64,000 nucleotides of DNA from Burkholderia contaminans (GTDB taxonomy: Bacteria > Pseudomonadota > Gammaproteobacteria > Burkholderiales > Burkholderiaceae), in contig NZ_CP090640.1 in NCBI RefSeq assembly GCF_029633825.1, positions 2,046,001-2,110,000 on the forward strand, written 5' to 3'. The translations under genes were made by a program, and so were the position numbers. Below, piece after piece: positions 1 through 64,000 of this stretch (the first letter of the stretch is position 1; the number at the start of each line of letters is the position of its first letter). The notes beneath the pieces were generated by a model, which saw only the letters and a program-made list of their open reading frames with translations, did no database searches and was not told where the DNA came from.

Positions 1-104
1 TTGTGTAATAACGTCGCAGCCGGCGATGGCACAATGCGGGGTGGGGCTGCCGGCACCGCGTCCGGTTGCCGCACCGTCTTTTGTTGTTCGTTCGAGAGAG
101 CCGA

Positions 105-431
105 GTGTCCGTCGAATTGCCTGTCCGCCCGGCGTCAGCCGTCCCGCCGCCGCATGCGTGCCGCGAGGGCTGCGGTGCGTGCTGCATCGCGCCGTCGATT
201 TCCAGCCCGATTCCCGGCATGCCCGACGGCAAGCCCGCCGGCGTGCGCTGCGTGCAGCTCGGCGACGATCTGCGCTGCCGGATCTTCGGCCGCCCCGAGC
301 GGCCCGCGTGCTGTTCCGGGCTGCAGCCGGCCGCGGACATGTGCGGCGCGTCGCGCGGCGACGCACTCGCGTGGCTCACGCGTCTCGAGGCCGCGACGCG
401 GCCGTCGCAACCAGGAGAGTGTTCAGCATGA
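105..431 (+). CDS. YkgJ-type zinc/iron-chelating cysteine-cluster protein
   Basis: Small soluble protein of about 108 residues with two cysteine groups: an N-terminal CREGCGACC cluster and a later set (RCVQ, LRCRIF, ACCSG, MCG). This spacing is typical of the YkgJ/UPF0153 family, thought to bind zinc or iron; the biochemical role is not established. I chose the GTG at 105 (VSVELPVRP) because it brings the protein close to family length, but a TTG at 66 is also in frame. Its stop overlaps the start of the next gene (ATGA at 428-431), so the two are probably translationally coupled. Confidence 0.75.
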
Positions 432-1009
432 CCGCACCTTGCGCGCCCGGCCGGCGCTGTTTTCTCGCCGCAACCGTCGGCGCCATCGGCGTGACGCTCT
501 CGCTTGCCGCGTGTGCGTCGACGTTTCCGTTCATCCCCGATCACTACACGTTCTCGCGCGGTGACGTGCAGAAAGCCGTCGCGCGCAAGTTCCCGTACCA
601 GAAGACGGTCGCGCAGGTCGTCGACGTGTCGCTCGCGAACCCGGCCGTCAACCTGCTGCCCGACCAGAACCGCGTGGCCGTGCAGCTCGACGCGCACTTC
701 GTGAGCCCGTTCCTGCGCGCGCCCGTCAGCGGCAAGTTCACCGTGTCGGGCCAGCTGGCTTACGACGCGCCGAGCCGCTCGGTCGTGCTGAGGTCGCCGG
801 CCGTCGACAGCCTCGCGCTCGACGGCGACGCGCAGATGTACGCGCAGCAGGTCGGCGCGGCCGCCGGCCTGCTCGCGACGCAGTTGCTGACCAACTATCC
901 GATCTATACGTTCAAGCCCGAACAACTGCAATTTGCCGGGGTGAACTACGAACCCGGTACAATTACGATTCTTACAAACGGCATACGCGTGGCGATCGTC
1001 GAAAAATGA
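428..1009 (+). CDS. DUF1439 family lipoprotein
   Basis: A 193-residue secreted lipoprotein. An arginine-containing N-terminus and a hydrophobic stretch end in the lipobox LAAC at about residues 26-29, so the mature protein should be lipid-anchored. The remainder ([16 protein letters not shown], then alternating beta-strand patterns) matches the DUF1439 family, whose E. coli member YceB is an uncharacterised lipoprotein. The ATG overlaps the stop of the upstream cysteine-cluster gene by four bases, implying an operon. Longer in-frame starts exist upstream but would bury the signal sequence, so ATG 428 is preferred. Exact function is unknown. Confidence 0.8.
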
Positions 1010-1090
1010 CGACGAACCGCGCTCGGCCGGAGGGGGGCCGCGCGCGGAAGAGTGGCCCATTCATTCGACCATTTCGGAGTTGGGCCACGG

Positions 1091-1921
1091 ATGGACTGGA
1101 TCCTGATCTGCAAGGCTTTGATCCTCGGCGTCGTCGAGGGGCTGACGGAATTCCTGCCGGTATCGAGCACCGGTCACCTGATCGTCGCGGGCAGCTTCCT
1201 GAATTTCAACGATTCGCATGCGAAGACGTTCGACGTCGTGATCCAGTTCGGCGCGATCCTCGCGGTCTGCTGGGAATACCGGCAACGGATCGCGTCCATC
1301 GTATCCGGGCTGCCGAGCCGGCCCGACGCGCGGCGCTTCACGCTGAACGTCGTGATCGCGACGATTCCCGCCATTGCGCTCGGCCTCCTGTTCGAGAAGA
1401 AGATCAAGGCCGTGCTGTTCTCGCCGGTCCCCGTCGCGTTCGCGCTCGTCGTGGGCGGCGCGATCATCTTGTGGGCCGAGGCGCGACAGCGCGAGCGCAG
1501 CGAGCCGCCGCGCGTGGTGTCGGTCGACGCGCTGACGCCGCTCGATGCGCTGAAGGTCGGCATCGCACAGTGTTTTGCGCTGATTCCCGGCATGTCGCGC
1601 TCGGGCTCGACGATCATCGGCGGGATGCTGTTCGGCCTCGACCGGCGCGTGGCCACCGAATTCTCGTTCTTCCTCGCGATCCCGATCATCTTCGGCGCGA
1701 CGCTCTATGAAACCGTCAAGGACTGGCAGGCGTTCACCGTCGATTCGCTCGGCCTGTTCGTGCTGGGCGCGGTCGCGGCATTCGTCAGCGCGTTCGTGTG
1801 CGTGCGCTGGCTGCTGCGCTATGTCGCGTCGCACGATTTCACGGTGTTCGCGTGGTACCGGATCGCGTTCGGGCTGTTCGTGCTGCTGGTCGGGTACAGC
1901 GGCTGGCTGAACTGGGCGTGA
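1091..1921 (+). CDS. uppP: Undecaprenyl-diphosphatase (UppP/BacA)
   Basis: Integral membrane phosphatase of 276 residues that recycles undecaprenyl pyrophosphate to the monophosphate carrier for peptidoglycan and other envelope polymers; high dosage gives bacitracin resistance in characterised members. Both family signatures are visible: [15 protein letters not shown] near the N-terminus and PGMSRSGST around residue 170. Several hydrophobic segments cover the rest. The start is ATG 1091, preceded by GGAG at 1076-1079; an upstream in-frame ATG at 1052 is less well placed. It ends shortly before a strong hairpin that separates it from the convergent trmB. Confidence 0.97.
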
Positions 1922-1957
1922 CGCGAACACGAAGGCCGGCGCGCCACGCATGAAAAG

Positions 1958-1993
1958 AAAAAGCCCGATCGGCACAGGCCGGTCGGGCTTTTT
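1958..1993. terminator. Bidirectional intrinsic terminator between uppP and trmB
   Basis: An 11-bp inverted repeat AAAAAGCCCGA / TCGGGCTTTTT with a 14-nt loop, having T-runs when read on either strand. It lies between two convergent genes and can end both transcripts. Confidence 0.9.
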
Positions 1994-2037
1994 CTTGTTC
2001 GGAGCAGGGCGGCGTGCGCCCGACTCGGCGGGAGGGC

Positions 2038-2805
2038 TCAGCCTGCGCGCTTGCGGAACACCAGGTCCCACACGCCGTGGCCGAGCCGCAGCCCGCGCCG
2101 TTCGAACTTCGTCACCGGGCGATAGTCGGGGCGCGGCGCGTAGTCGGCGGCCGTGTTTTCGAGCGTCGGCTCGGCGCCGAGCACTTCGAGCATCTGTTCC
2201 GCGTAGTTCTGCCAGTCGGTCGCGCAGTGAATGTACGCGCCGGGCTTCAGGCGCGACGCGAGATGCGCGACGAGCGGCGGCTGGATCAGCCGGCGCTTGT
2301 GGTGGCGCGCCTTGTGCCACGGATCGGGGAAGAAGATGTGCACGCCGTCGAGGCTTTCCGGCGCGAGCATGTGCTCGAGCACTTCGACCGCGTCATGCTG
2401 GATGATCCGGATGTTCGACAGATCCTGCTCGCCGATCAGCTTCAGCAGTGCGCCGACGCCCGGTTCGTGCACCTCGACGCCGAGGAAGTCGTCGCCGGGG
2501 CGGTTCGCGGCGATTTCCGCGGTCGATGCGCCCATCCCGAAGCCGATCTCGAGGATGCGCGGTGCGCTGCGGCCGAACACCGCGTTCCAGTCGGGCAACT
2601 CCGGCGCATACGGCACCACGAAGCGCGGGCCGAGTTCGTCCATTGCGCGGCGCTGGCCGGTCGATACGCGGCCGGCGCGCGTCACGAAGCTGCGGATGCG
2701 GCGGTGGTGCAGCGGATTGACTGCGTCGGCGCCTTCGGCGGCTTCGTCAGGAATGGCGTCGTCGTGCGGCGGCAGGCCGGCTTCGTTCGGATCGTCGTGC
2801 ATCAT
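2038..2805 (-). CDS. trmB: tRNA (guanine-N7-)-methyltransferase
   Basis: SAM-dependent enzyme of about 255 residues that methylates N7 of G46 in the variable loop of tRNAs. The Rossmann motif [11 protein letters not shown], the family signature [16 protein letters not shown] and the C-terminal TKFERRG are all present. The first ATG of a tandem pair (2803-2805 or 2800-2802) was chosen because Burkholderia homologues, as I recall them, begin Met-x-His-Asp; a still longer in-frame start at 2883 overlaps the tRNA terminator and is unlikely. Convergent with uppP across a shared terminator. Confidence 0.95.
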
Positions 2806-2881
2806 CGGTGACAGAGAAAGGCTCGGTTGCGGGCGAGGGCCCGTTGCGCAGCAGTGCGCCGGGGGAACCGGCACATGGTAC

Positions 2882-2908
2882 AAAAAAGCCGCCTTCGACG
2901 AGGCGGCT
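2882..2908 (-). terminator. Terminator of tRNA-Gly
   Basis: AGCCGCC/GGCGGCT stem with an 8-nt loop, followed on the minus strand by six T residues. It sits just downstream of the tRNA-Gly and upstream of the trmB start. Confidence 0.85.
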
Positions 2909-2937
2909 CATGCGCAGGCTGCGATGCAGCCGGAAAG

Positions 2938-3012
2938 TGGAGCGGGCGATGGGAATCGAACCCACGTCATCAGCTTGGGAAGCTGAGGTAATGGCCATTA
3001 TACGACGCCCGC
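2938..3012 (-). tRNA. tRNA-Gly (anticodon CCC)
   Basis: Read on the minus strand, the seven-base acceptor stem GCGGGCG pairs with CGCCCGC, followed by T and an encoded CCA. The anticodon stem-loop is TCAGC-TTCCCAA-GCTGA, giving anticodon CCC for GGG codons. The T-loop GGTTCGATTCC is intact. Length is 75 nt including CCA. Confidence 0.96.
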
Positions 3013-3310
3013 AGAACGCGCAATTCTACAGGCTTTGGCAGGGATGTGGCAAGTGGGCTTGTTTGGGGCGGTGGCTTCGAGGGCGGCAACGCTCGACGGA
3101 GGTGCGGGGGCGCCACCGGGAACGGTCGTCAACCAGGATCGACCGGCATCGGCCCGTCGGCGCAACGAGGAATCGACTAAGCGCGGCAACGTGCCCGCTT
3201 GCAAGCCCGTGTCGAAAATAGACGAGTCCGCGTCGGAAGCATACAAGTCCCCCCGATGCTTTCGAACTAACGTGACAGGCCTCTCATACGATCGTTAGTC
3301 TGGAGCCGAC
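3013..3310. other. Intergenic region, tRNA-Gly / cupin gene
   Basis: About 300 bases between divergent units. It must hold the tRNA-Gly promoter on the minus strand and that of the cupin gene on the plus strand, but I see no convincing hexamer pair and no credible reading frame. Confidence 0.5.
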
Positions 3311-3655
3311 ATGTCCGATTTCATCACCGTTCTGCGCAAAACCTGCCCGACCCCGGTCCTCGATGCGACCAAGTGGAAGCGCATCGGCGGCGATCCGCAC
3401 ACCGTGAACCTGAACGCCTACCTCTCGAAGGACGGCAGCAAGATCATGGGCACCTGGATCTGCACGCCGGGCAAGTTCGAGGTGAACTACGAAAAATGGG
3501 AGTACTGCCACTTCCTCGACGGCTACTGCATCATCACGCCGGAAGGCGAGGAGGCGGTGCACCTGAAGGCCGGCGACGTATTCGTGATCGAACCCGGCAT
3601 GAAAGGCACTTGGGAAGTGGTGGAAACGGTGCGCAAGTACTTCGTCTTTGCCTGA
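3311..3655 (+). CDS. Cupin domain protein (DUF861/EutQ-like cupin_3)
   Basis: A 114-residue single-domain beta-barrel protein. WKRIGGDPHTVNLNAY, GTWICTPGKF and the second cupin motif HLKAGDVFVIEPGMKGTWEV match the cupin_3 family, whose members include ethanolamine-linked EutQ and ureidoglycine aminohydrolase-like proteins. The histidine and acidic ligands of classical metal cupins are only partly present, so catalysis is uncertain. ATG 3311 is preceded by GGAG. It stands alone and is followed by a GC-rich palindrome. The substrate cannot be told from sequence. Confidence 0.8.
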   Translation: MSDFITVLRKTCPTPVLDATKWKRIGGDPHTVNLNAYLSKDGSKIMGTWICTPGKFEVNYEKWEYCHFLDGYCIITPEGEEAVHLKAGDVFVIEPGMKGTWEVVETVRKYFVFA

Positions 3656-3702
3656 GCGGGCCGGTCGATTCCCTCCACGCATACCTGCGTCGCCCGAACC
3701 CT

Positions 3703-3723
3703 TCCCGGCTCCCGGAGCCGGGA
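3703..3723. terminator. GC-rich palindrome downstream of the cupin gene
   Basis: A 10-bp arm TCCCGGCTCC repeats in inverted form around a single central C. No T-run follows, so it may be a weak or Rho-assisted terminator or only an mRNA 3' stabiliser. Confidence 0.35.
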
Positions 3724-3931
3724 GGGCAAGCGGACGATTCCGGCTCAATAGAGCTCGTTCCGGATCGGAATTCCGCGCTTACGCAACGGCTGCAGCGCGA
3801 TCGTCCGCCACGGTGGCGCTCGCCTGCAGCCTGCGGCGACAGCGCCTATGATGCAGCGGTCCGCCCATCGTGCCGGCCGCATCGCGTGTTTCGTGCGCCA
3901 GCGCTCGGCCGTCACCTTCGGAACCCCGACC

Positions 3932-5092
3932 ATGCGCATCACCGCGATCCACGAACGAGCGATTCCCGTGTCCCGCTATGCCGATCCGGCGATCCCGTCC
4001 GGCGGCCTGACGACGAGCGTTGTCGCGGTCACCACCGACGTCGTGCGCGATGGCCACCCGGTGACGGGCTACGGCTACGCATCGGTAGGCCGCTTCGCGC
4101 AGGGCGGCCTGATCCGCGAGCGGTTCGCGCCACGCCTGCTGGCCGCTGCCGATACGCTTGCCGACGAAGCCGGCACGAACCTCGACCCGTTTCGCGCATG
4201 GCGCGCGATGATGGCCGGCGAAAAGCCGGGTGGGCACGGCGAACGATGCGTCGCAGTCGGCACGCTCGACATGGCGATCTGGGATGCCGCCGCGAAGATC
4301 GCCGACTTGCCGCTCCATCGCTTTCTCGCTGACCGACTTGAACGCACGGCGGCACCACGCGTGCGCGTCTATGCAGGCGGCGGCTACCGCTATCCGCATG
4401 ACGATCTCGCGCGGCTGTCGGACGAGATGCGCCGCATCGCCGATCTCGGCTACACGCACGCGAAGATCAAGATCGGCGGCGCGGATCTCGGCCAGGACAG
4501 CAGGCGCATCGAAGCGGCCGCAAGGCAATTGGCGGACAGTTCGCATCTCGCGGTCGACGCGATGAACACGTACGACGCGACGACCGTCGACGCCGCCGCC
4601 GCGATGCTCGCGCCGTTCGACCTCTGGTGGTTCGAGGACATCTGCGATCCGCTCGACCTGCCGCTCCAGGCGGATCTCGCCACACGCTACGCACCGCCGA
4701 TCGCGGCCGGCGAAGCGCTGTTCTCGCTCGCGGAAGCGAAGCTGCTCGACCGCTACGGCGGTTTGCGCCCCGATCGCGACGTGCTGGTGTTCGATCCGGT
4801 GCATGCCTACGGGCTGCCGGGCTATCTGCAGATCGTCGAGCACTTTGCATCGCGCGGCTGGCGGCGCGACGCATTCTGGCCGCACGGCGGCCACCTGTTC
4901 TCGCTGCATGTCGTCGCGGCGCTTGGGCTCGGCGGCGCGGAAGTCAATCCGTTCGCCTTCCATCCGTTCAGCGGACTGGCTGATGGCGCGAGTGTCGACG
5001 CCGGATACGCGCGGGTACCGCAGGCACCAGGCATCGGCTTCGAGCTGCATGCCGGCGCGCACGAGGTGTTACGCTCGTTATCGCGCCGCTGA
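3932..5092 (+). CDS. Enolase-superfamily acid-sugar dehydratase, D(-)-tartrate dehydratase-like
   Basis: A 386-residue mandelate racemase-group enzyme. Likely reaction: Mg-dependent dehydration of an acid sugar, by similarity to D-tartrate dehydratase (TarD) of Bradyrhizobium, which gives oxaloacetate. Shared blocks include TTSVVAVTTDVVRDG, GGLIRERFAPR and EKPGGHGERCVAVGT. Residues line up with those I recall for TarD at a constant offset of four: K178-x-K180 (base), metal ligands D209, E235 and E261, and D288 with H318 (HGGH block). TarD has ANG after the first metal Asp where this protein has AMN, so substrate may differ. ATG 3932 gives the family length. The 3' end overlaps the convergent LysE gene by 15 bases. 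Confidence 0.88.
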   Translation: MRITAIHERAIPVSRYADPAIPSGGLTTSVVAVTTDVVRDGHPVTGYGYASVGRFAQGGLIRERFAPRLLAAADTLADEAGTNLDPFRAWRAMMAGEKPGGHGERCVAVGTLDMAIWDAAAKIADLPLHRFLADRLERTAAPRVRVYAGGGYRYPHDDLARLSDEMRRIADLGYTHAKIKIGGADLGQDSRRIEAAARQLADSSHLAVDAMNTYDATTVDAAAAMLAPFDLWWFEDICDPLDLPLQADLATRYAPPIAAGEALFSLAEAKLLDRYGGLRPDRDVLVFDPVHAYGLPGYLQIVEHFASRGWRRDAFWPHGGHLFSLHVVAALGLGGAEVNPFAFHPFSGLADGASVDAGYARVPQAPGIGFELHAGAHEVLRSLSRR

Positions 5093-5722
5093 CGCCTGAA
5101 GCGCGTCGATCGCGAAACGCACCGCGAAGCCGAGCATCATCACCGCGACGAAGCAATCGAGCACGCGCCATGCCAGCGTACGGGCGAACCATGCGCGGCA
5201 CGCGCGCGCGCCATAGGCGAGCATCAGGAACCATGCGAACGAAGCCGTCATCGCGCCGATCGCAAACGGCGCGCGCGCGGCCGGCGTGTGACTCACGATG
5301 ACGGTACCGAGCAGCAGCACGGTATCGATCCACGCATACGGATTCAGCAGCGAGACGGCGGCGGTCGCGAGCACCGTGCGCGCACGCGTGGGTTCGCTGC
5401 CCGTGCGCGGACCGTCGACGTGCTCGGGCTGTCGTCGCCGGATCGCCGAGCGCAGCGCGAGCAGGCCATAGCCGGCGAGATACGCGATTCCGGCCCACAA
5501 TGCGGCCAGCACCACGCCGGGATGTCGCGACAGCAACGACGACAATCCCTGCACGCCGAGCATGATCAGCAGCGCGTCGCTGCCCGCGCAGACGACGGCG
5601 ATGGAAAGCAGATGGGGGCTCGAGATCGAGCGCTTGATGACGAAAGCGTCCTTGGGGCCGACGGACGTGAACAGTCCGGCGCCAAGCAGCAGGCCTTCGA
5701 TGAAGGCAGAGGTGTCGAGCAC
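5078..5722 (-). CDS. LysE/ArgO family amino-acid exporter
   Basis: A 214-residue inner-membrane protein with about six hydrophobic segments. The N-terminal GLLLGAGLFTSVGPKDAFV and central SLLNPYAWIDT blocks are those of LysE/ArgO exporters, which expel basic amino acids. The substrate is inferred only from the family. ArgO/LysE genes are often divergent from a LysR-type regulator; here no regulator is intact, and only a short unexplained coding remnant and a large hairpin lie upstream. The 3' end overlaps the convergent dehydratase gene. Confidence 0.88.
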   Translation of the reverse strand: MLDTSAFIEGLLLGAGLFTSVGPKDAFVIKRSISSPHLLSIAVVCAGSDALLIMLGVQGLSSLLSRHPGVVLAALWAGIAYLAGYGLLALRSAIRRRQPEHVDGPRTGSEPTRARTVLATAAVSLLNPYAWIDTVLLLGTVIVSHTPAARAPFAIGAMTASFAWFLMLAYGARACRAWFARTLAWRVLDCFVAVMMLGFAVRFAIDALQASAAR

Positions 5723-5782
5723 GAGCGGGCCGACAACCTCTTAAGCTGAACCGGTGATGGTTACGATGAACGAAACCTTAAG

Positions 5783-5821
5783 GGGCGCCCGAGGGCATTG
5801 TCAATGCCGTTTCGGGCGCCC
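5783..5821. terminator. Large nested hairpin upstream of lysE-like gene
   Basis: Outer arms GGGCGCCCGA (5783-5792) and TCGGGCGCCC (5812-5821) enclose inner arms GGCATTG (5794-5800) and CAATGCC (5802-5808): 17 base pairs in 39 bases. No strong T-run follows. The stop codon of the remnant ORF at 5801 falls within it, so it may be that gene's old terminator; it would also lie in any lysE leader transcribed from far upstream. Confidence 0.6.
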
Positions 5822-5980
5822 GGCCGCCCACTCGGGCCGCTGTCCGAGCGTGTCGAACAGCAGGACGATCTCCGCTTTCACCTTCTGCACCGCGTTGCTG
5901 ACGAGCGCCGTATCGTGCCAGCACCGCGACGGGTCGCGCGCGAACAGCCGGTGCGCACACGGTGATGGTATGCGGACGCG
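5801..5980 (-). pseudogene. Possible 3' remnant of an unidentified gene
   Basis: On the minus strand an open frame of about 59 codons runs from just after an in-frame TAG (5981-5983) to TGA at 5801-5803. Its last 35 residues look protein-like (WHDTALVSNAVQKVKAEI, then VLLFDTLGQRPEWAAG), with an amphipathic pattern, but no normal start codon lies at its head. I do not recognise the family. The position upstream of a LysE exporter would suit a lost regulator, but the sequence does not prove that. It could also be a chance frame. Confidence 0.3.
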
Positions 5981-6047
5981 CTAGTATTGCCGCACGCGTA
6001 TCGGCTGCGTCGTTCGCGGCCGCCATCGCTTGCCGCGTCGCCGCGCA

Positions 6048-6587
6048 TCACATGCCGAGCGCGTGCACGCCGACGAGCAACAGCGCGCCGATCGCGATCA
6101 GCAGCAGCGCGTGAATGCGCGTGTACATCACGCACAGCGTCGACGCGACCGCGATCGCGCGCGCGGTCCAGCCGCCGTCGAGCGTCTGCAGCAGCACCCA
6201 CACCGACGCGAGGATCATGCCGGCCGCAACCGGGCGCAGGCCGGCCTCGAGCGCGATCTGCCAGCGCGCGCCCTTGTGCCGCCGCCAAAGATGCGCGACG
6301 CCGTAGATCAGGAACGCCGTCGGGCCGAACAGCGCGAGCGTCGCGATCACCGCGCCCCAGAAGCCGGCCACCTGCCAGCCGATCAGCGTCGCCAGCAGCG
6401 AGCCGGGGCCCGGCGCCATCCGCGCGATCGCGAAGTCGTTCACGAATTGCGTGGCGGTCATCCAGTGATGTACGTTGACGACCTGCCGCTGGATGTCGGC
6501 GATGATCGCCTGTCCGCCGCCGATCGTCGCGATCGACAGCGGCGCGAACACACCGAACAGCGCGGCGTAGCGTTGCGATGCGGTCAT
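6048..6587 (-). CDS. chrA: Chromate transporter, second half (short-chain CHR protein)
   Basis: A 179-residue membrane protein of the CHR family, which exports chromate. GGGQAIIADIQRQVV near the N-terminus and ARMAPGPGSLLATLIGW are the CHR motifs. It overlaps the upstream CHR gene by four bases (ATGA at 6584-6587). Paired short-chain CHR proteins together make the two halves that long-chain ChrA fuses, so a heterodimer is expected. Chromate as substrate is by family; sulfate-like anions are possible. Confidence 0.88.
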   Translation of the reverse strand: MTASQRYAALFGVFAPLSIATIGGGQAIIADIQRQVVNVHHWMTATQFVNDFAIARMAPGPGSLLATLIGWQVAGFWGAVIATLALFGPTAFLIYGVAHLWRRHKGARWQIALEAGLRPVAAGMILASVWVLLQTLDGGWTARAIAVASTLCVMYTRIHALLLIAIGALLLVGVHALGM

Positions 6588-7195
6588 CGCGTGTCGCTCC
6601 CGGCCGGCGTAGCGGCCGCGCGGCGATATTCGAGCGCGACGCTCAGCGTGCCGCCGACCAGCACGGTCCACACGAGCGGCCAGTGCAGCACGGCCACCGA
6701 CACGAAGGTGAGCGCCATCACCGCGAACGGCAGCGCGCGGCGCGGCAATCGGCGCACCGCCGTGATCGCCATCGAGATCGACAGCCCGATCGCCGCGGCT
6801 GCCGCACCGGCGAGCGCGACATGCGTGAGCGGAAAGCGCGTGAGGGTCGAGAACGCGACGCCGAACAGCACGATCAGCACGGCGGGCGGCGCGATGATGC
6901 CGGTGAAGCCGGCCACGGCGCCGCGCCATCCGGCGAGCCGGTAGCCGATCCAGATCGCGAGGTTCTTCACGTTGACGCCCGGCAGCGCCTGCGACAGCGC
7001 GAGGCCATTGAGGAACGCCTCCTCGTCGAGCCAGCGCCGCTCGTAGACGAAGTCGCGCATCATCCGCCCGCTGAGCCCGCCGCCGAAACTGGTCAGGCCG
7101 ATCTGCGAGAACGCGATGAACAGCGCGAGGACGCCGGGCGGCGGTGCGTCGCCTGCTGGCGGCGCAGGTGAGGTGGCGGCGGAGGGCGGGGGCAT
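6584..7195 (-). CDS. chrA: Chromate transporter, first half (short-chain CHR protein)
   Basis: A 203-residue membrane protein paired with the downstream CHR gene. SQIGLTSFGGGLSGRMM and LALSQALPGVNVKNLAIWIG are the N-terminal CHR signatures. The start at ATG 7195 (MPPPSAATS) puts a short proline/alanine-rich stretch before the first helix; a frame extending back to 7387 is low-complexity and unlikely to be translated. Coupled by a four-base overlap to the second half. Confidence 0.88.
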   Translation of the reverse strand: MPPPSAATSPAPPAGDAPPPGVLALFIAFSQIGLTSFGGGLSGRMMRDFVYERRWLDEEAFLNGLALSQALPGVNVKNLAIWIGYRLAGWRGAVAGFTGIIAPPAVLIVLFGVAFSTLTRFPLTHVALAGAAAAAIGLSISMAITAVRRLPRRALPFAVMALTFVSVAVLHWPLVWTVLVGGTLSVALEYRRAAATPAGSDTR

Positions 7196-7334
7196 CGGGC
7201 GGGCGGCGCGTGGCGGTTGGGCGGTCGCCCATGTTAGCAAGCGGAGCCTGTCAGCACGCTGACATGGGCTCGGGGGCGGTGTGATGGAAGACCGCTGCTG
7301 AGTCGGCGGGCGTATTCCGGGGCATCCGACACAT

Positions 7335-7400
7335 CCCGCGCCCCCGCGCATCCCGCGCATCTTGTGCGCCCCACGCGCCCCGCACACCCCGCGCGGCCAG
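7335..7400. repeat. C-rich low-complexity tract
   Basis: Imperfect short repeats of the CCCGCGCATC / CCCCGCACAC type between the chromate transporter and the convergently placed 3' end of the DeoR gene. No coding sense seen. Confidence 0.5.
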
Positions 7401-7413
7401 CCCCCCGCCGCCG

Positions 7414-8169
7414 CTACGCGCGCACGACCGTCACCCCCGCCGCCTCGATCGGCTTCGTCAGCGCGGCGTCGGTTTCCTTTTCGACCACCACGGTGTGCGC
7501 CAGCGTGAGCTCGCCGATCACGAACTGCGACGCCGCGCGCAGCTTCGACTGCGACGCGAGCACGACCGTCTCGGCCGCGCGTTCGGCGAGCGCGCGCTTG
7601 ATCGCCGCTTCCTCGAAATCGCCGGTGCTGAGCCCCGCGACCGGATGCACGCCCGTGACGCCCATGAAGTACAGGTCCGCGTGGATGCGCGCGATGCCTT
7701 CCATCGCCGCCGCGCCGACGGCCACGATCGAATGCTTGTAGAGCCGCCCGCCGATCAGGATCACGTCGATCGACGGATGCGCGGCGAGCGCCACCGCGAC
7801 ACTCGGGCTGTGCGTGACGATCGTCGCGCGCAGGTCGGCCGGCAACTGGCTGACGAGCAGCGCCGAGGTGGTGCCACCGTCGACGATCGCCACCTGTCCG
7901 GGCGCGATCATCTCCGCGGCCCGCCGCGCGATGCGCCGCTTCTCCGCCGTTTCGAGCGTCTCGCGCTGCGCGAACGGCGCAACGGCGGGCGATGCCGGCA
8001 GCGCACCGCCATGCACGCGCTGCAGCAGGCCTTCGGCCGCAAGCTCGCGCAAGTCGCGGCGGACGGTATCTTCGGACACGCCGAATTGCGCGCTCAGTTC
8101 GACCGCCAGCACCTGGCCGTCACGCGCGAGTGCGTCGAGGATCGCTTTCTTGCGTTGAGTCGTCAGCAT
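7414..8169 (-). CDS. DeoR/GlpR family transcriptional repressor
   Basis: A 251-residue regulator. The N-terminal winged helix (QRKKAILDALARDGQV, then FGVSEDTVRRDLREL at about residues 29-43) is followed by the DeoR C-terminal sugar-phosphate sensor with VDGGTTSALLVSQLP and GGRLYKHSIVAVG. Such proteins usually repress sugar-catabolic genes and are released by a phosphorylated sugar. It is divergent from the NUDIX gene across about 80 bases that contain repeated TTGCACGAAT elements, so it may control itself and that gene. Confidence 0.92.
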   Translation of the reverse strand: MLTTQRKKAILDALARDGQVLAVELSAQFGVSEDTVRRDLRELAAEGLLQRVHGGALPASPAVAPFAQRETLETAEKRRIARRAAEMIAPGQVAIVDGGTTSALLVSQLPADLRATIVTHSPSVAVALAAHPSIDVILIGGRLYKHSIVAVGAAAMEGIARIHADLYFMGVTGVHPVAGLSTGDFEEAAIKRALAERAAETVVLASQSKLRAASQFVIGELTLAHTVVVEKETDAALTKPIEAAGVTVVRA

Positions 8170-8174
8170 CGTGT

Positions 8175-8211
8175 TTGCACGAATTTTCTTGAAGTTGCAC
8201 GAATATGCACG
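8175..8211. promoter_or_regulatory. Repeated TTGCACGAAT elements, candidate DeoR operators
   Basis: Two identical 10-mers TTGCACGAAT at 8175-8184 and 8195-8204, starting exactly 20 bases (two helical turns) apart, with a further ATGCACG at 8205-8211. They fill the short region between the divergent DeoR and NUDIX genes, the expected site of an operator. Binding is inferred. Confidence 0.5.
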
Positions 8212-8250
8212 TTACCATGGGCGCCGTCTTTTGTCGAACCGGAGGCTGGG

Positions 8251-8850
8251 ATGGCTGCAACGCGGGACCGTGTCCGCATCGTCGATACGACGGTGCTGTC
8301 CGATGACTGGTATGTGCTGAAGAAGGTGACGTTCGATTTCCTGCGCCGCGACGGAACGTGGCAGCGCCTGAGCCGCGAGACCTACGATCGCGGCAATGGC
8401 GCGACCATCCTGCTGCGCAACGCCGGGACGGGCGACGTGCTGCTGACGCGGCAGTTCCGGATGCCGGCATTCGTCAACGGGCACGATGGGATGCTGCTCG
8501 AGGCCGCTGCCGGCCTGCTCGACGACGCGACGCCCGAAGCCCGCATCCGCGCGGAGGCCGAGGAAGAGACCGGCTATCGCGTGCGCGGCGTGCGCAAGGT
8601 GTTCGAAGCATTCATGAGCCCGGGCTCGGTGACGGAGAAGCTGCATTTCTTCGTCGGCGAATACGATGCGTCGCTGCGCACCGGCGACGGCGGCGGCGTT
8701 GCGGAAGAGGGCGAGGATCTCGAGGTCGTCGAGATGCCGCTGCAGGCGGCGCTGGACGCAATCGAGCGCGGCGAAATCGTCGATGCGAAGACGATCATGT
8801 TGCTCCAGTACGTCGCGCTGCGGGAAACCTCCGGCGCGCGCACGGCATGA
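8251..8850 (+). CDS. NUDIX hydrolase, NudK (GDP-mannose pyrophosphatase)-like
   Basis: A 199-residue enzyme close in length to E. coli NudK (191). Shared features are TTVLSDDWYVLKKVTFDF, LTRQFRMPAFVNG and the Nudix helix GLLDDATPEARIRAEAEEET. Within the Nudix box the first conserved Glu is Thr and the Arg before the catalytic EAEEE is Ala, compared with NudK; the metal-binding glutamates remain. Likely hydrolyses sugar nucleotides such as GDP-mannose. ATG 8251 has a strong GGAGG at 8241-8245. The next gene overlaps by four bases. Confidence 0.85.
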   Translation: MAATRDRVRIVDTTVLSDDWYVLKKVTFDFLRRDGTWQRLSRETYDRGNGATILLRNAGTGDVLLTRQFRMPAFVNGHDGMLLEAAAGLLDDATPEARIRAEAEEETGYRVRGVRKVFEAFMSPGSVTEKLHFFVGEYDASLRTGDGGGVAEEGEDLEVVEMPLQAALDAIERGEIVDAKTIMLLQYVALRETSGARTA

Positions 8851-9227
8851 CGCCGCTGCTCGTGCTGGTCGCCGGCCCCTATCGCAGCGGCACGGACGGC
8901 GACCCCGCGCGCATCGCCGCGAACCTGCATCGCCTGGAGGAGGCGGCGCTTGCCGTGTATCGCCGCGGACACGTGCCGATGATCGGCGAATGGGTGTCGC
9001 TGCCGCTCGCCGTTGCGGCCGGGTCGCGACAGGTCGGCGACGCGATCAGCGAGACATTCCTGTATCCGGCCGCGCACCGGTTGCTGCGCCGCTGCGATGC
9101 CGTGCTGCGCATCGACGGTGCGTCGCGCGGGGCGGACATGGACGTCGGTCTTGCGCGGCAGCTCGGCAAGCCGGTGTACTTCGCGGCCGACGACATTCCG
9201 GTCGCGCAGGACGATTCGGAGCGCTGA
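8847..9227 (+). CDS. DUF4406 family protein (nucleoside deoxyribosyltransferase-like fold)
   Basis: A 126-residue protein beginning LLVLVAGPYRSGTDGDP, with MIGEWVSLPLA and the C-terminal GADMDVGLARQLGKPVYF, the pattern of DUF4406 proteins related in fold to nucleoside 2-deoxyribosyltransferases. Activity is unknown. Its ATG overlaps the NUDIX stop (ATGA at 8847-8850), so the two are coupled and may both act on nucleotides or sugar nucleotides. Confidence 0.8.
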   Translation: MTPLLVLVAGPYRSGTDGDPARIAANLHRLEEAALAVYRRGHVPMIGEWVSLPLAVAAGSRQVGDAISETFLYPAAHRLLRRCDAVLRIDGASRGADMDVGLARQLGKPVYFAADDIPVAQDDSER

Positions 9228-9238
9228 ACAGACGGGAA

Positions 9239-9267
9239 GGCGGCCGGCCGTGGCGCCTCCGGCCGCC
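9239..9267. terminator. GC hairpin downstream of DUF4406 gene
   Basis: Nine-bp arms GGCGGCCGG / CCGGCCGCC around an 11-nt loop, just after the stop codon. No T-run, so termination would need Rho or be weak. Confidence 0.4.
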
Positions 9268-9411
9268 GCCAGCATCGGCCGGCTGCCTGCATCCGCCGCG
9301 GCCGGGCGAGCATCGGGGCGCGCCGTCGAATCGCGCATGCCGCGCTGCGCGCGAACCGGCGTATGATCGCGACGCCACTCGAGCACCGACCGACGCCACC
9401 TCCGTCCCATC

Positions 9412-10290
9412 ATGCCGCTTTCCGATTCCGCTGCCGCGACCGCTGCTGCTGCTGCTGCCGCCGCGCAGCTGCCTGCCGATCTCGTCGCTTCCGCCGTCGC
9501 CGCGCTCGCGCGTGCCGACGCCTTGCTCGTGACGGCCGGCGCCGGCATGGGCGTCGATTCCGGGCTGCCTGACTTTCGCGGCACGGACGGCTTCTGGCGC
9601 GCCTATCCGGCGCTGCGCCACGAGCGTTTCGAATTCCACGAGATCGCCTCGCCGCACGCATTCCGGGCACGCGCGCCGATCGCGTGGGGCTTCTACGGGC
9701 ACCGTCTCGCGCTTTACCGCGCGACGCAGCCGCATGCGGGATTCTCGATCCTCCGCCGCTGGATCGACGCGATGCCGAACGGCGGCTTCGTGCTGACGAG
9801 CAACGTCGACGGCCAGTTCCAGAAAGCCGGCTTCGATCCGGCGCGGATCGTCGAGATCCACGGTTCGATCCATGCGATGCAGTGCCTGCGCCCGTGTTCG
9901 GACGACACGTGGGAAGCGGCGCCGTTCGTGCCGGACGTCAACGAAGCCACCTGCCGCCTCGTCGGCGACATGCCGCGCTGTCCGCACTGCGGCGGCCTCG
10001 CGCGGCCGAACATCCTGATGTTCGGCGACACCGGCTGGCTCGGGGCGCGCTACGACGCGCAGGAACGGGCGCTGGAAGACTGGCTCGCGCGGGCCGGGCG
10101 CGTTGCCGTGGTCGAGATCGGCGCGGGCACCGCGATCCCGACCGTGCGCCTGCTGAGCGAACGGCTCGGCGCCGACGTGATCCGCATCAACGCGCGCGAG
10201 GCGCATGCGCGCCGTGCGGACGTGATCGGCCTGAAGGGCGGCGCGCTGGCAACGCTGCGCGCGCTCGACGCAGCCTGGCAACGCGCGTGA
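9412..10290 (+). CDS. Sir2 family NAD-dependent protein deacylase
   Basis: A 292-residue sirtuin. The NAD-binding signature GAGMGVDSGLPDFRG lies at residues 43-57, TSNVDGQF at 129-136, the catalytic histidine H150 in EIHGS, and a zinc site is formed by C158/C162 and C190/C193. The first 20 residues include an alanine run encoded by a GCT/GCC repeat. It stands alone between unrelated genes. Substrate class (acetyl or other acyl) cannot be read from sequence. Confidence 0.92.
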   Translation: MPLSDSAAATAAAAAAAAQLPADLVASAVAALARADALLVTAGAGMGVDSGLPDFRGTDGFWRAYPALRHERFEFHEIASPHAFRARAPIAWGFYGHRLALYRATQPHAGFSILRRWIDAMPNGGFVLTSNVDGQFQKAGFDPARIVEIHGSIHAMQCLRPCSDDTWEAAPFVPDVNEATCRLVGDMPRCPHCGGLARPNILMFGDTGWLGARYDAQERALEDWLARAGRVAVVEIGAGTAIPTVRLLSERLGADVIRINAREAHARRADVIGLKGGALATLRALDAAWQRA

Positions 10291-10416
10291 GCCTGAGGGC
10301 GGGCTGACGACCCGAAGGCCCCGAACGGGCCGGTTTCCCGCAGGCGGCCGCCGTTGCAGGTGCGCGGCGAATCCGCATACAGTTCAGCGTGTGCCGCCCG
10401 CGCACGCGCCATCGGC

Positions 10417-10472
10417 GTCCGGGAGCGGACCTCGCCCCGGGCAACCGGGGGCCGGCGGCTGACTCCAGCCGC
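10417..10472 (+). promoter_or_regulatory. Structured leader upstream of crcB, candidate fluoride-responsive element
   Basis: Three hairpins in 56 bases: GTCCG-GGAG-CGGAC (10417-10430), CCCCGG-GCAA-CCGGGG with a GNRA loop (10435-10450), and GCGGCTG-ACTC-CAGCCGC (10455-10472). The first loop GGAG is complementary to CTCC at 10463-10466, so a pseudoknot or kissing interaction is possible. crcB-motif fluoride riboswitches have a comparable stem-loop plus pseudoknot, but their conserved GAUG-type bases are not clear here. It ends about 20 bases before the crcB start. Confidence 0.35.
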
Positions 10473-10492
10473 ATCTTCGACCGGGAGCGCCC

Positions 10493-10879
10493 TTGTTCTA
10501 TTCGATCGTCGCGATCTTCGTCGGCGCCGGGCTCGGCGCGCTGCTGCGCTGGTTCCTGAGTCTCGCGCTCAATGCATACTTTCCCGCCGTGCCGCTCGGC
10601 ACGCTCGCCGCGAACCTGATCGGTGGCTACGTGATCGGCATCGCCGCCGTCGTGTTCACGACCCGCGTCGGGCTGCCGCCCGAGTGGCGACTGTTCGTGA
10701 TCACGGGCTTTCTCGGCGGCCTCACGACGTTCTCGACCTATTCGGTCGAAGTGGTGACGCATGCGGTGCAGGGCGAATTCGGATGGGCGTTTGCGGTGGC
10801 TGCCCTACACTTGACTGGATCGTTCGTGCTGACGGCGCTCGGCATGTGGACCGCGCGCGCGTGGCTCGCGGCGGCCTGA
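10493..10879 (+). CDS. crcB: Fluoride exporter CrcB/FluC
   Basis: A 128-residue membrane protein with four hydrophobic helices that works as a dimeric fluoride channel. Family signatures [27 protein letters not shown] and the pore block [15 protein letters not shown] are complete. The start is TTG 10493, preceded by GGGAG at 10483-10487; no ATG is available before the first helix. The following DUF190 gene starts 24 bases later, a pairing often seen with fluoride exporters. Confidence 0.95.
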
Positions 10880-10902
10880 GCGTGCCGCCATCGGAGGGTG
10901 CG

Positions 10903-11253
10903 ATGGACAAGATCTTCCTGCGCTTCTACGTGCACGAGAAGCATCGGCTGCACTGGAAGCCGCTGTGGGAATGGCTGCTGGAGGAGGCGAACCGGATGGG
11001 CGTCGCGGGCGGTTCCGCGTTTCGCGCGATGGCCGGGTTCGGCCAGCATCGCGTGCTGCACGAGGACCGCTTCTTCGAACTGCAGGGGTCGCTCGCGATC
11101 GAGATCGAATTCATCGTCAGCGAGGACGAGGCGCAGCGCTTGCTCGACAGGCTGTCGCACGAGAAGGTGCGTGTGTGCTACGCGATGATGCCGGCGCGCT
11201 TCGGCGTGATCGACACGCTTGGCGCACCGCCGGCGCAGGGGCCGGCGGCGTAG
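10903..11253 (+). CDS. DUF190 family protein
   Basis: A 116-residue soluble protein. KIFLRFYVHEKHRLH and the later VSEDEAQRLLDRLSHEK match DUF190, a PII/CutA-like fold family of unproved function that commonly neighbours crcB. ATG 10903 has GGAGG just upstream. Its place in the operon suggests a part in fluoride or anion stress, but this rests only on neighbourhood. Confidence 0.85.
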   Translation: MDKIFLRFYVHEKHRLHWKPLWEWLLEEANRMGVAGGSAFRAMAGFGQHRVLHEDRFFELQGSLAIEIEFIVSEDEAQRLLDRLSHEKVRVCYAMMPARFGVIDTLGAPPAQGPAA

Positions 11254-11269
11254 GGGGGCGGCGTGAGCG

Positions 11270-11833
11270 TCAGATGCCGAACATAGTCAGCGACACGGCG
11301 GCGCGCGTGACGATCATCAGCAGTACCTGCACGATCACGAACAGCAGGATCGGCGACAGGTCGATGCCGCCGAGGTTCGGGATGATGCGGCGCAGCGGGT
11401 TCAGGAACGGCGCGGTGAGCTGGTAGAGGATCGGCATCGCCGGCGAGCGCGGGTTGAGCCACGACAGCAGCGCCATCAGGATCGTCATCCAGATCACGAG
11501 ATTGAGCGCCCACTTCACGACGGTGAGCAGCGCGACCACGACGAGCGTCGCGATCACCGAGGCCGGATCGAAGCCGGCCATCACGACCATCAGCACGACG
11601 TAGACGAGCGCGGTGAGCAGCGCGGCGACGACGCTGGCCCAGTCGATGCCGCGCACGCCCGCGATCACGCGGCGCAGCGGCAGCACGAGCCAGTTGGTTG
11701 CCTGCAGCACGGCCTGCGTGACGGGGTTGTACGGTGGCACGCGGACGGCCTGCATCCAGACGCGCAGGATCAGCGCGGCGCCGAACAGCGTGAAGACGGT
11801 ATTGAGCAGAAAACGGGCGATCTCGCCGAACAT
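11270..11833 (-). CDS. YggT family membrane protein
   Basis: About 187 residues with two YggT repeats, each with two hydrophobic helices and the motif NPxxxP: LLRRV-type VLPLRRVIAGVRGIDW and FLNPLRRIIPNLGGIDLSP. YggT proteins are linked to osmotic shock or membrane organisation; the role is poorly known. The ATG at 11833 (MFGEIARF) was chosen over ATG 11842 because an AAGGA sits eight bases before it. It lies just downstream of the DUF2520 gene on the same strand. Confidence 0.88.
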   Translation of the reverse strand: MFGEIARFLLNTVFTLFGAALILRVWMQAVRVPPYNPVTQAVLQATNWLVLPLRRVIAGVRGIDWASVVAALLTALVYVVLMVVMAGFDPASVIATLVVVALLTVVKWALNLVIWMTILMALLSWLNPRSPAMPILYQLTAPFLNPLRRIIPNLGGIDLSPILLFVIVQVLLMIVTRAAVSLTMFGI

Positions 11834-11851
11834 CGTTGGCATCCTTTTTAG

Positions 11852-12832
11852 TCAGTAGCGTGCGGCCGCCAACGCCGGATGGCGGCGCATCGGCCGACAC
11901 ATTATCACGCCTCGTCTTGCGGCGGGGAGGGGCGCGGCGGTGCGCGCGAGCGACGTTTCGACGGCGTCGGCGAGCGCCGGCAGCGACGCCGGCGGCGTGG
12001 CGCGCTGCGCCGCGAGCGCGATCGCGCGGCGCGTCAGCAGCGCGTAGAGCGTCGCGTGATCGCCGCCGCGCGTTTCAAGCAGTGCCAACTGGCGTTCGAC
12101 GATGCCCGTGTCGCCGCGCGACACCGGGCCGGACAGCGCGTTCGCGAGCCCCTTGTCGCGCGCGGTCTCGATCGTGCCGGCCAGCATCGGCAGCAGTGCG
12201 CGCAGCGCGGCGTCCTCGTCGAAACCGAGGCCGCGCCACAGCTCGACGGCTTCCGCCAGCGCGCACAGCGCGAAGCTCGCCGCGTAGTGCGCGGCCGCGT
12301 GATAGAGCATCCGGCCGCCCGCGGGAATCGACAGCGGATGGCAGCCGAGTGCGGCAGCAAGTCGCAGCAGCGTCGCATGCAACGCGCCGTCGGCTTCGAT
12401 CGTGACCGAGCAGCCGTCGATGCGGGCGAGGTCGGCGTCGGTGCCGCCAAACAGATAGAGAGGATGGAAGCCGCCGGTGGCTGCGCCTTGCTGCTTCGCC
12501 GGATCGAGCAGGGCGACCGCCGACGCGCCGCTGCAGTGAACGACGGCCTGCCGGCCAGCTCGTGACGCGTCGAAGTGCAGCGCCGCGGCCGTCGGCGCGA
12601 GATGGTCGTCGGGCACCGTCAGGAAGACCAGGTCGGCGGCGTCGGCAACCTGTTGCGGGGTGTCGACCGCCCGGCAGCCGTCGATGCGCGCGGCGAGCGC
12701 GGCGGCCGACGCGGGCGTGCGGCTCGCGATCGCGACGACCGGAAAGCCGGCCTGCGCAAAGCGCTGCGCGACGCAGCGTGCGAGACGGCCGGCGCCGATA
12801 AAGCCGAGGCGGGGTGTGTCGGGAACGGACAT
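11852..12832 (-). CDS. Rossmann-like / DUF2520 domain oxidoreductase
   Basis: A 326-residue NAD(P)-binding protein. LGFIGAGRLARCVAQRFAQA gives the dinucleotide-binding loop near the N-terminus, followed by VVHCSGA and the DUF2520 helical region (HPLYLFGG, YHAAAHYAASF, LSGPVSRGD). Members resemble pyrroline-5-carboxylate and ketopantoate reductases, but substrate is unknown. ATG 12832 (MSVPDTPRL) starts immediately before the Rossmann strand; an upstream in-frame start at 12919 adds a non-conserved tail. Confidence 0.87.
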   Translation of the reverse strand: MSVPDTPRLGFIGAGRLARCVAQRFAQAGFPVVAIASRTPASAAALAARIDGCRAVDTPQQVADAADLVFLTVPDDHLAPTAAALHFDASRAGRQAVVHCSGASAVALLDPAKQQGAATGGFHPLYLFGGTDADLARIDGCSVTIEADGALHATLLRLAAALGCHPLSIPAGGRMLYHAAAHYAASFALCALAEAVELWRGLGFDEDAALRALLPMLAGTIETARDKGLANALSGPVSRGDTGIVERQLALLETRGGDHATLYALLTRRAIALAAQRATPPASLPALADAVETSLARTAAPLPAARRGVIMCRPMRRHPALAAARY

Positions 12833-13347
12833 GGCGGCGGGTGTAAGCGAAAACGAAGCAGCCGCCAGTATCGCAGGAATGACCGCGGGGCCGTGAAACG
12901 GCAGTTTCTGCATGGGCACGTGGCTGGCTCATCGGTTTGCGGCGCTATATCGGCAAGTGTTTCACCGCCCGGCACACGGTCGCTTCAAGATCACGGAACC
13001 CGACCCCGAAACATATCGTCCCGTATCCGGCTTGAAATGTCGGCATCTTGTCTCGAATTTGTAATCGTTCATTACGGTTGCGTGCCCGCCGCGCGCTGCG
13101 TATCCGGTAAGACTGACCGGCCCTGATGGTGCGACCCGACTCACCGGACGGAATCGCGCGACCGGCAAGGGTCGCCGCAGGCGCTGCGAGCCATGTCGCA
13201 CGGCGGCTTCGCCCGCGTGCAATTGCAATTTGCAACAAATGCACGACACGCGAGGGGCGGGTTTTCGCTACATTGCTTCCATGCGACGTGCATGCCCGCC
13301 GTTGCCGACAGGGGCGCACAAAATACCGCTCCAGCAGGAGAATCGAA
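12833..13347. other. Intergenic region with short palindromes
   Basis: About 515 bases between divergent units with no convincing gene. It holds the inverted repeat GTAATCGTTCATTAC (13061-13075) and a CCGGTAAGACTGACCGG repeat (13105-13121), either of which could be a regulator site, plus the promoter region of the downstream secreted protein. Confidence 0.4.
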
Positions 13348-13650
13348 GTGAAAAAGCTCATTCCGTTCATCGCCGCCGCCGCGCTGGGCCTGGGTGCCGC
13401 AAGCGCTGCGCAGGCTCACGTGTCGATCGGGGTCGGCATCGGTATCCCGGTCGCGCCCGCGTACCCCGTCTATGCACCGCCGCCGCCCGTGTACTACGCG
13501 CCGCCGCCTCCGCCCGTCTACTACGCACCGGCGCCGGCCTACTACGCACCGCCGCCCGCCGTGGTCGTCGGCGGCTACTATGGCCGACCGTACTGGCACC
13601 ATGGCTACTATGGTGGCGGCTGGGGCCATCACGGCTACTGGCGTCGCTGA
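13348..13650 (+). CDS. Small secreted Pro/Tyr-rich protein
   Basis: 100 residues: a cleavable signal peptide (KKLIPFIAAAALGLGAASAAQA), then a repeat-rich mature region with VYYAPPPP- and AYYAPPP-type units and a His/Tyr/Gly-rich tail ending GHHGYWRR. No enzyme motif. Low-complexity proteins like this are common in Burkholderia envelopes but not functionally assigned. Start is GTG 13348, with CAGGAG at 13335-13340. A strong terminator follows, so it is a single-gene transcript. Confidence 0.8.
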   Translation: MKKLIPFIAAAALGLGAASAAQAHVSIGVGIGIPVAPAYPVYAPPPPVYYAPPPPPVYYAPAPAYYAPPPAVVVGGYYGRPYWHHGYYGGGWGHHGYWRR

Positions 13651-13681
13651 TTCGTGCCGCGCGGCCTGGGCCGCGCGTGGC

Positions 13682-13722
13682 AAAACGGCGCAACGTCCCG
13701 CGAGGGGCGCTGCGCCGTTTTT
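13682..13722 (+). terminator. Intrinsic terminator after Pro/Tyr-rich gene
   Basis: AAAACGGCGCA / TGCGCCGTTTT stem followed by further T residues, with an 18-nt loop. A second hairpin CGCGCGGCC-TG-GGCCGCGCG precedes it at 13659-13678. The A-run also allows minus-strand use by the convergent LysE gene. Confidence 0.85.
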
Positions 13723-13773
13723 CTTTGGGTTGACGCCCGACTTCGATGAGTGGTGCGTGCAGGCCGGTTTCGA

Positions 13774-14442
13774 TTACACCGCGCGCACGATCAGGTCGCG
13801 GTACCCGCCGACGATCACGCTGTACGAGAAATACGCGAACAGCAGCGCCGACGCGATGTGACACCCGCGCATCAGCCCGGCGCCCGCGCGCTTGCGGCCC
13901 TGGCTTGCGAGCGTGCACATGAAGAGCGTCCACGCGAGGCCGCCGAGGAAAAAGCCCGACAGGAACACCGATGCGGTGGCCGGCGTGGTCGCGCCGGCTT
14001 TCGCGATCAGCGCGCCGCCGACCGCCGCGAACCACAGGATCGCGCTCGGCGACGACATCGCGAGCAGCATCCCGCGCAGGAAACTGCGCCGCGCACTGGC
14101 GCGCGGCTGCGGCGTGTCCTCGGCATCGTCGCCGGCCGTCTTGGCCGGCGCGAGCGCTTCACGCGCCATCTTCCACGTGAGGAACAGCAGCACGGCGCCG
14201 CCGCCGATCCATACGATCCAGCGCACCGGCTCGAACTGCAGCAGCACGGCCATCCCGCCAAGTGCGAGCGCCGCATAGACGAGATCGCCGACGCACGAGC
14301 CGAGACCGAGCCAGAAGCCCGGCCGGAAGCCGTGCGACAGCGTCAGCGACAGCATCGCGACATTGACGAGGCCGATGTCGAGACACAACGACAGCGACAG
14401 AAAGAAGCCGTCGGACAGCATGGAGGCGGGCGGAAAGGTCAT
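13774..14442 (-). CDS. LysE family translocator
   Basis: A 222-residue inner-membrane exporter with about six hydrophobic segments. LSLCLDIGLVNVAML, GSCVGDLVYAALALGG and SSPSAILWFAAVGG fit the LysE/RhtB superfamily, which exports amino acids or their analogues. The start ATG 14442 gives the usual short N-terminus. It lies 58 bases downstream of ubiD on the same strand, so co-transcription is likely though no functional link is known. It differs clearly from the LysE gene near 5.4 kb. Confidence 0.85.
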   Translation of the reverse strand: MTFPPASMLSDGFFLSLSLCLDIGLVNVAMLSLTLSHGFRPGFWLGLGSCVGDLVYAALALGGMAVLLQFEPVRWIVWIGGGAVLLFLTWKMAREALAPAKTAGDDAEDTPQPRASARRSFLRGMLLAMSSPSAILWFAAVGGALIAKAGATTPATASVFLSGFFLGGLAWTLFMCTLASQGRKRAGAGLMRGCHIASALLFAYFSYSVIVGGYRDLIVRAV

Positions 14443-14500
14443 CTTCGAGGTTCGTGTCGCGATGGCAGTCCACGGGCCGGCAGGCGCCGGCCGCATGGCG

Positions 14501-16057
14501 TCAGAGGCCGATCTCCTGCCAGAGCCGGTCGACGCGCGCCTTCACGGCCGCATCCATCTCGATCGGGCGGCCCCATTCGCGGCTGGTCTCGCCGGGCCAC
14601 TTGTTGGTCGCGTCGAGGCCCATCTTCGAACCGAGGCCGGCCACCGGCGACGCGAAATCGAGATAGTCGATCGGCGTGCTGTCGACCATCACGGTGTCGC
14701 GCACGGGGTCGACGCGCGTCGTGATCGCCCAGATCACTTCCTTCCAGTCGCGGATGTTCACGTCCTCGTCGACGACCACGATGAACTTCGTATACATGAA
14801 CTGCCGCAGGAAGCTCCACACGCCGAACATCACGCGCTTCGCGTGGCCCGCGTAGCTCTTCTTCATCTGGACGATGGCCATCCGGTAGCTGCAGCCTTCG
14901 GGCGGCAGGTAGAAGTCGGTGATCTCGGTGAACTGCTTCTGCAGTAGCGGCACGAACACCTCGTTGAGCGCGACGCCGAGCACCGCCGGCTCGTCAGGCG
15001 GCTTGCCCGTGTAGGTCGAGTGGTAGATCGCATCGCGGCGCATCGTGATGCGCTCGACAGTGAACACCGGGAACCACTCCTGCTCGTTGTAGTAACCGGT
15101 GTGGTCGCCGTACGGGCCTTCGAGCGCGTGCTCGTACTTGGCGGACGCATTGCCGGCCGGGCGCGGCGGTGCGCCGGCCGGCGCCGGGGCGGGGGCGCCT
15201 TCCTGCGGATAAATGAAGCCTTCGAGCACGACCTCCGCGCGTGCGGGTACCTGCAGCGTGTCGACGCCGGGCGTCAGGCACTTCGCGAGCTCGGTGCGGC
15301 TGCCGCGTAGCAGGCCGGCGAACTGGTACTCGGACAGCGAATCGGGCACCGGCGTCACCGCGCCGAGCGTCGTGGCCGGATCGGCGCCGAGCACGACCGC
15401 GACCGGATACGGCTTGCCGGGGTTCTGCAGCGCGAATTCGCGGAAGTCGAGCGCGCCGCCGCGATGCGCGAGCCAGCGCATGATCAGCTTGTTGCGTCCG
15501 ATCAGCTGCTGGCGGTAGATACCGAGGTTCTGCCGCGACTTGTTCGGCCCGCGCGTGACCGTCAAGCCCCACGTGACGAGCGGCCCCGCGTCGCCAGGCC
15601 AGCAGGTCTGGATCGGTAGCCGGTTCAGATCGACGTCGGCGCCTTCCCAGACGATCTCCTGGCACGGCGGCGACGACACCGATTTCGGCGCCATGTCCCA
15701 CACGGCCTTCGCGAGCGACAGCAGCTTGCCGGCGTCCTTCAGGCTCTTCGGCGGATCGGGTTCCTTCAATGCGGACAGCAGGCGCCCGAGATCGCGCAGC
15801 GAATCGAGCGCGGCGTCGTCGCCCGCATCGACGCCCATCCCGAGCGCGACGCGGCGCGGCGTGCCGAACAGGTTGCCGAGCACCGGGAAGTCGTAGCCGG
15901 TCGGCGCGTTGAACAGCAGCGCAGGGCCGCCGGCGCGCAGTACGCGGTCGCACAGCTCGGTCATTTCGAGCACGGGCGACACGGGCTGCGTGACGCGTCG
16001 CAGCTCGCCGAGCGCCTCGAGGCGCTGGATGAAATCGCGTAAGTCTTTGTATTTCAT
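14501..16057 (-). CDS. ubiD: 4-hydroxy-3-polyprenylbenzoate decarboxylase
   Basis: A 518-residue UbiD decarboxylase, prenylated-FMN dependent, acting in ubiquinone synthesis. [52 protein letters not shown] and the C-terminal [19 protein letters not shown] are all typical, including the E(x)D active-site region. ATG 16057 is chosen over an upstream ATG at 16075. An alanine/proline-rich insert of about 20 residues ([14 protein letters not shown]) sits before the conserved [11 protein letters not shown]. The partner flavin prenyltransferase UbiX is not in this window. Confidence 0.95.
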
Positions 16058-16271
16058 GAAGATGGTCCGGGCCACCCGCCAGGCGGGCAGCGATGGGTGG
16101 GCGCAGCGGCCGGCTGCGACCCCGAATCGACCGACGATTTTACCCGCGCTGCCGCATGCCCGCCCGGCGGAGAAAAAAGTCGACCGCGCGCAAACCCCCT
16201 ACGGCACGGGACTTGCGATCTGAAGAGTGCTCGTAAATTACTTTTTGTTATGATTTCAATGTTTTATAGTG

Positions 16272-16299
16272 TTGACGATCTATAAAACCCTGCTAGAAT
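16272..16299 (+). promoter_or_regulatory. Sigma-70 promoter of transglycosylase leader
   Basis: TTGACG (16272-16277) and TAGAAT (16294-16299) separated by 16 bases, in a locally AT-rich patch. Transcription would start near 16306, about 350 bases before the transglycosylase start codon. Confidence 0.75.
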
Positions 16300-16305
16300 C
16301 CGCTC

Positions 16306-16445
16306 ACATTGGCTGCAGGGTAAAAGGCTTCGAGCCGCCAATCACCGATCTTTGACGCAGCGCGTCACCGTCCGCCGAATCCTGCACGGCGTATCCGACG
16401 GCATTAGTCGTAGTCTCAGCCAGCGCCACCAGACGCTGGTTTTTT
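16306..16445 (+). ncRNA. Candidate attenuated leader or small RNA
   Basis: About 140 bases from the predicted start to an intrinsic terminator, well before the downstream gene. Visible structure: TTGGC paired with GCCAA closing a GGCT-TCG-AGCC hairpin, then GACGC-AGC-GCGTC, then the terminator stem. No known riboswitch or sRNA consensus was recognised. Either a free-standing small RNA or a regulated 5' leader fits. Confidence 0.4.
16420..16445 (+). terminator. Intrinsic terminator inside transglycosylase leader
   Basis: CCAGCG / CGCTGG stem with an 8-nt loop followed by six T residues, placed 120 bases after the promoter -10 element and 208 bases before the start codon. Confidence 0.7.
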
Positions 16446-16653
16446 GCGTGGGTGCCACCGCGTATGCCCGCCTCGCCCATTGTGCGAAGGTGCCGGCCCT
16501 CTTACACCGTGGCCTCGAACGGTACTTATACCGTTTCCCCGATGCTTGCACGCCCCAACCAAAGCGTGCGGCGTCGTGATTCCGCGGCGCGTTACCTGTC
16601 TCGCCATCGAGCTGAGCGAGCCGCACGAGTCATGTTCATGGGAGATGATCTGA

Positions 16654-17766
16654 ATGAACGCTTGGTTATCGTGGCGTCCTAGTGAGCAGCATGCGCAATT
16701 CGTGCGCAGCATGCTGCGTCGCGGGACGCGTGTCAGTCACCATCTATTCAGCGTTGTCGGCTGTCTCGCTGTCGCAGTTGCGCTTGCACTGTGGCTGCTG
16801 CCAACCGTCCGCGGCACGCTCGCCGCGAAGCTGATGCCGGTCGTATCCGCGGCCGTGCAAGCCGGCCCGGCCCGTCTGCTGACCGGCCATCCGCTGCCGA
16901 ACTTCGCGCCCGCCGGCGCGCAGCCGCAGCAGGAAGACAACAGTCCCGAAACGGACGCGCTTGCGGTCGGCCTCGACGTCGCACCGGAAGCCGCCGCCGC
17001 GCAGGGCGATGCGTCCGATCCGGCCCGCAACGGCCCGTCGCCCGTCGCGCTGGCGAAGCTGATCCCGACCCAGCGCGTGGCGGCCGATGCGCGTGACGAC
17101 CGTGCGCTCGCATCGAATCGCGAACAGGCGCTCGTCGCGACCTACCTGTCGCGCCGTTACCGCGTCGCACAGGAGCCTCTCGGCCAGCTCGTCAAGGCTG
17201 CGTTCCAGACCGGCCGTGACGTCGGCCTCGATCCGCTGCTGCTGCTGTCCGTGATGGCGATCGAGTCGGGCTTCAACCCGTATGCCGAAAGCGGCGTCGG
17301 TGCGAAGGGCCTGATGCAGGTCATGTCGAAGGTCCATTCCGACAAGTTCGAGTATTTCGGCGGCACCGATACCGCCCTGCAGCCGCTCGCGAACCTCCAG
17401 GTCGGCGCACTCGTGCTGAAGGACTGCATCGCACGCGGCGGCTCGCTCGCGAACGGCCTGCGCCTGTACAACGGCTCGACGAACCCCGACGACAACGGCT
17501 ACGGTTCGAAGGTGATGGCCGAGCGCGGTCGCCTGCGTGACGTCGCACGTGGTCGTAGCGTGCCGGTCAATGCGCCGCAGGCGCCGGCGAAGCCGATCGT
17601 CACGGCCGCCGCCGTGACGGCGGCCGCAGGCGGCGCGAAGCGCGTGCATGCGACGCTCGAAACGTCGGCGAAGTCGACGGCATCGAAGGAAGCCCCGTCG
17701 CAGGACGACGCGAGCGTCGATACCGCGAAGCAGTCGCACGGCGATCGTTCGGAGCTTGGCGCGTAA
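16654..17766 (+). CDS. Lytic transglycosylase, SLT domain
   Basis: A 370-residue peptidoglycan lyase. A signal anchor lies at about residues 32-50 (FSVVGCLAVAVALALWLLP), then a variable linker, then the transglycosylase domain with catalytic E204 in MAIESGFNPYAES, followed by GAKGLMQVM, NLQVGALVL and LRLYNGS. The C-terminal 80 residues are Ala/Lys/Ser-rich and unstructured. A short out-of-frame ORF starting at ATG 16632 and ending at 16682 overlaps the start, which could lower initiation. A strong terminator follows the gene. Confidence 0.9.
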   Translation: MNAWLSWRPSEQHAQFVRSMLRRGTRVSHHLFSVVGCLAVAVALALWLLPTVRGTLAAKLMPVVSAAVQAGPARLLTGHPLPNFAPAGAQPQQEDNSPETDALAVGLDVAPEAAAAQGDASDPARNGPSPVALAKLIPTQRVAADARDDRALASNREQALVATYLSRRYRVAQEPLGQLVKAAFQTGRDVGLDPLLLLSVMAIESGFNPYAESGVGAKGLMQVMSKVHSDKFEYFGGTDTALQPLANLQVGALVLKDCIARGGSLANGLRLYNGSTNPDDNGYGSKVMAERGRLRDVARGRSVPVNAPQAPAKPIVTAAAVTAAAGGAKRVHATLETSAKSTASKEAPSQDDASVDTAKQSHGDRSELGA

Positions 17767-17794
17767 CTTGCACGGCTCCAGCCGGCAGGACATG

Positions 17795-17823
17795 AAAAAG
17801 GCACCCGGATCGGGTGCCTTTTT
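17795..17823. terminator. Bidirectional terminator after transglycosylase
   Basis: Thirteen-bp arms AAAAAGGCACCCG / CGGGTGCCTTTTT with a 3-base loop; T-runs on both strands. Serves the transglycosylase and the convergent aminotransferase. Confidence 0.92.
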
Positions 17824-17864
17824 GCTTTTGCGGTGGGCGGAGTGGCCGCCGTGCCGGCCGCGTG

Positions 17865-19061
17865 TCAGTGTTGCCCGAACAGCGTCGCGAGCCGGTCGAC
17901 CGCTTCCTCGAGCCGCGAGTAGGCGGTCGCATAGGACAGGCGGATATAGTCACGCGGCGCATGGACACCGAAGTCCATGCCGGGCACCAGCACGACGCCC
18001 GCATCGTGCAGCATTGCCGTCGTGAGCGCGGCGCTGTCGCCGGCCGCAGGGTGGGCGACGCCGCCGCAGTGCGCATACACGTAGAACGCGCCGTCCGGCA
18101 TCACGGGCACCGTGAAGCCGAGCCGTTCGAGCGCCGGTGCGATGAAATCGCGACGGCGCTTGAATTCGAGCCGGCGCGCTTCGTAGATGTCGAGCGCGGC
18201 CGGCTCGAAGCACGCGAGCGCCGCGTGTTGCGCGAGCGCCGACGGGCAGATGAACAGGTTCTGCGCCAGCTTCTCGAACGTGCCGACCAGCGCGGGCGGC
18301 ACGACCAGCCAGCCGAGCCGCCAGCCCGTCATGCTGAAATACTTGGAGAAGCTGTTCACGGTGACGACGTCGTCGCCGAACGACAGCGCCGACACGGGCG
18401 CCGCGTCGTAGCTGAGCCCCTGGTAGATCTCGTCGACGATCGTGAAGCCGCCGCGTGCGCGCACGGCTTCGACGATCCGTTTCAGCTCGTCCGGCTCGAG
18501 CGATGTGCCGGTCGGGTTCGACGGCGACGCGAGCAGCACGCCGCGCGTGCGGTCGCCCCAGCGCGTACGGACGTCATCCTCGGTGAGCTGGAAGCGCGCA
18601 TCCGGGCCGCTCGGCACGAGCACCGCGCGGCCTTCGGCCGCCGCGACGAAGTGCCGGTTGCACGGATACGACGGGTCGGGCATCAGCACCTCGTCGTCGC
18701 GCCCGACGAGCGCGAGGCACGCGAGCAGCAGCGCGGCCGACGCGCCGGCCGTCACGACGATCCGTTCCGGGCTGATCGTGAGGCCGTAGGCGCGTGCGTA
18801 GTGCGCGGCGATCGCCTCGCGCAGCGGTGCGATGCCGAGCGCGCTCGTATATTGGGTGACGCCACGGCGCAGCGCGGCCGCGGCCGCTTCGACGACCGGC
18901 TCCGGCGCAGTGAAATCCGGCTCGCCGATGCCCATGTGGATAACATCGCGCCCCGAGGACTCGAGACGCTGTGCCTCCTTCATCAGTTCCATCACGTAGA
19001 AGGGCTGGATCGCGTCGACGCGTGCGGCGAGTCTGACGAGCGAATCGGTGGCGGTATTCAT
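17865..19061 (-). CDS. Class I/II pyridoxal-phosphate aminotransferase
   Basis: A 398-residue fold-type I aminotransferase of the aspartate family. GEPDFTAP, ASPSNPTGT, the FTIVDEIYQGLSYD block with the PLP-pyridine aspartate, and the Schiff-base lysine in NSFSKYFSMTGWRLGW are present, along with the carboxylate-binding arginine in YIRLSYA. Probable substrates are Ala, Asp or aromatic amino acids, not resolvable here. It is separated from the nusB operon by a terminator, so it has its own promoter. Confidence 0.92.
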   Translation of the reverse strand: MNTATDSLVRLAARVDAIQPFYVMELMKEAQRLESSGRDVIHMGIGEPDFTAPEPVVEAAAAALRRGVTQYTSALGIAPLREAIAAHYARAYGLTISPERIVVTAGASAALLLACLALVGRDDEVLMPDPSYPCNRHFVAAAEGRAVLVPSGPDARFQLTEDDVRTRWGDRTRGVLLASPSNPTGTSLEPDELKRIVEAVRARGGFTIVDEIYQGLSYDAAPVSALSFGDDVVTVNSFSKYFSMTGWRLGWLVVPPALVGTFEKLAQNLFICPSALAQHAALACFEPAALDIYEARRLEFKRRRDFIAPALERLGFTVPVMPDGAFYVYAHCGGVAHPAAGDSAALTTAMLHDAGVVLVPGMDFGVHAPRDYIRLSYATAYSRLEEAVDRLATLFGQH

Positions 19062-19093
19062 CGGGCGGGCAGGGCGAGGGAGGCGGGCAAAAG

Positions 19094-19119
19094 AAAAAAC
19101 GGGCGCATGCGCGCCCGTT
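19094..19119 (-). terminator. Terminator of the rib-nusB operon
   Basis: On the minus strand ACGGGCGC-GCAT-GCGCCCGT followed by TTTTTC, 15 bases after the nusB stop. Confidence 0.9.
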
Positions 19120-19133
19120 CCGGACCAACGGGT

Positions 19134-19571
19134 TCAGCCGTTGCGGCGCGCCTGCGTTTCGGCGGGGCGCAGCTTCGCGGCGAGCTTGTCGAGCACGCCG
19201 TTCACGTACTTGTAGCCGTCGGAGCCGCCGAACGTCTTCGCGAGTTCGACAGCTTCATTGATGATCACGCGGTACGGCGTTTCGACGTGGTGCGTGAGCT
19301 CGAACGTGGCGATCAGCAGCACGGCGCGTTCGACCGGCGACAGCTGGTCGATCGGGCGGTCGAGCGACGGCGTCAGCGCTTCGACGAGCGTGGCGTGCTC
19401 GCGGATCACGCCGTGCAGGATCGCGTCGAGCAGCTCCTTGTCGGCCTTGTCGTACCCGAGCGCGCCGCGCAGTTGCGCGTCGATCTCACCGGAGGACGCG
19501 TTCGACAGCAGCCACTGGTACAGCCCCTGCGTCGCCAGCTCGCGCGATTGTCGGCGGGCGCTCTTCTTCAT
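19134..19571 (-). CDS. nusB: Transcription antitermination factor NusB
   Basis: A 145-residue all-helical RNA-binding protein that, with NusE (S10), binds boxA to support antitermination of rRNA operons. [39 protein letters not shown] and [29 protein letters not shown] match the family throughout. It overlaps ribH by four bases (ATGA at 19568-19571), the usual arrangement in proteobacteria, and is the last gene of the operon. Confidence 0.97.
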
Positions 19572-20083
19572 GCGCGCTCCTCTTCGTCGTCTTCTTCCTC
19601 TTCGTCCTCGTCGTCGTCGCCGAGCTGGTCGAGGGCCATCGTCAGGTTGGCCATCTCGACGGCGACGCGTGCGGCGTCACGACCTTTTTCGGTCATGCGC
19701 GCGACGGCCTGTTCGTCGTTTTCGGTCGTCAGGACCGCGTTCGCGATCGGCAGGTTGAAGTCGAGGCCGATGCGGGTGATGCCCGCGCCGCTCTCGTTCG
19801 ACACGAGTTCGAAGTGGTAGGTCTCGCCGCGGATCACCGCGCCGAGCGCGATCAGCGCGTCGAACTGGCCGCTTTCCGCGAGCTTCTGCAGCGCGAGCGG
19901 GATTTCCAGCGCGCCGGGCACCGACACGAGCAGCACGTCTTCACCGGTGACGCCGAGGCGTTCCAGTTCCTCGACGCACGCGTCGGCGAGGCCGTTGCAC
20001 ACGGGTTCGTTGAAGCGCGATTGCACGATGCCGATACGCAGGCCGTCGCCTTCGAGATTCGGTTGGTATTGTCCGATTTCCAT
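19568..20083 (-). CDS. ribH: 6,7-dimethyl-8-ribityllumazine synthase
   Basis: A 171-residue lumazine synthase, condensing the ribityl-uracil intermediate with dihydroxybutanone phosphate in riboflavin synthesis. [51 protein letters not shown] and the [14 protein letters not shown] [17 protein letters not shown] block are intact. The C-terminus ends in an acidic tail (about 18 Asp/Glu after residue 150), longer than in many homologues. Coupled to nusB by a four-base overlap. Confidence 0.97.
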
Positions 20084-20136
20084 GATCTGGTCCGTGGTGT
20101 GGATGAACGGTTATAGGGCGAAAGCGCCGTGGCGGG

Positions 20137-21279
20137 TTACGCGTGGGACGCCGGGCAGGACGTGGCTTCGCCGCCGGGCATCGGAATGAAGCCCGTGACT
20201 TCGAGGCCGTAGCCGGACATGCTGCCCAGCTTGCGCGGATTCGACAGCACCTGCATCTTGCCGACGCCGACATCGCGCAGGATCTGCGCGCCGATGCCGA
20301 ACGTCTTGAAATCGACCGGCCGGCGCTTGAGCGCAGCGGCCTTTTCTTCCTCGTCGAACGCCTTGAAGACGTCGATCAGGTGTTCCTTCGTATCGCCGCA
20401 GTTGAGCAGCACGATCACGCCGAGGTCGCGCTCCGCGATCTCGCGCATCGCGGCGTCGAGTGTCCACGAGTGCGTCGACACGCCCGTCTCGAGCAGGTCG
20501 AGCACCGACAGCGGCTCGTGCACGCGCGCCGGCGTATCGACGTCCGGCGACGGCGTGCCGCGCACCAGCGCGATGTGCGGCGAGCCGCTCGGCTGGTCGC
20601 GGTACAGCACCGCGCGGAACGTGCCGTGCGCGGTCTGCATCGTACGCTCGGCGATCCGCTCGATGATCGATTCGGTGCGGCTGCGGTACTGGATCAGGTC
20701 GGCGATCGTGCCGATCTTCAGGTTGTGTTCCTGCGCGAACTCGATCAGGTCGGGCAGGCGCGCCATCGTGCCGTCGTCCTTGATGATCTCGCAGATCACC
20801 GCGGCCGGCGTGAGGCCCGCCAGCGCGGTGAAGTCGCAACCGGCCTCGGTGTGGCCCGCGCGCACGAGCACGCCGCCCGGCTGCGCCATGATCGGGAACA
20901 CGTGGCCCGGCTGCACGATGTGCTCGGGGCGCACGTCGTGCGCGACCGCCGTGGCGATCGTGTGCGCACGGTCGGCGGCCGAGATGCCCGTCGTCACGCC
21001 TTCGGCCGCTTCGATGCTGACCGTGAAGGCGGTGCCGTACTGCGTGCCGTTGCGGTAGGTCATCAGCGGCAGGTGCAGCTGCTTGCAGCGTTCCTGCGTC
21101 AACGTCAGACAAACCAGGCCGCGGCCGTACTTGGCCATGAAGTTGATCGCTTCCGGCGTGACGAATTCGGCGGCGATCACGAGGTCGCCCTCGTTTTCGC
21201 GGTCTTCTTCGTCGACCAGGATCACCATCCGGCCGGCTTTCAGCTCGGCGATGATGTCGAGCGTGGAGGCGAGCGTCAT
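20137..21279 (-). CDS. ribB: 3,4-dihydroxy-2-butanone 4-phosphate synthase with degenerate GTP cyclohydrolase II domain (RibBX-like)
   Basis: A 380-residue two-domain protein. The N-terminal half (residues 1 to about 205) is a complete RibB domain: DEEDRENEGDLVIAAE, RAGHTEAGCDF and EIIKDDGTMARLPDL. The C-terminal half has the fold of GTP cyclohydrolase II (DFKTFGIGAQILRDVGVGKM, SGYGLEVTGF) but where that enzyme has its three zinc cysteines (SECLTGD...RCDCG) this protein reads EPLSVLD and STHSW, and the catalytic QEGRGIG block is also gone. So it should make only the butanone phosphate. Such hybrids have been called RibBX; GTP cyclohydrolase II must come from another ribA. Confidence 0.93.
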   Translation of the reverse strand: MTLASTLDIIAELKAGRMVILVDEEDRENEGDLVIAAEFVTPEAINFMAKYGRGLVCLTLTQERCKQLHLPLMTYRNGTQYGTAFTVSIEAAEGVTTGISAADRAHTIATAVAHDVRPEHIVQPGHVFPIMAQPGGVLVRAGHTEAGCDFTALAGLTPAAVICEIIKDDGTMARLPDLIEFAQEHNLKIGTIADLIQYRSRTESIIERIAERTMQTAHGTFRAVLYRDQPSGSPHIALVRGTPSPDVDTPARVHEPLSVLDLLETGVSTHSWTLDAAMREIAERDLGVIVLLNCGDTKEHLIDVFKAFDEEEKAAALKRRPVDFKTFGIGAQILRDVGVGKMQVLSNPRKLGSMSGYGLEVTGFIPMPGGEATSCPASHA

Positions 21280-21306
21280 AAGGGGGCGTGAAAGAGGAAA
21301 GTGCGT

Positions 21307-21342
21307 ATTTTACGCCAGCCGGACGACGTTTCGGCTGGCGTG
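21307..21342. repeat. Inverted repeat upstream of ribB
   Basis: ACGCCAGCC / GGCTGGCGT arms (9 bp) with a 12-nt loop, lying between DUF1993 and ribB, next to a TAAAAT hexamer on the minus strand that could serve as a -10 element. It is not an FMN riboswitch consensus. Could terminate or regulate entry into ribB. Confidence 0.4.
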
Positions 21343-21472
21343 GACCGCGCTCGACCGCCGAGCGCCCCGGAAAGCGCCGCGGCCGGCCTGCGCGGCAGGC
21401 CTGGCGTGGCCGCCGCGCATTGGCTGCATGCGCGTGCGGACGGTGGCGGCCCGGGCTTTGCCCGGCCGTGCG

Positions 21473-21991
21473 TCAGGCGTGCTGGTCGCGCCCGCCCAGG
21501 TAGTCGAGCTTGCCGAGCTCGACGCCGCTGTGGCGCAGGATGTCGTACGCGGTCGTCACGTGAAAGAAGAAATTGGGCAGCACGAAGTTCAGCAGGTACG
21601 ACTGGCCGGTGAACTCGATCGGGCCGACGCGCATCTTCAGCACGATCTGGCGCGTCTCGCTGCCGTCGATCTGCGCGGCGTCGAAGCTTTTCAGGTAGTC
21701 GATCGTCTTCTGGATGCGGGCGTGCAGTTCGTCGAAGGTCTGCTCGACGTCCGGGTAGCTGGGGATCTCGGCATCGGCGAGGCGCGCGGCGCAGCCCTTG
21801 GCCGTGTCGGTCGCGATATAGACCTGGCGGACGAGCGGCAGCATGTCCGGGTACAGGCGGGCGCCGATGAACACCGACGGATCGATCTGCTTTTCGGCCG
21901 CATGCGCCTGCGCCTTGCCGAGAATGTGCTGAAGATTGGTCAGGCCACGGATCAGGACAGGCACCGAGGCCTGATACATCGAAATGGACAT
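21473..21991 (-). CDS. DUF1993 family protein
   Basis: A 172-residue soluble helical protein. SMYQASVPVLIRGLTNLQHIL at the start, LYPDMLPLVRQVYIATDTAKG, and the C-terminal FFFHVTTAYDILRHSGVELG are the DUF1993 hallmarks; the family is related to DinB-like four-helix bundles and has no proved activity. It sits in the rib gene cluster where riboflavin synthase would be expected, directly downstream of a ribE remnant, but nothing in it resembles riboflavin synthase. Confidence 0.88.
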   Translation of the reverse strand: MSISMYQASVPVLIRGLTNLQHILGKAQAHAAEKQIDPSVFIGARLYPDMLPLVRQVYIATDTAKGCAARLADAEIPSYPDVEQTFDELHARIQKTIDYLKSFDAAQIDGSETRQIVLKMRVGPIEFTGQSYLLNFVLPNFFFHVTTAYDILRHSGVELGKLDYLGGRDQHA

Positions 21992-22197
21992 GGGGACGAC
22001 TCCTTGAGGAAGAGGGTGACCAATACGCGGCCGCGCCGTGCGTTGCGGCGCCGGAACCGCTGTCGACGCATCTTAGCGCGGCGGCATGACCCGTGCGCGT
22101 AGTTGGCCATTCGGCCAGGTGTCGGCGTGGGCCGGCGAGCGTCGAGCGCAGGCATCGTGGCTTCGACCGGCGACGCGCGGCGCGAAATGGGACGGGA

Positions 22198-22290
22198 GAT
22201 CAGGTAGATCGAGAACGCGCAGCCGCCTGCGCGATCGTCGACCGTGTTGACGGTCGGGCGCACACCGCTGACCGTGATCGACCCGTTCAG
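22198..22290 (-). pseudogene. ribE: Remnant of riboflavin synthase alpha chain
   Basis: On the minus strand about 30 codons read NGSITVSGVRPTVNTVDD then RAGGCAFSIYLI, closely matching the second lumazine-synthase-like repeat of riboflavin synthase, which in homologues I recall reads KGSITVNGVSLTVN, a VDD, and GCEFSINLIPHT. The first two-thirds and the last 40 or so residues of the gene are missing, and none of the three frames downstream restores them. It begins exactly at the ribD stop codon, which lies out of frame inside its first codons. This is the place where ribE stands in the usual ribD-ribE-ribB-ribH-nusB order. Confidence 0.88.
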
Positions 22291-23408
22291 TGCGTGGCGT
22301 CGGGCGGTGCGAAGCGCGCGAGGATCCGCAGGTCGTCGCCGACCCGCTCGATTCCGTGGAACGACAGCCGCGTACGCGCGTCGAGGTTCGCCGGCGCGGC
22401 GAGGTCGAACATGCCGGCCGCATCGGCGCCCAGCAGGCTCGGCGCGAGGTAGACGAGCAATTCGTCGACGCACTGCTCGCGCAGCAGCGAGCCGTTCAGC
22501 TTGTGGCCGGCCTCGACGTGCAGCTCGTTGACGCCGCGCGCGCCAAGCGCCGCCAGCATCGCGGGCAGGTCGACCTTGCCTTGCGCATTCGCGATCGGCA
22601 CGATTTCCGCACCACGCGCCTTCAGCACGTTCGCGCGCACTTCGCCGGCGGCGTCGAGCCGGCCGCAGAAGATCAGCAGCGGCGCACCCTCGAGCAGCCG
22701 CGCATCGAGCGGCAGGTCGAGGCGGCTGTCCACCAGGATGCGCTGCGGCTGGCGCGGCGTGTCGATGCCGCGCACGGTCAGCAGCGGGTTGTCTTCACGC
22801 ACGGTACCGATGCCGGTGAGGATCGCGCAGGCGCGCGCACGCCATGCATGCCCGTCGAGGCGCGCGGCCTCGCCGGTGATCCACTGGCTTTCGCCGGACG
22901 GCAGCGCGGTGCGGCCGTCGAGCGACGCGGCGGTCTTCATCCGCACCCACGGGCGGCCGCGCGTCATCCGCGACACGAAGCCGACGTTCAGTTCACCCGC
23001 TTCGTGCGCGAGCAGCCCGCAGCGCACGTCGATGCCCGCGTCGCGCAGCATGCCGAGGCCGCGCCCCGACACCTGCGGGTTCGGGTCTTCCATCGCGGCG
23101 ACGACTTTCGCGACGCGCGCTTCGATCAGCGCGTTCGCGCACGGCGGCGTGCGGCCAAAATGGCTGCACGGTTCGAGCGTCACGTAGACGGTCGAACCGG
23201 CGACGTCGTAGCCGCGCGCACGCGCGTCTTTCAGCGCCTGCACTTCCGCGTGATCCTGGCCGGCCGGCTGCGTGAAGCCTTCGCCGATCACGTCGCCGTC
23301 CTTTACGATCACGCAGCCGACACGCGGGTTCGGCGCCGTCGTATACATGCCGCGCGCGGCGAGCGCGAGCGCGCGCTGCATGTGGGCGAAATCGATGTCC
23401 GAGAACAT
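22287..23408 (-). CDS. ribD: Bifunctional riboflavin deaminase/reductase
   Basis: A 373-residue two-domain enzyme for the second and third steps of riboflavin synthesis. The N-terminal deaminase has the zinc motifs HAEVQAL and PCSHFGRTPPC; the C-terminal reductase has MKTAASLDGRTALPSGESQWIT, TGIGTVREDNPLLTVR and VEAGHKLNGSLL. It starts 16 bases after hemL on the same strand. Its stop TGA lies within the ribE remnant in another frame, so the native C-terminus may have been altered by the deletion that removed ribE; the last residues (PPDATH) cannot be checked here. Confidence 0.95.
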   Translation of the reverse strand: MFSDIDFAHMQRALALAARGMYTTAPNPRVGCVIVKDGDVIGEGFTQPAGQDHAEVQALKDARARGYDVAGSTVYVTLEPCSHFGRTPPCANALIEARVAKVVAAMEDPNPQVSGRGLGMLRDAGIDVRCGLLAHEAGELNVGFVSRMTRGRPWVRMKTAASLDGRTALPSGESQWITGEAARLDGHAWRARACAILTGIGTVREDNPLLTVRGIDTPRQPQRILVDSRLDLPLDARLLEGAPLLIFCGRLDAAGEVRANVLKARGAEIVPIANAQGKVDLPAMLAALGARGVNELHVEAGHKLNGSLLREQCVDELLVYLAPSLLGADAAGMFDLAAPANLDARTRLSFHGIERVGDDLRILARFAPPDATH

Positions 23409-23423
23409 GCGCGCGGCCCCGGG

Positions 23424-24707
23424 TCAGGCGGCGAGTGCCGCGAATGCGCGGCGCGCGGCCGCGAGCGTCGCGTCGATCACCGCGTCGTCGTGCGTGCTCG
23501 ACACGAAGCCGGCCTCGTACGCGGACGGCGCGAAGTACACGCCTTCGTCCAGCATCAGGTGGAAGAAGCGGTTGAAGCGCTCGGTGTCGCTCTTCGTCAC
23601 TTCGGCGAAGCTCGCCGGCACGCGTTCGGCGAAGTAGAGGCCGAACATCGCGCCGATCGAGTCGGCCGCGAACGGCACGCCGGCCGCACGCGCTTCGGCC
23701 GCGAGGCCGTCGGCGAGACGCTTCGTCTGTGCGGTGAGCGCGTCGTAGAAGCCGGGCGCCTGAATCAGTTGCAGCGTCTTCAGGCCGGCCGCGACCGCGA
23801 TCGGGTTGCCCGACAGCGTGCCGGCCTGGTAGACGCCGCCGAGCGGCGCGAGGTGGGCCATGATGTCGCGGCGGCCGCCGAACGCGGCAGCCGGCATCCC
23901 GCCGCCGATCACCTTGCCGAGGCAGGTGAGGTCGGCCGTGATCCCGTAGTAGGCCTGCGCGCCGCCGAGCGCGACGCGGAACCCGCACATCACTTCGTCG
24001 AAGATCAGCACGGCCCCGTGCTTCGTGCACAGCGCGCGCAGCGCGTTCAGGAATTCGGGCGTGCCGCGCACGAGGTTCATGTTGCCTGCGACCGGTTCGA
24101 CGATCACGGCGGCGATCTCGTCGCCGAACGCGCCGAACGCTTCTTCGAGCGCGGCGACGTTGTTGTATTCGAGGACGGTCGTGTGCTTCGCGATGTCGGC
24201 GGGCACGCCGGCCGACGTCGGGTTGCCGAACGTCAGCAGGCCCGAGCCGGCCTTCACGAGCAGGCTGTCCGCGTGGCCGTGGTAGCAGCCCTCGAACTTG
24301 ACGATGCGGCTGCGGCCCGTGAAGCCGCGCGCGAGACGCAGCGCGCTCATCGTGGCCTCGGTGCCGCTCGACACCATCCGCACCTGCTCGATCGACGGCA
24401 CGAGCTTGCAGATTTCCTCGGCGATCTCGATCTCGGCTTCGGTCGGCGCGCCGAACGAGAAGCCGTCGGCGAGCACGTCCTGCACGGCCGACAGCACTTC
24501 CGGATGGACGTGGCCGACGATCATCGGGCCCCACGAGCCGATGTAGTCGATGTACTGCTTGCCGTCGGCATCCCAGAAGTACGGGCCTTGTGCGCGCGCG
24601 ACGAAGCGCGGCGTGCCGCCGACCGAACGGAATGCGCGCACCGGCGAGTTGACGCCGCCGGGAATGGTTTTCTGGGCGCGTTCGAAGAGGATCTGGTTGT
24701 TGGACAT
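23424..24707 (-). CDS. hemL: Glutamate-1-semialdehyde 2,1-aminomutase
   Basis: A 427-residue PLP enzyme making 5-aminolevulinate in the C5 haem pathway. [51 protein letters not shown] and the PLP lysine in [18 protein letters not shown] are intact, as is GTLSGNPIA. It is followed within 16 bases by ribD, so haem and riboflavin genes are probably co-transcribed. Confidence 0.97.
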
Positions 24708-24881
24708 GGACGAAACCTGCGAGAGAAGGGCGCGGGGGCCTGTGCACGGGCCGCGGCGCCTGGGCGGAACGATCGTCCGATTGTACCGGAGACGCGCGCG
24801 GCAGGCCCGCGGCGCGGTCTGCGGCGTATCGGCGCGCGAGGGATCGCGCGGGTCGGGAAGGAACAGGGGGATTCGGCCCCG

Positions 24882-25346
24882 TTATCGATCCGGCAACGGC
24901 GGCGGCTTGCGCTTGCCGGTCAGCTCGGCCCAGCGCTTCTCGAGCGGGCCTTCGACCATCGGCTTGATCACCGTGCCGGAGCTCTGCGCATCCCAGGTCT
25001 GCACCGAATACGGATGGACGCGCAGCGCGTCGCGCGCGATCACGACGTCCTGGTGCGCGTCGACCAGCCAGTCGTACACGAAGTCGATGCACAGCCGGTA
25101 GCCGCGCTTCGTCGACGGATCGGGCACCTCGTACGGCGCGCGCGTCACGTAGCCTGAGCCGAACACGCCCTTGGGCTCCTTCGCGACCCGATGCAGGAAC
25201 ACGCGGTCGCCCGGGAGGATGCCGCGCGCGAAGCCGCAGCCCCACACGTCATGTACGGCCTCGCCGGCCTTCACGCGCGCGGCGACGTCGGGCAGCTCGG
25301 GCCATGGCCATTTCTTGGGGCTCCAGATCAACAGGAAGGCGGTCAT
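24882..25346 (-). CDS. EVE domain-containing protein
   Basis: A 154-residue PUA-like protein. FLLIWSPKKWPWPEL at the start and the WGCGFARGILPGDRVFLHR and GSGYVTRAPYE blocks resemble EVE domains, which bind modified bases such as methylated cytosine and occur alone or in restriction systems. The C-terminal third ends in a basic proline-rich tail (KRKPPPLPDR). No nuclease or methylase gene is adjacent, so a free-standing role is likely. Family assignment is by pattern only. Confidence 0.65.
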   Translation of the reverse strand: MTAFLLIWSPKKWPWPELPDVAARVKAGEAVHDVWGCGFARGILPGDRVFLHRVAKEPKGVFGSGYVTRAPYEVPDPSTKRGYRLCIDFVYDWLVDAHQDVVIARDALRVHPYSVQTWDAQSSGTVIKPMVEGPLEKRWAELTGKRKPPPLPDR

Positions 25347-25595
25347 CGGTTCGGTCGTGCGCTGTATTGGTCAGACAAGAAGGGAGGAGGCGCTGCAAGC
25401 TTAATCGAATCCATGCTCTCGATCCCGCATGGCGGGTGCCGCACAGTGACTTTCGGGCCTGCTGCGCACTCACGCCGCCAGCAAGCAAAAAAGTTGCGCG
25501 TACAATCATGGGCCTGGGCGCGCCGTTCGCGGCGCGGCCGGCCGTCTTCACCGCCACGCGCGCCCCGATGCGCGCGGGCTCCATTCCGGATACCC
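25347..25595. other. Divergent intergenic region, EVE gene / Bcr pump
   Basis: About 250 bases holding the promoters of two divergent genes. Nothing else is recognised; open frames here are shadows. Confidence 0.4.
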
Positions 25596-26813
25596 ATGTC
25601 TCACGTCATCCGACGCCGGCCCGATGCCCGGCTGATCCTGTTGCTCGGCGCGCTCGCCGCCTGCGGGCCGATCGCTACCGACATGTACCTGCCGAGCCTG
25701 CCGTCGATCGCCCACGGCTTCTCCGTCAGCCCCGGCGCCGCGCAGCGCACGCTCACGAGCTTCATGGCCGGCTTCTCGGTCGGGATGCTGCTGTACGGCC
25801 CGCTGTCCGACACGTGGGGCCGACGCCCCGTGCTGCTCGGCGGCATCGCGCTGTTCACGCTCGCGAGCATCGGCTGCTTCGTGTCGACGTCGATCGACAT
25901 GCTGATCCTCGTGCGCTTCCTGCAGGCGCTTGGCGCCGGCGCGGCATCGGTGCTGTCGCGTGCGATCGCGCGCGACGCGCATGAGCCGACCGACGCGGCG
26001 AAGGTGCTGTCGATGGTGGCGATCGTCACCGCGGTCGGGCCGCTGCTCGCGCCGCTGATCGGCGGTCAGATCCTGCGCTTCTCCGGTTGGCGCGGCGTAT
26101 TCGTCGTGCTGGCCGTGTTCGGTGCGATATGCGCGACGACCGCGTACTTGCGCGTGCCCGAGACCTGGCCGAAGGAGCGGCGCAAGAGCGCGGCCGTGCT
26201 CGCGTCGTTCGCTTCATACGGGCGCATCCTGTCCGATCCCGTCGCCTGGGGGCACATGCTGTGCGGCGGGATGGCGTTCGCGTCGATGTTCTCGTACATC
26301 ACCGCGACGCCGTTCGTGTACATCGAGTATTTCCACGTGTCGCCGCAACACTACGGGCTGCTGTTCGGCCTGAACGTCGTCGGCATCATGATCGGCAACT
26401 TCGCGAACACGCGGCTCGTCGGTCGCCTCGGTTCGCTGCGCATCATCGCGGCCGCGTCGCTCGTGAGCTGCATCGCGTCGCTCGCGGTCGCGCTCGTCGC
26501 GCTGACCGGGTGGGGCGGGCTGTGGTCGATCGTCGTGTGCCTGTTCTTCGTCGTCGGCGTGGTCGGGATCCTGTCGGCGAACTGCACGACCGACCTCATG
26601 CATCGCTATCCGCACAACGCGGGCGCGTCGGCGGCCGTGTTCGGCGCGATGCAGTTGGCGCTCGGCGCGCTCGCGAGCGTCGCGATCGGCGCACTCGCGG
26701 ACGGCACGCCGTTCGCGATGGGCGTGACGATCGGTGTTTCGGGCGTGCTGTGTCTCGCCGGACGCTACCTCGTGCTGCGCTGGCATGGTCGGCCCGTGAA
26801 AGCGGGCGCTTGA
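25596..26813 (+). CDS. Bcr/CflA family multidrug efflux MFS transporter
   Basis: A 405-residue, 12-helix drug:proton antiporter. The early CGPIATDMYLPSLPSI motif, the loop 2-3 signature GPLSDTWGRRPVL, and the antiporter motif C region VGPLLAPLIGGQIL are those of the Bcr/CflA (DHA1) group, which exports bicyclomycin, chloramphenicol or related compounds. ATG 25596 (MSHVIRRRPDAR) begins just before the first helix; longer in-frame starts extend over non-conserved sequence. Confidence 0.92.
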   Translation: MSHVIRRRPDARLILLLGALAACGPIATDMYLPSLPSIAHGFSVSPGAAQRTLTSFMAGFSVGMLLYGPLSDTWGRRPVLLGGIALFTLASIGCFVSTSIDMLILVRFLQALGAGAASVLSRAIARDAHEPTDAAKVLSMVAIVTAVGPLLAPLIGGQILRFSGWRGVFVVLAVFGAICATTAYLRVPETWPKERRKSAAVLASFASYGRILSDPVAWGHMLCGGMAFASMFSYITATPFVYIEYFHVSPQHYGLLFGLNVVGIMIGNFANTRLVGRLGSLRIIAAASLVSCIASLAVALVALTGWGGLWSIVVCLFFVVGVVGILSANCTTDLMHRYPHNAGASAAVFGAMQLALGALASVAIGALADGTPFAMGVTIGVSGVLCLAGRYLVLRWHGRPVKAGA

Positions 26814-26840
26814 GCCGCGTGGCCAGCCGGGCCGCACAAT

Positions 26841-26880
26841 GAAAAACGCCACCGTGCGCGCTGCGCCGGTGGCGTTCTCG
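26841..26880. terminator. Bidirectional terminator between Bcr pump and glk-hexR
   Basis: AACGCCACCG / CGGTGGCGTT arms with a 12-nt loop. The A-run at 26842-26846 gives a good T-run on the minus strand for glk-hexR; the plus-strand side is weaker. Confidence 0.85.
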
Positions 26881-26915
26881 TTTGGAACGCGGCAAGCGGC
26901 TGCTGCCGCGCCGCG

Positions 26916-28844
26916 TCAATCCCGCGTGACGTCCTTCGCCGCCGGTGACGCGCCGTGGCTCAGCCAGTCGAGCACGTCGGCCGTTTCGTCGTCGCTCGCC
27001 CGCGCGCGCGCCTGCGCGACAGCCTCCGGCAACTCGCCGTTGGTCGACGCGCGACGGATCGCGACGCCGACCGCGAGGATGTCGATCATCAGCAGATGCA
27101 GGATCCGCGAGATCATCGACAACTGCGATTCACGCATCTCGATGTGATCGGTCTCGAGCGCGACGGTCGCGCGCTTCGCGAGCGGCGTGTTGCTCGACGT
27201 GATCGCGATCACCTTCGCGCCGGCCTGCATCGCGACGTCGAGCACGCGCAGCAGTTCGGGCGCGCGTCCCGACTTCGACACCGCGACGATCACGTCGCCC
27301 TTGCCGAGCAGCGCGGCCGATGCGGCCTGCATGTACAGGTCGCCGTACGCGATCGTCGGGATCCCGAAGCGGAAGAACTTGTAGTGCGCGTCCTGCGCGA
27401 CGATGTTCGAGTTGCCGAGCCCGTAGAACTCGATGCGCCGCGCGCCGTTCAGGATCTCGATCGCGTTCTCGACGTGCTCGAAATTCAGGTGCTCGCGCAG
27501 CTGCAGGATCGCGGACACCGTGTTGTCGAGCACCTTCGCGCCGAAATCGGTGGCCGTGTCGCCGAGATGCACCTGGCTGTGGCTCATCGGGATCGTGCCG
27601 GTGAGGCCGGTCGCCAGCTTCAGCTTGAAATCCGACAGCCCCTGGCAGCCGAGCGAGCGGCAGAAGCGGATCACCGTCGGCTGGCTCACGTCGGCCTTGC
27701 GCGCGATGTCGACGATCGGATCGTTGATGATCGAGCGCGGATGGTTCAGCGCGAGATCGGCGACGCGGCGCTCGGCCGGCGTCAGCGCGTCACGCATCTG
27801 GCGGATCCGCTCGAACACGGCCGACGACGCACCGCCCGAGCGGTTCGACAACTGCTCCGCGAGAATCGCCGATACGCCGAGGAACGCCGGGTATTCGGCG
27901 GTGATCAGGTAGGTCGGGATGTTCTCGAGGTAGTGCGTGAAGCGGCCCTTCGCCTCGAAGCGCGCGCGGAACGACGAGCGCGTGAACAGCTCGCCCAGCT
28001 TCAGCGCGACGCCGCCGCCGATGTACACGCCGCCGAGCGCGCCGAGCGTCAGCGCGACGCTGCCCGCGAACGCGCCGAGAATCCCGCAGAAGCACTCGAC
28101 CGTCTCGAGCGCGAGTGCGTCGCCCGCATGCGCGCGCTCGACGATCTCGACCGTGTCGACGGACGCGGCCACGCGCTTCTTGTCGCGCGCGGCGAGCGCA
28201 CGATAGATGATCTCCATGCCGGGGCCGGCGCACACGCGCTCGAACGACACGTGCGGAAACTTCTTGCGCGCGTATTGCAGCACGAGATCCTCGCGCTCGT
28301 CCTGCGGCGCGAACGATGCGTGACCGCCTTCGCTGCCGAGCGCGATCCAGCGGTCGTCGGCCGGAATCAGGCCCGACACGCCGAGCCCGGTGCCGGGCCC
28401 GAGCAGGCCGATCACGCTGTTCTGGCGGCGCGTGCCGCCGCCGACCTGCACGCGCTGCGCGTCGGTCAGGCCGGGCAGCGCCATCGCGAGCGCGGTGAAA
28501 TCGTTGACGACGAGCAGCGTGTCGAAGCCGAGCGCGCGTCGCGTCGCCTCGATCGAGAAGCTCCAGTCGTGGTTGGTCATCGTGACCTGGTCGCCGTCGA
28601 CCGGGTTCGCGATCGCGATCGCCGCGTGGTTCACGCGGCTGATCTTCACGTCCTTCAGATACTTGCGGATCGCGTCGGTGATCGTCGGATAGTCGGCGCC
28701 GGGATAGACGCGGATCTGCGTGATCTCGCCCGGGCCGGTTTCCAGCGCGAAGCGCGCGTTGGTGCCGCCGACGTCCGCGAGCAGCCGCGGGCCGTCGGCA
28801 TGCTGGCCTGCGACGGCCGCCTTACTTTGCGCACCAGTAGACAT
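26916..28844 (-). CDS. glk: Bifunctional glucokinase / HexR (RpiR family) regulator
   Basis: A 642-residue fusion. Residues 20 to about 340 are an E. coli-type glucokinase ([17 protein letters not shown] loop, [33 protein letters not shown]). Residues from about 355 on are an RpiR/HexR regulator: helix-turn-helix with [19 protein letters not shown], then a SIS sugar-phosphate domain ([26 protein letters not shown]). It should phosphorylate glucose and, through the SIS domain, sense an Entner-Doudoroff intermediate. It overlaps pgl by 23 bases and is the last gene of a zwf-pgl-glk/hexR unit. Confidence 0.95.
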
Positions 28845-29502
28845 CGAGCTGGGTCCCCTTGTCGTTGGCCAGTTGGGAAATCGCGTTCTTCTGCAGCGAT
28901 GCGGCTGCGGCGTCGAGCACCGCGCGTTTGCGTTCGCCCGCGATCAGCAGGAACAGCCGGTCGACGCGCTTGAGCGCATCGAGCGAGAAGCTCACGCGTG
29001 CATGCGGCGCAGCGCCGGGATGGACGGCGACGAAACGCTCGGGCGTCGTGATCGCGTGATCCCATTCGGGCGCATCGGCGAAGATCGACGCGGTATGGCC
29101 GTCCTCGCCCATGCCGAGCACCGCGACGGTCGGCACGCGGTAGTCGGCGTTTGCGTTCAGCGCGGCGACGTGTGCGTCGAGCGCGGCGCGCGTGTCGACG
29201 AGCGGCAGGAAGCGGGCAGGGGCGGCTGCGTGCTGCAGCAGCGTGTCGCGCACGAGGTGCGCGTTGCTGGCGGCGTCGTCCTCCGGCACCCAGCGGTCGT
29301 CGACCAGCGTCACGTCGACGCCGGCCCAGTCGAGCGCCGCGTGCGACAGCGTTTGCAGGAACGGGCGCGGGCTCGTGCCGCCGGACACCGCGAGCGTCGG
29401 GCGCGCGGGGCCGGCGAGCGCGGCGCGCAGCGCATCGCCGACGGCGCGCGCGAGCGCTTCGCTTTGCGCTTCCTGGGTGTCGAAAGCGTGAATCTCGATC
29501 AC
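28822..29502 (-). CDS. pgl: 6-phosphogluconolactonase
   Basis: A 226-residue enzyme hydrolysing 6-phosphogluconolactone, the product of Zwf. [34 protein letters not shown] and [20 protein letters not shown] are the family motifs in order. It starts 88 bases after zwf and its end overlaps the glk-hexR start, consistent with one transcript. Confidence 0.96.
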
Positions 29503-29590
29503 ATCTCCTCCGGACTGCTTTGTCTGTTCAAATCGTACGAATCGTGGAGCACGTTGCCGCGCACGCTGGCGTGCGCGGCAACGGTTTGCA

Positions 29591-31060
29591 TCAGTTCTCT
29601 TCTTCGAGCCAGCAGGTGTCGTGCTGCGCGAGCATCGCGCTCGCCGCGGCCGGCCCCCACGTGCCTGCCGCGTAGGGCTTCGGCGGCTTCAGCGTGCGCG
29701 CCCATTCGTTCAGGATAGGCTCGACCCAGCGCCATGCGGCTTCCTGTTCGTCGCGGCGCACGAAGAGGGCGAGACGGCCGTTGATCACGTCGAGCAGCAG
29801 GCGCTGGTACGCCTCCATCTGCCCTTCCTTGAAGAACTGGTCGAACGCGAGGTCGAGGTGCACGCTCGCGAGGTTCATCCCTTCGCCGGGCTGCTTCGCG
29901 AGGCAGTACAGGCGGATCGTCTCGTTCGGCTGCAGCCGGATCACGAGGCGGTTCGAACCGGGGCGCAGCGCGGTCGGCCCGAGCGCCGAATGCGGCACCG
30001 GGCGGAAATTGACGACGATCTCCGCGACGCGATCGGCCAGCCGCTTGCCGGTGCGCAGGAAGAACGGCACGCCGGCCCAGCGCCAGTTCTCGATCTCGAC
30101 CTTCAGCGCGACGAAGGTTTCGGTCTGGCTGTCGGGCTTCACGCCCGGCTCGGTCGCGTAGGCCGGCACCTGCGCGCCCTTGATCACGCCCGCATGATAC
30201 TGGCCGCGCACGGCCACCTTGCCGATGTCGCGCGGATCGACGGGCTTCAGCGCGCGCAGCACGCGCAGCTTTTCGTCGCGCACCGAATCCGAATCCATCG
30301 AATGCGGCGGCTCCATCGCGACGATCGACAGCAACTGCAGCAGGTGGTTCTGCACCATGTCGCGCAGCGCGCCGGTATTGTCGTAGAAATCGCCGCGCGC
30401 CTCGACGCCGAGCTCCTCGGCGATCGTGATCTGGATGCTCTCGACCCATTCGCGGCGCCACAGCGGCTCGAACAGCGCATTGCCGAAGCGCAGCGCGAGC
30501 AGGTTCTGCACGGGTTCTTTGCCGAGGTAGTGGTCGATCCGGTAGATCTGGCCTTCCGCGAAGATCTCGCCGACCGCGTCGTTGATCGCGTTCGACGACT
30601 TCAGGTCGTAGCCGAGCGGCTTCTCGAGCACGATGCGCGAGCCTTCGCTCAGGCCGACCGCCGCGAGCGCCTTGCAGATCGGCACGAACAGCGACGGGCC
30701 CGTTGCCAGATAGAACACGCGGATGCCGGGCAGCGATGCCACCGCGTCGCGCAGCACGACGTAGTCTTCCGCGCGGCCGAGATCGAGGTGCACGTACTCG
30801 ATGCGATCGAGGAAGGACTTCCACGCGGCTTCGTCGAACGCCTTGCCGGCGGCCTTGGCCGCGTGCGGCTTCACGTGCGTGTCGACCCATTCGAGATAGG
30901 ACGCCCGATCCGATTCATGACGCGCCACGGCGACGATCCGGCCGCTCTCCGCCAGCATGTTCGCACGGTGCGCTTCGAACAGCGCAGGCAGGATCTTGCG
31001 CATCGACAGATCGCCGGTGCCGCCGAAAAGTACGAAGGTAAAGCTGGAATCGGTATGCAT
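29591..31060 (-). CDS. zwf: Glucose-6-phosphate 1-dehydrogenase
   Basis: A 489-residue NAD(P)-dependent dehydrogenase for the first oxidative step of the pentose phosphate and Entner-Doudoroff routes. The coenzyme loop FGGTGDLSMRKILPALF, the active-site RIDHYLGKEPVQN and FFLRTGKRL are present. It heads the operon with pgl and glk/hexR and is divergent from the sugar ABC importer; the HexR-type palindrome lies 69 bases upstream of its start. Confidence 0.97.
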   Translation of the reverse strand: MHTDSSFTFVLFGGTGDLSMRKILPALFEAHRANMLAESGRIVAVARHESDRASYLEWVDTHVKPHAAKAAGKAFDEAAWKSFLDRIEYVHLDLGRAEDYVVLRDAVASLPGIRVFYLATGPSLFVPICKALAAVGLSEGSRIVLEKPLGYDLKSSNAINDAVGEIFAEGQIYRIDHYLGKEPVQNLLALRFGNALFEPLWRREWVESIQITIAEELGVEARGDFYDNTGALRDMVQNHLLQLLSIVAMEPPHSMDSDSVRDEKLRVLRALKPVDPRDIGKVAVRGQYHAGVIKGAQVPAYATEPGVKPDSQTETFVALKVEIENWRWAGVPFFLRTGKRLADRVAEIVVNFRPVPHSALGPTALRPGSNRLVIRLQPNETIRLYCLAKQPGEGMNLASVHLDLAFDQFFKEGQMEAYQRLLLDVINGRLALFVRRDEQEAAWRWVEPILNEWARTLKPPKPYAAGTWGPAAASAMLAQHDTCWLEEEN

Positions 31061-31117
31061 GTGTCTCCGCCGTGTTGGGGGTGCCCGGAAGCGATCCGTA
31101 GTGCGATAAAAATATTT

Positions 31118-31146
31118 TTGACACTGAATTGTAGTTTAACTACAAT
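31118..31146 (+). promoter_or_regulatory. Sigma-70 promoter of sugar ABC operon
   Basis: A consensus TTGACA (31118-31123), 17-base spacer and TACAAT (31141-31146). Transcription toward the importer would begin near 31153, leaving a leader of about 340 bases before the binding-protein gene. Confidence 0.85.
31129..31145. promoter_or_regulatory. HexR-type operator palindrome
   Basis: TTGTAGTTTAACTACAA, a perfect 8-bp inverted repeat around one central T. It fits the TTGT-N(7-9)-ACAA form known for HexR sites. It covers the spacer and nearly all of the -10 hexamer of the importer promoter, so bound regulator should block that promoter; zwf lies on the other side. Confidence 0.75.
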
Positions 31147-31491
31147 CCGCCGCAAGGGGTAGCACCTGGGTGAAGAAAAAAAGAAGTGCGGTCGATGAAC
31201 TGCGCGAGCTTCGCCTTCGGGAACGCCTTGTGCCGAATGTTATCGGACATTGACGGCGCGCATCGTCAGCGCGGCGTCGGCCCCGGGCTCGCGCCGCATC
31301 ATCGCGGCGGGCCAGAAACACAAAGAGGAGACACGCCGTTGAATCTCGATTCACGCTTTCTGTAAGAGCCCGGCCGGTCATCGGCCCCGTACGCTGCATG
31401 CGTCCCGCGGCTCGATTTCCCCGTCGTTATCAAGAAGCCGGTTCCCCGTCCGGGAACCTCACGAGTTGATTCAGTCTGGAGGAGATAAGTA
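31147..31491 (+). other. Long leader of the sugar ABC operon
   Basis: About 340 bases without a conventional gene. It holds the inverted repeat AATGT-TATCGG-ACATT (31236-31251), a strong AGAGGAG ribosome site followed by an eight-codon ORF, and a GGTTCCC-CGTCC-GGGAACC hairpin (31440-31458) just before the gtsA ribosome site. Confidence 0.5.
31339..31365 (+). CDS. Possible leader peptide, eight codons
   Basis: TTG 31339 to TAA 31363-31365 encodes MNLDSRFL if TTG starts. AGAGGAG at 31324-31330 lies eight bases before it, a better ribosome site than many real genes have. It may tune downstream expression, or the ribosome site may be fortuitous. Confidence 0.25.
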   Translation: MNLDSRFL

Positions 31492-32739
31492 ATGAAAGTT
31501 CGCTCGATCATGGGCGCGCTCTGCGCCGCAGGTCTGATGGCTGGCGCCGTGGCGGCGCAGGCAGCCGAGAATGTGACGGTGCTGCACTGGTGGACCTCGG
31601 GTGGCGAGTCGAAGGCCGTCGGCGTGCTGAAGGACGACGTGCAGAAGCAGGGCTACGTGTGGAAGGACTTCGCGGTCGCGGGCGGCGCCGGCGCCGCGGC
31701 CATGACCGCGCTGAAGACCAAGGTGATCAGCGGCGACGCACCGTCGGCCGCGCAGATCAAGGGCCCGCTGATCCAGGACTGGGCCGACCAGGGCGTGCTC
31801 GTCAACATCGATTCCGCTGCCGGCGACTGGAAGCAGAACCTGCCGCCGGAAATCGACAAGATCATCAAGTACAAGGGCCACACCGTCGCGGCGCCGTTCT
31901 CGGTGCACCGCGTGAACTGGCTGTACATCAACAAGGCCGCGCTCGACAAGGTCGGTGCGAAGGTGCCGACCACCTGGCCTGAATTCTTCGCGGTGGCCGA
32001 CAAGCTGAAGGCCGCGGGCATCCAGCCGGTCGCGATGGGCGGCCAGCCGTGGCAGGACCTGACGCTGTGGGAAGACGTCGTGCTGTCGCAGGGCCCGGCG
32101 TTCTACAAGAAGGCGCTGGTCGACCTCGACCAGGCGACGCTGACCTCGCCGCAGATGCTGTCCGTGTTCGACACGGTGCGCAAGATCCAGGGCTACTTCG
32201 ATACCGGCCGTAACGGCCGCGACTGGAACCTCGCGACCGCGATGGTGATCAACGGCAAGGCCGGCATGCAGTTCATGGGCGACTGGGCGAAGGGCGAGTT
32301 CGAGAACGCCGGCAAGAAGGCGGGCAAGGACTACATCTGCGCGGCGGTGCCGGGCACGGCGAATGCGTACACGTTCAACGTCGATTCGTTCGTGTTCTTC
32401 CAGCAGAAGGGCGAGAAGGCGGCAACGCCGGGCCAGCTCGCGCTCGCGAAGACGATCATGACGCCGGACTTCCAGGAACAGTTCAGCCTGCTGAAGGGTT
32501 CGGTGCCGGTACGCCTCGGCGTGAAGATGGACAAGTTCGACGACTGCGCGAAGAAGTCGTACGCCGACGAGCAGACCGCGATCAAGTCGGGCGGCTTCGT
32601 TCCGTCGCTCGCGCACGGGATGGCGCAGAGCGACGCGACCGCCGGCGCGATCACGGACGTCGTGACGAAGTTCATGAACTCGCAGCAGGATTCGAAGAGC
32701 GCGGTCGCCGCGCTCGCGAAGGCCGCGAAGGTCAAGTAA
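31492..32739 (+). CDS. gtsA: Sugar ABC transporter, periplasmic binding protein
   Basis: A 415-residue secreted binding protein (signal peptide MKVRSIMGALCAAGLMAG, cleaved near AQAAE). ENVTVLHWWTSGGESKAV, GDAPSAAQIKGPLIQDWADQG and MGDWAKGEFENAGKKAGKDY match glucose/mannose-binding proteins of the GtsA type (family 1 solute-binding proteins). GGAGGA at 31479-31484 precedes ATG. It is followed by an intra-operon terminator, likely making the binding protein more abundant than the membrane parts. Glucose as substrate is suggested by the neighbouring glucose-catabolic genes. Confidence 0.92.
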   Translation: MKVRSIMGALCAAGLMAGAVAAQAAENVTVLHWWTSGGESKAVGVLKDDVQKQGYVWKDFAVAGGAGAAAMTALKTKVISGDAPSAAQIKGPLIQDWADQGVLVNIDSAAGDWKQNLPPEIDKIIKYKGHTVAAPFSVHRVNWLYINKAALDKVGAKVPTTWPEFFAVADKLKAAGIQPVAMGGQPWQDLTLWEDVVLSQGPAFYKKALVDLDQATLTSPQMLSVFDTVRKIQGYFDTGRNGRDWNLATAMVINGKAGMQFMGDWAKGEFENAGKKAGKDYICAAVPGTANAYTFNVDSFVFFQQKGEKAATPGQLALAKTIMTPDFQEQFSLLKGSVPVRLGVKMDKFDDCAKKSYADEQTAIKSGGFVPSLAHGMAQSDATAGAITDVVTKFMNSQQDSKSAVAALAKAAKVK

Positions 32740-32750
32740 CGCGCGACAGG

Positions 32751-32787
32751 CGCCCGGCCGGAAACGCTTCATCGGCCGGGCGTTTTT
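32751..32787 (+). terminator. Intra-operon attenuating terminator after gtsA
   Basis: CGCCCGGCCG / CGGCCGGGCG perfect 10-bp stem with a 12-nt loop and five T residues, between the binding-protein and first permease genes. Confidence 0.88.
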
Positions 32788-32878
32788 GCATGTGCAGCAA
32801 ACGGGCTCGCCCGCGAAGCCCGTGCCGTACCCGGCGCCGGCCCGGCCTGCGTCGCCCTCGTTCCAGGAGTCGAATCAA

Positions 32879-33817
32879 GTGGCTGCCCCTCTTAGCGGAA
32901 ACGGATCCGGCGCTGCCGCCGCGCGGCGTACGTCGCCGATGTCGGCCTTCGCCGATCGCTGGATCCCGAAGCTCGTGCTTGCGCCGAGCGTCGCGATCGC
33001 CGTGGTGTTCATCTACGGCTTCATCCTGATTACCGGCTATCTGTCGCTGACCAATTCGCGGCTGTTGCCGAACTACGAATTCGACGGCTTCGGCCGTTAC
33101 TCGGACCTGTTCCAGAACGACGTATGGTGGACGTCCGCCGCGAATCTCGGCTGGTTCGGGATCCCGTTCATCGTGATCTGCGTCGCGCTCGGGCTGTTCC
33201 TCGCGATCCTGCTCGACCAGCGGATCCGCAATGAAGGCGCGCTGCGCGCCGTCTTCCTCTATCCGATGGCGCTGTCGTTCATCGTCACCGGCACCGCCTG
33301 GCAGTGGATCCTGAACCCGGGCCTCGGCCTCGAGAAGGTGATGCACGACTGGGGCTGGACGAGCTTCTCGTTCGGCTGGCTCGACGATCCGGACAAGGCG
33401 ATCTTCTGCGTGGTGATCGCGGCCGTGTGGCAGTCGACCGGCTTCGTGATGGCGCTGTTTCTCGCGGGGCTGCGCGGTGTCGACGCGGAGATCTTCAAGG
33501 CCGCGCAGGTGGACGGCGCGACGCTGCCGACCATCTACCGCAAGATCGTGATTCCGAGCATGCGCCCGGTGTTCTTCTCGGTGCTGCTGATCCTCTGCCA
33601 CATCACGATCAAGACCTTCGACCTCGTCGTCGCGCTGACGGCGGGCGGCCCGGGCACGTCGTCGTCGCTGCCGGCCATGTTCATGTACACGTTTTCGTTC
33701 AACCGCGGCCAGCTCGGGCTCGGCGCGGCGTCCTCGGTGATGATGCTCGCGACCGTGGTCGCGGTGCTGGTGCCGCTGATGTATATGGAATCGAGGAGCA
33801 CCCGCAATGCAGCCTAA
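32879..33817 (+). CDS. gtsB: Sugar ABC transporter, permease 1
   Basis: A 312-residue inner-membrane permease with about six helices. The EAA-type loop that docks the ATPase is EIFKAAQVDGATLPTIYRKI, followed by IVIPSMRPVF. The start is GTG 32879, with CAGGAG ending nine bases upstream; the frame extends back to ATG 32786 but that lies inside the terminator and adds a low-complexity proline tail. Overlaps the second permease by 11 bases. Confidence 0.9.
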   Translation: MAAPLSGNGSGAAAARRTSPMSAFADRWIPKLVLAPSVAIAVVFIYGFILITGYLSLTNSRLLPNYEFDGFGRYSDLFQNDVWWTSAANLGWFGIPFIVICVALGLFLAILLDQRIRNEGALRAVFLYPMALSFIVTGTAWQWILNPGLGLEKVMHDWGWTSFSFGWLDDPDKAIFCVVIAAVWQSTGFVMALFLAGLRGVDAEIFKAAQVDGATLPTIYRKIVIPSMRPVFFSVLLILCHITIKTFDLVVALTAGGPGTSSSLPAMFMYTFSFNRGQLGLGAASSVMMLATVVAVLVPLMYMESRSTRNAA

Positions 33818-34664
33818 GATGACGATCAGCCGGGCAGTGATCTATGCGGCACTGATCCTGTTCGCGCTGTATTTCCTGTTTCCGATCTACGTGATGCTGT
33901 CGACGTCGTTCAAGGATCTCGACCAGCTGCGCACCGGCAACCTGCTGACGCCGCCCACCACGTGGACCGTCGACCCGTGGGTGAAGGCATGGAGCGGCGC
34001 GTGCACCGGCGTGCGCTGCGACGGCATGAAGCCGTTCTTCCTGAACTCGCTGCAGATGGTGATCCCGGCCGTGCTGATCTCGTCGCTGATCGGCGCGTTC
34101 AACGGCTATGTGCTTACGCACTGGCGCTTTCGCGGCGCGGATGCGCTGTTCACGATGATGCTGGTCGGCTGCTTCATCCCGTTCCAGGTGATCCTGCTGC
34201 CGATGGCGCGCCTGCAGGGGATGCTCGGCCTCGCCAACACGATTCCGGGCCTCGTGTTCGTGCACGTCGTGTACGGCATCGCGTTCACGACGATGTTCTT
34301 CCGCAACTTCTACGTGAGCGTGCCGGCCGAGCTCGTGAAGGCCGCGCGCATCGACGGCGCGGGCTTCTTCACGATCTTCACGAAGATCCTGCTGCCGGTG
34401 TCGCTGCCGATCTTCATGGTGTGCCTGATCTGGCAATTCACGCAGATCTGGAACGACTTCCTGTTCGGGATCGTGTTCTCCGGCGTCGATTCGATGCCGA
34501 TCACGGTTGCGCTGAACAACCTCGTTAACACGTCGACGGGCGTGAAGGAATACAACGTCGACATGGCGGGCGCGATCATCGCCGCGCTGCCGACGCTGCT
34601 CGTCTACATCGTCGCCGGCCGCTATTTCGTGCGCGGGCTGACGGCGGGCGCGGTGAAGGGGTAA
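33807..34664 (+). CDS. gtsC: Sugar ABC transporter, permease 2
   Basis: A 285-residue permease of the MalG/CUT1 group with six helices. AELVKAARIDGAGFFTIFTKI is the ATPase-docking loop, followed by LPVSLPIFMVCLIWQFTQIWND. It starts inside the end of permease 1 (11-base overlap), which couples translation of the two halves of the pore. A roughly 110-base gap precedes the ATPase gene. Confidence 0.93.
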   Translation: MQPKMTISRAVIYAALILFALYFLFPIYVMLSTSFKDLDQLRTGNLLTPPTTWTVDPWVKAWSGACTGVRCDGMKPFFLNSLQMVIPAVLISSLIGAFNGYVLTHWRFRGADALFTMMLVGCFIPFQVILLPMARLQGMLGLANTIPGLVFVHVVYGIAFTTMFFRNFYVSVPAELVKAARIDGAGFFTIFTKILLPVSLPIFMVCLIWQFTQIWNDFLFGIVFSGVDSMPITVALNNLVNTSTGVKEYNVDMAGAIIAALPTLLVYIVAGRYFVRGLTAGAVKG

Positions 34665-34776
34665 GCGCGGTTTCATCCGATACGACGAACCGGCCGCGCC
34701 TCGCGCGCGGCGCATCGAAACGAACCCGACGCGGCGCCAGAGTGCGCCGCGCGAGACGAGACAGAGGATTCACAGC

Positions 34777-35895
34777 ATGGCAAGCCTTTCCATCCGTGAC
34801 GTGTACAAGACCTACCCGAACGGGGTGCCGGTCCTGAAGGGTGTCGACATCGAGATCGAGGACGGACAGTTCCTGATCCTGGTCGGCGGGTCGGGCTGCG
34901 GGAAGTCGACGCTGCTCAACATGATCGCCGGGCTCGAAACCGTGACGAGCGGCGAGATCTGCATCGACGGCAAGGTCGTCAACGACCTGTCGCCGAAGGA
35001 TCGCGACATCGCGATGGTGTTCCAGTCGTATGCGCTGTACCCGTCGATGACGGTGCGCGAGAACATCTCGTTCGGCCTGAACATCCGCAAGGTGCCGAAG
35101 AGCGAGCAGCAGCAGATCGTCGACCGCGTGTCGCAGATGCTGCAGATCCAGCACCTGCTCGACCGCAAGCCGGGCCAGCTGTCGGGCGGCCAGCGCCAGC
35201 GCGTCGCGATGGGCCGTGCGCTCGCACGCGATCCGTCGCTGTTCCTGTTCGACGAACCGCTGTCGAACCTCGACGCGAAGCTGCGCATCGAGATGCGTGC
35301 CGAAATCAAGCTGCTGCACCAGCGCCTCGGCACGACGATCGTCTACGTGACGCACGACCAGATCGAAGCGATGACGCTCGGCGACCGGATCGCGGTGATG
35401 AAGGACGGCGTGGTCCAGCAGTTCGGCGCGCCGCAGGAGATCTACGATTCGCCGTCGAACCTGTTCGTCGCGGGTTTCATCGGCGCGCCGCCGATGAACT
35501 TCATCAACGGCAAGCTGATCGAGCAGGGCAGCGGGATCGCGCTCGAAGTCGATACGGGCGTCAAGCGCGGCGCGCTGAACCTGCCGTTCGACGCGGCGAA
35601 GCTGAAGTCGCACGTCGGCCGCGAGGTGATCCTGGGCCTGCGGCCGGAGCGCATCACCGACGTGCGCCACGCGCACAACGGCGACGCGTCGCATCTGCAA
35701 CCGTTCGACGTGCGCGTCGACGTGACCGAGCCGACCGGGCCGGACACGCACGTGTTCGCGCAGGTGAACGGCAAGCGCATCGTGAGCCGCGTGCACCCGG
35801 CCGCGAACCCGCAGCCCGACCAGACGCTGTCGCTGCTGTTCGACGTGTCGAAGGCGGTGTTGTTCGATCCGGCGTCGGAAGAGCGGATCGCGTGA
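34777..35895 (+). CDS. gtsD: Sugar ABC transporter, ATP-binding protein (UgpC/MalK type)
   Basis: A 372-residue ATPase. Walker A GGSGCGKSTLLN, Q-loop FQSYALYPSMTV, signature QLSGGQRQRVAMGRALARDP, Walker B LFLFDEPLSNLD and the switch histidine TIVYVTHDQ are all present in the first 220 residues, followed by a C-terminal TOBE-type regulatory domain (GLRPERITDV). It energises the GtsBC permease. A strong terminator ends the operon. Confidence 0.95.
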   Translation: MASLSIRDVYKTYPNGVPVLKGVDIEIEDGQFLILVGGSGCGKSTLLNMIAGLETVTSGEICIDGKVVNDLSPKDRDIAMVFQSYALYPSMTVRENISFGLNIRKVPKSEQQQIVDRVSQMLQIQHLLDRKPGQLSGGQRQRVAMGRALARDPSLFLFDEPLSNLDAKLRIEMRAEIKLLHQRLGTTIVYVTHDQIEAMTLGDRIAVMKDGVVQQFGAPQEIYDSPSNLFVAGFIGAPPMNFINGKLIEQGSGIALEVDTGVKRGALNLPFDAAKLKSHVGREVILGLRPERITDVRHAHNGDASHLQPFDVRVDVTEPTGPDTHVFAQVNGKRIVSRVHPAANPQPDQTLSLLFDVSKAVLFDPASEERIA

Positions 35896-35918
35896 CGCGG
35901 CCCATGCGCTGAACGAAG

Positions 35919-35945
35919 AAGGGGCCGTTTCGAAACGGCCCCTTT
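35919..35945. terminator. Terminator of the sugar ABC operon
   Basis: AAGGGGCCGTTT followed directly by its inverted copy through CGAAACGGCCCCTTT; T-rich end on the plus strand. It also faces the convergent TRIC gene. Confidence 0.88.
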
Positions 35946-35976
35946 CGTTTGCGCAAGCGGGTGCGGCGTCAATGCG

Positions 35977-36600
35977 TCAATGCGGCAGCCTGACGTCGAA
36001 CTTGAACGTCGCGAGCCGCGCGACGAGGATGAAGCCGGTCGCGAGCAGCACGCTGTACACCGAGTCGAACTGCAGCCACACGAGCAGCAGGTAGAACCAG
36101 CAGCCGACGAACGCGCAGGTCGCATACGGCCGCGAATCCCGCAGGATCAGCGGGATGTCGTTGCACAGCACGTCGCGGACGATCCCGCCGACCACGCCCG
36201 TGATCACGCCCATCATCACCGCGATGAAGCGCGGCATCTCGGCGTCGAGCGCGATCGCCGTGCCCGAGATGCTGAAGATCCCGAGCCCGATCGCATCGGC
36301 CACGAGCAGCAACCGCTCGGCCGACAGCCGCGACAACATTCGCAGCACGAACGGCGCGAACAGCGCGAGCACGAAGATCGCGATCACGTAGTCGTCGTGC
36401 ACGACCCAGTAGAACGGCCGGCGCTCGAGCAGGATGTCGCGCAGCGTGCCGCCGCCGAACGCGGTGGCGAGCGCGACGACGAACGTGCCGACCGAGTCGA
36501 GGCGGTTCTTGCGCGCCTCGATGAACCCCGAGATCGCAAAGGCCAGCGTGGCGATCGCCTCCAGTACCGCGATCGCGAGCGTCAGCCTAGGATGCGGCAC
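35977..36600 (-). CDS. TRIC/UPF0126 family cation channel
   Basis: A 207-residue membrane protein with two copies of a three-helix repeat plus one helix. The glycine-rich kinks ATAFGGGTLRDIL and GVVGGIVRDVL, one in each repeat, are the family hallmark. Characterised prokaryotic TRIC proteins form trimeric potassium-permeable channels; older names are YicG/YadS. It overlaps the Smr gene by 14 bases and is probably co-transcribed. Confidence 0.92.
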   Translation of the reverse strand: MPHPRLTLAIAVLEAIATLAFAISGFIEARKNRLDSVGTFVVALATAFGGGTLRDILLERRPFYWVVHDDYVIAIFVLALFAPFVLRMLSRLSAERLLLVADAIGLGIFSISGTAIALDAEMPRFIAVMMGVITGVVGGIVRDVLCNDIPLILRDSRPYATCAFVGCWFYLLLVWLQFDSVYSVLLATGFILVARLATFKFDVRLPH

Positions 36601-37366
36601 GCGGCCCCCGGTCGGCCGGTGTCGCGAACGGCTGCAGCAGCACCAGCACCGCGCCCGCGCCGCCGTCGTTGCCGCGCGCCTCGCAGAACGCGATCACTTC
36701 TTCCTTCTGCACGAGCCATGCGCGCACCTTGCCCTTCAGCACGGGTTCCTTGCCGATCGAGCCGAGCCCCTTGCCGTGGATGACGCGCAGGCAGCGCAGC
36801 CCCTTCTTGCCGGCTTCGCGGATGAATTCGGCAAGCGCGTCGCGCGCCTCGTCGCGCCGCATGCCGTGCAGGTCGATCTGCGCCTGCACGATCCATGCGC
36901 CGCTCCTCAGCTTGCGCACGACGTCGCGGCTGATGCCGGGGCGGTGGTAGTACAGCGAGTCGTCGCTGTCGAGCAGCGTCTCGGGATCGAATTCGTCGGA
37001 TAGCGTCGCGTTCAGCACGGCTTCCTCGTCGCGCTGCGTCTGCTTCGGCACCGGGTCGGGCGGCGTGCGGCCGGCCGCCGCGCGCGGCGGCGCGTTCAGC
37101 GGCTGGATCGCGCCGATCTCGTTGCGGAACAGGTTCGCGTCGGCTTCTGCCTTGCGCTCGGCCTTGGCCGTTTCGACGCGTGCGCGTTCGCGGCGATCGG
37201 CTTCGCCTTGCAGCGACTTGCGCAATGCGCCGAGGCCCGCGAGCCCCTGGCCGCGCAACGCGGCCGCATCGAGCGCGGGCGGCGGCGCTTCGGGCGCCGG
37301 GGTCACGGGGCGGGCAGCGATCGTCCGCTTCGCGGGATCGCTCGGATGGGGCTGGTTCTTCGCCAT
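36587..37366 (-). CDS. Smr domain-containing protein
   Basis: A 259-residue protein. A charged, coiled-coil-prone N-terminal half (RRERARVETAKAERKAEAD) leads to the Smr domain with QAQIDLHGMRRDEARDALAEF and LRCLRVIHGKGLGS, the nuclease motifs found in stand-alone Smr and MutS2 proteins; some members act on stalled-ribosome mRNA. ATG 37366 (MAKNQPHPS) was chosen over 37384. Overlaps the TRIC gene at its 3' end. Confidence 0.92.
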   Translation of the reverse strand: MAKNQPHPSDPAKRTIAARPVTPAPEAPPPALDAAALRGQGLAGLGALRKSLQGEADRRERARVETAKAERKAEADANLFRNEIGAIQPLNAPPRAAAGRTPPDPVPKQTQRDEEAVLNATLSDEFDPETLLDSDDSLYYHRPGISRDVVRKLRSGAWIVQAQIDLHGMRRDEARDALAEFIREAGKKGLRCLRVIHGKGLGSIGKEPVLKGKVRAWLVQKEEVIAFCEARGNDGGAGAVLVLLQPFATPADRGPRAAS

Positions 37367-37404
37367 GATTCGGTAACGAGGCAAGCGCGTTCGGGCGCGC
37401 GGGC

Positions 37405-37438
37405 AGAAAAAAAGCCGCTGCGCGGCGGCAGCGGCTTT
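37405..37438 (-). terminator. Terminator of trxB
   Basis: AAAGCCGCTGC / GCAGCGGCTTT stem with a 6-nt loop; on the minus strand it is followed by TTTTTTT. Separates trxB from the Smr gene. Confidence 0.9.
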
Positions 37439-37502
37439 CCGGTCGAGCCCGCTTCGCGGCAGCGGACGCCATTGTAGCGCCCGGCGCGGCGAGACTCGCG
37501 GC

Positions 37503-38904
<1,402 letters not shown>

Positions 38905-41214
38905 ATGGCAAAAGCTCCTTATTCCGCCCAGGCACAGGCGTTGCCGCACCGGATGTCGAAGCTCCTCACGGAGATCCGCTGGATTCTCCAGGTCGCGCTC
39001 TGCGCATTTCTGGTGATGGCCCTGCTGAGCTACAGCCGGCGCGATCCGAGCTGGACGCACGCCGCCCAGGTGGACCACATCACGAACTGGGCCGGCCGCG
39101 TCGGCGCCTGGACGGCCGACATCATCCTGCTGCTGTTCGGCTTGTCGGCCTACTGGCTGATCGTGCCGCTCGCGCGGCGCATCGCCGTCAACTATCGCCG
39201 CATCACGCGCCACGAGGCGGTCGCGGACGAACCCGAGCGGCCGATCGGCTGGCTCACCGAAATCCTCGCGTTCGTGCTCGTCGTGCTCGCGTGCGACGGC
39301 ATCGAGGCGCTGCGCATGTGGTCGCTGAAGGTGCAGTTGCCGCGTGCGCCGGGCGGTGTCGTCGGCGAGGCCGTCGCGGGCGCGATGTCGCACGCGTTCG
39401 GCTTCACGGGCGGCACGCTGCTGCTGCTGATCGCACTGGCGATCGGCCTGTCGCTGTATTTCCGCTTCTCGTGGCTGTCGGTCGCCGAGCGCGTCGGCGG
39501 CGCGATCCTGTCCGCCGTCAACGTCGCGAAGCTGCGCCGCGAGGCCGAGCGCGACCGCAAGCTCGGCGAGGCCGCGGCCGTGCGCCGTGAAGGCAAGGTC
39601 GAAGAGGAGCGCGTGCGCATCGAGGATCACGAGCCCGTGACGATCGTGCCGCCGGTCGTCACGCCGGCGAAGTCCGAGCGTGTCGAGCGCGAGCGCCAGG
39701 TGCCGCTCTTCACCGACCTGCCGGGCGATTCGACGCTGCCCGCGGTATCGCTGCTCGATCCCGCGCCGAAGGCGCAGGAATCGATTTCCGCCGACACGCT
39801 CGAATTCACGTCGCGCCTGATCGAGAAGAAGCTGAAGGACTTCGGCGTCGAGGCGAGCGTCGTCGCCGCGTATCCGGGCCCGGTCGTCACGCGCTACGAG
39901 ATCGAGCCGGCCACCGGCGTGAAGGGCAGCCAGATCGTCAACCTCGCGAAGGATCTCGCGCGCTCGCTGTCGCTCGTGTCGATTCGCGTCGTAGAGACGA
40001 TTCCCGGCAAGAACTACATGGCGCTCGAGCTGCCGAACCAGCGCCGCCAGACGGTGCACCTGTCCGAGATCATCGGTTCCGAGGTGTACGCGGCCGCGTC
40101 GTCGGCGCTCACGCTGAGCCTCGGCAAGGACATCGGCGGCAAGCCGGTGTGCGCGGATCTCGCGAAGATGCCTCACCTGCTCGTCGCCGGCACGACCGGT
40201 TCGGGCAAGTCGGTCGGGATCAACGCGATGATCCTGTCGCTGCTGTACAAGGCGACCGCTGACCAGGTGCGCCTGATCCTGATCGATCCGAAGATGCTCG
40301 AAATGAGTGTCTACGAAGGCATTCCGCACCTGCTGTGCCCGGTCGTCACCGACATGCGCCAGGCCGGCCATGCGCTGAACTGGACGGTCGCGGAAATGGA
40401 GCGCCGCTACAAGCTGATGAGCAAGCTCGGCGTGCGCAACCTGGCCGGCTACAACAACAAGATCGACGAGGCCGCGAAGCGCGAAGAGAAGCTGCCGAAT
40501 CCGTTCAGCCTGACGCCGGAAGATCCGGAGCCGCTCGGCCGCCTGCCGAACATCGTCGTCGTGATCGACGAGCTGGCCGACCTGATGATGGTCGTCGGCA
40601 AGAAAGTGGAGGAACTGATCGCGCGGATCGCGCAGAAGGCGCGCGCGGCCGGCATCCACCTGATCCTCGCGACGCAGCGTCCGTCGGTCGACGTGATCAC
40701 CGGCCTCATCAAGGCCAACGTGCCGACCCGGATCGCGTTCCAGGTGTCGTCGAAGATCGACTCGCGCACGATTCTCGACCAGATGGGCGCCGAATCGCTG
40801 CTCGGGATGGGCGACATGCTGTACCTGGCGCCGGGCACCGGGCTGCCGGTGCGCGTGCACGGCGCGTTCGTCGGAGATGACGAAGTGCACCGCGTCGTCG
40901 AGAAGCTCAAGGAGCAGGGCGAGCCGAACTACGTCGAGGGCCTGCTCGAAGGCGGCACGACCGACGGCGACGAGGGCTCGGCCGGCGCGGGAACCGGCGA
41001 AGGCGGCGACGAGTCTGATCCGCTGTACGACCAGGCGGTCGAGATCGTCATCAAGAACCGCCGCGCATCGATCTCGCTCGTGCAGCGCCACCTGCGGATC
41101 GGCTATAACCGCGCGGCGCGGCTGCTCGAGCAGATGGAGCAGTCGGGGCTCGTGTCGGCGATGTCGTCGAGCGGCAACCGCGAAATTCTTGTGCCGGCGC
41201 GCGACGCGGAATGA
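38905..41214 (+). CDS. ftsK: DNA translocase FtsK
   Basis: A 769-residue septal DNA pump that clears and aligns chromosome termini before XerCD recombination. Four N-terminal membrane helices (to about residue 195), a short charged linker, the RecA-like motor with Walker [11 protein letters not shown] near residue 430 and Walker [12 protein letters not shown] near 550, and the C-terminal gamma winged helix (residues about 707-765; [19 protein letters not shown]) that reads KOPS sites. The linker is much shorter than in E. coli FtsK (1329 residues), as is common in beta-proteobacteria. lolA follows after 46 bases. Confidence 0.97.
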
Positions 41215-41260
41215 GTCCGCGGCGCTCGCCGCGCCGGCCACCCAGGGAGAAAACCGCAAT

Positions 41261-41950
41261 ATGCAGCAACATTCGTTCGCAATGTCCCTTCGTTCGACGC
41301 GCCGCTGGCTCGGCGCGGCGCTCGCCGGCGCATCGCTGATGCTCGTGGCGACGCACGCGTTCGCGGGCGGCACCGAGCAACTGAAGGCGTTCGTGTCGCA
41401 AGTGCGTTCGGCGAAGGGCGACTTCACGCAGCAGATCGTCAAGGCCCCGGCGAAGGGTGCGAGCGCCGCGCAGGCCGTGCCGAAGCCCACCGACAATTCG
41501 AGCGGCACGTTCGTGTTCGCGCGCCCGGGCAAGTTCATCTGGACGTACCAGAAGCCGTACCAGCAGGTGCTGCAGGCCGACGGCGAAAAGCTCTACGTGT
41601 ACGACCGCGACCTGAACCAGGTCACCGAGCGCAAGCTGAACGGCGCGCTGGGCGCGAGCCCGGCCGCGATCCTGTTCGGCAGCAACGATCTCGACAAGAA
41701 CTACACGCTGCGCGATGCCGGCGAGAAAGGCGGCATCGAGTGGCTCGAGATGCTGCCGAAGGCGCAGGACACGCAGTTCCAGCGGATCGGCATCGGCTTC
41801 AAGAACGGCACGCTGGCCGCGATGGAACTGCACGACGTGTTCGGCAACGTCACGCTGCTGACGTTTACGAACATCCAGACGAATCCGCCACTGAAGGGCG
41901 ATACGTTCAAGTTCGTCGTGCCGAAGGGCGCCGACGTGATTACCGGCTGA
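41261..41950 (+). CDS. lolA: Outer-membrane lipoprotein carrier protein LolA
   Basis: A 229-residue periplasmic chaperone that takes lipoproteins from LolCDE to LolB. A signal peptide (residues 1 to about 35, cleaved near ATHAFAGG) precedes the beta-barrel domain with [31 protein letters not shown] and [11 protein letters not shown]. An insertion after the first strand ([15 protein letters not shown]) is typical of Burkholderia. The ftsK-lolA-rarA-serS order is widely conserved. Confidence 0.95.
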
Positions 41951-41976
41951 CCGCGCCGCGCGCTGCCGTTTCACCG

Positions 41977-42004
41977 AAGGGCCTGCCGGCAACGGCAGGC
42001 CCTT
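41977..42004 (+). terminator. Terminator after lolA
   Basis: Twelve-bp arms AAGGGCCTGCCG / CGGCAGGCCCTT with a GCAA tetraloop and a T-rich TTGTTGTTT tail. Confidence 0.88.
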
Positions 42005-42013
42005 GTTGTTTGT

Positions 42014-42041
42014 GGGCGCCGGGCGCCGGGCGCCGGGCACC
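42014..42041. repeat. Tandem 7-bp repeat
   Basis: GGGCGCC three times in a row and a fourth, altered copy GGGCACC, between lolA and rarA. A length-variable tract of this sort may differ among strains. Confidence 0.85.
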
Positions 42042-42128
42042 AGGCGCGGCGGTGCTTTCGCGCGGCTGTCATAATGTCGGGTCCGGCGGCCGGTTCGGCC
42101 GCCATTGTTTGATGTGGAGCGAGGGTTC

Positions 42129-43439
42129 ATGTCCGACCTGTTTCAAGTCGAGCCGCGCCGCCCGCTCGCCGAGGCGCTGCGGCCGAAGACGCTCGCCGAG
42201 GTGATCGGCCAGACGCATTTGCTGGGCGAAGGCAAGCCGCTGCGGCTCGCGTTCGAATCGGGCAAGCCGCATTCGATGATCCTGTGGGGGCCGCCCGGCG
42301 TCGGCAAGACGACGCTCGCGCGGCTCACCGCGCTCGCGTTCGACTGCGAGTTCATTGCGCTGTCCGCGGTGCTCGGCGGCGTGAAGGACATCCGCGAGTC
42401 GATGGAGCAGGCGAAGGACACGCTGAACCGCACCGGCCGCCACACGATCCTGTTCGTCGACGAGATCCACCGCTTCAACAAGGGGCAGCAGGACGCGTTG
42501 CTGCCGTTCGTCGAGTCGGGGCTCGTGACCTTCATCGGCGCGACGACCGAGAACCCGAGCTTCGAGGTCAACTCGGCCTTGCTGTCGCGTGCGCAGGTGT
42601 ACGTGCTGAAGTCGCTGGACGACGACGAGATGCGCCAGCTGCTGAAGCGCGCGCAGGAAACCGCGCTCGACGGCCTGTCGTTCGACGACAAGGCGGTCGA
42701 TACGCTGGTCGGCTACGCGGACGGCGACGCGCGGCGCTTCCTGAACCTGCTCGAGCAGGCGCAGACGGCGGCCACGTCGGCCGGCACCGCGACGATCGAT
42801 GCCGAATTCGTCGGCAGCGCGATGACGCTGAACGCCCGGCGCTTCGACAAGGGCGGCGACAACTTCTACGACCAGATCTCGGCGCTGCACAAGTCGGTGC
42901 GCGGTTCGAGCCCGGACGGTGCGCTGTACTGGTTCTGCCGGATGATCGACGGCGGCGCGGATCCGAAGTATCTCGCGCGGCGTATCGTGCGGATGGCGTG
43001 GGAAGACATCGGCCTCGCCGATCCGCGCGCGCTGCAGGTGGCGAACGACGCGGCCGAGACCTACGAGCGGCTCGGCTCGCCGGAAGGCGAGCTCGCGCTC
43101 GGGCAGGCGGTGATCTATCTCGCTTGCGCGGCGAAGAGCAACGCGGGCTACAACGCGTTCAACCAGGCGATGGCGTTCGTGAAGCAGGACAAGTCGCGCG
43201 AGGTGCCCGTGCATCTGCGCAACGCGCCGACCAAGCTGATGAAGGAGCTCGGCTACGGTCACGCGTACCGTTACGCGCACGACGAGCCGAATGCGTATGC
43301 GGCCGGCGAGACGTACCTGCCGGACGGGATGCGCGAGCCGCGCTGGTACAAGCCGGTGCCGCGCGGGCTCGAAGCGAAGATCGCCGACAAGCTCGCGTGG
43401 CTGCGCGAACTCGACCGAGAGGCCGGCAAGAAGGACTGA
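42129..43439 (+). CDS. rarA: Replication-associated recombination protein A (RarA/MgsA)
   Basis: A 436-residue AAA+ ATPase that acts at stalled replication forks. PLAEALRPKTLAEVIGQTHLL, Walker A GPPGVGKTTLAR, Walker B ILFVDEIHRFNKGQQD, sensor ATTENPSFEVN and the C-terminal helical domain (SRAQVYVLKSL onward, VHLRNAPTKLMKELGYG) are all typical. ATG 42129 was chosen over 42105. The stop is followed by the convergent DUF2164 gene. Confidence 0.96.
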   Translation: MSDLFQVEPRRPLAEALRPKTLAEVIGQTHLLGEGKPLRLAFESGKPHSMILWGPPGVGKTTLARLTALAFDCEFIALSAVLGGVKDIRESMEQAKDTLNRTGRHTILFVDEIHRFNKGQQDALLPFVESGLVTFIGATTENPSFEVNSALLSRAQVYVLKSLDDDEMRQLLKRAQETALDGLSFDDKAVDTLVGYADGDARRFLNLLEQAQTAATSAGTATIDAEFVGSAMTLNARRFDKGGDNFYDQISALHKSVRGSSPDGALYWFCRMIDGGADPKYLARRIVRMAWEDIGLADPRALQVANDAAETYERLGSPEGELALGQAVIYLACAAKSNAGYNAFNQAMAFVKQDKSREVPVHLRNAPTKLMKELGYGHAYRYAHDEPNAYAAGETYLPDGMREPRWYKPVPRGLEAKIADKLAWLRELDREAGKKD

Positions 43440-43482
43440 CCGGGCAACGTCCGGCGCGGCCCGCGCCGGTGCCGCGAACGCG

Positions 43483-45314
<1,832 letters not shown>

Positions 45315-45356
45315 CGCGGCCTTCGAAGCCCTCGCAAAAAAATTTGCAGAAAGGGC

Positions 45357-45386
45357 TTGTCAGCTACGGAGCGATCGTCTTATAAT
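45357..45386 (+). promoter_or_regulatory. Promoter of tRNA-Ser(CGA)
   Basis: TTGTCA (45357-45362), 18-base spacer, TATAAT (45381-45386), about 44 bases before the tRNA. Confidence 0.85.
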
Positions 45387-45429
45387 CTTTTTCTCGCGGA
45401 AACGACCAGCCGCGAGATGCAGCAAGGAA

Positions 45430-45520
<91 letters not shown>

Positions 45521-45530
45521 AAATACGAAG

Positions 45531-45562
45531 CCCCTTGATCCGGAAGGATCAAGGGGTTTTTC
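45531..45562 (+). terminator. Terminator of tRNA-Ser(CGA)
   Basis: CCCCTTGATCC / GGATCAAGGGG 11-bp stem with loop GGAA and a TTTTTT tail. Confidence 0.94.
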
Positions 45563-46039
45563 GTTTTGGGTTCGCGGTTCGTGCGTTGTGTCGCAAGCCG
45601 TTGCAGTGGCAACAGCTCGACCTTCGGCAGTTCGGATCGTGCGGATGCGAAGGCGCCCACCGCATGCATGATCGTGGCGCGTCCTCGATACAGCCGCGCT
45701 GAATGGCAAACGCAGCATCGATCGTGCTGATTGCCGCGATGATCGTGTCGACGCCGACCCAAGGTGGCCACTCCACTACCTGTCGCACGTGATCGCGAGG
45801 ATCGTACACGGGGTGCCGTCGATCATCGTCGTGCGTCGCAGGATGGCGGGCCCGCGCAGGGGCGCGACAATCGGGCCGCGCGCGACGCATCCGACCTGAG
45901 CGCACTGGCCGGCCTCGCTATGCGCGTCCAGCCTTCGCCGCAATCTTCAGCTTTAAGCCCGTGCTTCCCGCGCCGTTAACACGTGGCGGCGGCCGGCGCC
46001 CGCGCCGGACCGCATCGTTCCCCGTCGATTCAAGGTCCC
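45563..46039. other. Unassigned region downstream of tRNA-Ser
   Basis: About 475 bases with lower codon regularity than its neighbours. Minus-strand frames include a stretch reading VRQVVEWPPWVGVDTIIAAI that looks somewhat protein-like but has no clear start, family or completion. No integrase, repeat of the tRNA 3' end, or insertion element was seen. The chemoreceptor promoter should be near its right end. Confidence 0.4.
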
Positions 46040-47575
46040 ATGAAGCTGAGCTACAAGATTCCCCTCGCATTCGCCGTCGCGCTGCTACTGATGTTCGGTG
46101 GCGCGCTGTACGGTATCCATATTCTCAATCGGTCGATCGATACGTTCGCCGAAGACGTGCAGACGAACGTTGGCAACGAACGGCTCGTGTCGGCCACGCT
46201 CGTGCAGTTCAAGCTGCAGGTTCAGGAATGGAAGGACACGCTGTTGCGCGGCAAGCAGCCCGACAAGCTCGACAAGTATTGGCAGGCTTTCCAGACGCGC
46301 GAGCGAACGGTCGATACGCTCGCCGCGCAGCTCGTTCACCAGTTGCCGCCTGGCGAGAGCCGATCGCTCGTCGAGCAGTTCATGCGCGCGCACGCGGCGA
46401 TGGGCGAGGGTTACCGGCGCGGGTTCGACGCGTTCAAGGCGGCCGGCTTCGAGCCGTCGGCGGGCGATGCCGCGGTGGCGGGCGTGGACCGCGAGCCGGC
46501 GGCGCTGCTGGAGCGGGCCGCGAAGTCGATCGCCGACGAGAGTGCCGCGGTGTCGGCGCAGGCGAGCCGCGACGCGGAGCACGCCACGACCGCGAGCCTC
46601 GTGCTGATGCTGGCCGTGCTCGGCGTCGCGATGGTCGGCGCATTCCTGTTCAGTCGCGCGATCCTGCGTCCGCTCGACCGTGCGGTGGCGTGCGCGCAGG
46701 CCGTCGCCGAAGGCGATCTGACGCGCGACGTCGATGCAGTCGGCCGCGACGAGATCGCCGATCTGCTGCGCGCGTTGCAGACGATGCAGGCGAGCCTGTC
46801 GGGCGTCGTGCTCGAAGTGCGTACGCATGCCGAAGCCGTCGCGACGGCGAGCGCACAGATCGCATCGGGCAATCACGACCTGTCGGCGCGGACCGAGGCG
46901 CAGGCTGCGTCGCTCGAGGAGACGGCTGCAAGCATGACCGAACTCACGGGCATCGTCCGCCAGTCGGCCGAGCACGCGCAGCACGCGGCGCAGCTGGCGC
47001 ACGACGCGTCGAACATCGCAGCGGCGGGCGGCGGCGTGATGACGGATGCCGTCGGCACGATGAACGGCATCGCCGACAGCTCCGCCAAGGTCGGCGAGAT
47101 CATCGCGGTGATCGACGGCATCGCGTTCCAGACCAACATCCTCGCGCTGAACGCGGCAGTCGAAGCCGCGCGTGCGGGCGAACAGGGCCGCGGCTTCGCG
47201 GTCGTCGCGGCGGAAGTGCGTACGCTCGCGCAACGCAGCGCGGCCGCCGCGAAGGAGATCAAGGAACTCATCGAGCAGTCGACGAAGCGGGTCGACGAGG
47301 GCGCCGTGCTGATTGGCCGAGCGGGCGAATCGATTCACGAGATCGTCGGTGCGGTGCAGCGTGTCACGACGATCGTCGGCGAGATCTCGTCCGCGTCGCA
47401 GGAGCAGAGCGGCGGTATCCAGCAGGTGAACATCGCGGTGACGCAGATGGACGAAGCGACGCAGCGCAACGCGGCGCTCGTCGAGCAGGCCTCGGCCGCG
47501 ACGCAGGCGCTGGCCGAGCAGGCGAGCGCGCTGCGGCATGCGGTGGCCGTGTTCAGGCTGCCGGAAATGGCGTGA
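46040..47575 (+). CDS. Methyl-accepting chemotaxis protein
   Basis: A 511-residue chemoreceptor. One membrane helix at residues 7-28, a periplasmic four-helix-type domain of about 160 residues, a second helix at about 190-210, a HAMP domain ([20 protein letters not shown]), then the signalling coiled coil with its conserved tip [41 protein letters not shown] hairpin near residues 356-395. No C-terminal NWETF-like CheR/CheB tether is visible. Ligand unknown. No che genes adjoin it. Confidence 0.95.
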
Positions 47576-47677
47576 CGGCGGCCGCCGTCGCGCCCGGCTT
47601 CGATGGAACCGGGGCCGGCGCGGTGCCGGCTTTCAGCGGCGCACCTGCGCCAGTCGACCCCGGCCCGTCCCCCGCGA

Positions 47678-48838
47678 TCACGCCGCGGCCGGATATTGCG
47701 CGAGCACCCGGGCGCGGATCGACGGCTTGATGTTCGATTGCGCCATGTTGCCGCCGTAGTGCGCGACGACGCGCGGATTCATCACGCGATACCAGAGCGG
47801 CGGCACGTACGCGAACAGGATCATCGTCGCGTAGCCGGCCGGCAGTTGCGGCGCATCGTCGAAGTGACGCAGTGCCTGGTACGAGCGCGTCGGATTCGCA
47901 TGATGGTCGGCGTGCCGCTGCAACTGGTACAGGAACAGGTTGGTGACCACGTGATTGCTGTTCCACGAATGCTGCGGCGTGCAGCGTTCGTAGCGGCCGT
48001 TCGGCAGCTTGCGGCGGCCGAGCCCGTAATGCTCGACATAGTTCACGACTTCGAGCAGCGACGCGCCGTAGACGGCCTGGATCACGAGGAACGGGATCAC
48101 GACCTTGCCGGCCATCGCGATCGCGATGCCCCACACGACGACGGTCATCGCCCACGCGTGCAGCACCTCGTTGCGCCAGGTCCACGGCGAATGCCCGAGC
48201 CGTTCGAGGCGCGCCTTCTCGAGCCGCCACGCCGAGCGGATGCTGCCGGTCACGGTGCGCGGCAGGAATGCCCAGAACGATTCGCCGTAGCGCGCACTCG
48301 CCGGGTCCTCGGCCGTCGCGACGCGCACGTGGTGCCCGCGGTTGTGCTCGACGTAGAAGTGGCCGTATGCGACCGGCGCGAGCGTGATCTTCGCGAGCCA
48401 GCGCTCGAAGCGGTTGGTCTTGTGCCCGAGTTCATGCGCGGTATTGATCGAGATGCCCGTCGCGGCGCCGAGCGACAGCGCGAAGCCGACGTAGTCGTAC
48501 CAGGCGAGCGCGTGCGTGCCGACGATCCAGACGCACACGAAGAACGCGACGTATTCGACGAGCGTCGCGAGATAGACGATCAACCGGTAGTAGCGCTCCC
48601 GTTCGAGTTGCGGTACGACGTCCTCGGGCGGGTTGTCGCGATCGTCGCCGATCAGCGTATCGAGGACCGGGATCACGCCGAACGCAAACAGCGGGCCGAA
48701 CCACCAGAACACGTGCAGGCCCGTCGACAGCGCGAGCTGGGCGGCGAGGATCGGCAGCGTGATCGTCAGCGCGCCGAGCAGCCACAGGTAACGCTTGCCA
48801 TCCGACCAGCCCGAAGCCGATCCGTTGGTCATTGCCAT
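47678..48838 (-). CDS. alkB: Alkane 1-monooxygenase AlkB
   Basis: A 386-residue integral-membrane di-iron hydroxylase oxidising the terminal carbon of n-alkanes. Its histidine boxes are NTAHELGHK, EHNRGHHVRVAT, LQRHADHH, and the NYVEHYGLGR signature special to AlkB is present. Six hydrophobic segments lie around them. GGAGG precedes ATG 48838. Rubredoxin and rubredoxin reductase, the electron donors, are not next to it, nor is the AraC-type regulator often found near alkB in Burkholderia, so electrons must come from genes elsewhere. Confidence 0.96.
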   Translation of the reverse strand: MAMTNGSASGWSDGKRYLWLLGALTITLPILAAQLALSTGLHVFWWFGPLFAFGVIPVLDTLIGDDRDNPPEDVVPQLERERYYRLIVYLATLVEYVAFFVCVWIVGTHALAWYDYVGFALSLGAATGISINTAHELGHKTNRFERWLAKITLAPVAYGHFYVEHNRGHHVRVATAEDPASARYGESFWAFLPRTVTGSIRSAWRLEKARLERLGHSPWTWRNEVLHAWAMTVVVWGIAIAMAGKVVIPFLVIQAVYGASLLEVVNYVEHYGLGRRKLPNGRYERCTPQHSWNSNHVVTNLFLYQLQRHADHHANPTRSYQALRHFDDAPQLPAGYATMILFAYVPPLWYRVMNPRVVAHYGGNMAQSNIKPSIRARVLAQYPAAA

Positions 48839-48948
48839 TGTCTCCCTCCTGCCGGCCGGCCCGAGGGCGGCCGCCTGTACGGTTGTTCGAATTATCGTTG
48901 GTCCGCGAAGCACGCGCGGTCGGGCCGGATCGTCACCCGGTCCTGCCT

Positions 48949-48977
48949 GTTATACGACCCATGCGCACGCTTGCCAA
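48949..48977 (-). promoter_or_regulatory. Promoter of alkB
   Basis: On the minus strand TTGGCA (48972-48977), 17-base spacer and TATAAC (48949-48954), about 110 bases before the alkB start. Confidence 0.75.
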
Positions 48978-49151
48978 ACTCCGCCACTAGGCGCGAAGCT
49001 CCAAACGGACGGGGCGCGGGCGGAGCAGGCAGCGAAGGGCCCGCGCACGCTGATTGAAACATGCGCGGAACGCCGGATCGACCCGCACGGCCGACCGGTT
49101 CGTCAGACGGATGGCGCGTCGCGACGCGTGAGGGTGTCGGCGCCACGGGTC

Positions 49152-49167
49152 CGCAACAAATGTTGCG
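49152..49167. promoter_or_regulatory. Perfect palindrome, candidate operator
   Basis: CGCAACAAATGTTGCG: 7-bp arms around AA. It lies in the long alkB-GNAT intergenic region, upstream of the alkB promoter, and has the size of a dimeric regulator site. No regulator gene is adjacent. Confidence 0.4.
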
Positions 49168-49508
49168 ATGCAATATAGGGCGGCCGGCTCGTACCCGCGA
49201 TACCTATTTCAGGGGTCGCCAATCTTACGGATCATTACGGCTTTCGCGCTGAAATCCACGGGGTCCGACGGGCAACTGCCGCGTGTCGCAAGGCGACCGC
49301 CGTCATGCGTCGAACCAGGCCGCCGCAATCGTCTTTCGGCGGCACGTATCGACGCGGCGATGCTGCACGTGCACACCAGCCGGTCGCCCGGCCGCCGGCG
49401 GTGCATGCTGCCTTTCGATTCGCGCTGTCATTTGAAAATTACGATTTGACTCATGCCCCGCTTTCGGTTGAAGCTACTAGCTTGCTGTCCGAAGGGGGCT
49501 GTGCCTGC

Positions 49509-50021
49509 ATGAGTTCGACCTTGACCGTTCGTCGTATCGTTGCCGACCAGGGCGGCGTGTATCGCGAACTCCGCGCCGCATCGCTGCGTGAGCCCTATGC
49601 GCCCGGCGAAGCGCCGGAGGCCGAATTGCTGACCGTCGAAACGGACGCGGCGTCGGCGATTGCCGCGCAGCGCGCCGTGTCCGACGAGTCGACGACTTTC
49701 CTGCTGTACACCGAAGGCCACCCGGCCGGCATGATCGGCGCGTATTTCGACAACACGCCCGATCGGCGCGCGTTCGTCAGCGAGCTGTGGGTCGCGCATG
49801 CGGTGCGTCACCTGCGCGGCGGGGTGCTGCTGCTGGAGACGGCCACCGCATGGCTCGCCGAGCGCGGTGCCACCGACGTCTACGCGTGGATCGCCGATGC
49901 GAACCGCAACGCGATCCGCTTCTACGAGCGTGCCGGTTTCGGCAACACCGGCGAACATGCGCCGATCGCGCGGATGCCCGGCGCGATGAAATCGCTGTTC
50001 GTGTCGCAGGTGAAGCACTGA
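49509..50021 (+). CDS. GNAT family N-acetyltransferase
   Basis: A 170-residue acyltransferase. The central beta-strand FVSELWVAHAVRHLRGGVLLLETATAW carries the acetyl-CoA loop (RHLRGG in place of the usual R/QxxGxG/A), followed by ADANRNAIRFYERAGF, the common GNAT C-terminal motif. Substrate unknown. ATG 49509 has only a weak GGGG-type ribosome site. Confidence 0.85.
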   Translation: MSSTLTVRRIVADQGGVYRELRAASLREPYAPGEAPEAELLTVETDAASAIAAQRAVSDESTTFLLYTEGHPAGMIGAYFDNTPDRRAFVSELWVAHAVRHLRGGVLLLETATAWLAERGATDVYAWIADANRNAIRFYERAGFGNTGEHAPIARMPGAMKSLFVSQVKH

Positions 50022-50191
50022 CGCGACCTCGAAACAGCCCGCCGCGCGGCGCGACGAAAGCCCGAGCGCCCGCTGGCCCGCCCGCCTGCCGGTTGTACGC
50101 CCGCCCGGGCCGCTGCCACCCGGTTCCCCAAAAATAATGGCCGCACGCGTGGACGCCTGTAAAATACGCAAAAAATTTTTGCAGAGTGTCC

Positions 50192-50976
50192 ATGTCGCTT
50201 AAAAAATCGCCATTCTTCGAGCTGCGCAGCGGATCGGTCGATACGTTGCTGTTCACCGTGAAGACGACCGATCTCGATGCGTTGCGTACCGAACTGGTCA
50301 AGCGCTTCGAAGCGACTCCCGAGTTTTTCGCCGACGATGTCGTCGCGATCGACGTCCGCCGCCTGGCTGACGGCGAGCGCGTCGCGCTCGCGGACATCCG
50401 CCAGATGCTGAACGACGTGCGGATGCGTCCGGTGGGCGTCGTCGCACTGGCAACGCAGGGCTGGGCGGGGAAGCCGGCCTGCCGTTGCTGGAGGCGCGCG
50501 ATCGCCGCGCGCCGGCCGCGAAACCTGCCGACGAAGCGGAACCGGCGGCAGTGCCAGCCGTCGAGCCCGCCGCCGCTGCGGCAGCCGCAGCGGTGCCCGA
50601 ACAGCCGTCGGAGCCCGCACCGACGCCCGTGCAGGCCGGTGGCCAGACGCTGGTGATCGACCGGCCATTGCGTTCGGGGCAGCAGATTTACGCGAAAGGA
50701 GACCTCGTGGTGCTCGCGCCGGTCAGTCACGGCGCGGAGATCATCGCGGAAGGCAATATCCACATCTACGCGCCGTTGCGCGGCCGCGCACTCGCGGGCG
50801 TGCACGGCAATCACGACGCGCGCATTTTCTGCACGTGTCTCGAGCCGGAACTGATTTCGATCGCGGGTATCTATCGAACGACCGAGAACCCGTTGCCCGC
50901 CGACGTACTGGGCAAATCGGTACAGATCCGGCTCGAAGAGGAAAAACTGATGATCGAACCGCTGCGCCTGACGTAA
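50192..50976 (+). pseudogene. minC: Septum-site inhibitor MinC, frameshifted
   Basis: The N-terminal domain ([20 protein letters not shown] to [13 protein letters not shown]) is in one frame from ATG 50192; the linker and C-terminal beta-helix domain ([57 protein letters not shown]) continue in the frame one base back. The break is at the four-G run 50467-50470; one more G would restore [15 protein letters not shown] and a full-length protein of about 261 residues. As written, translation runs out of frame for about 60 residues to 50656 and loses the domain that binds MinD and dimerises. minD starts 59 bases later. Confidence 0.88.
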
Positions 50977-51035
50977 TACACGCGGTGCGCTCCGGGTCGA
51001 TCGGCTCTCATTGACGAACACAGGGTATTGGGTAA

Positions 51036-51851
51036 ATGGCAAAAATCATCGTGGTGACCTCGGGCAAGGGCGGCGTGGGCAAGACGACGACGAGCGCGAG
51101 CTTCGCGTCCGGTCTCGCGCTGCGCGGCCACAAGACGGCCGTGATCGACTTCGACGTCGGCCTGCGCAACCTCGATCTCATCATGGGCTGCGAGCGCCGC
51201 GTGGTGTACGACCTCGTGAACGTGATCCAGGGCGAAGCGAACCTGAACCAGGCGCTGATCAAGGACAAGAAGTGCGAGAACCTGTTCATCCTGCCGGCGT
51301 CGCAGACGCGCGACAAGGATGCGCTCACGCGTGACGGCGTCGAGAAGGTGCTGAACGACCTGGTCGCGATGGATTTCGAATTCATCGTCTGCGATTCGCC
51401 GGCCGGTATCGAGGCGGGCGCACTGCACGCGATGTACTTCGCGGATGAAGCGCTGATCGTCACGAACCCGGAAGTGTCGTCGGTGCGTGACTCGGATCGC
51501 ATTCTCGGCATCCTGTCGTCGAAGACGAAGCGCGCGACCGAAGGCAAGGACCCGATCAAGGAACACCTGCTGATCACGCGTTACAGCCCGAAGCGCGTCA
51601 GCGAAGGCGAGATGCTGTCGCTCGAGGACATCAGCGAGATCCTGCGCATCAAGCTGATCGGCGTGGTGCCCGAGTCGGAAGCCGTGCTGCATGCATCGAA
51701 TCAGGGTCTGCCGGCCGTGCATATCGACGGTACCGACGTTGCGGAAGCGTACAAGGACGTCGTCGCGCGTTTCCTCGGCGAAGACAAGCCGCTGCGCTTC
51801 ACCGATTACCAGAAGCCGGGCCTGCTGCAGCGCCTCTTCGGCAGCAAGTAA
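51036..51851 (+). CDS. minD: Septum-site-determining ATPase MinD
   Basis: A 271-residue ParA/Mrp-type ATPase that recruits MinC to the membrane. The deviant Walker A GKGGVGKTTTSASFA is at residues 10-24, followed by VIDFDVGLRNLDLIMGCERRVVYD, CDSPAGIEAGALHA, and a C-terminal amphipathic membrane helix (PGLLQRLFGSK). It sits between minC and minE in the usual order. Confidence 0.98.
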   Translation: MAKIIVVTSGKGGVGKTTTSASFASGLALRGHKTAVIDFDVGLRNLDLIMGCERRVVYDLVNVIQGEANLNQALIKDKKCENLFILPASQTRDKDALTRDGVEKVLNDLVAMDFEFIVCDSPAGIEAGALHAMYFADEALIVTNPEVSSVRDSDRILGILSSKTKRATEGKDPIKEHLLITRYSPKRVSEGEMLSLEDISEILRIKLIGVVPESEAVLHASNQGLPAVHIDGTDVAEAYKDVVARFLGEDKPLRFTDYQKPGLLQRLFGSK

Positions 51852-51863
51852 CGGAGGCCGACC

Positions 51864-52118
51864 ATGTCCATCCTTTCGTTTCTCCTCGGCGAGAAGAAAA
51901 AGTCCGCATCGGTCGCGAAGGAGCGCCTGCAGCTCATCATCGCGCACGAGCGGGTCGGCGGCCGGCCGCCGGCCGATTACCTGCCGGCGCTGCAGAAAGA
52001 GCTCGTCGCGGTCATCTCGAAGTACGTCCATATTTCGGACGATGACATCCGCGTGAGCCTCGAGCGCCAGGACGATCTCGAAGTCCTCGAAGTGAAGATC
52101 GAGATCCCGCAAGCCTGA
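51864..52118 (+). CDS. minE: Cell-division topological specificity factor MinE
   Basis: An 84-residue protein that stimulates MinD ATPase and drives pole-to-pole oscillation. [29 protein letters not shown] holds the membrane-targeting and MinD-binding part; the C-terminal domain ([17 protein letters not shown]) gives topological specificity. Starts 12 bases after minD. Confidence 0.98.
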
Positions 52119-52137
52119 CCGTTGCGGGTATCCCTCC

Positions 52138-52161
52138 GCACGGCGGCACTCGCCGCCGTGC
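52138..52161 (+). terminator. Hairpin after minE
   Basis: Perfect 10-bp stem GCACGGCGGC / GCCGCCGTGC with loop ACTC, 20 bases beyond minE. No T-run, so a Rho-assisted or partial terminator. Confidence 0.5.
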
Positions 52162-52278
52162 GCGCCTTACGCCCTGTTGCACTTTCGGGCATGCCGTAAC
52201 ACGGCGTCTGTCGGCCGTTACCGCGCCTCCCGCATTGAACGAATACGCTCGCGTAACTTGTTCAACCAGGAGGTTGTG

Positions 52279-52680
52279 ATGGCTGTCTCTACTGTTCAAC
52301 GTCGTATCGTTTCGCTCGCCCTGTTCGCCGCGGGCCTGTCAGCCGTCGTCGCACCGTTTGCCGCGCATGCGGACGAGATTCTCGTCGGCACCCCCGTGAT
52401 CGTGCCGCAGGGCCGCGTGGTCGTCGCCGAGCCGGTCGCCGTGCGCACCGAGGAAATCGTGGTCGTCGCGCCGAATGCGCCGCCGCCGGTGCGCTACGAG
52501 GTCGTGCCGGCCTCGCGCGTGGGCTACGTGTGGGATCGCGGGCACTGGCACTGGGAGCATGGCCGCTACGTGTGGATCGGCGGCCACTGGGAAGCCGAGC
52601 GCGTCGGCATGCAATGGGTGCCGGGCCATTGGGACCAGCGCGGTCCGAACTGGTTCTGGACCCGTGGCCACTGGGCATGA
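52279..52680 (+). CDS. YXWGXW repeat-containing secreted protein
   Basis: A 133-residue protein with a signal peptide (to about AAHADE) and a C-terminal series of aromatic repeats: YVWDRGHWHWEHGRYVWIGGHW, MQWVPGHW, WFWTRGHW in sequence. These are the YXWGXW units of small periplasmic or outer-membrane proteins of unknown function. ATG 52279 has AGGAGG just upstream. A second small lipoprotein gene follows 12 bases later. Confidence 0.85.
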   Translation: MAVSTVQRRIVSLALFAAGLSAVVAPFAAHADEILVGTPVIVPQGRVVVAEPVAVRTEEIVVVAPNAPPPVRYEVVPASRVGYVWDRGHWHWEHGRYVWIGGHWEAERVGMQWVPGHWDQRGPNWFWTRGHWA

Positions 52681-52692
52681 TGGAGGCGGACG

Positions 52693-52803
52693 ATGAAACG
52701 AACCGCAATCGCCATCGCGCTCGTCGCGATCACGCTGGCCGGATGCATCGTCGTGCCGGCGCGGCCCGTGTACTACCGGCCGGCGCCCGTCGTGATCTAC
52801 TGA
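52693..52803 (+). CDS. Small lipoprotein, 36 residues
   Basis: MKRTAIAIALVAITLAGC gives a full lipoprotein signal with lipobox LAGC at residues 15-18; the mature part is only about 19 residues (IVVPARPVYY, then RPAPVVIY). GGAGG at 52682-52686 precedes ATG by six bases. It follows the YXWGXW gene and probably shares its transcript. Its stop overlaps the convergent clcA by seven bases. Confidence 0.72.
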   Translation: MKRTAIAIALVAITLAGCIVVPARPVYYRPAPVVIY

Positions 52804-54356
52804 GGGTCGCGCGGGCCGGGCTGCGCGTGGCCGTTCGTCCCGGCTGCGGCCGGCTCGTCGTCGTGCGGCGCCGGTGCATGCGATGCGCGTTCGGCCAGCG
52901 TGGCGGCGGCGGCCGCTTCGTCGCCCCTGCCGCCTTCGTCGCGCAGTGTGTCGAGCGGATCGGCGGGCGCCGCGGCCGCATCCTGCGGCTCGGTGACGCC
53001 GGTCGCCACCGTCGCGCTCGCCGCGGCTGCCGCAGTCGGTTCCGTAGCCGTGACGGGTGGTGCGAGATAGCGCAGGGCGAGCGTTTCGTAGAGCGGCGGC
53101 GCAAAGAAGCGCGACACGCGGCTCGATACCAGTGCGGTGGCCATCAGCGAAATCACGAGCGCGTGGCCGTTGATCATCTCCATCACGATCACGAACGACG
53201 TGATCGGCGACTGCGTGACGGCCGCCATGTAGCCGACCATCGCGAGCGCGATCAGCATCGGCAGGCTCATGTTGCTGAACACGACGTGCAGCAGGTTGCC
53301 GAACCCGGCGCCGATCGACAGCGATGGCGCGAAGATCCCGCCCGGGATGCCTGGCAGGTACGACGCGACCATCGAAATCATCTTCAGGAACGGATAGAAC
53401 ACCGACAGATGCTGGCTGCCGTCGAGCAGGCCGCGCGCCTCGGCGTAGCCGCTGCCGAAGGTCGTGCCGCCCGATACGAGGCCGACGACGGCGATCGCGA
53501 AGCCGCACAGCGCGGCGAATGCGATCGGCCGCTCGCGGTACAGACCGAGCAGCTGCGCGGGCAGCCAGCGCCCCGTGTTGAGCAGCAGCCAGCAGAACAG
53601 GCCGCCTGCGATCCCCGTCACGATCGCGGTGACCAGCACGGCGAGCGCCAGCAGTTTCGGGAAGTGAGGGCCGGCATCGATCGTGCCGAAATACGTGTAG
53701 TTGCCGTTCAGCCCGAGCGCGACGACGCCGGCGAGAATGATCGCGGTGATCAGCACGCCGCTGGCGCGCGCGGAGAAGCTGCGCGTCAGCTCCTCGATCG
53801 CGAACACGATCCCGGCGAGCGGCGTATTGAACGCGGCCGACAGCCCGGCCGCCGCGCCGGCGAGCACCAGTTGGCGCTCGATCTGCGCGTTCGAGCGCGG
53901 GTAGAATCGTCGCAGGTTGAACATCAGCGCCGCGCCGACCTGCACGGTCGGCCCTTCGCGGCCGATCGTGAAGCCGCCCAGGATACCGAGGAACGACACC
54001 AGCACCTTGCCGAACAGGATGCGCAGGGTCAGCAACCGGGAGCCGAATGCACTCGGGCGCGCATGCAGCGTCGCGATCACCTGCGGGATGCCGCTGCCCT
54101 CGGCACCGCGGAAGAAGCGGCGCGTGATCCATACCGACACGGCGGCGATGGCCGGCGTCAGCAGCAGCGGCAGCCACGCGGCGTGGTCGCGCATCGTGCG
54201 GAAAGTTTCGTAGCCCCAGTCGATCAATCGCGCGTAAAGTACAGCCGCGAGTCCGACGACGATCGCACCGAGCCAGAAAACGCCGTATTGGCGCCAGATC
54301 CTAAGCGAACGACGGGTAAGGGCGGGAAACAGGGCGGGAAGGGCGGGGCGTGGCAT
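52797..54356 (-). CDS. clcA: ClC family chloride channel/antiporter
   Basis: A 519-residue ClC protein. The ion-binding motifs are GSGIPQ (residues 87-92), GREGPTVQ with the gating glutamate E134, and GGIFAPSLSIGAG; the glutamate of the internal proton path is retained in AIEEL (188-189) and the coordinating tyrosine in PLYETLA. So H+/Cl- exchange, as in E. coli ClcA, is likely. About 80 residues of Ala/Asp/Pro-rich cytoplasmic tail follow the last helix. ATG 54356 (MPRPALP) gives the expected N-terminus. Confidence 0.93.
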   Translation of the reverse strand: MPRPALPALFPALTRRSLRIWRQYGVFWLGAIVVGLAAVLYARLIDWGYETFRTMRDHAAWLPLLLTPAIAAVSVWITRRFFRGAEGSGIPQVIATLHARPSAFGSRLLTLRILFGKVLVSFLGILGGFTIGREGPTVQVGAALMFNLRRFYPRSNAQIERQLVLAGAAAGLSAAFNTPLAGIVFAIEELTRSFSARASGVLITAIILAGVVALGLNGNYTYFGTIDAGPHFPKLLALAVLVTAIVTGIAGGLFCWLLLNTGRWLPAQLLGLYRERPIAFAALCGFAIAVVGLVSGGTTFGSGYAEARGLLDGSQHLSVFYPFLKMISMVASYLPGIPGGIFAPSLSIGAGFGNLLHVVFSNMSLPMLIALAMVGYMAAVTQSPITSFVIVMEMINGHALVISLMATALVSSRVSRFFAPPLYETLALRYLAPPVTATEPTAAAAASATVATGVTEPQDAAAAPADPLDTLRDEGGRGDEAAAAATLAERASHAPAPHDDEPAAAGTNGHAQPGPRDPQ

Positions 54357-54453
54357 CGACGCGGGCCGGTAGGCAAAGACCGGATTATAAAAAGAACCGG
54401 ATGGAGGCGGGAGGCGAGAATGTTTCCGAAAGGAGATGCATTTTGTTGCAAAA

Positions 54454-54475
54454 GTAATGTTCACGTAATGTTCGC
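54454..54475 (+). promoter_or_regulatory. Tandem 11-bp direct repeats upstream of waaC
   Basis: GTAATGTTCAC and GTAATGTTCGC adjoin with no gap, differing at one base. Tandem 11-bp repeats match one helical turn and are typical of OmpR/PhoB-type response-regulator sites. They end 51 bases before the waaC start codon. Confidence 0.45.
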
Positions 54476-54526
54476 GCATGTAACCATCGTTAGCATGCCA
54501 AATTGGCCGGCTTTTCCCCACACATC

Positions 54527-55525
54527 GTGAAACGTATCCTCATCGTGAAAGTGACGTCGCTCGGCGACGTTGTCCAGACGCTACCCGTCGTCGCGGATCT
54601 TCATCGCGCCTTTCCGGGCGTAACGGTCGACTGGGCGGTGGATGAATCGTGCTCGGAGGTCGTGCGCTGGCATCCGGGCGTCAGCAACGTCCTGTGCGCG
54701 CCGCTGCGCCGCTTCAAGAAGCTGCGCAATCGCGGTGACCTGAAGGCGATCACGGCATCGATCGGCGCGCTGCGGGCGCATCGCTACGACGCGGTGATCG
54801 ACCTGCATGGCGTCTACAAGAGCGCGATCATTTCGGCGCTCGCACGCGCCGCACGCCGCATCGGCTACCAGACGCAGGATCTCGGCGAAACGGGCGCACG
54901 CTTCGCGTATTCGCATCGTTTCGGCCCGCGGCCGGACTGCGACGCGTGGCACGGGATGCGCGTGAGCGCCGGCGAGGCGCTCGGCTACGTGCCCGAAGGC
55001 ATCGCCACGTACGGCATCGTCCCGCCACGCGATGTGAATCTGCCGGCCGCCGTGACCGATGGCGCCCCATTCATGCTGCTGTTCCATGCAACGTCCAACC
55101 CCGACAAGAAATGGCCGGCCGACCGCTGGGCCGCGCTCGCCACGCAGATGATGGCGCGTGGCGTGCGCGTGCTGTTGCCGTGGGGATCGGCTGCCGAGCA
55201 TGACGATGCGCAGGACATCGCCGCACGCGCGCCGGGTTCGGTCGTGCTGCCGGCGATGACGGTTCGCGAGCTCGGCGCGGCGCTCGGCCGGGCTGCGCTC
55301 GTGGTGGGGGTCGATACGGGGTTCGTGCACATGGCGCACGCGCTGCAGCGGCCGACCGTGATGATTTTCGTCGCGACGTCGCGCCATCATTGCGGGATCG
55401 GCGGCGCGCCGAACGCATTGTCGATCGGCGAGCCGGGCACGATGCCGTCGGTCGACGAGGCGCTGGACGCGATCGATACGGTCAGTCCGGCCTACGGCGC
55501 GCTGCGCGCGCGGCTGACCGCCTGA
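54527..55525 (+). CDS. waaC: Lipopolysaccharide heptosyltransferase I
   Basis: A 332-residue GT9 glycosyltransferase that adds the first heptose to Kdo in the LPS core. ILIVKVTSLGDVVQTLPVV at the start, DWAVDESCSEVV, LLFHATSNPDKKWPADRW and VVGVDTGFVHMAHALQRPTV (nucleotide-sugar site) are typical. The start is GTG 54527 (VKRILIVKV); a TTG at 54503 is also in frame but adds residues absent from homologues I recall. No other LPS gene lies close by. Confidence 0.94.
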   Translation: MKRILIVKVTSLGDVVQTLPVVADLHRAFPGVTVDWAVDESCSEVVRWHPGVSNVLCAPLRRFKKLRNRGDLKAITASIGALRAHRYDAVIDLHGVYKSAIISALARAARRIGYQTQDLGETGARFAYSHRFGPRPDCDAWHGMRVSAGEALGYVPEGIATYGIVPPRDVNLPAAVTDGAPFMLLFHATSNPDKKWPADRWAALATQMMARGVRVLLPWGSAAEHDDAQDIAARAPGSVVLPAMTVRELGAALGRAALVVGVDTGFVHMAHALQRPTVMIFVATSRHHCGIGGAPNALSIGEPGTMPSVDEALDAIDTVSPAYGALRARLTA

Positions 55526-55544
55526 GGAGGCGGGGCGCGGCGGT

Positions 55545-55724
55545 TCAGGCGAGCAGCGCCTCGACCGTGACGACGGCGGCGACGGCCGCCAGGTTCGCCA
55601 GCAGCGCCTCGAACACGAGGCCGCGCCACGTCTGCGGCCGGAAGCGCATCGCGAGCAGGATCGCGCCACCCAGCGCGAGCGCGAGGATCAGGACGAGATC
55701 GGCATTGCCGAGGCGAATGTTCAT
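55545..55724 (-). CDS. Small two-helix membrane protein, 59 residues
   Basis: MNIRLGNADLVLILALAL then GGAILLAMRF forms one hydrophobic helix, a basic loop (RFRPQTWRG), and LVFEALLANLAAVAAVVTVEALLA a second. AAGGAG lies well placed before ATG 55724. No family recognised. It is convergent with waaC, 20 bases away, and downstream of the MHS transporter on the same strand. Confidence 0.65.
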   Translation of the reverse strand: MNIRLGNADLVLILALALGGAILLAMRFRPQTWRGLVFEALLANLAAVAAVVTVEALLA

Positions 55725-55828
55725 GGCGGCGGCTCCTTCGGGGCGGGTTCCCGGGGGCGCGCAGCGGCGCACCCAGGATCGAGTATAGGCAGCGCCGGCC
55801 ACCGCACAACCCGGGTCGCCCCGGAGTC

Positions 55829-57139
55829 TCAGACGAGCGATGCGTCGCGCGTTTCGCGCATCAGCAGCACGCCGATCAGGCTGATTGCAGCCGCAACCGA
55901 TACATAACCGCCGACCCACGACAGCCCGCCGCGCGCCGCCAGCAGTTGCGCGATATACGGCGCGATCGACGCGCCGAGGATCCCGCCGAGGTTGTACGCG
56001 ACACCCGCGCCCGTGTAGCGGACGTTGGTCGGGAACAGCTCCGGCAGCAGCGCGCCCATCGGCGCGAACGTCACGCCCATCAGGAACAGCTCGATCGTCA
56101 GGAACAGCGCGACGAGCGGCATCGAGCCGCTGCCGAGCAGCGGCTCCATCGCAAAACCCGACAGCAGCGCGGCGATCGCGCCCACGACGAGCACCGGCTT
56201 GCGGCCGAAACGGTCCGATGCCCACGCGGACAGCGGCGTCGCGAGCCCCATGAACACGACTGCAAAACACAGCAGGCCGAGGAAGCTCTGGCGCGGAATA
56301 TGCAGCGCCGACACGCCGTACGACAGCGAGAACACCGTCGAGATGTAGAACAGCGTGTAGCAGACGACCATGGCGAGCGCACCGAGCAGCGTCGGGCGCC
56401 AGTGTTGCGTGATCAGTGTCGCGACCGGCACGCGCACGCGCTCGTTGCGATCGAGCGCAGCCTGGAACGCGGGCGTTTCGCTGATCTTGAGCCGCACGTA
56501 CAGGCCGAGCGCGACGAGCACCGCACTGACCAGGAACGGGATGCGCCAGCCCCAACTGCGGAACTGCTCGTCCGACAGCGACAGCGCGAGCGCGAAGAAC
56601 AGCCCGTTCGACATCAGGAAGCCGACCGATGGCCCGAGCTGCGGGAACATCCCGAACCAGCCGCGCTTGCCCTGCGGCGCGTGCTCGGTCGCGAGCAGCG
56701 CTGCGCCGCCCCATTCGCCGCCGAGGCCGATCCCCTGGCCGAAGCGCAGCACGCACAGCAGCACCGGCGCGAGCGCGCCGATCGCGTCGTAGCCGGGCAC
56801 GAAGCCGATGGCGGTGGTGGACACCCCCATCACGAGCAGCGATGCGACGAGCGTCGACTTGCGGCCGATACGGTCGCCGAAGTGCCCGAACAGGAACGAC
56901 CCGATCGGGCGTGCGATGAACGCGATGCCGAACGTGACGAAGGCCGACAGCGCCTGCGCGGTCGCGGACCCGTGCGGGAAGAACACGGGGCCGATGACGA
57001 GCGCGGCGGCCGTTGCGTACACGTAGAAGTCGTAGAACTCGATTGCGGTGCCGATGAAGCTGGCGAACACGATGCGCCGGTGGCTGACGGCGCCGGCCGA
57101 ACCGGTTGCGTGTGCAACGGTCGGGGGGGATGCGGACAT
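55829..57139 (-). CDS. MFS transporter, metabolite:H+ symporter (MHS) family
   Basis: A 436-residue, 12-helix transporter. ASFIGTAIEFYDFYVYATAAAL is the MHS first-helix signature, GHFGDRIGRKSTLV the loop 2-3 motif, and GGEWGGAALLATEHAPQGKRG the conserved block after helix 4; the repeat ASDRFGRKPVLV occurs in the second half. Relatives (ProP, KgtP, ShiA) take up osmolytes or organic acids; substrate here is unknown. ATG 57139 (MSASPPTV) gives the normal short N-terminus. Confidence 0.92.
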   Translation of the reverse strand: MSASPPTVAHATGSAGAVSHRRIVFASFIGTAIEFYDFYVYATAAALVIGPVFFPHGSATAQALSAFVTFGIAFIARPIGSFLFGHFGDRIGRKSTLVASLLVMGVSTTAIGFVPGYDAIGALAPVLLCVLRFGQGIGLGGEWGGAALLATEHAPQGKRGWFGMFPQLGPSVGFLMSNGLFFALALSLSDEQFRSWGWRIPFLVSAVLVALGLYVRLKISETPAFQAALDRNERVRVPVATLITQHWRPTLLGALAMVVCYTLFYISTVFSLSYGVSALHIPRQSFLGLLCFAVVFMGLATPLSAWASDRFGRKPVLVVGAIAALLSGFAMEPLLGSGSMPLVALFLTIELFLMGVTFAPMGALLPELFPTNVRYTGAGVAYNLGGILGASIAPYIAQLLAARGGLSWVGGYVSVAAAISLIGVLLMRETRDASLV

Positions 57140-57432
57140 GGATGTCTCCGTTTTGTCGTTGGGGCGGTCGGCTGGGCGTGCGGACGGGCAGGCGGATGCC
57201 TGCCGGTGGCAGCCGAGCGGATGATGCGGTGGCGGCGTGGACGCGCGCCGTGGCGCGCGCGTCACCCGCCGGTCGACGATGGAGACGGGTACGTCGCCGC
57301 CGCCCGGTGCCGGCGTGGTCGGCTCGCATGCCGGGTGGGGCGCGCGAACGTGCGCGCGGCGTGATGGCCGCGCGATTGCGGAAAATTATAGCCAGCGCCG
57401 CCGCGCACCGGCAATCGCGGGGCGGCGACCGG

Positions 57433-57924
57433 TCAGTCGATCGATTGCGCCTGCGCCGACGCGGTGCTTTGCAACTGGAAGTGGCCGTCGTCGTTGAAGA
57501 GCCAGCCTTCCATCAATTCGAGCCGACCGTTGCCGTCGAGCAGTCGCGACGGTGGCGGCGGCAGCGGCGCCGAGCGGCGCAGCGACGCGAGCGCGAGTGC
57601 TTCCGCTTCGCTGTCGCCGTTGCTGCGATAGACGGACGCGTTGACGAGCCGGCCGCTGCCATCGACGGTGAAGGCCACGACGACGAGCGAGCGGAGCATC
57701 GCCTGTGGTGTGCCGTGCAGCATGCCGGACGGATTGCGTTCGGCGACACGCTGCGCGACTTCCACGCGGTACTGGTCGAGGTTGCCGCTGCGGGTGATCG
57801 ACGGAATCGTCAGGATCGAATGCAGCGACGGAGGCGGCGTGATCGTGCACGCCGCGAGCATGGCGGCGACGGCCAGCGCAACTGCACGCAGCCGGTCGAC
57901 ATGCAAACGGGGAAGGGGGCGCAT
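57433..57924 (-). CDS. Putative lipoprotein with TonB-C-like domain
   Basis: A 163-residue protein. A signal stretch ends near LAAC (about residues 23-26), indicating lipid attachment. The later section SLVVVAFTVDGSGRLVNASVYRSNG with EALALASLRRSAPLPPPP resembles the C-terminal domain of TonB-type proteins (VxFxIxxdG...s.G...D.aAl.al....PfPpPP). It lacks the usual TonB transmembrane anchor and ExbBD neighbours, so it is probably a stand-alone envelope protein. Confidence 0.7.
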   Translation of the reverse strand: MRPLPRLHVDRLRAVALAVAAMLAACTITPPPSLHSILTIPSITRSGNLDQYRVEVAQRVAERNPSGMLHGTPQAMLRSLVVVAFTVDGSGRLVNASVYRSNGDSEAEALALASLRRSAPLPPPPSRLLDGNGRLELMEGWLFNDDGHFQLQSTASAQAQSID

Positions 57925-58260
57925 GGGAGGCTAGCCAGAAGTGACTATAAAAAAATGATAGGCGCACGGACGCGAGGCGATATCGGGAGAAACGCATAAA
58001 GGGCGATGCCGGACGATACGTTTGCCGATGACGAGACGACGTGCGCTCGCGCATCGCGATGTGACGTGACATGTGACGGCACGCCCGCGTGGCTGCCGGC
58101 CGTATGCATCCCGGCGTGCGTGTTGCAAGGTTGAAAGAATCGTGAGGAACGCGAGCGGCACGCAGGCGCGGGGCGATGGCCCGGCGCGAGCGCAGCGGGT
58201 TGCCGCAGGCAGCACCGCGGCGGGCGCCCGCGCCATTTTCGGCGATGCGTGCCGCCCGGG
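57925..58260. other. Intergenic region without a recognised feature
   Basis: About 335 bases between two same-strand genes. I see no gene, tRNA or convincing hairpin; the promoter of the TonB-C-like lipoprotein should be in its left part. Confidence 0.4.
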
Positions 58261-58554
58261 TCAGAAGCCGTGCGTCACGAGTGACAGGATCGACAGGTCG
58301 GGGTGCGTGCCGTCGATGATGCTCTTGCCGATGTGCACGGCTTCGTGGACGGCTTCGTCGAGCCTCGCGAAGCTTTCCTCGCCGTCTGCATGGAAGGGCA
58401 CCGCGTGGCCGGGCAATGCGGGATTCGCACCCGGATGGCACACGTAACCGGTGTAGGTGTAGCGCGTGTCGTTGCCGGGCACGGTGGCCGGCACGACATG
58501 GATCTCGAAGCCTTCGTAATCGACGTGTTCCGCCGGTGTCGACAGTTCGGTCAT
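58261..58554 (-). CDS. Hypothetical protein, 97 residues
   Basis: A small soluble acidic protein: VDYEGFEIHVVPATVPG, YTGYVCHPGANPALPGHAVPF and a C-terminal helix FARLDEAVHEAVHIGKSIID. The pattern of a short beta-sheet followed by a helix recalls small HicB-like or stress proteins, but no family is recognised. GGAG lies upstream of ATG 58554. It stands alone with flanking gaps of 240-335 bases. Confidence 0.7.
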   Translation of the reverse strand: MTELSTPAEHVDYEGFEIHVVPATVPGNDTRYTYTGYVCHPGANPALPGHAVPFHADGEESFARLDEAVHEAVHIGKSIIDGTHPDLSILSLVTHGF

Positions 58555-58793
58555 GGCGATCTCCGTGTACCGCACGCAGGGGTGGCGCGCGCGGCATCGA
58601 GTACGCGGCGGCGGTCGTGTCGCCGTGTTGATCGAATTCTAGGTGATCGAGCGGCCGGCCGGGAGGATGGCTTCCGACGCGGCGCGGCGCGATGGCAGGC
58701 CGCTGGCCGTGTCCGCAGCTTAAGCGCCGTGCGGCGAGGGCCGGCGCGAACGCCCGTGCCGTTTCGGCGGACGGGCTCGCGCGCGGCGCTTCA

Positions 58794-59189
58794 TCATTGC
58801 TTGCAGCGCGCGTCCTTGCGCTGCACGACGATGATCACCGGGTATTTCTGGCCGTGGTCGAGCTCCACGCGCGCCACGACGGTCAGCGTTGCCGGATCGG
58901 AATCGTCGTACACGCTGACCTGTTCGTTCCGGAGGTACGTCACGCCGGTGCAGTTCGACGTGCGTCCGTCGTCGCCCACCTTGCACTGAAGGTCGTTGTC
59001 CTTCACGTAGTTGTAGGGCGACGGGCTCGCGAGGTATTCGCTCAGGCCGCGCGGCGAGCCGCCGACGCCGGTCACGTAGGCGATCGCGCACGACGATTGC
59101 GCGTTGCTGCCGGCGGCGGTGTCGGCCGTCGCCTGCGTGCTGGCGGCAACCAGCAATGCAGCGAGCGACGAGACGATGAAGGGCTTCAT
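58794..59189 (-). CDS. Hypothetical secreted protein with conserved cysteines, 131 residues
   Basis: A signal peptide (MKPFIVSSLAALLVAAS, cleaved near TATADT) is followed by a periplasmic domain with four cysteines (QSSCAIAY, LQCKVG, SNCTGVTYL, and a C-terminal RCKQ) able to form two disulfides, and a beta-rich end (LTVVARVELDHGQKYPVIIVV). ATG 59189 is chosen; the frame extends to 59300 but that covers the tRNA terminator. No family recognised. Confidence 0.72.
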   Translation of the reverse strand: MKPFIVSSLAALLVAASTQATADTAAGSNAQSSCAIAYVTGVGGSPRGLSEYLASPSPYNYVKDNDLQCKVGDDGRTSNCTGVTYLRNEQVSVYDDSDPATLTVVARVELDHGQKYPVIIVVQRKDARCKQ

Positions 59190-59285
59190 GACGTGGGTTT
59201 CCCGTTTCGCGAATCGGAGCGCCGGATTGTAACGGCATCCGGCGTGACGCGTCGGAACGTGACGGAAGGGCGTGAACGGACCAAC

Positions 59286-59320
59286 AAAAAACCCCGTCAT
59301 TCGGTGAATGGACGGGGTTT
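59286..59320 (-). terminator. Terminator of tRNA-Ser(TGA)
   Basis: AACCCCGTC / GACGGGGTT stem with a short loop that contains a further ATTC/GAAT pair; a run of six T follows on the minus strand. Confidence 0.88.
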
Positions 59321-59331
59321 GGCGAACTTTC

Positions 59332-59419
59332 TGGCGGAAGCGGTGAGATTCGAACTCACGGACAGTTTCCCGTCGCCGGTTTTCAAGACCGGTGCCTTAA
59401 ACCGCTCGGCCACGCTTCC
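59332..59419 (-). tRNA. tRNA-Ser (anticodon TGA)
   Basis: On the minus strand acceptor GGAAGCG pairs with CGCTTCC, with G and encoded CCA at the end. Anticodon stem-loop CCGGT-CTTGAAA-ACCGG gives TGA (reads UCA and related codons). The long variable arm is present. 88 nt. Confidence 0.97.
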
Positions 59420-59463
59420 ACACGAGGCGGCATTGTAACCGAAATGCCGCATGGTTCATCCCC

Positions 59464-60678
59464 TCAATCGTCGCGCAGGAACAATTCCTGCAGGTCGTTG
59501 AGGAAACGCTGGCCCAGCGGCGTCGGCGCGATCTGCGCGAAATCGCGCGCGATCAGCCCGCGCCGTTCCGCTTCCTGCAGCGCCGGCTCGATCGTGCTCA
59601 TCGGCAGGCCCGTGCGTTCGGCGAAGCTGTGCACCGGGAAACCCTCGACGAGCCGCAGCGTGTTCAGCATGAACTCGAACGGCAGGTCGCGCGCGCCGAC
59701 TTCACGCTCTTCCTGCACGGCCGTGCCGGCCATCGCCTGCTCGATGAAGGTTGCCGGGTGCTTGTAGCGTGCCTGCCGCAGGATACGGTTCGGGAACGAC
59801 AGCTTCGTGTGCGCGCCCGCGCCGATCCCCAGATAGTCGCCGAAGCGCCAGTAGTTCAGGTTGTGCTTGCACTGATGATTCGGCTTCGCATACGCGGACA
59901 CTTCGTAGCGTCCGTAACCGGCCTCGGTCGTGCGCGCGTGAATCCATTCCTGCATGTCGGCCGACGCGTCGTCATCGGGCACGACCGGCGGGAACTTCGC
60001 GAACAGCGTATTCGGCTCGAGCGTCAGGTGATACAGCGACAGATGCGGCGGCGCGTACGACAACGCGGTCTCGATGTCGGTGCGGCATTCGTCGAGCGTC
60101 TGGTTCGGCAGCGCGAACATCAGGTCGAGGTTGAAGTTGTCGAAGTTCTTCGCGGCGATCTCGACGGCCGCGCGTGCCTGCGTGGTGTCGTGAATCCGGC
60201 CGAGCGCCTTCAGGTGCGTCTCGTTGAAGCTCTGGATGCCGACCGACAGGCGATTCACGCCGCTCGCGCGGAACTGCGCGAACTTCGCGGCCTCGAACGT
60301 GCCCGGGTTCGCCTCGAGCGTGATCTCGGCATCGGCGTCGAGCGGCAGCAGCGCGCGCACGTCGGACAGCATCCGGTCGAGGCCGGCCGCCGACAGCAGG
60401 CTCGGCGTGCCGCCGCCGATGAATACCGTATGCACCTGGCGGCCCCACACGAGCGGCAGCGCCTGCTCGAGATCGGCGCGCAGCGCGTCGAGATATTCGG
60501 TTTCCGGAAACCGTTCGCCCTTCCACTCGTGCGAATTGAAATCGCAGTACGGGCACTTGCGCACGCACCACGGGAAATGCACGTACAGCGCGAGCGGCGG
60601 CAGCGACGTGAGCCGCACCTGGCCGGGCGACGTGAAGGTCGCGACGACGCGCGCGCCGGTTTCCGCGGCCTGGCTCAT
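59464..60678 (-). CDS. hemW: Radical SAM haem chaperone HemW
   Basis: A 404-residue radical SAM protein, formerly annotated as oxygen-independent coproporphyrinogen oxidase but now viewed as a haem-delivery factor. The iron-sulfur triad is C38-x3-C42-x2-C45 (HFPWCVRKCPYCDF), followed by VFIGGGTPSLL, LEANPGTFE and VGIQSFN. The extra cysteine-rich N-terminus of true HemN (CxxxCxxCxC) is absent. It lies 34 bases downstream of rdgB on the same strand. Confidence 0.95.
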   Translation of the reverse strand: MSQAAETGARVVATFTSPGQVRLTSLPPLALYVHFPWCVRKCPYCDFNSHEWKGERFPETEYLDALRADLEQALPLVWGRQVHTVFIGGGTPSLLSAAGLDRMLSDVRALLPLDADAEITLEANPGTFEAAKFAQFRASGVNRLSVGIQSFNETHLKALGRIHDTTQARAAVEIAAKNFDNFNLDLMFALPNQTLDECRTDIETALSYAPPHLSLYHLTLEPNTLFAKFPPVVPDDDASADMQEWIHARTTEAGYGRYEVSAYAKPNHQCKHNLNYWRFGDYLGIGAGAHTKLSFPNRILRQARYKHPATFIEQAMAGTAVQEEREVGARDLPFEFMLNTLRLVEGFPVHSFAERTGLPMSTIEPALQEAERRGLIARDFAQIAPTPLGQRFLNDLQELFLRDD

Positions 60679-60712
60679 GCGGCCTCCGTTGGCGAACGGG
60701 TATCGGGCGTGC

Positions 60713-61339
60713 TCATGCTTCCTCCGCGAGCCGCGCCAGCAGCGCCTTCAGCGCCAGCGCGCGATGGCTGTGCGTGTTCTTCACGGCCGGCTCGAGTTCG
60801 GCGGCCGTCGCGCCGAGCGACGGCAGGTAGAAATACGGGTCGTAGCCGAATCCGTGCTCGCCGCGCGGCGTATCGACGATTTCGCCCGCCCAGCGTCCTT
60901 CGGCGAACAGCGGCTCCGGGTCGTCCGCGTGGCGCACGAGCGCAAGTACGCAGCAGTAGTATGCGCGCCGGTCGTCGACGCCGCGCAACTGTTCGACGAG
61001 ATACGCGTTGTTCGCCGCGTCGCCCTTGTCGCGGCCCGCGCGCTGCGCGTAGCGGGCCGAATAGACGCCCGGCGCGCCGCGCAGCACGCGCACGCACAGG
61101 CCCGAATCGTCGGCGATCGCCGGCAGCCCGGTGAGCCGCGACGCGTGGCGTGCCTTCGTCAGCGCATTCTCGATGAAGGTGCCGAACGGCTCCTCCGCTT
61201 CCGGCACGGCAAGGTCGCCCTGCGGGACGATCTCGATGCCGACCGTCGAGAACAGCGCGGTGAATTCGCGCAGCTTGCCGGCGTTGTTCGACGCGAGAAC
61301 GATGCGCGACAGCGGCGCGGTGGTGTGGTCGTCCGGCAT
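60713..61339 (-). CDS. rdgB: dITP/XTP pyrophosphatase (RdgB/HAM1)
   Basis: A 208-residue nucleotide-pool sanitising enzyme that removes ITP, dITP and XTP. IVLASNNAGKLREFTALF, FIENALTKARHASRLTGLPAIADDSGLCV, PGVYSARYA and GEHGFGYDPYFYLP are diagnostic. It begins within two bases of the rph stop, so rph-rdgB-hemW form one operon, an order common in proteobacteria. Confidence 0.97.
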   Translation of the reverse strand: MPDDHTTAPLSRIVLASNNAGKLREFTALFSTVGIEIVPQGDLAVPEAEEPFGTFIENALTKARHASRLTGLPAIADDSGLCVRVLRGAPGVYSARYAQRAGRDKGDAANNAYLVEQLRGVDDRRAYYCCVLALVRHADDPEPLFAEGRWAGEIVDTPRGEHGFGYDPYFYLPSLGATAAELEPAVKNTHSHRALALKALLARLAEEA

Positions 61340-61340
61340 G

Positions 61341-62072
61341 TCAGGCGCCCAGCACGTCTTTTTGAAGCTGCACGAGCTCGGCGATCCCGCCTTGCGCGAG
61401 GTCGAGCAGCGCGTTCATCTCGGCACGCGAGAACGGCACGCCTTCGGCCGTGCCCTGGACTTCGACGAAACCGCCGGCGCCCGTCATCACGACGTTCATG
61501 TCGGTGTCGCACTGCGAATCTTCCGCGTAATCGAGGTCGAGCACCGGCGCGCCCTGATATACGCCGACCGAGATCGCGGCGACGTGGTCGGTGATCGGCG
61601 AGCGCGTGAGCTTGCCGGCCGCGATCAGCTTCGACACGGCGTCGTGCGCGGCGACGAATGCGCCGGTGATGCTGGCCGTGCGCGTGCCGCCGTCCGCCTG
61701 GATCACGTCGCAATCGATATGGATCGTGCGCGGGCCGAGCGCCTCCAGGTCGAACACCGCGCGCAGCGCACGGCCGATCAGGCGCTGAATTTCCTGCGTG
61801 CGGCCGGTCTGCTTGCCGCGGGCGGCTTCGCGGTCGCTGCGCGTGTGCGTCGCGCGCGGCAGCATCCCGTATTCGGCGGTCAGCCAGCCTTGCCCGCGGT
61901 CGCGCAGGAAGTCGGGGACGCGTTCGGAGACGCTCGCGGTGCAGAGCACCTTGGTGTCGCCGAATTCGACCAGCACCGAGCCTTCGGCATGTTTCGTGTA
62001 GTGGCGCGTAAGGGCGACCTTGCGCAGTGCGTCGGCGCGGCGGCCGCTCGGGCGGGAAACGGAGGACGTCAT
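61341..62072 (-). CDS. rph: Ribonuclease PH
   Basis: A 243-residue phosphorolytic 3' exoribonuclease that trims tRNA precursors. [55 protein letters not shown] and [23 protein letters not shown] match throughout; full length, no frameshift as occurs in E. coli K-12. First gene of rph-rdgB-hemW, divergent from yicC with about 170 bases between. Confidence 0.97.
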
Positions 62073-62245
62073 GTGGGAATCGCGGAACGAGAGGAAACCC
62101 CGATTTTAGCGCCGAACGGCGGGCGTGCCCGGCGGGGTGGTCCGCAAAAATGGGATAATGCGCGCTTCCCGCCCCGCGCTTTCCGATGCGCCGGGCGCCT
62201 CGACATATCCCCGCCCGCGAGGGCACCCAGACGGCGAGACGAACC

Positions 62246-63169
62246 ATGATCTACAGCATGACGGGCTACGCGAGCGCGACGCGCGAACTCGCGACGGCCA
62301 CCGGCAACGGCGGCACCAGCGTGTCGGTCGAACTGCGCACCGTGAACTCGCGCTTCCTCGACCTGAATTTCCGGATGCCGGACGACGTGCGCGCGTGCGA
62401 ACCCGCGCTGCGCGAAATGCTGATGAACAAGCTGTCGCGCGGCAAGGTCGACATCCGCATCAACCTGCAGCGCGGCGAGCAGAGCATCGGCGCGGGCGCG
62501 CTGAACCAGTCCGCGCTCGGCCAGCTCGCCGAGCTCGAGCGCTCGGTGCTCGACTCGTTCCCGGGCGTCGGCCGCCTGCGCGCGGGCGAGATCCTGCGCT
62601 GGCCCGGCGTGATCGCCGAGAGCGGCGTATCGGCTGACGCGATCCGCGAGGCGGTGCTCGCGTGCGGCAAGGAAGCGATCGGCGAACTCGTCGTCGTGCG
62701 TTCGCGCGAAGGCGCGCAACTGGCGACGATGCTGCTGTCGAACGTCACCGAGATGGAAGCGATCGTCGCGCGCATCACGCCGCTCGTGCCGGAGCTGATC
62801 GCAAAGCACCAGCAGAAGATCGTCGAACGGCTGCAGGAGGCGCTCGGTATCGCGGCGCCCGAGGGCAGCTCGACGATCGTCACGCGCGAGGAGGCAGCGG
62901 AGCGCATTCGTCAGGAAGTGACGATGTACGGGATCCGGATCGACATCGCGGAAGAGCTGTCGCGGCTCACCGCGCACCTGAACGAAACGCGTCACGTGAT
63001 CGAGAAGGGCGGCCGCGTCGGCAAGCGTCTCGACTTCATGATGCAGGAACTGAATCGAGAAGCAAACACGCTCGGCTCGAAGGCGGCGGCGAAGGAACTC
63101 GCCGACGCATCGATGGCGCTCAAGCTGTTGATCGAGCAGATGCGTGAGCAAGTGCAAAACCTGGAGTAA
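62246..63169 (+). CDS. YicC family endoribonuclease
   Basis: A 307-residue protein. MIYSMTGYASATREL at the N-terminus, VELRTVNSRFLDLNFRMPD, and the C-terminal ISEELSRLxxH-type EELSRLTAHLNETRHVIEKGG and GKRLDFMMQELNREANTLGSKA are the family hallmarks. YicC homologues have been reported as metal-dependent endoribonucleases acting on small RNAs. ATG 62246 follows a GATAAT-type -10 (62154-62159). gmk starts six bases after its stop. Confidence 0.94.
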   Translation: MIYSMTGYASATRELATATGNGGTSVSVELRTVNSRFLDLNFRMPDDVRACEPALREMLMNKLSRGKVDIRINLQRGEQSIGAGALNQSALGQLAELERSVLDSFPGVGRLRAGEILRWPGVIAESGVSADAIREAVLACGKEAIGELVVVRSREGAQLATMLLSNVTEMEAIVARITPLVPELIAKHQQKIVERLQEALGIAAPEGSSTIVTREEAAERIRQEVTMYGIRIDIAEELSRLTAHLNETRHVIEKGGRVGKRLDFMMQELNREANTLGSKAAAKELADASMALKLLIEQMREQVQNLE

Positions 63170-63859
<690 letters not shown>

Positions 63860-63917
63860 CGCGGGGGACGAGGGACATAAGGTAGAATAAGGACTATATT
63901 CAGAAGGAATTACCAAC

Positions 63918-64000
63918 ATGGCTCGCATTACCGTCGAAGACTGCCTGAAGCAAATCCCGAACCGCTTCGAACTGGCGCTCGCCGCCACCTATCGCGCGCG
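63918..64000 (+). CDS. rpoZ: RNA polymerase omega subunit (partial, runs off window)
   Basis: The first 27 codons ([20 protein letters not shown] and on) are those of RpoZ, which assists folding of the beta' subunit. AAGGAA precedes the ATG and a TAGAAT (63883-63888) may be its own -10 element. The gene continues past the window end; spoT (rel) normally follows. Confidence 0.95.

Follow-up and report, generated by a model that had tools for sequence, protein, structure and literature searches.

Remnant of an operon riboflavin synthase gene in Burkholderia contaminans and its probable displacement by an unlinked homologue

An 89-bp remnant of ribE1 in the rib operon

The rib operon within the 64,000-nucleotide stretch of Burkholderia contaminans DNA analysed here (the window) carries 89 bp of a riboflavin synthase gene, and this piece is very probably the scar of an essential operon gene that was displaced by an unlinked homologue. 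We refer to the operon riboflavin synthase as RibE1, to the unlinked one as RibE2, and to the window genome as G000. The relevant features of the window are:

23424..24707, minus strand: hemL, an open frame conserved beside ribD (label from sequence reading)
22287..23408, minus strand: ribD, intact, 373 aa (TIGR00326, 366 bits against a cut-off of 156)
22282..22289, minus strand: 5′ deletion junction, ~426 bp lost (offset of 426 between the remnant and relatives)
22199..22287, minus strand: ribE1 remnant (codons 138-167), 89 bp, 87-89% DNA identity to four relatives, score 108
22198..22199, minus strand: 3′ deletion junction, ~262 bp lost (the match to G043 begins at 22198)
21473..21991, minus strand: DUF1993-like gene, 172 aa, found after ribE in relatives with a whole ribE (label from the preliminary description)
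20137..21279, minus strand: ribBA, 380 aa (NF010626, 639 bits against a cut-off of 513)
19568..20083, minus strand: ribH, an open frame (label from sequence reading)

A preliminary description of this DNA had proposed a ribE remnant of about 30 codons between ribD and ribB, to be checked against shuffled sequence. The 295-bp interval from the ribD stop to the DUF1993 start (minus strand) scored 108 against RibE1 of a relative, far above 1000 dinucleotide shuffles of the interval (mean 31.4, maximum 54) and 989 random window places (maximum 52), and the remnant is thus real. By tblastn it is 72% identical to RibE1 residues 136-167 (E 3.8e-9). At the DNA level it matches codons 138-167 (numbered on the 209-codon operon gene of G030) of the intact ribE1 genes in G018, G017, G034 and G030, its first bases being common to the old spacer and codon 138. 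Derivation from RibE2 was excluded, as the score against that enzyme was 45. Ten DNA differences in 89 separate the remnant from the intact copies of G018, G017 and G034; about seven of these, as read from the alignment, change the amino acid, and the changes hit conserved positions. With about 30 of the 209 RibE1 codons left, and conserved positions altered, the enzyme is not encodable. Plasmid records gave no match to window positions 21950-22500. We conclude that the 89-bp piece is confirmed as a decayed pseudogene scar of the operon riboflavin synthase.

Two deletions, of ~426 bp and ~262 bp, took away the remainder of ribE1. The 5′ deletion starts at the ribD stop or immediately beyond it, in a stretch over which codons 138-139 closely resemble the spacer, and the 3′ junction fuses codon 167 to the intergenic DNA before DUF1993, the ~262-bp figure being an estimate obtained via the G043 offset. 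The earlier suggestion of a deletion stands, with its ends placed by aligning relatives, but the alignment shows two deletions, not one. The associated idea that ribD had been joined to ribE does not hold: ribD is full length and terminates normally at its own stop immediately before the scar, and the 5′ junction sits at this stop, within a brief run of shared sequence. The last ribD sense codon and ribE are 17 bases apart in many relatives. Nor has the DUF1993-like gene filled the ribE space, as had been supposed; it is the usual downstream neighbour and follows ribE in genomes where that gene is whole, which also excludes it as a ribE replacement. No NCBIfam match was found for it. The ancestral order would have been hemL-ribD-ribE1-DUF1993-ribBA-ribH.

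RibE2, a predicted unlinked riboflavin synthase

The preliminary description had argued for either a second synthase gene elsewhere or dependence on outside flavin. The second copy was found, and dependence on outside flavin need not be invoked for G000. Searching all of G000 with PF00677 returned two domains of one protein only, RibE2, which is intact, 237 aa long and encoded on contig C2 (C2:2641474-2642187). Its two lumazine-binding domains score 83.8 and 68.1 bits (cut-off 27), and the protein lies above three riboflavin synthase equivalog cut-offs (NF009566, 292.9 against 180; NF006767, 195.6 against 155; TIGR00187, 183.8 against 156.6). Residues 1-201 align with the E. coli riboflavin synthase RibC (1i8d), from which RibE2 differs by a C-terminal extension of ~35 residues past the alignment. 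RibE2 shares 34-35% identity with the RibE1 proteins of relatives but 43-46% with the Klebsiella and E. coli synthases; hence, replacement and resident gene differ in descent. The RibE2 frames of all 43 genomes that carry it are stop-free and retain F2, S41 and H103, the last matched to H102 (E. coli numbering) by reading the 1i8d alignment; F2, S41 and H102 are named as important residues in PMC10012899. We infer that RibE2 is a predicted riboflavin synthase that replaces the RibE1 function.

The RibE2 gene lies between a CLC-like channel gene, with which it is convergent, and an ABC-transporter gene (labels from sequence reading). The same site holds RibE2 in 13 of the 13 other RibE2 genomes compared, and is empty in the six compared genomes that lack it (6/6). 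A fluoride riboswitch (RF01734, 41.4 bits) was observed upstream of the CLC-like gene at L083:7956-8059 (G000 C2). In the RibE2 tree G000 (L083:9475-10188) does not stand beside G043, though hemL+ribD and the RibE2-flanking genes pair them. RibE2 of G000 may itself have been exchanged.

Loss of RibE1 across Burkholderia

The survey comprised 65 Burkholderia genomes, the number returned by the genus search. RibE1 was whole in 55, broken in nine and cut by a contig end in one (G024), which supports the earlier view of ribE as the ancestral occupant of this place. RibE2 was present in 43 of the 65. Eight of the genomes with a broken RibE1 carry RibE2 (G000, G022, G043, G008, G049, G026, G063 and G064), and only G010 lacks it. 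The nine broken genomes show eight distinct lesions, seven of them among the eight genomes with RibE2:

G000: codons 138-167 kept
G043: ~7 first codons and the last 26-28 kept
G022: 5′ piece to ~codon 25, start codon altered
G008: 7-bp deletion near codon 8, nothing beyond ~codon 93
G049: first few codons only
G026: degraded 142-193 piece, 52% identity
G063 and G064: 37-49 codons from the 5′ end, plus a shared tail
G010: almost complete, but interrupted by a stop and a 7-bp deletion

In the eight genomes with RibE2 and a broken RibE1, RibE2 was the sole PF00677 protein, RibE1 pieces aside. On a hemL+ribD tree of 65 rows, built by a rapid procedure (26 of the 62 inner branches are starred, close nodes unsure), the minimum number of changes was six for RibE1 status and four for RibE2 presence. 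One older inactivation may be common to sister genomes whose lesions differ (G000 and G043; G008, G010 and G049). Given this possibility, and that of the scar transfer described below, the losses of RibE1 would number between five and eight.

A broken RibE1 was found in 8 of 43 genomes with RibE2 and in 1 of 22 without (Fisher p 0.15, or 0.045 if G010 is left out; both values ignore relatedness). The loss is not strictly tied to RibE2, since G010 has a broken RibE1 and no RibE2. For whole RibE1 (55 copies entered) the dN/dS was 0.149 in the presence of RibE2 (17 pairs) and 0.150 in its absence (10 pairs; p 0.94), and RibE1 dN/dS relative to ribD was higher with RibE2 (p 0.025). These values suggest at most a weak relaxation of selection on the RibE1 retained in RibE2 genomes.

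Likely exchange between species and the exception of G010

On the hemL+ribD tree G063 and G064 stand apart, yet two 100-bp windows at their scar are 100% identical, and their RibE2 is 98-100% identical over ~1 kb, compared with ~91% around it. The near-identical tracts of the two genomes lie in L069/L070 (scar) and L089/L090 (RibE2). Of the 5859 windows of 200 bp on one replicon 6.1% reach at least 99% identity, as do 6.5% of the 2874 on the other; the naive chance that scar and RibE2 both fall in such tracts, reckoned after the fact, is ~0.4%. It is likely that scar and RibE2 both moved between the two lineages. If the scar was shared by recombination, the minimum number of losses drops from six to five.

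G010, the sister of G008 (SH-aLRT 99), has an empty RibE2 site and a RibE1 with a stop and a 7-bp deletion (L068, L296). When the RibE2 locus is divided into 30 windows of 300 bp, G010 and G008 are 97-100% identical in 17 of them. The window at the RibE2 site itself is 85% identical to G008 and 95% to the RibE2-less G062, and a few further tracts like it occur nearby. It seems that an empty allele recombined into this site. A PF00677 search of G010, with E up to 10, returned nothing but pieces of the broken RibE1; one lumazine synthase was found. Either G010 imports riboflavin, or its assembly misses a replicon. We predict that G010 is a riboflavin auxotroph, and it would offer a direct test case for Burkholderia life without a riboflavin synthase of its own.

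RibE1 and RibE2 beyond the genus

Among 80 named ribD loci, 68 had a whole RibE1 downstream and 12 were flagged; PF00677 searches covered 16 of the 80 named genomes, including the 12 flagged. RibE1 proved whole in Paraburkholderia bryophila (L142) and in Caballeronia L161; each had been flagged for one stop in the match, but both domains are open. B. metallica, Paraburkholderia ferrariae and eight Pandoraea have no whole operon RibE1 and one other synthase each, so that in 10 of 10 named loci without a whole RibE1 another, RibE2-like synthase stands alone. In P. ferrariae only residues 1-33 of the operon RibE1 remain, and among the RibE2 relatives one with 83% identity carries this species name (P0012). 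Eight of the nine named Pandoraea lack a whole operon ribE; the ninth, the MAG L183, has the operon type only. The places of the eight Pandoraea synthases coincide with matches 62-63% identical to RibE2, and, at this level of identity, Pandoraea may have acquired its enzyme earlier than Burkholderia acquired RibE2. In 299 family genomes, 61 matched RibE2 at 1e-30; 33 of these belong to Burkholderia, 27 to g11 and 1 to g3. We take g11 to hold Pandoraea, as judged by match coordinates. At least one g11 genome, G074 (1.2 Mb), has no RibE2 match at 1e-30.

Probable displacement of RibE1 and alternative explanations

Most of this Burkholderia branch has, on another contig, the RibE2 gene, whose product resembles E. 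coli RibC more than RibE1, and the presence of RibE2 presumably made RibE1 dispensable through redundancy. In the window lineage two short deletions would have left 89 bp, and the rest would have drifted; other lineages would have lost RibE1 through other lesions. Riboflavin would then be made by RibD, RibBA and RibH of the operon with RibE2 supplied from elsewhere, the flux through RibE2 being presumed. RibE2 seems to pass between species by recombination, as one of the scars probably does. RibE1 was lost where RibE2, or its relative, is present in eight of the nine broken genomes of the genus, with the exception of G010, and in all ten named loci. A broader claim is doubtful, namely that throughout the Burkholderiaceae the operon synthase was repeatedly displaced by an unlinked RibC-like enzyme, that scar and replacement depend on each other and move together between species within short recombination tracts, and that the empty RibE2 site brought back in G010 left no recognisable riboflavin synthase and made import obligatory.

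It is improbable that the loss is real but RibE2 is not a working replacement, with riboflavin imported or made by another enzyme. G010, without both known copies, hints that life without them may be possible; however, RibE2 is intact, exceeds the equivalog cut-offs, keeps the named residues and is the only PF00677 protein, RibE1 pieces aside, of the eight RibE2-bearing genomes with a broken RibE1. The window genome is known from a single assembly, but to regard its broken ribE as an assembly or sequencing artefact is scarcely credible when hemL, ribD, DUF1993 and ribBA around the scar are all open, eight other genomes are broken too, with different lesions, and Pandoraea and P. ferrariae agree with ribE loss. 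Relatives retain other ribE pieces or almost none, no Rfam family reached the gathering score in the eight rib loci scanned, and the changes in the 89 bp lie at conserved positions; retention of the piece for a separate function, for instance as a regulatory RNA or small peptide, is therefore very unlikely.

In xenologous gene displacement, the role of a resident gene passes to a homologue with a different ancestry, and the resident degenerates. Displacement of RibE1 resembles this in that RibE2 is of other descent and RibE1 has decayed. It goes beyond it in that several lineages with different lesions are involved, one scar was probably transferred, and one lineage (G010) lost the newcomer too. 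Events in which an operon gene is repeatedly displaced by an unlinked homologue are of a known kind, and this is an unusually clear and well replicated record of one: an essential gene left its operon where a redundant homologue was present, and the manner in which the resident was lost varied among lineages. According to PMC10012899, Aeromonas salmonicida has an operon ribE1 and a ribE2 outside the operon, an arrangement likened there to Shewanella oneidensis and Pseudomonas putida. Either single ribE mutant matched the wild type in growth, but in the fish host it was the operon copy and not ribE2 that was required, so the two copies need not be equivalent (PMC10012899). As here, the two synthases are about one third identical (33% there, 34-35% here) and one lies outside the operon; unlike here, where the operon copy is a scar, both are whole. 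The titles and abstract openings consulted held nothing on ribE loss in Burkholderia or Pandoraea, nor on repeated loss of the operon copy, which does not prove that no such report exists. Lumazine synthase is the subject of the flavophos preprint (PMC12871164), which has no bearing on RibE2. The drug-target section of a genome-scale model places RibE among the essential enzymes of B. cenocepacia (PMC3123600); our results caution that in Burkholderia the operon RibE should be treated neither as the sole riboflavin synthase nor as a drug target.

Additional observations at the rib loci

In G049, G017, G057 and G001 (L066, L074, L075 and L077) ~4 to 10 kb are inserted before DUF1993, after ribE (or ribD), and this site is likely an insertion hotspot. 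An FMN riboswitch on the rib operon was excluded, none being found at the gathering score in the eight rib loci scanned with Rfam. G000 has an FMN riboswitch outside the window (C1:511719-511867, L276), before a ribB-like frame. A second one was observed in G026 (L272), G017 and G049, and in G026 it precedes a ribH-like frame (both frames labelled by reading).
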